Of a stretch of 27,011 nt of DNA, positions 1 to 27,011 are shown piece after piece. The position numbers and the translations under genes were made by a program. The notes under the pieces were generated by a model, which was given only the letters and a program-made list of their open reading frames with translations, was not told where the DNA came from and ran no database searches. The stretch's first letter is position 1, and the number at the start of each line of letters is the position of its first letter. The stretch is taken from positions 1 through 27,011 of IMG/VR virus record IMGVR_UViG_3300021976_000065. One strand, 5' to 3'. This stretch comes from a virus.

Positions 1-832
1 CCTCGCGCTCCAGGCTGATGTTGCCTTTCTCGGTGAACACGACCGGCACCCAGCCCAGGAACTCCTGCAGTGCGGCGATCACCTGCTTGTCCGAGCCGGG
101 GTTGCCGATGTGCCACTGGCGGAGCTCGATGGCGCACTGATTGGCGATCTGCTGCCACTCGTCGGAATGCTGCACCATCCAGCCGCGATCGGTGAAGATG
201 CCGCGGCGCTCCATGTCGGCCAGCACGAAGGTGCTAGCCAGCTCCAGGTCATAGATCCCGGAGAAGCCCGTTGCGATACCCGGCCAGATCTCTTCGCCGG
301 TCTGCGCGGTGATGACGGTATCGAAGGCGGCGTACTGCCACTCAGCTTCGATCGGGGTCGTTGCCCAGTCCCAGCCGTTGGCCATCTTGGCGGCCTTCAG
401 CTCGGCTTCGCCGTACCCGGCCCACTGGCCGAGCCGGCGCATCGCAGTGGGCTTCAGGCCGGTTCGCTGCCAGGGGTTCTGCAGGTGCTCCATGGCCCGG
501 CCGTCGTGCATCAGCCAGCGCTTGACCTGGATCCCGTTGTGCTCCATGAAATGGAGGTCGTGCTTGATATTCCACAGGATCTGCGGGCCTTCGTATGCCG
601 TCAGGCACTCCTTGACCAGGCCGGCCCACTCGGACCACTCAATGCACCAGCCGTGGTGCCGGTCGCCGAACTGGACGGTACGCAAGGTGTCGCGCCACCA
701 GTCCAGTCCGGTGGACTCGGTGTCTACTCCCAGCCAGCCGCCCGGCCGCCGTTCACCGAGCCATCTTTTCAAGGCCATTGCTTCATCAAGTGTTTGCACC
801 CAATGAAGCTGAATATCAGTTGTCCCAGCCAT
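1..832 (-). CDS. polA: DNA polymerase I (family A), N-terminal part, truncated by window edge
   Basis: Translated from the ATG at 832, this gives 277 residues before the window ends. The N-terminal part is a DnaQ-like 3'-5' proofreading exonuclease. Exo I is D37/E39 in GVDTESTGLD, Exo II is N88/D92 in WNIKHDLHF, and Exo III is Y167/D171 in YAAFD. The start of the linker to the polymerase domain follows. The polymerase palm lies outside the window. The ATG directly abuts the TAG of the upstream HNH gene, and RNase H lies just beyond, so this is the replication end of a leftward operon. It is probably the phage replicative polymerase. An exonuclease-only protein is possible but less likely, because the sequence continues past the domain without a stop. 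Confidence 0.9.
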   Translation of the reverse strand, partial: MAGTTDIQLHWVQTLDEAMALKRWLGERRPGGWLGVDTESTGLDWWRDTLRTVQFGDRHHGWCIEWSEWAGLVKECLTAYEGPQILWNIKHDLHFMEHNGIQVKRWLMHDGRAMEHLQNPWQRTGLKPTAMRRLGQWAGYGEAELKAAKMANGWDWATTPIEAEWQYAAFDTVITAQTGEEIWPGIATGFSGIYDLELASTFVLADMERRGIFTDRGWMVQHSDEWQQIANQCAIELRQWHIGNPGSDKQVIAALQEFLGWVPVVFTEKGNISLERE

Positions 833-1339
833 CTAGAGCACCTCTTCAGGATCAACCAAGTGAGACCAGTTGATCCGCTTTATGGTCCGCCAAACGGTGG
901 ACGTGCTTATCCCGTAGAGACGAGAAAGTTCAGACAATCCCTTACTCTTCGCCAGCTGCCGAATCTCAAGTACTTGTGCCTCTGTCAGCACTGCCATTAC
1001 GTGTCGCTCGCCCCGGTTGTGCGTGCCGTCACGAACTTTGTCAGCGTGGTTTTGTTTCCGTGTAGACCAAGAAAGGTGAGGAGCTGCAACACAGTGCCGA
1101 TTCCGGCAGGAGTGGGCCACTTCTAGATCCCGAGGAGCTTCTCCAGTAGCTAGGGCCAGTGCAATCCGATTGGCTTGGTACATCTGCCCGGATAGTCGGA
1201 AATGTCCGTACCCTTCAGATGTCTTGACCGCAGCCCAGAGCATGCATCCGTTGGCATCTGGCAGCGCTACCTTTGCCCAGAATCTAGATAGCTCTAGGTC
1301 AGATATGACGGGAAGCTCTCGAAACCAAACGGCGGCCAC
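833..1339 (-). CDS. HNH homing endonuclease with C-terminal HTH
   Basis: The protein has 168 aa. The start is the GTG at 1339, which shares a base with the TAG of the RNase H gene (TAGTG). The stop abuts the polymerase ATG. The HNH_3-like core lies around residues 70-100 (AHSCRNRHCVAAPHL, with H76, C78, N80, C83 and H88), followed by a basic KQNHADKVRDGTHNRG stretch. Residues 117-156 form a helix-turn-helix typical of the DNA-recognition tail of free-standing homing endonucleases (LSRLYGISTSTVWRTIKR). Expected role: cutting a recipient genome to spread itself. Base composition is visibly more AT-rich than the flanking replication genes, which fits recent acquisition. It shows no clear similarity to the other HNH protein in the window. 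Confidence 0.87.
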   Translation of the reverse strand: MAAVWFRELPVISDLELSRFWAKVALPDANGCMLWAAVKTSEGYGHFRLSGQMYQANRIALALATGEAPRDLEVAHSCRNRHCVAAPHLSWSTRKQNHADKVRDGTHNRGERHVMAVLTEAQVLEIRQLAKSKGLSELSRLYGISTSTVWRTIKRINWSHLVDPEEVL

Positions 1340-1782
1340 TAGACGGCCATCCCCATGTAACCCAGCTTCTGCAGCCGGGCGCGGCCTGCCCACTCGTCGG
1401 CGAGTTCGTTGCCCTGGTCGCCGTTGTGGCCGCGGACCCAGAGGAGTTCCGCGCCGGGGTTAGCCCGGTACCCCCCGTACAACGCCCGCACCAGCGGCAA
1501 ATTCTGGATCGGGTCGCCGTTCGATCGGGTCCAGCCGTCTCGCTCCCAGCGGACCGCCCACTCCTTGACCGCGTTCACCCAGAATTGGCTGTCCGTGCGG
1601 ATCTTCGCCGGTCGGCCGTTCAGCCACCTGACAGCCTCCAGCAATGCGTACCCCTCCATCTTGATGTTGCTGGTCAGCGCTGCGTGCCCGACCAGAAGCG
1701 GTTGTGTTCGGCTGACAACGGACCAGCCACCAGGTCCTGGGTTGGTCGGGCCGGCCGATCCATCAGTCCACAGCTCGATCAT
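1339..1782 (-). CDS. rnhA: Ribonuclease HI
   Basis: The protein has 147 aa, close to the usual RNase HI length. It cleaves the RNA strand of RNA-DNA hybrids, for example lagging-strand primers. The four catalytic acidic residues are visible: D7 in WTDGSAGPTNPGPGGW, E43 in NIKMEGYALLEA, D64 in IRTDSQFWVNAV, and D129 in GNELADEWA. The RGHNG loop at 117-121 carries the conserved histidine (H119). The ATG at 1782 overlaps the upstream stop (ATGA), and the stop overlaps the next GTG. Tight packing with the polymerase gene supports a role in phage DNA replication. Confidence 0.93.
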   Translation of the reverse strand: MIELWTDGSAGPTNPGPGGWSVVSRTQPLLVGHAALTSNIKMEGYALLEAVRWLNGRPAKIRTDSQFWVNAVKEWAVRWERDGWTRSNGDPIQNLPLVRALYGGYRANPGAELLWVRGHNGDQGNELADEWAGRARLQKLGYMGMAV

Positions 1783-1985
1783 GAGATCGGCTTCTGTCCG
1801 GTCGATCGCAGGTGATCCTCGATCTCGGCCAGCACGTCCTCTTCCCGCTGCCGGAGCGCGACCAGTTCCAGGCCCAGCCGATCAGGTATCAGCCGGGCAT
1901 CCGACTCCAGCTCTTTCTTGTGTCGCGCCTCCGGTACGGCGAAGACGTGCGGGTACTTCTCGTCCTTGGTCAGGTACATCTTCAT
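1779..1985 (-). CDS. Small hypothetical protein (68 aa)
   Basis: The start is the ATG at 1985, preceded by ACCGGGAG about 5 nt upstream, the ribosome-binding motif used by several genes here. An upstream ATG at 2090 would run through the inverted repeat at 2026-2105 and has no good ribosome-binding site. The protein starts MKMYLTKDEKYPHVFAVPEARHKK and is charged, with a C-terminal predicted helix (LVALRQREEDVLAEIEDHL). The stop overlaps the RNase H ATG. No family recognised. Confidence 0.7.
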   Translation of the reverse strand: MKMYLTKDEKYPHVFAVPEARHKKELESDARLIPDRLGLELVALRQREEDVLAEIEDHLRSTGQKPIS

Positions 1986-2025
1986 CGAGTCTCCCGGTAG
2001 CCGTTGCCCACGGCAATAATTGGAA

Positions 2026-2105
2026 CTGCGACCCCGCCCGGGAGTCTCCGAGGCCCATGCATCTGTGTGGTTAGGGGCCAGGACTTTCATCAGGCGGGGT
2101 CGCAG
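2026..2105. repeat. 13-bp perfect inverted repeat enclosing about 54 nt
   Basis: The arms CTGCGACCCCGCC (2026-2038) and GGCGGGGTCGCAG (2093-2105) are exact reverse complements. Inside lies a weaker GGCCC/GGGCC pairing. The element occupies most of the gap between the 94-aa and 68-aa leftward genes, so in mRNA it would form a long branched stem. No U-tract follows in the leftward direction, so it does not look like a standard terminator. Confidence 0.6.
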
Positions 2106-2107
2106 GA

Positions 2108-2392
2108 TCAGGAAGCGGCGCGGCCAGCCTTCACGCGCTCGCTGAACTGCTCGTCGGTCTCATCGCACTGGAACGTGAAAACGATCTTGGTCTCTTTGTC
2201 CGTGCTGGTCTTGACCTTGGTCTCAGTGGTGCGCGCTCGGACGTGGAGCTGGTCACGCATCGCGCGCACCGAGCAGTCGAAGTCCTTGCCCTGCTCGATC
2301 GTCCACCAGCGACCGTCCTGCCACTCCGACCACGGGTACTTGATCCCGGGCGGCCGGACGGCGGCATTGCGGGTATCACTGGGGGTCGCCAT
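2108..2392 (-). CDS. Hypothetical protein, 94 aa
   Basis: The ATG at 2392 is preceded by AAGGAG about 8 nt upstream, a good ribosome-binding site. The N-terminal half is rich in Trp and aromatic residues (YPWSEWQDGRWWTIEQGKDFDC). It is followed by a Lys/Thr-rich beta-like segment (RARTTETKVKTSTDKETKIVFTFQC) and a charged C-terminus. No family recognised. It begins a leftward transcription block that may use the dyad element at 2409-2437. Confidence 0.72.
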   Translation of the reverse strand: MATPSDTRNAAVRPPGIKYPWSEWQDGRWWTIEQGKDFDCSVRAMRDQLHVRARTTETKVKTSTDKETKIVFTFQCDETDEQFSERVKAGRAAS

Positions 2393-2408
2393 CGCTCGCG
2401 CTCCTTGC

Positions 2409-2437
2409 GTATAGAAAACTCATCGTCCGGCTATAGT
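2409..2437 (-). promoter_or_regulatory. Split CTATAG dyad, probable leftward promoter/operator
   Basis: Read leftward, an ACTATAG half-site (2437-2431) is followed 16 nt later by TTTTCTATAC (2419-2410). The halves match the left and right arms of the dyad seen elsewhere, but here they are separated by 16 nt rather than 5. A -10-like TATACG lies about 16 nt before the 94-aa gene's SD-preceded start. The role is inferred. Confidence 0.45.
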
Positions 2438-2444
2438 ACCGGAT

Positions 2445-2636
2445 CTACCTGCTGATGCGGAAGGCGATGACCTGCCGGCCTGCTGCGGCACGCAGCATCG
2501 GACCCGTGCTGCCCCGGCGCGACCGCGCGTACAGCGTCTCAGGCAGCTCTCCGAGCTGCGTCGTCTGCTCCAGCACCCGTTGTCCGGCCATGTGGTCGGT
2601 GGTGATCTTGCCGGCCGTCAGCACGCGCTTGCTCAT
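2445..2636 (-). CDS. Small basic hypothetical protein (63 aa)
   Basis: The ATG at 2636 overlaps the WhiB gene stop (ATGA), which suggests translational coupling. The protein is basic (SKRVLTAGKITTDHMAGQRVLE at the start, GRQVIAFRISR at the end), with no Cys and no membrane segment. It may form a small beta-barrel. No family recognised. Confidence 0.7.
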   Translation of the reverse strand: MSKRVLTAGKITTDHMAGQRVLEQTTQLGELPETLYARSRRGSTGPMLRAAAGRQVIAFRISR

Positions 2637-2941
2637 ATCGCTTCCCGTCTCTCGGTCCTGGCCTTCTTCATCAGGTGCTCGCGTTCGGTCGACGTCGTGC
2701 CGCCCCAGACGTAGTGCTCTTCGCCGGTGTTCAATGCATGCGCCAGACAGTCGTCCTTCACCGGACAGAATGCGTTGCAGAAGTACGCTGCACTGCGCTG
2801 GGCCTGGAGCTCCTCGTCCTCCCAGTCCGGCATCGGGACGTTCGGTACGCCGGTCAGGCAAGCAGCCTTTAGACGCCACCAGCCGTTCATGGCGTCCATC
2901 CAGCGCGCGAGTTGCCGGCGCTGGTGCTCCTTCATGCTCAC
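2633..2941 (-). CDS. whiB: WhiB-family iron-sulfur transcription factor
   Basis: The protein has 102 aa. The four cluster-binding cysteines are present: C28 (KAACLTG), then C55, C59 and C65 in FCNAFCPVKDDCLAHAL. The family signature VWGGTT follows at 78-83, with a basic C-terminal tail (KKARTERRE). WhiB proteins bind a [4Fe-4S] cluster and partner with the host primary sigma factor, and the family is confined to Actinobacteria and their phages. The start is GTG 2941, overlapping the upstream stop (GTGA). ATG 2935 two codons later is an alternative. Likely role: modulating host or phage promoters. Which promoters are affected cannot be read from the sequence. Confidence 0.93.
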   Translation of the reverse strand: MSMKEHQRRQLARWMDAMNGWWRLKAACLTGVPNVPMPDWEDEELQAQRSAAYFCNAFCPVKDDCLAHALNTGEEHYVWGGTTSTEREHLMKKARTERREAI

Positions 2942-3159
2942 TGGCGAGCCTGTGCCACCGCGGCCGAAATGACGGCGTCGTGCAGGCTGCCGACACAGCG
3001 CCGGTCAGCTTCCGGCGTCCAGACGATCCCCCGTACCGGATCGGTGACGAAGGCGTACGGACCGCAGTCCCGAGCCCAGCCGAGTGCCAGCGCCGGGTCC
3101 TCGGTGGTGCGGTCCGACGGTCCCGAGAGTGTTCCCGAGTAGACGGTGTACGACGGCAT
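2938..3159 (-). CDS. Hypothetical protein, 73 aa
   Basis: The ATG at 3159 follows GGGGAGG about 6 nt upstream. It is the first gene after the strong dyad promoter at 3203-3232 and is overlapped by WhiB at its stop. The sequence reads as a compact mixed alpha/beta protein (YTVYSGTLSG, ALALGWARDCGPYAFV, VRGIVWTPE). No family recognised. Confidence 0.72.
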   Translation of the reverse strand: MPSYTVYSGTLSGPSDRTTEDPALALGWARDCGPYAFVTDPVRGIVWTPEADRRCVGSLHDAVISAAVAQARQ

Positions 3160-3202
3160 GTGGTCCTCCCCAGGTCCAGTGCGGCCCCGTGCCGCGATAC
3201 CG

Positions 3203-3232
3203 ACTCTATAGGTTCTCTATAGAGATTGTAAA
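3203..3232 (-). promoter_or_regulatory. Leftward promoter with perfect 8-bp dyad operator
   Basis: CTCTATAG (3204-3211), a 5-nt spacer and CTATAGAG (3217-3224) form a perfect inverted repeat. Read leftward, TTTACA (3232-3227), a 16-nt spacer and TATAGA (3210-3205) make a good -35/-10 pair. One arm lies in the spacer and the other covers the -10, so a bound protein would block RNA polymerase. It would drive the 73-aa protein, WhiB and the 63-aa protein. Confidence 0.72.
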
Positions 3233-3234
3233 CC

Positions 3235-3489
3235 CTAGACCTGTGATTTGTTGCGGAGGGCATCCTTGTACTCGGTGACCATCCGCTCAGCCACCTGACT
3301 CGGTGCGTCCTTGACGGCCAGCGTCAGCTGGATGAGACGAGTCAGGCCGAGCTCGTCCATTGGCAGATCGTTGTCGAGCAGGCGCTGCGTCGCGATGGCC
3401 CACTCCTCGGCCGGCCAGATGGTGCCGATGCCCAGGGCGACGCAGGCCTGCCGGGCTTCGGGGGACGGAAGGTTGCTCAGTGCTGTCAT
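3235..3489 (-). CDS. Hypothetical protein, 84 aa
   Basis: The ATG at 3489 overlaps the methyltransferase stop (ATGA). Mostly helical (PSPEARQACVALGIGTIWPAEEWAIATQRLL, LGLTRLIQLTLAVKDAPSQVAERMVTEY by segments), soluble, with no motif recognised. It ends three bases before the dyad promoter's -35, so it closes the first leftward transcription unit. Confidence 0.72.
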   Translation of the reverse strand: MTALSNLPSPEARQACVALGIGTIWPAEEWAIATQRLLDNDLPMDELGLTRLIQLTLAVKDAPSQVAERMVTEYKDALRNKSQV

Positions 3490-4553
3490 CGAATCACGGT
3501 CTCCAGGATTGCTTTAGCTAGTAGGGCGGGGATGGCGTTGCCGACTTGCAGGTACTGCTGGGTTTTTGTGCCTCGCCAAGGGTGGTCGGCGGGAAGGGAC
3601 TGAAGGATGGCGGCCTCCTGGACGGTGACTCGAACTGCGTTAGCCATCATCGATTCTGGCTCGCGATCTTCGTGACAGTTGGCGGTCATGCAGCGATGAC
3701 CTGGAGAGGCCAACCGGGAATCTCCCTGCACAGTGGTAGCGGGACGTTCGTACACCCACTTGTTGCGGTCGATTTTTCCAGTGACCGTAGGCGCTGGTTG
3801 CTCCGTAGTTCGTTCACCCCGCGCTGCCGGATCACCTCCGGTGCCGTAGTTGCTGCGCATGATTGCGGGTTCAATCCATTTCAGCGCTTCCGCCATGCTG
3901 ACCCACTTCTTGACACCGATGTCCAACTTGGCAGGGCTACGGGGGTAGTACTTGCTGTGTGTCGGAATCGGCATCCGGGCTTCGCCGTCCAGTCGAGCAA
4001 TAAGAACCGCTCGCTTACGTGTCTGAGGTACGCCGTACTGCTCCGCGTAAAGGTTGCCGGTGGCAACCGAATACCCGACGCTCTCCAACACCTTGCCCAT
4101 CTGCTCCCAGATTGGCAGTACTGGAGGCACCTGCTCCATCACCAGCCACCGGAACGGTTGTCTGCTGCGTACCAGATCGAGCGCCCAGCGTAGAGGCTCC
4201 AGCACCAAGCCGGTTCGGATGTCGGAGAACACGTCGTAGTCGATTCGACCAGTTTTGTGTAGGCGGCTCATGGCTCCGTAGACGGCATCAACGGCTAGAC
4301 GTCCTGCCCCTTTGCCCGCCCCGCTGAATGTCTGACATGGCGGGGAAAACTTGCCGCCTGTGAACCCGGCACCCACTGGCGACAGACGACGTACGTCACC
4401 CTGCACAGTTGCCATTCCTGCGGCTCTGGCGGTGGCACAGGCGATCTTGTTCTCCTCTACTCCTATAGTGTTCAGGCCCATTTGTTCGTCGTGGATATCC
4501 CACCCACGAGCACCGCCTGCGAACAGGTCGACCACGACCTCACCGACTGACAT
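3486..4553 (-). CDS. dcm: DNA (cytosine-5-)-methyltransferase
   Basis: The protein has 355 aa, a typical length for a stand-alone C5 methyltransferase. Motif I is VVVDLFAGG at residues 7-15, a motif II-like VEENKIA follows, and motif IV is SPPCQTFSGAGKG with the catalytic Cys. A motif VI variant reads VMEQVPP (usual ENV replaced by EQV), motif VIII is QTRKRAVLIAR, and the C-terminal motif IX/X reads LQVGNAIP. It transfers a methyl group from AdoMet to cytosine C5 at an unknown site. No partner restriction enzyme gene is adjacent, so protection of phage DNA against host restriction is the likely role. Local GC content is lower than in neighbouring genes, which hints at transfer. The ATG lies inside the end of the preceding gene. 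Confidence 0.93.
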   Translation of the reverse strand: MSVGEVVVDLFAGGARGWDIHDEQMGLNTIGVEENKIACATARAAGMATVQGDVRRLSPVGAGFTGGKFSPPCQTFSGAGKGAGRLAVDAVYGAMSRLHKTGRIDYDVFSDIRTGLVLEPLRWALDLVRSRQPFRWLVMEQVPPVLPIWEQMGKVLESVGYSVATGNLYAEQYGVPQTRKRAVLIARLDGEARMPIPTHSKYYPRSPAKLDIGVKKWVSMAEALKWIEPAIMRSNYGTGGDPAARGERTTEQPAPTVTGKIDRNKWVYERPATTVQGDSRLASPGHRCMTANCHEDREPESMMANAVRVTVQEAAILQSLPADHPWRGTKTQQYLQVGNAIPALLAKAILETVIR

Positions 4554-4734
4554 GTGCCAGCACCAGATTGTCGGCCGGATGCGTGACCGCGGACGCCTCG
4601 CTGTCCCACTTCACCCGCGCGTACCAGGTGCCCTTGACCTGCCAGACCTGCTCCACAGTCCCGAGTCTCTTGACGTCCTTGTTGCGGTCGGCAAGATGTG
4701 TGACCCGGGTCTGCGGGGTGATGGCGTCGCTCAC
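4540..4734 (-). CDS. Small hypothetical protein (64 aa), possible SH3-like barrel
   Basis: GTG at 4734 overlaps the stop of the 434-aa gene, and the 3' end overlaps the methyltransferase start by 14 nt. The alternating pattern (GTVEQVWQVKGTWYARVKWDS then HPADNLVLAH) resembles short SH3/KOW-like beta barrels. That is a fold impression only, and no family is recognised. Confidence 0.68.
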   Translation of the reverse strand: MSDAITPQTRVTHLADRNKDVKRLGTVEQVWQVKGTWYARVKWDSEASAVTHPADNLVLAHVSR

Positions 4735-6035
4735 TGAGGCTGCTGCCAGGACGGCATCGCCGGAGCCGGCGGCTGCAGATCGGTGCCCGGAGCAACCTGG
4801 ACCGGATCAGGAGTCGGCGGGACCTGGAAGGACAGCGGGCCGGTGGCGAGTGCTTGCGGCTGAGCCTGCTGGCCCGGCTGCAGGTACTGGTCGTTCACCG
4901 TTCCGGCTGGCGCCCATGGCATTGGCTGCACCTCGCCCAATCCGCCTGCGACGAAGCCCTGGACCGGCTGCTGGCCGAGTGTGGCCGGGTCGGTGGCGTA
5001 GACGTGCGCGCTGGCTGGCCGGTGCTCGTTGCTGATCTCGTGCCCGAACGGACGCAGGCAGGCCCGGCCATCAGTGGAGCTCTGCGGGCAGGGGAAGCCC
5101 TGGGCCGCGGTCTGCTCCGGCGTGCTGACGACCACGCTGTCCTGCACGTGCTGGCCAGGAATCCCGTTGGCCCAGGTCGCGAACTCCTGGTTGATCGGGC
5201 TGGCTTCCTGCTGCAGGTAGCTCGCAGCCGGTGCGGCCTGCTCAGGAGCGAACGCTGGCCCGGTTTGTGCGGCGGGCAGAGCGTTCGGGGTCTGCGGAGC
5301 GGCAGACTCGTTCAACCGGACGTTGCCCGGGTCCTTGACCCGGAGCGCCTCACGGGCCGCGTTCATCGCGCCCATGGCCTCGTTCCACTGCTCGCCGCCT
5401 TGCGGGACGGTCTGCAGATTGGCCAGCGCATCATCGAACGCGATCTCCGTCTTCAGCCGGCGCTTGCGCTTCGGCTTCTCGTCAGGCTGCGAGCCTGGGA
5501 ATCCGGCGAGAGGCGCCGGAGCGGTAGCATCCTGCGCATCGGCCGGGGGCGTTGTCGTCCCGGCGTCGTTCATGGGCTGTCCGGGCAAGTAGTGGCTCAA
5601 GCCGTCGGTGGTGCCGTGGCCCTCGGCCCGGGTGCACTGCACACCGTTGGAGATGTACGGGCACTGGCGCGGCTGCTCACCGAGGTGCTCGAAGGCAGCG
5701 GCCGGGATCCCTTCCGGACCCGTGGCGTACGCCATACCGGGCACGATCGGCAGACTCGGGTCGTACTCGGCCAGCGGTGCGCTCATGCGCTCGGCAACCC
5801 CGCCACCGTCCGTCTTCGGGATCCGGCCGAGGGTGTCGACCAGGAAGCTCTGCAGGTCACGGACGTCGTTGGACGTGAACAGCACCTCGACCTCGATGGA
5901 CTGGCCGTCCTGCAGGGTCTGCGTCGACCAGGCCCGCAGTACTGCGGTCTCCCCGTCGCGGTTGACCGTGCTGAACGCCAGCGAGCGCTCTTGCTCGTCC
6001 TCGATGTGCAGGGACGTGGATTCGTAGGTGGTCAC
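4731..6035 (-). CDS. 434-aa protein with two CCHH motifs and Pro/Gln-rich tail
   Basis: The start is GTG 6035, preceded by GGAGG with good spacing. Residues 1-75 form a compact alpha/beta domain (IEVEVLFTSNDVRDLQSFLVDTLG). Two putative zinc motifs follow: C125-C134-H140-H148 and C316-C326-H332-H338, both with the C-x5-H core seen in other proteins of this phage. Between them lies a basic KPKRKRRLKTE segment and a helical stretch (DDALANLQT, WNEAMGAMNAAREALRV). The last 100 residues are rich in Pro, Gln and Ala and look disordered. It is the first gene of the leftward operon, so an early role is likely. Function unknown; nucleic-acid binding is a guess from the basic and zinc-like features. 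Confidence 0.8.
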   Translation of the reverse strand: MTTYESTSLHIEDEQERSLAFSTVNRDGETAVLRAWSTQTLQDGQSIEVEVLFTSNDVRDLQSFLVDTLGRIPKTDGGGVAERMSAPLAEYDPSLPIVPGMAYATGPEGIPAAAFEHLGEQPRQCPYISNGVQCTRAEGHGTTDGLSHYLPGQPMNDAGTTTPPADAQDATAPAPLAGFPGSQPDEKPKRKRRLKTEIAFDDALANLQTVPQGGEQWNEAMGAMNAAREALRVKDPGNVRLNESAAPQTPNALPAAQTGPAFAPEQAAPAASYLQQEASPINQEFATWANGIPGQHVQDSVVVSTPEQTAAQGFPCPQSSTDGRACLRPFGHEISNEHRPASAHVYATDPATLGQQPVQGFVAGGLGEVQPMPWAPAGTVNDQYLQPGQQAQPQALATGPLSFQVPPTPDPVQVAPGTDLQPPAPAMPSWQQPQ

Positions 6036-6132
6036 GCTGTTTCCTCCCGATACGGACAGACTGTCAGGTGGCGACCGTACAGGATCGGCTTGATTCCCGT
6101 CAACACAGCCAAATCGTGCTAGATTCCGACGT
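6036..6132. promoter_or_regulatory. Divergent promoter region
   Basis: Leftward: TTGACG (6103-6098), an 18-nt spacer and TACGGT (6079-6074), then GGAGG and the GTG of the 434-aa gene. Rightward: a -10-like TAGATT (6120-6125) lies 7 nt before the ATG at 6133 with no Shine-Dalgarno, so that mRNA may be leaderless. No CTATAG dyad is present here. Confidence 0.55.
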
Positions 6133-6312
6133 ATGGCAGAGACTAGCAGTGACGAGGTTCTGACGTCCGAGGAGGCTGCGGTCTTCCTCAAGATGAGCGA
6201 GCGCACCCTGCTTCGGCTCGCCGCGGCCGGGGAGGTTCCGGGCAGCAAGGTCGGCGGCTCGTGGCGCTTCCTGCGCAGCGAGCTCGTGAGCCGGATCAAG
6301 GTGAATGGCTGA
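6133..6312 (+). CDS. Excisionase/MerR-type helix-turn-helix protein, 59 aa
   Basis: The sequence is a single HTH_17-type domain: LTSEEAAVFLKMSERTLLRLAAAGEVPGSKVGGSWRF by segments, where a winged HTH is followed by the G-x-x-W-R-F wing. Such proteins act as excisionases, small regulators or replication accessory factors. Its place directly before the primase, overlapping it by 8 nt, argues for a regulatory or origin-related role rather than excision, but this is inference. The start codon has no Shine-Dalgarno and sits 7 nt after a -10-like element. Confidence 0.85.
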   Translation: MAETSSDEVLTSEEAAVFLKMSERTLLRLAAAGEVPGSKVGGSWRFLRSELVSRIKVNG

Positions 6313-7294
6313 CGAACCTGTCCGCTGGGGGATGGCAGAGCAGGTTGAACCGATCCTGCAGTCACGACTCGATGCGGACAAACGGGGCGGTATCCCGATG
6401 GAGTGGGTGCTGTGGAGATTCGGATACCAGGCTCAGGTCGACGGATCTCGGCTCGTGCTGCCCTGCCCGTTCCATGCGGACAGCCGACCGTCGTTCACGA
6501 TTCGGGTCGCCGAAGACGGAACCGAGCTGGCGGGCTGCTGGTCGTGCCCGGACAAGGCGCACGGTGACTTGTTTGATCTGATCGGCTGGCTGACCGGCGT
6601 GACCGAGTTCGCGCAGGTCACTGCCATGCTCCCCGGCCTGCGCGCGCAGCTGGCGGCCGACACGGTCTGGGCCTCGATGCCACGCCGGGTGCTGGCGCCA
6701 CCGGAACGTCAGGATCCGGAGACACTTGGAGCACTCGCCGCGTCCGCACTGGCTGCGGTTGCCGCTGACCACTCGCTGCTCCAGCAGCTGATCGACTGGA
6801 AGCGCGACACCGACAAAGGCTGGCAGCACCTGACGCCCGGTTATCTGATGCGTGAGTGGCGTGTCGGCATCGTGCCGGACCGGACCGAGACGCGTCAGGT
6901 CAGTAACCCCGACAGCGCGCCGTACGACTCATACACCCGGCTCGTTCGTGGGCAGCAGATTGTCGTACCGCACTTCGATGCGGCTGGGCTATGCCGCGGG
7001 CTGAAGACCCGGTACGTCGGCGGCAAGCTTTACAGCATGCGCGGGAGCGATCTCTCCTCCCTGTACGGCGCCTGGCGGCCACGACGCTTCGATACCGCCG
7101 TACTGTGCGAAGGCGAGTCCGATGCCTGGATCACCGATCGGCTCGCCGGGGATCGAATGGACGTTTACGCCCTGCCGTACGGGGCTGCAGGACCTAAACC
7201 CGAGTGGCTGGACTTCCTCGCAGGCCGGCGTGTGCTGCTGGCTTTCGACGGGGACGAAGCCGGACAGAAAGCGACGAAGCTATGGACGAAGTAA
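6305..7294 (+). CDS. DnaG-type primase (zinc finger plus most of TOPRIM)
   Basis: The protein has 329 aa. The CHC2 zinc finger is visible as LPCPFHADSRPSF then GCWSCPDKAHGD (C54, H57, C78, C81). The TOPRIM core follows with CEGESDA (E269) and LLAFDGDEAGQKA (D315, D317). It would make RNA primers for DNA replication. The reading frame stops only 12 residues after the DGD motif, whereas DnaG-type TOPRIM domains normally continue with a further strand and a GED segment. A segment of that kind (VVPVPEGEDMASVDNP) is found near the N-terminus of the next gene, in the -1 frame. The gene is therefore either naturally split or has a shift at about 7282-7294. Confidence 0.88.
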   Translation: MADEPVRWGMAEQVEPILQSRLDADKRGGIPMEWVLWRFGYQAQVDGSRLVLPCPFHADSRPSFTIRVAEDGTELAGCWSCPDKAHGDLFDLIGWLTGVTEFAQVTAMLPGLRAQLAADTVWASMPRRVLAPPERQDPETLGALAASALAAVAADHSLLQQLIDWKRDTDKGWQHLTPGYLMREWRVGIVPDRTETRQVSNPDSAPYDSYTRLVRGQQIVVPHFDAAGLCRGLKTRYVGGKLYSMRGSDLSSLYGAWRPRRFDTAVLCEGESDAWITDRLAGDRMDVYALPYGAAGPKPEWLDFLAGRRVLLAFDGDEAGQKATKLWTK

Positions 7295-9015
7295 CACCCG
7301 TTCCCGACCGCCCGCAGTTCTACGTGGTGCCGGTTCCCGAAGGCGAGGACATGGCCTCAGTGGACAATCCGCAGGCGTTGCTGGATGCCGCTATCGCCGC
7401 ATCCGACTTCGAGCCACCGGTGATCCCCGACGACGATCCGCGACCACTGATCCGGGCCAACAACGAGGAGATCGCCGTTGACTGGCTCCGGCAGACGATC
7501 GGCACCGGAAGTCTGCGCAATTACTTCCTCCGCGGTGGCCAGCTCGTGCACTGTGTCACGCTCGGGGAGGAAGGCCACACTGTCCCGAAGAACGGTCACC
7601 TGGACTTCGACCAGGTCTCGATCAGCACCGTGGGCACCGTGCTGGCCACCCTCTCGGACTCGTACCGCTTCCGCAGGTGGGACGCCCGGAAGAAGTCGGA
7701 GGTGACGCTGCTGTTCCCCCGCCAGCCTGCCAGTGACGTGGTACTGGCACCGGCCCGGTTGCCGCATGTCCGTACCCTGCGCGGCGTGGTCAACACGCCG
7801 ATTGTCCGTGCTGACGGCTCGATCCTGACCGAGGCCGGGTACGACGATCAGACCGGCCTGCTGTACCTCCCGAACGAGATCAACATCGACTACATCGCCG
7901 ACCGGCCGACCACTCAGGACGTCGGTCATGCGCTGTCGTGGCTGGCCCTGCTGGTCGCGGACTTCCCGTTCGACTCTCCCGACGACCTGGCCACCTACAT
8001 CGGCGCGCTGATGATTCCTCTACTGCGGGACATCGCGCCGCCTCCGTACAAGATGCTCGCGATCAACGCGCACGCTGCCGGCTCAGGGAAGAGCTTCCTG
8101 GCCGAGGCGTTGCGGGTCATCCACCACGGCAAGGACGGTGGTGTGGTGCGGTCCGGCGTACCGCATGCCCCGGATGAGCTGCGGAAATGGATCACCTCGG
8201 TGCTGGACACCGGCGGCGGAGGCGTGGTGCAGATCGACAACGTCCGCGGTGGGCTCGGGGGTGATGTGCTGGAAGGCCTGCTCACGTCGTACCGGTACAA
8301 CGACCGGCGTCTAGGTGCCTCGGAGAACGTCCACTCGGTCAACGACCGGCTCTGGGTGGTGACAGGAAACAACATCACCTTGAAGGGTGACATGGCCCGG
8401 CGGACACTGTGGTCCAACATCAACCCCGGCGTGGAGAATCCGGAGCGGCGTACTGGCCCCGCCGGCGGCAAGGTGTGGCGGATCCAGGAGCAGACCGGAC
8501 TGCCGTTCCCGGCGTTCGTGCAGAAGTACCGCAGCGAGCTCCTGCACGCCTTGCTCGTGCTGTTGCGCTCGTGGACGGTGTCCGGTCGGCCCGTAGACAG
8601 CTCAGTGCCCACTTCGGACAGCTTCGGCTACGTCACCCAGGTCGTGCGGGGGATCCTCGGGCATTGCGGGATCAGCGGGCAGTTCGATCCGCCTCAGGCC
8701 AAGCAGATGTCCGAGGACGATCAGGAGCTGGCCCAGCTGCTGCACTCGGTGGTCGCTTGGCGGGGTTCGGAGTGGTGGTCGGCGGCCGAGATGTTGAAGG
8801 CGTGCGACAGCGGCCCATTCGGGCAGGGGCAGTCCTCGTTCGACGTCTCGGTGGTGCCGATGCAGAAGAACGGAAGGCTTCCTTCCTCGATCTCATTAGG
8901 TAAATGGCTGGGCCATCGGAGGCAACGGGGCATCGACGGACTGCAGCTTTTAGAGTACGTGGATCGTACTAAGAAGAGCTACTGGTCGGTACAAGCTATA
9001 GCTACTGGAAGTTAA
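7282..9015 (+). CDS. Replicative ATPase/helicase with TOPRIM-like N-terminal remnant
   Basis: The protein has 577 aa from ATG 7282, overlapping the primase by 13 nt. Residues 1-45 resemble the C-terminal part of a TOPRIM domain (GED at 21-23). The ATPase core has Walker A at 265-271 (AAGSGKS), a Walker B-like VVQIDN at 315-320, a sensor-like TGNN, and a following MARRTLW that could hold an arginine finger. This looks like the helicase half of phage primase-helicases (SF3/AAA+-like), and its position next to the primase agrees. The C-terminal 120 residues may be a winged-helix region (WWSAAEMLKACDSG). Exact helicase class is not certain. The last codons, next to the putative origin, are noticeably AT-rich. 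Confidence 0.78.
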   Translation: MDEVTPVPDRPQFYVVPVPEGEDMASVDNPQALLDAAIAASDFEPPVIPDDDPRPLIRANNEEIAVDWLRQTIGTGSLRNYFLRGGQLVHCVTLGEEGHTVPKNGHLDFDQVSISTVGTVLATLSDSYRFRRWDARKKSEVTLLFPRQPASDVVLAPARLPHVRTLRGVVNTPIVRADGSILTEAGYDDQTGLLYLPNEINIDYIADRPTTQDVGHALSWLALLVADFPFDSPDDLATYIGALMIPLLRDIAPPPYKMLAINAHAAGSGKSFLAEALRVIHHGKDGGVVRSGVPHAPDELRKWITSVLDTGGGGVVQIDNVRGGLGGDVLEGLLTSYRYNDRRLGASENVHSVNDRLWVVTGNNITLKGDMARRTLWSNINPGVENPERRTGPAGGKVWRIQEQTGLPFPAFVQKYRSELLHALLVLLRSWTVSGRPVDSSVPTSDSFGYVTQVVRGILGHCGISGQFDPPQAKQMSEDDQELAQLLHSVVAWRGSEWWSAAEMLKACDSGPFGQGQSSFDVSVVPMQKNGRLPSSISLGKWLGHRRQRGIDGLQLLEYVDRTKKSYWSVQAIATGS

Positions 9016-9197
9016 CTAAATTTAAGCTAAAAGTGCAGGAGATGCAGGAGATATTCACTACTTTTTACCCCCTGCGTGGAAAACGTCTTTGTAAGTACAT
9101 AGGGTGCGCATTTCCTATAACGGCGTAGAAAACGAGGGTTTTTCTCCTGCATCTCCTGCAGTCTACAATCTGTTACCCGAAGTTACGGAGAGTACGC
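9016..9197. other. AT-rich non-coding island, candidate replication origin
   Basis: This 182-nt gap has no convincing gene and is strikingly AT-rich for this genome (for example ACTACTTTTTACC and a block of AAAACG-type words). It contains a doubled 9-mer, its exact inverted copy and a second pair of direct repeats. It lies immediately downstream of the primase and helicase genes. These are features of an iteron-type origin, but no binding protein is identified. Confidence 0.5.
9034..9160. repeat. Inverted pair of tandem 9-mers plus 12-bp direct repeats
   Basis: TGCAGGAGA occurs twice in tandem at 9034-9051. Its exact reverse complement, TCTCCTGCA twice, occupies 9143-9160, an 18-bp perfect inverted repeat with a 91-nt interval. 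Inside, GCGTGGAAAACG (9074-9085) and GCGTAGAAAACG (9123-9134) form direct repeats differing at one base. Confidence 0.85.
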
Positions 9198-9386
9198 ATG
9201 GCTGAATTTATTGCTGCGACAGGTTGGTATGCCGAAACGGGGCCTGGCTGGGAGGACCAAAGGTGCCCTGTGATTGCGTTCGTGTTCACGGACCCGAGAG
9301 TCATGGGTCTGGTGGTCTCGCAGAACGGCCTACCAGCGGTGTGGGACGGGCTGCCAGATGGGTGGAAGCTTCTCTATGACGCTTGA
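9198..9386 (+). CDS. Small hypothetical protein (62 aa)
   Basis: The ATG at 9198 has ACGGAGAG about 7 nt upstream. The protein looks like a compact alpha/beta domain with several Trp and Gly residues (WYAETGPGWEDQRCPVIAFVF, NGLPAVWDGLPDGWKLLYD). No family recognised. It is the first gene after the AT-rich island. Confidence 0.65.
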   Translation: MAEFIAATGWYAETGPGWEDQRCPVIAFVFTDPRVMGLVVSQNGLPAVWDGLPDGWKLLYDA

Positions 9387-9396
9387 GATACGATCT

Positions 9397-9516
9397 GTCC
9401 ATGGCAGGTCCGGACGCAGCCTTTGCCCAAGCCAGTACATAGGCGGCGGTCGGTCCAGGGAGAGCAGTCGAAGACACCCGGTCAACAAAGTCTCCTGCTC
9501 TCCCGTGGCCATGGAC
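9397..9516. repeat. Nested inverted repeats, possible structured RNA leader
   Basis: Outer arms GTCCATGGC (9397-9405) and GCCATGGAC (9508-9516) are exact reverse complements. Inner arms GGGAGAGCAG (9458-9467) and CTGCTCTCCC (9495-9504) are also exact. A -10-like TACGAT (9389-9394) precedes by 6 nt an ATG that opens a 13-codon reading frame (MAGPDAAFAQAST), ending before the inner stem. The element ends just before the ribosome-binding site of the next gene. Confidence 0.6.
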
Positions 9517-9533
9517 CTCTACCGGGAGGAACT

Positions 9534-9845
9534 ATGAAGGCACGAGGAAGCCGTAACACCCAGGGACTCAGTCGGTCTTGGGCTGGTAGCCGGAAGGTCG
9601 GTGCTCCAGCGAGACCGATCGCACTGGTAGCTCTAGTTCCTGTCGTTGAGGGGATGATCGCGTGCCCGACATGCGGCGGAGGGGTGAGGCCTGTGCCGGC
9701 TTACTGGGACGATGCCGAGCTAGGCGTCTATCGTGGTAAGACGATGGTTGTTCCGGGACACAGCGAGGGCGGCGGCAGAAAACCAACACCTCGGACTAAG
9801 TGCTTTGGGTCAGGAACCCTGATCGCCGCTCCCCAGGCTCGTTGA
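9534..9845 (+). CDS. Putative zinc-ribbon protein, 103 aa
   Basis: The ATG at 9534 follows ACCGGGAGG with about 5 nt spacing. The first 40 residues are basic and look unstructured. The C-terminal half has CPTCGGG (C44, C47), H76 and C90 in TKCFGSG, a pattern like the small zinc ribbons common in actinophages. The ATG at 9654, just before CPTC, with GAGGGG upstream, is a plausible alternative start that would give only the zinc part. No function assigned. Confidence 0.6.
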   Translation: MKARGSRNTQGLSRSWAGSRKVGAPARPIALVALVPVVEGMIACPTCGGGVRPVPAYWDDAELGVYRGKTMVVPGHSEGGGRKPTPRTKCFGSGTLIAAPQAR

Positions 9846-9870
9846 CGCATAGGTAGCCAAACGACAGATA

Positions 9871-9922
9871 CTGTTCAGCCAGACGTGAACAGCCTGTTCA
9901 GTTGAACACCGGAGGTGAACAG
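9871..9922. repeat. Cluster of five TGAACA/TGTTCA repeats before terminase small subunit
   Basis: CTGTTCA at 9871-9877 and 9894-9900, and TGAACA(G) at 9886-9892, 9903-9908 and 9916-9922, lie within 52 nt. The last copy runs into the GTG start codon and flanks the GGAGG. Adjacent copies form small dyads. Candidate roles are a TerS-binding (packaging) site or an operator for the gene. Confidence 0.6.
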
Positions 9923-10551
9923 TGGCCAAAAAGGTGTCCGCAGAGGACAAGCAACGAGCTCAGGGCCTGTTCGCCATCGGTAGGTCGTACCGGGAGATCG
10001 GCAAGGAGATCGGCGTCAGCGCGGCGACGATCAGCAACTGGGCTCGGGACGGCGCCTGGCTGAAGGGCGTTCTCCCGGAGAAGCTGATCACCGAGCACAC
10101 TCCGCAGATCTACGAGTCCGCCAACGCCACACCGGAAGAGGTAGCGGCGAACACGGACAAGCTGCAGGAAGCCAATCGCCGGCGCTGGGTAGACCGCAAG
10201 GCTGAGATGGCTGACCAGTTCGCCGACACGATCATGCGGCTGCACGGCCAGCTCTTCACCCCGGTGGTCGTGAAGGACGCCAAGGTCGTGAACAAGATGA
10301 TCCAGATCTCCGAGGTGCACCTGAGCGAGCCGAGTCCCTCGGACAAAGTCAAGCTTGTGACGAGCATGGCCATCCTGGTGGACAAGGCTTCGCTGCTCGT
10401 GGGGGACGCGACGTCCCGCGTGGAGACCGCCTCACTGACGCCGGCCCAGTCCTCGGACCGGCTGGAGCACATCGCCTCGGAGTTCAACAAGAGGCTGGCC
10501 GCCAAGCAGGCCGAAGAGGCGCAGCGCGCATCTGAAGGGCAGACCGGGTGA
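9922..10551 (+). CDS. terS: Terminase small subunit (putative)
   Basis: The protein has 209 aa and a GTG start with GGAGGTGAACA before it. The N-terminus is a helix-turn-helix (RAQGLFAIGRSYREIGKEIG, then VSAATISNWARDGAWLKG, residues 12-49), as in DNA-recognising terminase small subunits. The rest is a long helical region ending in a charged tail (LAAKQAEEAQRASEGQTG). TerS binds the packaging site and oligomerises to load TerL. The assignment rests on the HTH-plus-helices layout and length, so another HTH regulator is possible. It lies about 10 kb from terL, which is unusual. Confidence 0.62.
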   Translation: MAKKVSAEDKQRAQGLFAIGRSYREIGKEIGVSAATISNWARDGAWLKGVLPEKLITEHTPQIYESANATPEEVAANTDKLQEANRRRWVDRKAEMADQFADTIMRLHGQLFTPVVVKDAKVVNKMIQISEVHLSEPSPSDKVKLVTSMAILVDKASLLVGDATSRVETASLTPAQSSDRLEHIASEFNKRLAAKQAEEAQRASEGQTG

Positions 10552-10718
10552 TCCGCACGCCGTACTGGTTCCCGCCGGCCAAGTCCGCCGCGACGTCGGC
10601 AGCTGCCAGGGCCGCGGCTACGGTGCGGTTCCGGCCGCTGGTGGCCGAGGACGAGCTGAAGGCCCGGCATCGTGGCGAGAAGCGGCCGAGCTGGTGGCGC
10701 CGGTTGACAGGACTATAG
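10548..10718 (+). CDS. Small basic protein (56 aa)
   Basis: GTG 10548 overlaps the upstream stop (GTGA). The sequence is basic and Ala-rich, with IRTPYWFPPAKSAATSAAARAAATVRF by segments and a WWRRLTGL end. Its TAG stop is the TAG of the first CTATAG arm in the following promoter. No family recognised. Confidence 0.62.
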   Translation: MIRTPYWFPPAKSAATSAAARAAATVRFRPLVAEDELKARHRGEKRPSWWRRLTGL

Positions 10719-10738
10719 GTTTTCTATAGTCTTTTCAC
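10704..10738 (+). promoter_or_regulatory. Leaderless promoter with perfect dyad operator
   Basis: TTGACA (10704-10709), a 15-nt spacer and TATAGT (10725-10730) are followed after 8 nt by ATG 10739, with no Shine-Dalgarno. GACTATAG (10711-10718) and CTATAGTC (10724-10731) form a perfect 8-bp inverted repeat with spacer GTTTT; the right arm covers the -10. Confidence 0.78.
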
Positions 10739-10918
10739 ATGACGAGCAAAGAGCAGGTGGCCGCGGCGTACGGACGGGGATACGACCGGGCGCAGACCCT
10801 GGCCAAGCAGGGACTCCCGATCGACGCGGACAAGATCGCCGGCGAGCTCTACCCCGACAGCACCGAGCTGGCGAACGCCTGCGCTACCGGACTGCGGAAC
10901 GGGGCCGACGTCCGCTGA
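10739..10918 (+). CDS. Small hypothetical protein (59 aa), leaderless
   Basis: The sequence is MTSKEQVAAAYGRGYDRAQTLA at the start and ELANACATGLRNGADVR at the end. It is soluble and helical, with no motif recognised. The start lies 8 nt after a -10 TATAGT. A strong terminator follows at 10928, so this appears to be a single-gene unit controlled by its own operator. Confidence 0.75.
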   Translation: MTSKEQVAAAYGRGYDRAQTLAKQGLPIDADKIAGELYPDSTELANACATGLRNGADVR

Positions 10919-10927
10919 TGTTGTCAA

Positions 10928-10956
10928 CCCGAGGCTGATGGACTAGCCTCGGGTTT
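10928..10956 (+). terminator. Rho-independent-type terminator
   Basis: CCCGAGGCT (10928-10936) pairs with AGCCTCGGG (10945-10953), a 9-bp stem with an 8-nt loop. TTTCTGT follows. Confidence 0.75.
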
Positions 10957-10973
10957 CTGTAGTTTATCTAGAG
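10957..10973 (+). promoter_or_regulatory. Degenerate dyad operator
   Basis: CTGTAG-TTTAT-CTAGAG keeps the 6-5-6 geometry. It has the same TTTAT spacer as the dyad at 16440-16456, with one mismatch in each arm. It sits directly after a terminator and 14 nt before the GTG of the next gene, which has its own AGGGAGA ribosome-binding site. Confidence 0.5.
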
Positions 10974-10987
10974 CTAGGGAGAATCTG

Positions 10988-11704
10988 GTGGGCACCAGAA
11001 AGCCGGGAGAGCTGTACGCAGCGGTCGAGTCGCTGCTGGAGGACCAGAAGGAGCCGTACGACGCTGAGACGGACGTGCAGCTGGCCGCCATGGACCAGGT
11101 GGACATCGTGCTGGAGGCGATCCGCCCGCAGGTCCTGCTGGACTACGTCAGCAAGTTCGTGGTGGACCACTCGGTTGTCTACTGGGACGATGAGACCACT
11201 GCGGTGGTGCTCGATCAGGAGGAGCTGGACAAGTTCCTGGTGGACAAGTTCCTGGTCACGCTCGACAGCATCCGCAAGCCGGCGCCGCTCCGGCGGATCG
11301 AGTTGGAGGAGCTGCGTACCGAGCTGCTGACCAAGGCCGATGCCGCCATCGACGGGATGCGGAAGCTCAACTGGACCGGCGACCACCTGTACACCGATGC
11401 GCTCGATGACGTCCGGGTGATCCTGCGCGCGGCGTATGCCGGTCAGCCGACCCCGATCCTGGAGCGGTTCCGCTGCCCCAGCCTGATCGGCAACGACGTC
11501 GGCGCCGGGCGCATGCGCTGCCAGTACCAGCTGCCGCACGGCGACCAGCACCGGTCCGGCGAGACGACCTGGACCGATGACCAGTCCCTGAACCCGCCGA
11601 TCTGCCCCGAATGGAAGCACGCGCAGACGATGCGCGGGCACTGCGACCAGCCGGCCGGGCACGAGGGCGAGCACACCTCCAAGGGCTTCAAGGCGTGGTC
11701 CTGA
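10988..11704 (+). CDS. 238-aa protein with two C-terminal CCHH motifs
   Basis: GTG 10988 has AGGGAGA about 7 nt upstream. Residues 1-150 are acidic and helical (LYAAVESLLEDQ, EELDKFLVDKFLVTLDSI, LEELRTELLTKADAAI). The C-terminus carries two copies of the recurrent motif: C163-C178-H184-H188 and C206-C219-H225-H229 (CDQPAGHEGEH). The two copies suggest paired zinc sites. The next gene opens with a closely similar motif, which hints at duplication. Function unknown. Confidence 0.75.
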   Translation: MGTRKPGELYAAVESLLEDQKEPYDAETDVQLAAMDQVDIVLEAIRPQVLLDYVSKFVVDHSVVYWDDETTAVVLDQEELDKFLVDKFLVTLDSIRKPAPLRRIELEELRTELLTKADAAIDGMRKLNWTGDHLYTDALDDVRVILRAAYAGQPTPILERFRCPSLIGNDVGAGRMRCQYQLPHGDQHRSGETTWTDDQSLNPPICPEWKHAQTMRGHCDQPAGHEGEHTSKGFKAWS

Positions 11705-12105
11705 TGGGCTACTGCCGAACCCCTAACCCGAACGATCCGATGCGTGTCTGTGACCAGCCCGCGTTCCACACCGGCCAGCACCAGGACGCCTACGGCACCA
11801 AGTGGACAATCCTCAGCGAGCAGCCCGACCGTGCGGCCCAGGTCGAGGAGATCCAGACGCTGAATGCTCTCGACTCGCAGCTGTCCACCGCAGGCTTCAG
11901 CCGTGAAGAGCTGACCGCGGCGGCTGCCCGTCAGCAGCGGATCTCTCCGACCAAGGCTGAGATCCTGGCGGCAATTGACAGCGCGCAGTTTGTCACCGCA
12001 TCCGACCCGACACCGGGTGAGCACGAAGCGGTGTACCTGGCGACTGAAGGTGTGAAGGCGGCGCGTGCTGCTGTCGAGAAGCTGTACGCCGATCGGGGTT
12101 TGTAG
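11704..12105 (+). CDS. 133-aa protein with N-terminal CCHH motif
   Basis: The ATG overlaps the upstream stop (TGATG). C4-C16-H22-H26 (VCDQPAFHTGQH) is almost the same as the last motif of the preceding protein. The remainder is helical (VEEIQTLNALDSQL, EAVYLATEGVKAARAAVEKLY). Function unknown; probably co-translated with its neighbours. Confidence 0.75.
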   Translation: MGYCRTPNPNDPMRVCDQPAFHTGQHQDAYGTKWTILSEQPDRAAQVEEIQTLNALDSQLSTAGFSREELTAAAARQQRISPTKAEILAAIDSAQFVTASDPTPGEHEAVYLATEGVKAARAAVEKLYADRGL

Positions 12106-12509
12106 TGGGTGAGCTCGTATCGTTGTCCGAGGCAATCAAGCGAGTCTCTGAGGTTCTTGGCATGAGCGAGGAGCGGGTTGCTTCCCTGGCTGCTGAGGCC
12201 AAGGCCGCGGGCAAGCTTGGCAACTCGATGCTGTCGGCCGGCGCGGTCGTTGCGCAGAGTCCGGCTATGTCTCGGCTCATGAAGTTGGCCGCCGATGCTG
12301 AGGCAGCCGGCATCCGGGCCGACCGGACCGGCAAGCTCACCTTCAACGGCATGGACCTGACGCCGTACATCCAGGTGGTGACCGCGCCGGAGAAACTGCC
12401 GCACAACCCCGCCAACCGCCGGACCTTCCATCTGGCCAACAAGCCCTATCACTACGTCCAGCTGGGTGATCGGCTGGAGACACGACCGGGAGAGTCACCA
12501 TGGATCTGA
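12105..12509 (+). CDS. Hypothetical protein, 134 aa
   Basis: GTG 12105 shares a base with the upstream TAG. The N-terminal 45 residues are helical and could include an HTH-like segment (SLSEAIKRVSEVLGMSEERVASLAAEA). The C-terminus is richer in beta (KLTFNGMDLTPYIQVVTAP, FHLANKPYHYVQLGD). No family recognised. The next gene starts inside its 3' end. Confidence 0.7.
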   Translation: MGELVSLSEAIKRVSEVLGMSEERVASLAAEAKAAGKLGNSMLSAGAVVAQSPAMSRLMKLAADAEAAGIRADRTGKLTFNGMDLTPYIQVVTAPEKLPHNPANRRTFHLANKPYHYVQLGDRLETRPGESPWI

Positions 12510-13018
12510 ACGAGATCGAATCGGCAACCGATGCGCTGCTGGAGAGGCTGGCCAGCACCGAGAGCGCGGCCGAAGTACGGGACCTGTGTTTCCGGCTGGA
12601 CGGAATGTACCGCGGTGCGCAGGTGAAGGCGATCGTGTTCGGGGTCGACCGGCAGGCGTCATCGGAGGAGTTCCGGGCGCGAGAGCTGGCGGCAATGGAG
12701 CGCGCTGCTCAGGCTGCCAGCATGGCGGTGGCGGCCAACATCCCAAAGCCGACTTGCATCGCCGTTGACAGGCTGGGAGTGGCGAAGTGCGCACTGCCCG
12801 CGGGGCATACCGGGCGGCACGAGGATGGCGGATTTGCGCCACTGTCCTGGCCGAACGACGACCCGTATCCCGAGCCGACCAAGCCCGCGGTAGACCGGCT
12901 GCACGAGCTGGTGAGCTTCATCCGCGAGGGCCAGGCAGGTGCTCCGTTTGCCAGCGCTGAGGAAGTGTTGGACATCGCCGACAAGCTCGAAGAGATCCTG
13001 AGGGAGGGGACGCTGTGA
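12500..13018 (+). CDS. 172-aa protein with central CCHH motif
   Basis: ATG 12500 follows ACCGGGAG with 7 nt spacing. A helical N-terminus (LNEIESATDALLERLAS, REL AAMERAAQAASMAV by segments) leads to C86-C97-H103-H107 (KCALPAGHTGRH), then an acidic helical C-terminus (SAEEVLDIADKLEEILREG). It shares only the zinc-like motif with its neighbours. Function unknown. Confidence 0.75.
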   Translation: MDLNEIESATDALLERLASTESAAEVRDLCFRLDGMYRGAQVKAIVFGVDRQASSEEFRARELAAMERAAQAASMAVAANIPKPTCIAVDRLGVAKCALPAGHTGRHEDGGFAPLSWPNDDPYPEPTKPAVDRLHELVSFIREGQAGAPFASAEEVLDIADKLEEILREGTL

Positions 13019-13257
13019 GCACCCGGGCCGAGGAGAAAGCCGAAGCGCTCGAAGCCCTCTCGCAGGGCCTGGCCAAGCTCGACGCCGATCGGCAGATCCT
13101 GGACTCCCGCGAGTTCCGGATGATGGCCACGGCCCGGGAACGCGGCCTGACGTATGCCGAGATCGCCAAAGTGCGCGGCTGCACGGTGCAGTCGACGCAC
13201 AGATGGTTCGGCCGGCGGAATGCAGATGGCCAGCTCAGGGTTGCGGACGCGGTATAG
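13015..13257 (+). CDS. Helix-turn-helix protein, 80 aa
   Basis: GTG 13015 overlaps the upstream stop (GTGA). A leading helix (EEKAEALEALSQGLAKLDAD) is followed by an HTH at about 42-68 (GLTYAEIAKVRGCTVQSTHRWFGRR), similar to sigma region 4 or transposase HTHs. It is probably DNA-binding and is one possible candidate for recognising the dyad operators, but nothing ties it to them. Its TAG stop lies in the next promoter dyad. Confidence 0.75.
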   Translation: MSTRAEEKAEALEALSQGLAKLDADRQILDSREFRMMATARERGLTYAEIAKVRGCTVQSTHRWFGRRNADGQLRVADAV

Positions 13258-13275
13258 AAAAGCTATAGTAAAGCC
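13241..13275 (+). promoter_or_regulatory. Leaderless promoter with dyad operator
   Basis: TTGCGG (13241-13246), a 17-nt spacer and TATAGT (13264-13269), then 6 nt to ATG 13276. TATAG (13253-13257) and CTATA (13263-13267) flank a 5-nt AAAAG spacer. The first TAG is the stop codon of the preceding gene. Confidence 0.75.
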
Positions 13276-13509
13276 ATGAGCAGCCAGCGAGAGACCTACC
13301 GAGGCCAGAAGATCGCCGCCCGCAGCACCCGCTCCGGTTTCACCGAGACCTTCATCAACGGGCACAAGATCGGAGCGCGTGCTGGTGCAAGTGTTGAGTC
13401 TGAGCTGGCTACTCTGCGGGGCTACGTTGATTCCGCAGCCGAGCGTCCTGCGTCGTACCGGAACCTGATTCCCGTCGGTTCCGTGCAGGACAAAGCGCCG
13501 CGCCGATGA
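13276..13509 (+). CDS. Small basic hypothetical protein (77 aa), leaderless
   Basis: The protein starts MSSQRETYRGQKIAARSTRSG and contains FTETFINGHKIGARAGAS, a beta-hairpin-like pattern, followed by a helix (VESELATLRGYVDSA). No family recognised. Its ATG lies 6 nt after the -10 element and lacks a Shine-Dalgarno. Confidence 0.72.
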   Translation: MSSQRETYRGQKIAARSTRSGFTETFINGHKIGARAGASVESELATLRGYVDSAAERPASYRNLIPVGSVQDKAPRR

Positions 13510-13679
13510 TCCGCTTCACGAGAAAGGCCCGGGAGCAGCACCGCCACTCCCGGGCCGTCGTCCTGCAGGAGCTGGCGACGCCACCACTGAGCGCCATCCG
13601 TCAGGACATCGCGAAGGAACAACGCAAGGCGGAGAAGCTCCGACTTGCCGCACAGGCTAGGGCAGCCGACAACACATGA
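13506..13679 (+). CDS. Small basic helical protein (57 aa)
   Basis: The ATG overlaps the upstream stop (ATGA). The sequence is strongly basic and helical (MIRFTRKAREQHRHSRAVV, RQDIAKEQRKAEKLRLAA) with a short coiled-coil tendency. No family recognised. The stop overlaps a possible upstream start of the SGNH gene. Confidence 0.65.
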   Translation: MIRFTRKAREQHRHSRAVVLQELATPPLSAIRQDIAKEQRKAEKLRLAAQARAADNT

Positions 13680-13696
13680 CCACCGGGAGAGACACA

Positions 13697-14455
13697 ATGT
13701 CCAAGACCAAGACCATCGCCGCGATCACGGCCGGAGCATTGGCGCTCATCGCGCTGCTGCTCGTCCTGCCGTCCCGGGCCGACGCCTCGAACGGCAACCG
13801 GTCCACCGCTGCAGCAGCACCCAGGAAGGCGTTCAAGGTGACAACGATCGACTACGGCAGCGGAGTGTCCGGCGGCCCCACTGCGGCCCCGGTACGGACC
13901 GGAGACCCGGCGACCGCGGACATCCTGCTGATCGGTGACTCGATCGGCAACCGTGCGACCGTGGCCACCCGTGCCGCGCTCTCCGCGAAGGGCCTGACTC
14001 TGGCCACGGTCACGCAGTCCGGGCAGAACACCCAGGGGCTGGCCGACCTGCTGCTGGCCCTGCCGGCTGTGCCGGGCAAGGTGATCATGGAGGCTGGGAC
14101 CAACGACGTCTATTCACCGCCGGCGATCAAGGCGCAGATCGACCGGGTGAAGGCCTGGGCCGTCAGCAAGGGTGTCGAGCTGTACTGGGTGGACACCTAC
14201 GTCGGGCGGTCCACCACTCTGGTCCACGACATCCGCAACTCGGGCTGGGTGAACAGCTTCATCTACGCCGCGATGCCGTACGACCACATCATCCAATGGC
14301 AGACCGCGCTCAGTGCGGCGGTAGGCAGAGGCAAGCCGATGACGTACTACCTAGACGGGGCCGGAGCTGGCGGCGGTGTGCACCCGCGGATGCCGGCGGT
14401 CGGCTACCCGGACGGGACCGCGTTCTTCGCGGCGGTTGTCGCTGAGGTGTTCTGA
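13697..14455 (+). CDS. Secreted SGNH/GDSL-family hydrolase
   Basis: The protein has 252 aa. The start at 13697 follows ACCGGGAG; an in-frame ATG at 13676 adds seven residues without a ribosome-binding site. A Sec signal peptide is clear: a KTK n-region, a hydrophobic core 8-25 and a likely cut after RADA (30). SGNH blocks follow: GDS at 80-82 (nucleophile S82), a glycine block near SGQNTQG, GTND at 134-137, and D220/H229 (GVHP) near the C-terminus. The family includes esterases and deacetylases acting on lipids or cell-wall sugars. Export by the host suggests modification of the host envelope, perhaps affecting superinfection. The substrate is unknown. Confidence 0.85.
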   Translation: MSKTKTIAAITAGALALIALLLVLPSRADASNGNRSTAAAAPRKAFKVTTIDYGSGVSGGPTAAPVRTGDPATADILLIGDSIGNRATVATRAALSAKGLTLATVTQSGQNTQGLADLLLALPAVPGKVIMEAGTNDVYSPPAIKAQIDRVKAWAVSKGVELYWVDTYVGRSTTLVHDIRNSGWVNSFIYAAMPYDHIIQWQTALSAAVGRGKPMTYYLDGAGAGGGVHPRMPAVGYPDGTAFFAAVVAEVF

Positions 14456-14811
14456 TGCGCGATACCCGGGAGGAGTTCGCGAAGAAGGATGCCGAGTACT
14501 TCGACCTGGTCGGCCGTCACGTCGGGCATGGTGAGTGGATTGCCAAAATCATCAGTTACCGGCCTGCGTCCGGCCCGCGCTACATCTTCGAGCTGCAGTA
14601 CGAGAGCGGTCCGAAGCGCGGCGAAGAGGTCGAGGTTCAGCGGCACGAGTTCTACGTGTTGCCGCTGTCGGACATCGAGGACAAGCGGCGTGAGATGGCC
14701 AACCAGCTTCGTGCTGTGCAGGAGAAAGGCCGCAACTATCAGGGGCTCTTCGAGCTGCACGAAAGCACTCTGCTGGATCTGATTGCGGTGCTCGAAGGTG
14801 CGGAGGGATGA
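14455..14811 (+). CDS. Hypothetical protein, 118 aa
   Basis: The ATG shares a base with the upstream TGA. The protein is charged, with a beta-like core (GEWIAKIISYRPASGPRYIFELQYESG, EVEVQRHEFYVLPLSD by segments) and a coiled-coil-prone C-terminus (EDKRREMANQLRAVQEKGRNY). No family recognised. Confidence 0.72.
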   Translation: MRDTREEFAKKDAEYFDLVGRHVGHGEWIAKIISYRPASGPRYIFELQYESGPKRGEEVEVQRHEFYVLPLSDIEDKRREMANQLRAVQEKGRNYQGLFELHESTLLDLIAVLEGAEG

Positions 14812-15014
14812 GGCTCAAGCTCAGCCTGGCCGTCTTCGCGCTCGGCGCCCTGATCGCCTTCTGGCCGGTGCCGCGCGTCGACTTGAGCCCGATCCAGCGC
14901 CCGTTGCGCGTGCCGGCGGCAGCTCCAACGGAAACCGCTGTCCCGTTGGAGCGTCCGAGCCGGCCAGCTCACCCGAGCTCGATCTACATGCCGAAGACCT
15001 TGCGCAGACTATAG
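14808..15014 (+). CDS. Small membrane-anchored or secreted protein (68 aa)
   Basis: The ATG overlaps the upstream stop (ATGA). The N-terminus MRLKLSLAVFALGALIAFW is a membrane segment or signal anchor. The rest is Pro-rich and extracellular-looking (PIQRPLRVPAAAPTETAVPLE). The TAG stop is that of the first dyad arm at 15007-15014. Confidence 0.65.
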   Translation: MRLKLSLAVFALGALIAFWPVPRVDLSPIQRPLRVPAAAPTETAVPLERPSRPAHPSSIYMPKTLRRL

Positions 15015-15034
15015 ATTCTCTATAGTCTTTGGGC
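15000..15034 (+). promoter_or_regulatory. Leaderless promoter with perfect dyad operator
   Basis: TTGCGC (15000-15005), a 15-nt spacer and TATAGT (15021-15026), then 8 nt to ATG 15035. GACTATAG (15007-15014) and CTATAGTC (15020-15027) are perfect inverted arms with spacer ATTCT. This is the closest match to the copy at 10711. Confidence 0.78.
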
Positions 15035-15118
15035 ATGACAGAGAAGTGGTTGATCACCGCACTCGCGATCCTGGCAATCGCCGGGCTTTGCGCGCTGCCG
15101 AAGCTGATGGGAATGTGA
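15035..15118 (+). CDS. 27-aa single-pass membrane peptide, leaderless
   Basis: MTEKWLITALAILAIAGLCA then LPKLMGM. Almost the whole peptide is one membrane helix. It starts 8 nt after the -10 of a perfect dyad promoter, which argues that it is real despite its length. Function unknown. Confidence 0.6.
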   Translation: MTEKWLITALAILAIAGLCALPKLMGM

Positions 15119-15123
15119 CTGGG

Positions 15124-15372
15124 ATGGCTGAACGAGAGCCGTTGGTGCTGAGCCCGCACGAGCGGGATCGAGTCACCAACAGCATGGCCGTGGGCAAGCA
15201 CGTCATAGCCGAGCTGGACAGGCTCCGGAAGCAGGACGAGGAGCTCCGGCAGCTGCTGAGCGCGACTCGGGTCGAAGCCGAGAACTTTGCGCTGCTCGGA
15301 GAGACGCAACGGGCCGACGACAGCACTCGGTTCGCTGACGGACTGGCTGCGATTCTGGACGGGGAGAGCTGA
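15124..15372 (+). CDS. Coiled-coil-like protein, 82 aa
   Basis: The ATG lies 5 nt after the peptide stop, with only a weak GGGA upstream. The sequence is charged and helical (KHVIAELDRLRKQDEELRQLL) and soluble. No family recognised. The stop overlaps the next ATG (TGATG). Confidence 0.68.
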   Translation: MAEREPLVLSPHERDRVTNSMAVGKHVIAELDRLRKQDEELRQLLSATRVEAENFALLGETQRADDSTRFADGLAAILDGES

Positions 15373-15536
15373 TGGCCTGGGGGGATAAGGCAGCTGAGCA
15401 GTGGGAGCAAGACCAGTCGATCGTTTACGTGCTCGGAGAACAGAAGCTAGCTCCGACTGTCGAGGAAGCGCGCGAGTTGGTACGCCGCTTCGACGAGAAG
15501 TACAAGGTGCTGCCGGAGAGGAAGACCGATGCCTGA
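15372..15536 (+). CDS. Small hypothetical protein (54 aa)
   Basis: MAWGDKAAEQWEQDQSIVYV at the start, then TVEEARELVRRFDEKYKVLPE. Acidic and helical, overlapping genes at both ends. No family recognised. Confidence 0.65.
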   Translation: MAWGDKAAEQWEQDQSIVYVLGEQKLAPTVEEARELVRRFDEKYKVLPERKTDA

Positions 15537-15864
15537 GATCCCGCGGTGGAAGGTCGATGCCGCTCTTCGGCTGCTCGGCCTGGATCCCACTGACGCCATG
15601 GAGGTTCGGATCCTACTCGATACCGGGCATCCGGTGATCGCCTTTGACGGGTTCAACACCAGGCCGGCTGATGTGCGGATCGTGGGTGAGGCCGAGGACC
15701 TTCGCCTGCATCTCCTCGCCATGCTGCCGGGTGAGAACTGGTCGGAGCTGGTGACTGTTGACGAGGACGAGCTGAAGTACTTCATCGGGCCGAAGCTCGC
15801 CGCTGATGGGCTCACCAAGTACCGCAACGGCACCATGGTTCTGACCGTTAAGCGGAGATCGTGA
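15529..15864 (+). CDS. Hypothetical protein, 111 aa
   Basis: The ATG lies 8 nt inside the preceding gene. The sequence looks alpha/beta (WKVDAALRLLGLDPTDAMEVRIL, HPVIAFDGFNTRPADVRIV, ELKYFIGPKLAADG). No family recognised. It overlaps the next GTG by 4 nt. Confidence 0.7.
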   Translation: MPEIPRWKVDAALRLLGLDPTDAMEVRILLDTGHPVIAFDGFNTRPADVRIVGEAEDLRLHLLAMLPGENWSELVTVDEDELKYFIGPKLAADGLTKYRNGTMVLTVKRRS

Positions 15865-16202
15865 AGCGTACCCTGACCGCCCTGTTGCTGGCGGCAACTT
15901 CTTGCATGCTGCTCACGGCCGAAGGCTGCGAGTCCAAGGGACCGGAGACCTTCAACCAGGACGACGGCGAGCACCAGATGTACAAGGCCCGCACTTCGGA
16001 CTATCCGTTCGACCGCAAGATGACCTTCAGGTCCAAATGGGCCAGCTGCCGTTGGTACGTGGACGTCCAGGACCCGGGCGGTAAACGACGGACCATCCAG
16101 CACGGGACTGCGGCGAAGTCGATCTACGTCCCGTTCATCGACGGCCGGAGAGGCTGGGTAGTGCAGGAGTCCTGCGGCAAAGTGGAGGTGCGCAACCGAT
16201 GA
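15861..16202 (+). CDS. Secreted or lipoprotein-like protein, 113 aa
   Basis: GTG 15861 overlaps the upstream stop. KRTLTALLLAATSCMLLTAEGC is a signal sequence. C23 could be lipidated, but TAEGC is a poor lipobox. The mature part is beta-rich with two Cys (SKWASCRWYVDVQD, VVQESCGKVEV), consistent with a disulfide outside the membrane. Function unknown; envelope location inferred. Confidence 0.72.
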   Translation: MKRTLTALLLAATSCMLLTAEGCESKGPETFNQDDGEHQMYKARTSDYPFDRKMTFRSKWASCRWYVDVQDPGGKRRTIQHGTAAKSIYVPFIDGRRGWVVQESCGKVEVRNR

Positions 16203-16432
16203 GTGAGGACCGGGAATACATCTTCGGCAACGGCTCAAAGCGGCGCCCATTCGAGCTCGATCACGTTGTTTGCTGCTCCCCCGACGTCGCGATGTGCGGC
16301 GCCGTGGTCGCCGGCACGGGAGTGGCCTTCGGTAAGCCGGCCAGCTCCAGCAACCTCTGCCGGAAGTGTGCCGACCTGGACGCCAGCGGGAGGCGGTGCG
16401 CGGATCCGCAGTGCCCCGGGCCGAGCGCTTGA
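16199..16432 (+). CDS. Cys-rich putative zinc-binding protein, 77 aa
   Basis: Seven cysteines: C25, C26, C33, C54, C57, C67, C72 (HVVCCSPDVAMC, NLCRKCADL, RRCADPQCPG). The paired CxxC spacing indicates metal binding. Its TGA stop overlaps the -35 (TTGACC) of the next promoter. No family recognised. Confidence 0.72.
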   Translation: MSEDREYIFGNGSKRRPFELDHVVCCSPDVAMCGAVVAGTGVAFGKPASSSNLCRKCADLDASGRRCADPQCPGPSA

Positions 16433-16464
16433 CCTTGTTCTATAGTTTATCTATAGTCAGGGGC
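16429..16464 (+). promoter_or_regulatory. Leaderless promoter with dyad operator
   Basis: TTGACC (16429-16434), a 17-nt spacer and TATAGT (16452-16457), then 7 nt to ATG 16465. CTATAG (16440-16445) and CTATAG (16451-16456) flank a TTTAT spacer. Confidence 0.78.
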
Positions 16465-16629
16465 ATGGGCATCCAGAGCAAGATCTACACCGGGCTGAAA
16501 GCCTTCAACGACGCCAAGGCCATCAACCGGGCCGTCAGTCAGCGATCGGCCAAGCCGATCGCCCGCCGTGTCGGCCGAAGGGTCTACGGCAAGCTGTCCG
16601 GCCGGCTGGCCCGCAAGATCTTCGGCTGA
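16465..16629 (+). CDS. Very basic 54-aa protein, leaderless
   Basis: MGIQSKIYTGLKAFNDAKAI then RSAKPIARRVGRRVYGKLSG. Highly rich in Arg and Lys, with almost no acidic residues, and probably helical. Nucleic-acid or membrane binding is plausible but unproven. The start lies 7 nt after the -10. Confidence 0.72.
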   Translation: MGIQSKIYTGLKAFNDAKAINRAVSQRSAKPIARRVGRRVYGKLSGRLARKIFG

Positions 16630-16784
16630 TGCCGCGCACACGACCAGGCCCGAATCCGGAGCAGACTGCCGGTATGGAGCCCTGGAGCTGGAGACCGCAC
16701 CTGAAGGCCATGACCGTTGCCGCGATTGCTGCCGGTTACGTCTGTTTGATTCTGTCCCTTTTCGGAGTTTGGAGCACGCTATGA
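16629..16784 (+). CDS. Small membrane protein (51 aa)
   Basis: The ATG shares a base with the upstream TGA. A Pro/Arg-rich N-terminus and WSWRPHLKAM lead to one membrane helix (TVAAIAAGYVCLILSLFGVW). The stop overlaps the next ATG (ATGA). Confidence 0.65.
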   Translation: MPRTRPGPNPEQTAGMEPWSWRPHLKAMTVAAIAAGYVCLILSLFGVWSTL

Positions 16785-17299
16785 ACCGCACCGATGAAGC
16801 AGCTGCGCAGTACGGCCAGGTCGTGGCGCCGCACGAGTTCCACTGGAACAGCGACATCCCCGGGTCGGGGACCTGTACCTGCAGCCGGGCGCTCGACCAC
16901 CCGCTCCATCTTCAGGCGGAGACCACCGGCGACCACACGCAGACCAAGCTGGACGACAACCCGTACTACAACCTGCGGGACAGCCAGAGCTGGTTCGGGA
17001 TTAGCCAGCTCGGGCAGCACACCGGGAGCTCCATCCCCGGCGTACCGGTCGAGGTGCGCGGAGCCGGCAGCCTGATCCCGCCGGACGACAGCGAGTTCTT
17101 CGCCGAGCCGTACGACTACGAGAAGGCCGAAGGCACCGACGAGTACGCCAACGCGTACATGCGGACCCTGGGCCGCCCGGCGCATGCGGCGCACAAGGCC
17201 CGCCGCGGCTGGACCCCGACGCACCACGAGCTAGCTCTCTGCCTCAGCGTTGCCGCTGCGATCGTGCTGGTCGCCGGCTACCTGGTTCACCGGTTCTGA
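16781..17299 (+). CDS. 172-aa C-terminally membrane-anchored protein with CCHH motif
   Basis: ATG 16781 overlaps the preceding stop. A short CCHH-like motif C32-C34-H40-H43 (CTCSRALDHPLH) lies near the N-terminus. The middle is acidic and Tyr-rich (FFAEPYDYEKAEGTDEYANAYM). The C-terminus is one membrane helix (LALCLSVAAAIVLVAGYLV) with a short HRF tail, so most of the protein is probably cytoplasmic. Function unknown. Confidence 0.7.
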   Translation: MNRTDEAAAQYGQVVAPHEFHWNSDIPGSGTCTCSRALDHPLHLQAETTGDHTQTKLDDNPYYNLRDSQSWFGISQLGQHTGSSIPGVPVEVRGAGSLIPPDDSEFFAEPYDYEKAEGTDEYANAYMRTLGRPAHAAHKARRGWTPTHHELALCLSVAAAIVLVAGYLVHRF

Positions 17300-17460
17300 T
17301 GCCGGACCGGTGCACGCACACCCGACGGAGGGAGGTGATGTCATGCGCCGCGGATGGGACTGGTGACCTGAGCAGGAACCCTGCTGGGGGCAGGGCCACC
17401 AAGTGCCGGTACTGCGGCGAGATCGACGGGCACGCCGGATGGTGCCCCGTAGTTTCCTGA
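17299..17460 (+). CDS. Small Cys-rich protein (53 aa)
   Basis: The ATG at 17299 shares a base with the upstream TGA. An in-frame ATG at 17338 with GGAGG about 7 nt upstream would give 40 residues. The C-terminal KCRYCGEIDGHAGWC (C36, C39, H45, C49) has the same C-x5-H spacing as the CCHH proteins here, with the last His replaced by Cys. Probably metal-binding. Confidence 0.6.
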   Translation: MPDRCTHTRRREVMSCAADGTGDLSRNPAGGRATKCRYCGEIDGHAGWCPVVS

Positions 17461-17462
17461 CC

Positions 17463-17492
17463 TTCTTGCCAATTCTGTAAGATCTCTATAAC
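17463..17492 (+). promoter_or_regulatory. Promoter with degenerate dyad operator
   Basis: CTGTAA-GATCT-CTATAA (17475-17491) has the dyad's 6-5-6 geometry. TATAAC (17487-17492) is a good -10. TTGCCA (17466-17471) or TTCTTG (17463-17468) could serve as -35. The next gene starts 42 nt later with its own ribosome-binding site. Confidence 0.6.
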
Positions 17493-17533
17493 CTGAGCAC
17501 TCAACCGAACGACCAACAGATACCGGGAGAGCC

Positions 17534-18229
17534 ATGAACCACCGCAAGCCCACCACCGCCAGCAAGATCCGAGCCGCCCTCCGACGCTTCAGCGTGCCGC
17601 TGGCCGTCACCACCGCACTGTTCGGCGCCGGCCTGCTCACGACGGCCGACGCCGCGGTGAAGCCCGACTGCAAGACCCTCAGCTACCCGCTGTGCAACCG
17701 GTCCGTGGCTGCCGCCCAGGTGGTCGACAACTCGCTGCCGAAGTCGAAGATCGTCCCAGCCGACCGTGACGCGTTCCTGAAGGACACGAACACGCCGGAC
17801 GTGAAGGGCGGCGCGGAGCCGCTGTTCGTCAACGTGACACCGAAGGTCATCGCGGACATCGGCGGTACGTTCTCGACCCGCCACACCCCGGTTGGCACGT
17901 TCGTTCTGCCGAAGGGCACGTGGCTCGTCAACCTGAACGCGAAGTTCAGCCGAACGACTGGCTACACACCAGCCGAGGTTGCGGCTGCCAACTACCCGGA
18001 CGTCCAGCCGATGCTCCAGATCGTTGGTGGCAGCAACTACGTCACGGTCATGGGCAACAGCATCGCCCCGAACGTTGGCGCGGACCTGACCGGTTCGGCC
18101 GTCGGCCTCATCACGGTCTCGGCGGACACCACGTTCACGATCAACGCGTTCGGCTACAACTCGGCTCGCGGTTCCCAAGGCTCCGGCGAGATCACGGCTC
18201 AGGCCGTCGTGGTAGCGGTTCGCGCCTGA
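17534..18229 (+). CDS. Secreted beta-rich protein (possible C1q/TNF-like fold), 231 aa
   Basis: ATG 17534 has ACCGGGAG 4-5 nt upstream. A Sec signal peptide (basic residues 4-18, hydrophobic core 21-35, cut likely after TTADA at 40) precedes the mature protein. Two close cysteines (C46, C54) may form a disulfide. The C-terminal 110 residues alternate in beta strands (VGTFVLPKGTWLVNLNAKF, GLITVSADTTFTINAFGY, ITAQAVVVAVRA), a layout like C1q-type jelly rolls. It has its own promoter and a hairpin after it, so it is a separate transcription unit. A host-surface role is inferred; no enzyme motif is seen. Confidence 0.75.
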   Translation: MNHRKPTTASKIRAALRRFSVPLAVTTALFGAGLLTTADAAVKPDCKTLSYPLCNRSVAAAQVVDNSLPKSKIVPADRDAFLKDTNTPDVKGGAEPLFVNVTPKVIADIGGTFSTRHTPVGTFVLPKGTWLVNLNAKFSRTTGYTPAEVAAANYPDVQPMLQIVGGSNYVTVMGNSIAPNVGADLTGSAVGLITVSADTTFTINAFGYNSARGSQGSGEITAQAVVVAVRA

Positions 18230-18236
18230 CAAGACC

Positions 18237-18277
18237 GGCGGCCGGTCCCGGATGCCCCCGCCCCGGGGCCGGCCGCC
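18237..18277 (+). terminator. GC-rich stem-loop, possible terminator
   Basis: GGCGGCCGG (18237-18245) pairs with CCGGCCGCC (18269-18277), with further pairing of CCCGG and CCGGG inside. Only TT follows, so it may be a weak terminator or an mRNA 3'-end stabiliser. Confidence 0.5.
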
Positions 18278-18295
18278 TTACCGGGAGGAAAGGCC

Positions 18296-18646
18296 ATGCA
18301 CAACGAATACGCGATGCGGGCCTGGTTCCTGGTCTGGAACTCCGGGGTGCGGGCAGCCCGGGAGATGTACGACCTGAACCGGGAAGCCGAGACGGATCGG
18401 TCCTTGCGCACCCAACTGAACATCGAGTTCAGGGCTGCCGAGGCCGAGCAGGACGGGCGCAAGGCAGAAGCCCGAGTGCGGACGCCTCCCAAGCCGAAGA
18501 TGTGCAGGAACCGGCTCCACGAGCTGACGCCACAGAACATCGTCAATGTGCGACGGTGCCTGGCCTGTAAGGAAGCCTGGGCGAAGCGGAACGACGGAAG
18601 GCATGCCGAGAAGATGCGGCTCCGGAAGCTGAGGGAGGCCGCATGA
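18296..18646 (+). CDS. 116-aa protein with C-terminal zinc-like motif
   Basis: ATG 18296 follows ACCGGGAGG. A helical N-terminus (WFLVWNSGVRAAREMYDLNRE, FRAAEAEQDGRKAEAR) precedes C70, H75, C88 and C91 in MCRNRLHE and RRCLACKEAWAKR. This C/H pattern is common in small actinophage proteins and may be HNH-related or simply structural. The C-terminus is basic. Function unknown. Confidence 0.72.
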   Translation: MHNEYAMRAWFLVWNSGVRAAREMYDLNREAETDRSLRTQLNIEFRAAEAEQDGRKAEARVRTPPKPKMCRNRLHELTPQNIVNVRRCLACKEAWAKRNDGRHAEKMRLRKLREAA

Positions 18647-19011
18647 ACCGGCCGACAGGGCTGGACTGGTCCGCCATCACCGACCAGTACCTGGCCCAGG
18701 GCGGCGAGTTGGAGCCCGAGGTGTGGCGACCCGATGCGCCGGCCAAGGCCAAGCAGCCGTACGTTCCACGCACCAGGCAACGGCCGGACCGGATCCCGAC
18801 CGGGGAACCGCGAGGACCGGACCGGATGTTCTCCGATGTGCAGGAGCAGCAGATCCTTGCCGAGTACAACGAAGGCGCCAGCTCACTGAAGCTGGGCGGG
18901 CAGTACGGCGTGATGCCGTCCACCATCCGGAAGATCGTTCTCCGGCAGGGCGGGACACCAAGGTCCCAGTCCGAAGCAATGAAACTGTCACGTAACCGGG
19001 AGAAGATATGA
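18643..19011 (+). CDS. Helix-turn-helix DNA-binding protein, 122 aa
   Basis: The ATG overlaps the upstream stop (ATGA). The N-terminal half is Pro/Arg-rich and extended. The C-terminal HTH spans about 66-105 (QEQQILAEYNEGASSLKLGG then QYGVMPSTIRKIVLRQGG), of the homeodomain-like or resolvase type. Probably a regulator of DNA transactions. Its target is unknown. Confidence 0.75.
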   Translation: MNRPTGLDWSAITDQYLAQGGELEPEVWRPDAPAKAKQPYVPRTRQRPDRIPTGEPRGPDRMFSDVQEQQILAEYNEGASSLKLGGQYGVMPSTIRKIVLRQGGTPRSQSEAMKLSRNREKI

Positions 19012-19328
19012 CCACCGAAGCAACCGATCCAGTCTCCGACGCGCTGAACGATCTGACCAATGGCACTCTGGCGCCGGGAAGGATCTCCGTGTCCCGGGTC
19101 GACGCCTTCGATCGCAGCGCGGACGTCAACCACCCGATGCACTACGGCGGCGAGGACAACCCGTACGAGGCCATCAAGGTCATTCAGGCCTGGGAGCTGG
19201 ACTTCGAGCTCGGCAGCGTCCTGAAGTACGTCGCGCGCGCCGGCAAGAAGCAGGGAGAGGACGCGCTGACCGACCTGAACAAGGCGGCCAGGTACCTGCA
19301 GTTCGAGATCGACAAGATGTCCCGATGA
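19008..19328 (+). CDS. DUF3310 protein (T7 gp1.7-like, proposed nucleotide kinase)
   Basis: ATG 19008 follows ACCGGGAG with 5 nt spacing. The diagnostic NHPMHYGG at 41-48 is followed by YEAIKVIQAWELDFELGSVLK and YVARAGKK (73-81), then DLNKAARYLQFEID. This is the DUF3310 signature. The family includes T7 gp1.7, described as a nucleoside monophosphate kinase, so a role in the phage dNTP supply is possible. At 106 aa the protein is essentially the domain plus a 35-residue leader. Confidence 0.85.
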   Translation: MTTEATDPVSDALNDLTNGTLAPGRISVSRVDAFDRSADVNHPMHYGGEDNPYEAIKVIQAWELDFELGSVLKYVARAGKKQGEDALTDLNKAARYLQFEIDKMSR

Positions 19329-19522
19329 GCCTCACGCTGTCGGATGCCGAGATGCAGATCGAAGGTGAGCGGCTGAAGTCCACCTGGCAGGCTGGTTTCG
19401 AGGCGGCCCGGCACTGGCCGAACCACACGATGCCGACGCTGCAGGTCACCTGGCACGGCAACAGCCCGAAGATCACCGTGAACTGGAAAGACGGGCAGAA
19501 CCGGCCGGGGTGGATTACGTGA
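19325..19522 (+). CDS. Small hypothetical protein (65 aa)
   Basis: The ATG overlaps the DUF3310 stop (ATGA). SLTLSDAEMQIEGERLKSTW is helical, then LQVTWHGNSPKITVNWKDG looks like a beta-hairpin. No family recognised. Confidence 0.68.
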   Translation: MSLTLSDAEMQIEGERLKSTWQAGFEAARHWPNHTMPTLQVTWHGNSPKITVNWKDGQNRPGWIT

Positions 19523-19980
19523 CCGTTGTCGAGACCTGGAACATCGCCTCCGAGCACATCACCCGGAGGTGGTGGCAGGTCAAGGTCTACGACACCGCGG
19601 AGGCGTTGCGGAAGGCCGCACACCGATACCATCCGGGGCTCGGCAAAGGGTACTGGGGGCCGGAGACCGTGGGCTGTTGCCAGCAGACCCGGGCATGGGT
19701 TGAGAACGGCAAGGATGTCTCCGACCCGGCCAACTTCCTCTGGCCGCCGAACTTTGCCGGCGTCATCCGGCTGGTGCAGACCGAACTCTGGCCCGAGGTT
19801 ATCTATCACGAGTTGCTGCACGCGGCTTGTGCGGCGTACCGGATGAATGTCGCAGCCCGGATCGATCTTGGAAACGCCTACGGCCCGCAGGGCGATCTGT
19901 CCCGGGAAGAGGACCTGGCCTACATCTACGGCCAGCTCGCCGCCGACATGGACACCGCGCTCCGGAAACGGGTAGCCTGA
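19519..19980 (+). CDS. HExxH putative metallopeptidase-like protein, 153 aa
   Basis: GTG 19519 overlaps the upstream stop (GTGA). A GTG at 19510 would add three residues. The zinc-binding helix is EVIYHELLHAACAAYRM (H97, E98, H101). A downstream acidic helix, SREEDLAYIYGQLAADM, could supply the third ligand (E130 or E131), as in gluzincin-like and ImmA-like folds. No signal peptide, so it would act in the cytoplasm. It could process a phage or host protein, or the fold may be inactive. A strong terminator follows. Confidence 0.65.
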   Translation: MTVVETWNIASEHITRRWWQVKVYDTAEALRKAAHRYHPGLGKGYWGPETVGCCQQTRAWVENGKDVSDPANFLWPPNFAGVIRLVQTELWPEVIYHELLHAACAAYRMNVAARIDLGNAYGPQGDLSREEDLAYIYGQLAADMDTALRKRVA

Positions 19981-20020
19981 TCCCGGACATCCGTTCGAGC
20001 CTGCAGGGGATCGGACGGCA

Positions 20021-20048
20021 GAGGCCCCAGACTTCGGTCTGGGGCCTC
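20021..20048 (+). terminator. Strong stem-loop terminator
   Basis: GAGGCCCCAGAC, a TTCG tetraloop and GTCTGGGGCCTC form a 12-bp perfect stem, followed by the pyrimidine-rich TATCATTTCTCT. It separates the accessory genes from terL. Confidence 0.82.
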
Positions 20049-20060
20049 TATCATTTCTCT

Positions 20061-22451
20061 ATGACGTCTCTGTGGGTACCCACTTCCGAGGAGATCCGCC
20101 AGATGGCGGAGCTCGGGATGATCGATGAGATCCACGAGGCGACCGAGATCCTGTACCACCTCCAGGCTCTCGAAGAGGACGAGTGGGTGGCGCAGCCGAA
20201 GCAGGCGCTGGCCACCTCGCTGGCCGCCCGTGCGGTCGAGACGCTGTACGGCGGAGCGGCTGGGGGCGGCAAATCGGAGTGGCTCCTGCACTACTTGCTG
20301 AACCAGATGCTGGCGCATCCGTTCAACCGCGGTGTGGTCTTCCGCCGGTTCTTCCCGAGCCTTGAGCGGACCCTGATCGACCGGGCCAAGCAGATCTACC
20401 CGAAGCACGGCGGCCGGTACAACGAGGTCAAGCACACCTGGCGATTCCCGAACGGGTCCGTGCTGGAGATGGGGTCGCTGCCGACGGCGGCCGACGTGAC
20501 CAATTACCAGGGCACCGAGTACGGCGTGATCGCCTTCGAGGAGATTACCGAGTTCGAGGAGAAGCAGCTGGACGCAATGGTCGTCCGGCTGCGTCCACCC
20601 GGCCCGGGCATCCGGTCGCACCTGATCGCCACCTGTAACCCCGGCGGACGCGGACACGTCTGGGTGAAGCGGCGCTGGGTTAAGCCGAAGCCCGACGACT
20701 ACAACGGCAGCGCGACGCCGCTCCCCTACGAGGTGTGGACGCCGTCGGCCAAGCCGGAGAACCCCGAGCCGGGCAGCCGGGTCTTCGTGCCGGCCACGCT
20801 GGAGGACAACCCGATCCTGGAGATGCGCGACCCGACGTACCGCAACAAGATCCGGACCCTGGCCAACTCCGACAAGGCGCTGGCCCTGGCGATGGAACAC
20901 GGCGACTGGGACGCGATCGACGCAGTGCAGGGTGCGCTGTGGCGCCAGTCCGACCTCGACGGCGGCCGGGTGTCGCGGGAGTGGTTCCGGCTGAACGTCA
21001 TTCCGCAGCGCAGGGTGCTCACGGTCGACCCGTCAGACGGCAACGAGGACGGGCAGGGCGACGAGTATGGCGTAGCGGTGGTCACGCTCGGGATGGACGG
21101 GATTGGGTACGTCGAGCTGACCGACGGCTGGAGGGCCTCACCGAAGCAGATGGCGAAGAAAACCGTTCAGCTGTCCCGGGATCTCGACTGCGACGAGATC
21201 GTGGTGGAGCGCAACAACGGCGGCAAGTGGGTGAAGACCGTCATCCAGGGCGAGAACAAGTACGCGGTGGTGCGGACCGTTTGGGCCTCGGAGGGCAAGA
21301 TCACCCGTGCCCGGCCGGTTGCCGCTCTGTTCGAGCTGGACGAGGACCTGGCCGACGAAGGCATGCCGTACCGGATGCGGATGGTCGGCACCGCGCACGA
21401 GCAGTTCGAGGACGAGGCTTGTCTGGCGCCTGGAACACAGGTAGCTACGGAGCACGGTGCCGTGTCGATCGAAGACGTTCCGGCTGGTGCCCGTGTCTGG
21501 ACACGTGCGGGCCTCCGCAGGGTGCTTTGGTCGGGGCAGACTTCTCATTCTTCGGACACCTTGAATCTGATTACTGCGGAGGGGTCCATCACCTGCACGC
21601 CGGATCACCCCGTGTTTGTACGGGGGCGCGGCTTCATCCCGTCTAAGAGTGTTCCTCTTCAAGCTATGATGCTGGTATGCCCGCCAGAACATGTCCGGAC
21701 TGCGGCAGCAAGCTGCGTGCACCGAGGTCCGCTCGCTGTCGATCCTGCGCTCAGCGTCTCCGGTGGTCTGTCCCTGATGACCCGCGCAGAGTCCGTCCAT
21801 CCGTGGAGTTCGCAGGCAGGATGTACTACCTGCAAGACCACGGGTACTACGCGTCTTCCCGGCGACCAGGGCATCCCGGGGGGACGCTACTGCACCGCGA
21901 TGTTTGGGAAGCCACTAACGGCCCGATCCCTGACGGTTGGCATGTTCACCACATCAACCACAGCAAGGTGGACAACCGGCTGGAGAACCTGGCTGCTCTC
22001 ACTCCGAAAGAGCATCACGACCAGCACCCAGAAAAGATCGTTGCCTTTCTCGCGCAAACTACAGAGGAGCGCAGAGAACGCGCGCTGCGAATGTGGGCTG
22101 CGCGAGAGCCGCGGCAGCTTCTTTGCCAAGAATGCAGCGCCAGCTACAGCACAACCAGCATGCGCCCATCCCAGTACTGCTCCATACGGTGTTGCGACAG
22201 AGCAATGGGTCGCCGTCGAACGGATCGAGCAAGGGCCGCGCGGTCCGGTGTACAACCTGATGGTCGAGGGTGAGCCGGAGTTCTTCGCCAATGGTTTGCT
22301 GGTGCACAACTGCTCTTTCACCGGCGCTCCCGGCGAGGTCTCCCCGAACCGGCTGGATGCTGTCGTCTGGGGTGGAACACACCTGATGCTGAAGCCCCGC
22401 GCCGTCAACAACGACAAGTACACCGACAACCGGCTGGCGAACCGGCGCTAA
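20061..22451 (+). CDS. terL: Terminase large subunit, intein-containing precursor
   Basis: The precursor has 796 aa. Removing the 297-aa intein leaves 499 aa, normal for TerL. The ATPase has Walker A GGAAGGGKS (64-72) and Walker B VIAFEE (156-161). The nuclease acids are D323 (LTVDPSDG), E383 (IVVERNNGG) and D766 (SPNRLDAVVW). The precursor residues FEDEA join CSFTGAPGE after splicing, so the intein sits in the nuclease domain and blocks activity until removed. ATG 20061 has no Shine-Dalgarno and lies 6 nt after TATCAT, so it may be leaderless. ATG 20103, with GAGGAG upstream, is an alternative start. TerL packages DNA into the prohead with TerS and portal. Confidence 0.93.
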   Translation: MTSLWVPTSEEIRQMAELGMIDEIHEATEILYHLQALEEDEWVAQPKQALATSLAARAVETLYGGAAGGGKSEWLLHYLLNQMLAHPFNRGVVFRRFFPSLERTLIDRAKQIYPKHGGRYNEVKHTWRFPNGSVLEMGSLPTAADVTNYQGTEYGVIAFEEITEFEEKQLDAMVVRLRPPGPGIRSHLIATCNPGGRGHVWVKRRWVKPKPDDYNGSATPLPYEVWTPSAKPENPEPGSRVFVPATLEDNPILEMRDPTYRNKIRTLANSDKALALAMEHGDWDAIDAVQGALWRQSDLDGGRVSREWFRLNVIPQRRVLTVDPSDGNEDGQGDEYGVAVVTLGMDGIGYVELTDGWRASPKQMAKKTVQLSRDLDCDEIVVERNNGGKWVKTVIQGENKYAVVRTVWASEGKITRARPVAALFELDEDLADEGMPYRMRMVGTAHEQFEDEACLAPGTQVATEHGAVSIEDVPAGARVWTRAGLRRVLWSGQTSHSSDTLNLITAEGSITCTPDHPVFVRGRGFIPSKSVPLQAMMLVCPPEHVRTAAASCVHRGPLAVDPALSVSGGLSLMTRAESVHPWSSQAGCTTCKTTGTTRLPGDQGIPGGRYCTAMFGKPLTARSLTVGMFTTSTTARWTTGWRTWLLSLRKSITTSTQKRSLPFSRKLQRSAENARCECGLRESRGSFFAKNAAPATAQPACAHPSTAPYGVATEQWVAVERIEQGPRGPVYNLMVEGEPEFFANGLLVHNCSFTGAPGEVSPNRLDAVVWGGTHLMLKPRAVNNDKYTDNRLANRR
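21665..21676 (+). promoter_or_regulatory. Putative leaderless promoter inside the intein DNA
   Basis: TATGAT (21665-21670) is a good -10, followed by GCTGGT and directly by the HNH ATG at 21677. This 6-nt spacing equals that of the leaderless promoter at 13264-13275. No clear -35 is seen. Confidence 0.45.
21677..22273 (+). CDS. HNH homing endonuclease nested out of frame within the terL intein
   Basis: The protein has 198 aa, encoded in the -1 frame relative to terL. An N-terminal Cys4 zinc finger (CPDCGSKLRA, CRSCAQR; C6, C9, C21, C24) is followed by a basic region and the HNH core WHVHHINHSKVDNRLENLAA (88-107) with a trailing EHH. A second Cys cluster (C150, C153, C168, C172) closes the protein with CSIRCCDRAMGRRR. 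Its frame is blocked upstream by a TAA just before 21647, so it starts independently at ATG 21677. The last 20 or so codons overlap the intein's C-terminal splicing block. It would cut intein-lacking terL alleles to spread the element. Confidence 0.88.
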   Translation: MPARTCPDCGSKLRAPRSARCRSCAQRLRWSVPDDPRRVRPSVEFAGRMYYLQDHGYYASSRRPGHPGGTLLHRDVWEATNGPIPDGWHVHHINHSKVDNRLENLAALTPKEHHDQHPEKIVAFLAQTTEERRERALRMWAAREPRQLLCQECSASYSTTSMRPSQYCSIRCCDRAMGRRRTDRARAARSGVQPDGRG

Positions 22452-22508
22452 CCGAGGCCCGTCCGCACGTACGATCAACCCACCACACCAAGCGAACAGG
22501 GAGGCGCC

Positions 22509-24452
22509 GTGGCGCGACTACCAAGGCCCGACGAGACCGTGTTCGATTCCTATTCGCCGCTCACATTCAAGCGGCAGTTCGGCAGCCGGCGCTCGCAGTC
22601 GTTCAAGGGCGACGGCGCGGGCTTCCACGTTCCGGAGTGGATCGGGATCCTCCACACCCGCCGGATGCAGGCGTACGCCATCCTCCGGGCCTACACCGAC
22701 AACACCGCCCGCGAGTTCATGGCGATCAAGGGCCGGGACAAGATCGATGAGCGGCGCGAGTACGGGGATGCCGCGCTCCTGGTCGCGACGGTGGTCGGTG
22801 CGCTCCTCGGGGAGGACCAGCAGATCATCACCGAAGGCGCCGAGGAGCTCGCGCTGGAGGAAGAGCAGGACCCGGGTACGGACGCAGAGGGCAACCCGTT
22901 GCCGGCGCCTCCGCCCGACCCCGAGCAGGAGCAGCGCCGATTGGACGCCGAAGCGGCAATGGGGCTGCAGGACTGGCTCCGTGAGTGGGCCACGATCGAG
23001 CGGCTACAGATCAAGATGCGGGAGACCGAAGGGCTGGCGGTCGGTCTCGGGGACGGGGTCTACACGCTGGGCTGGTCGCCGGACAAGAAGCGGCCACGCC
23101 TGCGGATCTGGGACCCGATGTTCTACTTCCCGGTGCTGGACGACGGCAACGAGGATGACTTCCCCCGCAAGGTGCACATCGCCTACGAGATCTTTGATGA
23201 GAACCTGGAGGAGTATCAGACCCGGATCCGCCGGCTGACCTGGGAGCTCGGCCCGATCACACCGGTGACGGAGCCGAGCCTGGCCGCTCGGCTACTCCGG
23301 CAGGAAGCCGACCTGTTCGACGGCGACACGCTGGAAGCGGACGGCCGGATCTCCAGGATGTATCCCTGGAGCGAGGAACCCAGCTATGAGACCTGCTACC
23401 TGACGGATGCGACCTGGGTCCTGGAGCAGGCCAAGTCCGTCGAGGACCTGACCGGTGCCGCGGCGAGCTACACCGAGGACGCGGACGGGCCGATCAACCG
23501 GCGTGACCTGATGCTGGACTTCGTGCCCGTCGTGCACGTCCCGAACACCGTGGCCCAGCTCAACCACTTCGGTCGCGGGCTGGTCTCGACCGTTGCGCAG
23601 ATCCTGGACGACCTGAGCTCGGCCGACACCGACCTGGCCGCCAGCTCGGCCACGACGGGCCACCCGGTCATCGCGCTGCAAGGCGGTGTCGTGGACAAGG
23701 ACGACCACGGTCGCGCCAAGCTGACGTACGAGCCCGGTGAGATCCTGGAGTCCGGCGACGGCAAACTGGACATGCTCGACACCTCGAAGGCGCTCGATGC
23801 GCTGATCGGGTACATCGAGTTCCTGCTGAAGAGACTCAGCACCAACAGCCGGGTGGCCGAGGCGCTGCTGGGCCGGGTCAAGCCGAGCGAGGTTCCGTCC
23901 GGCATCGCGCTGCAGCTCGGCTTCGGCCCGACCGACAACCTGGTCAAGGAGATGCGGCTCGTCCGGTCGGAGAAGAACCCGCTGATTCTGAAGTTCGCCC
24001 ACCGGATCGCCTGGGCGGCGCAGGAGCAGGGCCTGATCCAGGACGTACCGCCGGAGTGGATCCACTCGGACGTTGTCTGCGGAAGCTTCCTGCCGCAGGA
24101 CCAGGCCGCCGCGGTCGACCGGGTGACCAAGCTGTACGCCGGCAAGGTGATCTCGCTGGAAACGGCGATCATCGAGCTGATGGAGTCCGGCATCAAGATC
24201 GAGTCCGTGCTGGAGGAGGTCCGCCGGATCCAGGAACGTGACTTCGGCGCGGCCGCCGATCTGTTCGACGCGACCGGCGACAAGGTGCTGGTGTACGCGT
24301 TCCTCGGGGAGGAGCCGCCGGCCGAGCCGGACCCGGTTCCGATCCAGATCGTGCCGGGCAACGCACCGATCCCGGGCCAGCCTCCGGTTCCGGCGCCTAG
24401 CCCGGGCGCCGACCCGACGCTGTTCGGGCCGGACGGACAGCCCTTGCAGTAA
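22509..24452 (+). CDS. Portal protein
   Basis: The protein has 647 aa and a GTG start after GGGAGG. It lies between terL and the scaffold, as expected for a portal. The N-terminus sets out helices (GILHTRRMQAYAILRAYTDNTARE). The middle has an acidic loop rich in Glu (EELALEEEQDPGTDAEGNPL). A long helical stem region contains EFLLKRLSTNSRVAEALLG and SGIALQLGFGPTDNLVKEMR, typical of portals. The C-terminus is Pro-rich. The portal forms the 12-fold ring through which DNA is packaged. A 5' segment of 57 nt without a gene separates it from terL. Confidence 0.85.
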   Translation: MARLPRPDETVFDSYSPLTFKRQFGSRRSQSFKGDGAGFHVPEWIGILHTRRMQAYAILRAYTDNTAREFMAIKGRDKIDERREYGDAALLVATVVGALLGEDQQIITEGAEELALEEEQDPGTDAEGNPLPAPPPDPEQEQRRLDAEAAMGLQDWLREWATIERLQIKMRETEGLAVGLGDGVYTLGWSPDKKRPRLRIWDPMFYFPVLDDGNEDDFPRKVHIAYEIFDENLEEYQTRIRRLTWELGPITPVTEPSLAARLLRQEADLFDGDTLEADGRISRMYPWSEEPSYETCYLTDATWVLEQAKSVEDLTGAAASYTEDADGPINRRDLMLDFVPVVHVPNTVAQLNHFGRGLVSTVAQILDDLSSADTDLAASSATTGHPVIALQGGVVDKDDHGRAKLTYEPGEILESGDGKLDMLDTSKALDALIGYIEFLLKRLSTNSRVAEALLGRVKPSEVPSGIALQLGFGPTDNLVKEMRLVRSEKNPLILKFAHRIAWAAQEQGLIQDVPPEWIHSDVVCGSFLPQDQAAAVDRVTKLYAGKVISLETAIIELMESGIKIESVLEEVRRIQERDFGAAADLFDATGDKVLVYAFLGEEPPAEPDPVPIQIVPGNAPIPGQPPVPAPSPGADPTLFGPDGQPLQ

Positions 24453-24472
24453 TGCTATAGACAAGCTACAGT
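24444..24472 (+). promoter_or_regulatory. Promoter with near-consensus dyad operator
   Basis: TTGCAG (24444-24449), a 17-nt spacer and TACAGT (24467-24472). CTATAG (24455-24460), ACAAG and CTACAG (24466-24471) keep the dyad geometry with one changed base. It overlaps the end of the portal gene, and no start codon follows within 8 nt. Confidence 0.6.
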
Positions 24473-24782
24473 CTGAGCAGACAGAGCATCCCTTCGGGAC
24501 CTGCGTTATGCGCAGCAATCCGGGCGAGGTGCAGCAGCTCAGATACAGATGTGCTTGGTCGAGCAGTTTCTAGATAACACTCGGCAACGTCACGCTGTCA
24601 GCGGTGGCCGCCGCTGGTAAGGCTTCTGTCCAGCAGCCCCGGACTCTCGTAGTCCGGGGCTTTGCTGCGTCCGGACCCGATGCCCGCTGTCCGCGTGACA
24701 TGATGACTTCTGAACAAGCCACCCGGGGTTTCCGGGACTGATACGGGACCTGCCTCGAATAGCAGGAGCATTGGGAGGAAGC
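24453..24782 (+). other. 330-nt gap between portal and scaffold; possible small RNA unit
   Basis: Beginning at the -10 at 24467, a transcript would run to the terminator at 24661, about 180 nt. Small hairpins are visible (CCCTTCGGGA near 24490, CTGCGTTATGCGCAG near 24501). A 21-codon frame at 24508-24573 has no ribosome-binding site and is not convincing. After the terminator there is no clear promoter for the capsid genes. Confidence 0.4.
24635..24661 (+). terminator. Rho-independent-type terminator
   Basis: AGCCCCGGACT (24635-24645), loop CTCGT, AGTCCGGGGCT (24651-24661), then TTGCTG. This 11-bp GC-rich stem is followed by a short T stretch. Confidence 0.75.
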
Positions 24783-25535
24783 ATGAAGCTGTCCAAGTCG
24801 ATCCGGAAGAACGGGCGGACCCGCACCTACGTGCCGGGGATGGTCGCCGTATCGGGGAAGTTCTCGCAGTCAGCCAACGAGCCGCCGGCAGGCGGAGCGC
24901 CAGCAGGCGGCGGAGATCCGGGCAGTGGCGGTGAGCCGGGGACGGGCGGTGGCGCGGACAAGACGTTCACGCAGACCGACCTGAACAGGATCGCCACCAG
25001 AGAAAAGGCCGAGGGCAAGGCGGCAGCCGAAAAGGCGATCGCCGACATGCTCGGCTGCACACCCGCAGAAGCAGCGGAAATCATCAAGAAGTCCCGCGAA
25101 GCCGAGGACAAGACCAAGTCCGAAGCCCAGCTGGAGCGCGAGAAGGCGGCCAAGGAGCTTGAAGCGGCGAAAGCCGAGAAGAGCAGCGCGGCGGCCGAGA
25201 CTCACGCGGCCCGGATCGAGCGAGCGCTCGCCAAGCTGGGATTCGCCGGCAAGGACGAGGACTCGGAGCGGGTTCAGCGGATGGTCACGGTTGAGATCGG
25301 ATCCAGCTACGAAGACGTCCTGAAGGACGTCACCGAGCTGAAGAAGACCCTGAACCCCGAGCTTTTCGGTGAGAAGACCGGCGGCAAGCCGGGAGGACGT
25401 CTACCGGGCGGAGACCCGAAGGGCGGAGTCCCGAAGCCGACCGGTGGCGAGGATGGGTACGCGGCAGGTCAGGCTCGGTTCGCCGAGCGCAAGAAGGCCC
25501 GCACCACGTTCAACCCTCTCGCCAAGACGCAGTAA
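24783..25535 (+). CDS. Capsid scaffolding protein
   Basis: The protein has 250 aa. ATG 24783 has GGGAGG with ideal spacing. A Gly/Pro-rich stretch near 38-60 is followed by a long charged coiled coil (KTKSEAQLEREKAAKELEAA) and a disordered Gly/Lys-rich C-terminus (GGKPGGRLPGGDPKGG). This layout and the position between portal and capsid genes are characteristic of phage scaffolds, which guide prohead assembly and are then lost. It has no protease domain. Confidence 0.82.
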   Translation: MKLSKSIRKNGRTRTYVPGMVAVSGKFSQSANEPPAGGAPAGGGDPGSGGEPGTGGGADKTFTQTDLNRIATREKAEGKAAAEKAIADMLGCTPAEAAEIIKKSREAEDKTKSEAQLEREKAAKELEAAKAEKSSAAAETHAARIERALAKLGFAGKDEDSERVQRMVTVEIGSSYEDVLKDVTELKKTLNPELFGEKTGGKPGGRLPGGDPKGGVPKPTGGEDGYAAGQARFAERKKARTTFNPLAKTQ

Positions 25536-25572
25536 CCCGGCTCTATCAGTCCCGAAATAGGAGGAACCCGGC

Positions 25573-25971
25573 ATGGGTATCAACCTTGGAATCCGGACGT
25601 CGACGTACGGCGCGGAGGACCAGTCTTGGCTAGGGTCCCGTGTCGGTACGAACGATGCCGACTCGATCACGCTGGACGCTGCGGCGTGCATCGCGATCAC
25701 CGAATTCGCTGCGGGAACCGTGCCGAGCGGCATCCCGCTCAAGCGCGCCGGCTCCGGCCGCTACGCGCCTGCCATCACGGCGGAGGTCGCTGACCGCTGG
25801 TTGCTGCAGACCGTGGATCTCACGGCCGGTGGTACGCAGGCAGCTGCCAACACCCCCGTGGCCGCGATCTGGCGCGGGCAGATCATCCAGGCGAAGATCC
25901 CGGCCTACACCGGGCGCACCTCTGGCGTGGCAGTGGCCAACGTCAACATCGGCATGTTCCAGCTCGTCTAA
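25573..25971 (+). CDS. Head decoration protein (gpD-like)
   Basis: The protein has 132 aa and a start after AGGAGG. The sequence is Gly/Ala-rich and beta-like (GIPLKRAGSGRYAPAITAEV, VAAIWRGQIIQAKIPAYTG), as in lambda gpD-type decoration proteins that trimerise on the capsid surface. It directly precedes the lambda-gpE-type capsid gene, as gpD does in lambda. Confidence 0.75.
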   Translation: MGINLGIRTSTYGAEDQSWLGSRVGTNDADSITLDAAACIAITEFAAGTVPSGIPLKRAGSGRYAPAITAEVADRWLLQTVDLTAGGTQAAANTPVAAIWRGQIIQAKIPAYTGRTSGVAVANVNIGMFQLV

Positions 25972-25991
25972 CCAGGAAGGATTGAACTCAG

Positions 25992-27011
25992 ATGGTAATG
26001 ATCCTTGACCTGGTCGACCCCCAGGAACTGATCGGCTTTGCCCGGTCCGCCCAGCTGGAGGAGGAGCGCAACCGGCTCACGCTCTCCAACTACCTGCCCA
26101 ACGACACCACCCCCGACGGTGACATCGAGTTCCGCGTCATCCGAGGCGCATTCCGTGACCAGGACGCCGCGACTGTGCGGGCCTGGGACACCGAGGCGCC
26201 GATCGCCGGCCGTCAGGGAATCAGCAAGCTCATGGGCGAGCTGCTCCCCGTCAGCCGCAAGATCCCGCTCGGCGAAGAGGAGCGGCTGCGCAAGCGCGGC
26301 CTGGAGCGCGGCCTGACCGGTTCGGCCAACACCGCGCTGATCGACGCGATCTACAACGACGCGGAGAACATGGCGAAGGCCGTGGCGAACCGCTTCGAGC
26401 TGTTCCGCGGTGAGGTGCTGGAGAAGGGCACCGTCACGCTGAACGAGAACGGCGTGGCGCCGCCGGTCGTGGACTTCGGCCGCCAGGCGGGGCACACGGT
26501 GACCGCGGGCATCCTGTGGTCCACCATTGCCACGGCAACCCCGATCGCGAACATGCGGGGTTGGGTGCAGACCTACATCGACAGCAACGGCGTGGCGCCG
26601 GGGTTCGCGCTGACCAGCACCCAGGTGATCAGCTACCTGATGCAGTCGGCGGAGATCCGGGCACTGGTTGCCGGTCCGGGTGGTACGCCGGGCATCGTCA
26701 CCGTCGACACGGTCAACGCCGCCTTCCAGGCGTACGGCCTGCCCGCGTTCGTGCCGTATGACACGCAGGTCCGGGTTGCGGGCACGCAGACCCGGCCGAT
26801 CGCCGCCAACAAGGTCATCCTCATGCCGCCGGTCGGAGAAACCGCTGGCGCGACCCTGTTCGGCACCACGGCGGAGGCCATCGAGTTGGCCGAGGCCCGC
26901 GCGATCTCCCAGGACCAGTGCCCCGGCATGGTCGTGGTTCCGATGAAGGAGTCGGACCCCGTCCGCACCTGGACGCTGGCCACCGCGGTCGGCTTCACGG
27001 TCCTGATCAAC
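25992..27011 (+). CDS. Major capsid protein (gpE family), 3' end cut by window edge
   Basis: 340 residues are read up to the window end, near the usual family length of about 340-350, so few residues are missing. The N-terminus VDPQELIGFARSAQLEEERN followed by LSNYLPND is typical of the lambda gpE family. The TLNENGVAPPVVDFGRQAGH region and the C-terminal domain with RPIAANKVILMPPVGETAG support this. AGGAAGG lies 12 nt upstream of ATG 25992. The next in-frame ATG at 25998 is possible. Confidence 0.9.
   Translation, partial: MVMILDLVDPQELIGFARSAQLEEERNRLTLSNYLPNDTTPDGDIEFRVIRGAFRDQDAATVRAWDTEAPIAGRQGISKLMGELLPVSRKIPLGEEERLRKRGLERGLTGSANTALIDAIYNDAENMAKAVANRFELFRGEVLEKGTVTLNENGVAPPVVDFGRQAGHTVTAGILWSTIATATPIANMRGWVQTYIDSNGVAPGFALTSTQVISYLMQSAEIRALVAGPGGTPGIVTVDTVNAAFQAYGLPAFVPYDTQVRVAGTQTRPIAANKVILMPPVGETAGATLFGTTAEAIELAEARAISQDQCPGMVVVPMKESDPVRTWTLATAVGFTVLIN

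What the first reader, a model, noticed from the sequence alone, without database searches (positions are those of the whole stretch)
21420..22310. HNH homing endonuclease gene nested in a different reading frame inside an intein
Seen: the terL intein has complete splicing blocks, and a complete 198-aa HNH protein is encoded in the -1 frame within it. The HNH ATG begins at the third base of the codon for intein residue 85, just after the N-terminal splicing segment (PLQAMMLV). The HNH frame ends inside block F coding, so the two functions share bases. The intein frame stays open across the whole insert as an unstructured Ser/Thr/Arg-rich linker of about 180 residues. Known: intein endonucleases (LAGLIDADG or HNH) are normally in frame with the splicing domain. 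Inference: the endonuclease entered a mini-intein and is expressed on its own, so it need not be co-translated with a late packaging protein.
Basis: partly seen in the sequence, partly recalled or inferred. Interest (0 to 1): 0.9.

Follow-up and report, generated by a model that had tools for sequence, protein, structure and literature searches.

The report
Endonuclease gene hidden inside phage intein
A self-splicing insert in a phage DNA-packaging gene hides a complete DNA-cutting enzyme gene in another reading frame of the same bases; the same layout occurs in over a hundred other phage inteins, so it is a real and widespread kind of mobile element and not a sequencing error.

Summary
Confirmed. 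The window's terL gene holds a 297-aa intein (21420-22310) with intact splicing blocks. A separate 198-aa HNH_3 gene (21677-22273) lies inside it in the -1 frame and overlaps block F. It is not an indel artefact. I found 118 distinct inteins with the same nested layout in IMG/VR and GenBank phages (Tetrasphaera TJE1, Rhodobacteraceae LS06, Acinetobacter Highwayman), plus more in bacterial and archaeal MAGs, at 30-69% GC, and no in-frame HNH in 160 loci. Across 70 loci the intein frame has 0 stops over the HNH, against 153 expected after synonymous-codon shuffling. Substitutions in the overlap fall on HNH wobble positions. HNH starts lie about 260 nt after intein Cys1, and 40% have a Shine-Dalgarno (11% in controls). 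Some mini-inteins keep a zinc-finger fossil of the HNH in the same frame. Free-standing and split-intein ("fractured") relatives also exist. Most likely each is a mobile intein whose homing endonuclease is a nested, independently translated gene; homing and expression are inferred. The nearest published case, the out-of-frame HNH "ShiLan domain", is not an intein. An unread 2025 preprint on "non-canonical" actinophage inteins may already report the basic layout. New variant of a known kind.

The parts
20061..21419 (+). TerL N-extein (exact start uncertain)
   Evidence: phrog_979 E 9e-56, Terminase_3
21420..22310 (+). intein, 297 aa, Cys1 to His296-Asn297, +1 Cys
   Evidence: Hint_2, Intein_splicing, TIGR01443; own N- and C-domain profiles 78 and 49 bits; Foldseek best hits gp41-1 6riz/6qaz, TM 0.86 by target
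21420..21680 (+). N-terminal splicing domain, intein residues 1-87
   Evidence: pLDDT 92-98
21681..22199 (+). intein-frame linker over the HNH gene, residues 88-260, kept open but disordered
   Evidence: pLDDT mostly under 50; open against shuffle expectation
22200..22310 (+). C-terminal splicing domain (blocks F and G), residues 261-297
   Evidence: pLDDT 96-98; TIGR01443
21677..22273 (+). nested HNH endonuclease gene, -1 frame relative to the intein, 198 aa plus stop
   Evidence: HNH_3 E 1.2e-14; phrog_15471 E 7.8e-22; AlphaFold2 mean pLDDT 89.7; Foldseek best hit I-HmuI
21692..21748 (+). HNH N-terminal zinc ribbon (CPDC...CRSC)
   Evidence: shared with L012, L014, L016, L045
21887..22018 (+). 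HNH_3 catalytic core, HNH residues 71-114
   Evidence: Pfam HNH_3; H91, H92, N100, N104, H113 invariant
22124..22192 (+). HNH C-terminal zinc finger (C150, C153, C168, C172)
   Evidence: invariant cysteines
22200..22273 (+). bases shared by the HNH tail and the intein C-terminal splicing domain
   Evidence: coordinates of the two ORFs
22311..22451 (+). TerL C-extein (CSFTGAPGEVSPNRLDAVVW...) and stop
   Evidence: joined exteins align in one piece with 229 inteinless phage TerLs

Best explanation
It is a mobile intein in the phage large terminase with a two-gene design. One frame encodes a splicing-competent Hint domain in two halves (residues 1-87 and 261-297) joined by a disordered linker; after translation the intein excises and restores TerL. 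The bases of the linker also encode, in the -1 frame, an independent HNH_3 zinc-finger homing endonuclease. It is translated by internal initiation just after the N-terminal splicing domain, the usual endonuclease insertion point of inteins. The endonuclease would cut intein-free terL alleles so that the intein plus its gene is copied in. Shown by sequence: both ORFs, both folds (predicted), selection on both frames, recurrence, empty sites, and decay fossils. Inferred: protein splicing, HNH expression in this phage, cleavage specificity and homing.
For: Architecture found independently by HNH query (71 of 80 IMG/VR loci nested) and by intein query (54 of 80 nested, 0 in-frame HNH); 127 inteins, 118 distinct. 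Selection to keep the intein frame open: 0 stops against 153 expected; free-standing HNH relatives carry 1-12 stops there. Purifying selection in the HNH frame: overlap substitutions at HNH codon positions 1/2/3 are 65/53/204; in the intein N-domain, in the intein frame, 40/28/133. Internal initiation: 40% of 112 starts have a strong SD against 11% in controls, p 3e-15, at a median 260 nt from Cys1. Decay fossils in L092, L094, L101, L107. Intein and HNH similarity covary given TerL similarity. TerL intein (L030) and portal intein (L046) are 54% alike with HNHs 40% alike. Empty site in 229 TerLs. Models.
Against: The window's own HNH ATG has no Shine-Dalgarno. No splicing, expression or cleavage was tested. 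The window is a 27-kb metagenomic record with no isolate. Covariation of intein and HNH is significant but weak (partial r 0.20), so the two parts may also exchange.
Confidence: 0.85

Rival explanations
1. Sequencing or assembly indels shifted an ordinary in-frame HNH intein out of frame twice.
For: The window is a single metagenomic record.
Against: The same -1 offset is found in isolate genomes and in more than 100 independent contigs; the overlap evolves as two overlapping coding frames.
Confidence: 0.01
2. The HNH is made by -1 ribosomal frameshifting as a TerL-intein-HNH fusion and not by internal initiation.
For: The HNH is in the -1 frame in nearly all loci; the window start lacks an SD.
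Against: Start codons lie at a narrow distance from Cys1 and 40% carry SDs. The -1 frame bias is explained by stops: the other frame would meet a mean of about 7-36 stops in shuffles of the -1-frame loci. A clade in the other frame also exists (L033, L048, L077). No slippery heptamer was seen by eye at the window start.
Confidence: 0.08
3. The HNH is a domesticated packaging cofactor of the terminase, like HK97 gp74, and not a homing enzyme.
For: It is almost always in or beside terL; HK97 HNH aids terminase in vitro (cited in PMC10448857).
Against: Sporadic; lost repeatedly leaving fossils; present in portal genes and at several terL sites; nearest solved structure is the homing enzyme I-HmuI.
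Confidence: 0.1
4. The intein-frame linker is an accidental high-GC open frame, and only one of the two products is real.
For: The window overlap is 62% GC.
Against: Loci at 30-35% GC keep the frame open over the HNH (L055, L026, L042); 0 against 153 stops; both domains are predicted to fold.
Confidence: 0.01
5. A group I intron carrying the HNH sits inside the intein.
For: HNH_3 enzymes are common in phage introns.
Against: No Rfam match in the window; the intein frame runs through without a stop, so RNA splicing is not needed.
Confidence: 0.01

Closest known systems
ShiLan domain and Pacc40 insertion (Arsenault, Gosselin and Gogarten 2025, PMC11855218)
   Same: HNH with flanking zinc fingers encoded out of frame inside a phage gene whose own frame stays open; no RBS found there and internal initiation proposed; for Pacc40 a free-standing HNH relative lies next to the intact gene in other phages.
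   Different: They lie in DNA methylases, have no intein splicing motifs, and the in-frame peptide is thought to stay in the protein. Here the insert is a full intein that should splice out, in TerL or portal.
Gosselin, Arsenault and Gogarten 2025 preprint 'Actinobacteriophage Inteins: ... Non-Canonical Architecture' (10.1101/2025.01.02.630785)
   Same: Cited by the ShiLan paper for overlapping reading frames in actinobacteriophages; may describe out-of-frame endonucleases in inteins.
   Different: Could not be read here; by its title limited to actinobacteriophages, whereas this family spans phages of many phyla and archaea.
Fractured genes and split inteins (gp41-1, NrdJ-1; Dassa et al. 2009, not readable here)
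   Same: The intein fold and profile are closest to gp41-1 and NrdJ-1 among named split inteins; an endonuclease gene lies between intein halves. The same HNH family occurs between split TerL inteins.
   Different: Here the intein frame is continuous and overlaps the endonuclease gene.
Canonical full-length inteins, including mycobacteriophage TerL inteins (Kelley et al. 2016, PMC5050341)
   Same: TerL inteins with endonucleases at the usual insertion point.
   Different: There the endonuclease domain is in the intein frame; here it is a separate overlapping gene.
I-HmuI-type HNH homing endonucleases
   Same: Nearest solved structure by profile (E 1.2e-5) and by fold.
   Different: I-HmuI is carried by a group I intron, not an intein (general knowledge).

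Membership tests
class 1 intein | Cys/Ser at position 1, block B TxxH, C-terminal HN, C/S/T at +1 | tested here: met
   C1, TPDH, HN|C in the window; all 75 first-set inteins have Cys1, and every one with a resolved C-terminus ends in N before C/S/T
class 1 intein | Hint fold | tested here: met
   AlphaFold2 pLDDT 92-98 in both halves and Foldseek to gp41-1, TM 0.86 by target
class 1 intein | protein splicing activity | not testable with these tools
   needs expression
HNH homing endonuclease (HNH_3) | HNH motif and domain above the curated cut-off | tested here: met
   HNH_3 54 bits, cut-off 24.8; catalytic His/Asn invariant
HNH homing endonuclease (HNH_3) | cuts the empty allele and spreads its element | not testable with these tools
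   only indirect: empty sites and patchy distribution
canonical endonuclease-containing intein | endonuclease domain in frame with the splicing domain | tested here: not met
   HNH in the -1 frame in the window; 0 in-frame HNH in 160 loci
ShiLan-type out-of-frame HNH insertion | no splicing element; in-frame peptide retained | tested here: not met
   complete splicing blocks and Hint fold
fractured-gene split intein | intein frame interrupted, halves on separate ORFs | tested here: not met
   window intein frame continuous; split relatives exist
group I intron | conserved RNA core | tested here: not met
   no Rfam match at gathering score
HK97 gp74-like packaging HNH | required for terminase function | not testable with these tools
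   needs genetics

The most novel reading that the evidence does not exclude
Nested-HNH TerL inteins are a widespread third intein architecture beside full-length and mini-inteins, and the evolutionary bridge to naturally split inteins: a nested gene frees the linker frame of protein constraint, so a stop in it yields two intein halves with a stand-alone endonuclease between them.
Probability: 0.35. Interest if true: 0.88.

Novelty: new variant of a known kind. Interest (0 to 1): 0.75.

Why it matters
Inteins are described as protein-splicing domains with the homing endonuclease fused in frame. Here splicing and mobility are two genes written over one another, so each can be expressed, lost or exchanged on its own. 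The family offers over 100 natural examples, including decay intermediates and split forms. That makes it possible to test how endonucleases enter inteins, why they always sit at one point of the Hint fold, and how split inteins such as gp41-1, a workhorse of protein engineering, arose. It also exposes a blind spot: in TJE1, LS06 and Highwayman the nested endonuclease is not annotated; only terL is.

Tried and rejected
Single-protein IMG/VR scans with the window HNH and intein found nothing; alignments were needed. Indel artefact, chance high-GC frame and intron were rejected (see rivals). An in-frame HNH version was looked for in 160 loci and not found. A genome scan with alignment A1 failed for lack of conserved columns; the tighter A3 worked. 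Literature: Gorbalenya 1998 'Non-canonical inteins', Dassa 2009 and the 2025 preprint are not held, so prior art could not be fully excluded; phrase searches for out-of-frame endonucleases in inteins found only the ShiLan paper and a genome announcement with a similar methylase. L179 is not firmly split, since a single-base frame break could be an error (it was labelled split in the tree).

Full report
Observation. The window is a complete 27,011-bp IMG/VR virus record. Its terL gene contains an intein at 21420-22310: Cys1, block B TPDH, C-terminal HN and +1 Cys, read without a stop. It matches Hint_2, Intein_splicing and the TIGR01443 C-terminal intein model. Inside it, in the -1 frame, lies a 198-aa HNH_3 protein at 21677-22273. 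The HNH stop falls inside block F, so 22200-22273 serves both the HNH tail and the C-terminal splicing domain. Joined exteins align in one piece with 229 inteinless phage TerLs, so the site is a true insertion.

Both products look real. AlphaFold2 on an alignment of 27 family inteins gives pLDDT 92-98 for residues 1-87 and 261-297 and mostly under 50 between; the best fold matches are the gp41-1 inteins. The HNH is modelled at mean pLDDT 89.7, with I-HmuI as best match. So the folded HNH and the unfolded linker are the same bases in two frames.

It is a family. tblastn with the HNH found the same layout in Tetrasphaera phage TJE1, Rhodobacteraceae phage LS06-2018-MD07 and Acinetobacter phage Highwayman (39% GC locus), where only terL is annotated. 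An HNH-alignment scan of IMG/VR returned 80 loci: 71 nested (66 in the -1 frame, 5 in the other), 2 split, 7 free-standing. A second scan used only the intein splicing domains and so was not biased to the HNH. Of its 80 loci, 54 carry a nested -1 HNH, 4 carry an HNH fossil, 17 are mini-inteins, 4 are other in-frame inserts, 1 is unclassified, and none has an in-frame HNH. The two sets share some contigs; together there are 127 nested inteins, 118 distinct. Related MAG loci show it in contigs binned as Methanomethylophilaceae archaea, Bacteroides, Acidobacteria, Selenomonadaceae, Hymenobacter and Patescibacteria. Hosts are TerL families in nearly all of 68 N-exteins scanned, and Phage_portal_3 in two.

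Selection on both frames. For 70 -1-frame loci, shuffling synonymous codons of the HNH (same protein, same codon usage) predicts 153 stops in the intein frame; there are none. Free-standing relatives have 1-12 stops each in that frame. The third frame would contain a mean of about 7-36 stops in shuffles of the -1-frame loci, which explains why the -1 frame is preferred; yet one clade (L033, L048, L077) uses the other frame with 0 stops. In seven closely related pairs, overlap substitutions are 65, 53 and 204 at HNH codon positions 1, 2 and 3, and the HNH-frame protein is more conserved than the intein-frame linker. In the N-terminal splicing domain the intein frame shows the usual 40, 28, 133. 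So the HNH is maintained as a protein, the linker only as an open frame.

Expression. HNH starts lie at a median 260 nt from Cys1. In 112 distinct cases 40% of the 5'-most starts have a strong Shine-Dalgarno (for example LS06 CGGAGGGAATCACATG, L016 TAGGAGGTAATGAAATATG) against 11% of control start-like codons, p 3e-15. The loci are related, so the p value is nominal. The window start has no SD, so its translation is inferred by homology; its conserved N-terminal zinc ribbon supports the start.

Life cycle. Mini-inteins L092, L094, L101 and L107 keep the HNH C-terminal zinc finger in the same out-of-frame register, as expected if the HNH is lost by deletions that keep the intein frame. Intein and HNH similarity covary beyond TerL similarity (partial r 0.20, 0 of 300 permutations), and L030 (TerL) and L046 (portal) share related inteins and HNHs in unrelated genes. 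The window's intein is closest to L012, inserted at a different TerL site. The HNH tree mixes nested, free-standing and split forms, with at least 5 changes of the nested state forced by supported branches (quick method, many weak branches). In Lactobacillus phage CL2 and five or six other loci the same HNH family sits between split TerL intein halves, and in most the C-intein keeps the nested frame relation to the HNH. This suggests, but does not prove, that nested and split forms interconvert.

Known or new. The closest read paper describes an out-of-frame HNH in phage methylases, explicitly not an intein, and cites an unread preprint and Gorbalenya 1998 for overlapping frames in actinobacteriophages. 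The basic idea may therefore be in print for actinophage inteins. What appears new here is a large TerL family with splicing domains, dual-frame selection, internal SDs, decay fossils and a link to split inteins. Homing, splicing and expression remain untested.

Noticed in passing
L004:455-2771 (Lactobacillus phage CL2); also L067, L068, L185, L186, L188, L192: Unannotated split TerL: an N-intein ends the terL CDS, then a separate HNH gene, then a short ORF with the C-intein and the TerL C-terminus; probably trans-splicing.
   Followed up: partly
L092:1453-1890, L094:3001-3444, L101:2450-2920, L107:2625-3092: Mini-inteins that keep an out-of-frame zinc-finger fossil of the lost HNH.
   Followed up: yes
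L033, L034, L048, L056, L077: A second group of TerL inteins carries the HNH in the other alternative frame, with 0 stops where 3-11 are expected by shuffling.
   Followed up: partly
L016:2005-5022 and L098:1516-4248: Single terminase ORFs with two inteins; in L016 (same contig as L121) both carry nested HNHs, in L098 one is nested and one is a mini-intein.
   Followed up: no
L046:1627-4818, L057:619-3126: The same nested-HNH intein in phage portal genes (Phage_portal_3).
   Followed up: partly
L113:1-3345: Long ORF with two Hint regions, an in-frame DUF559/Vsr-like nuclease and an ADP-ribosyltransferase-like domain.
   Followed up: no
window:4731-6365 (- strand): 544-aa ORF opposite the replication genes with no PHROG match.
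   Followed up: no
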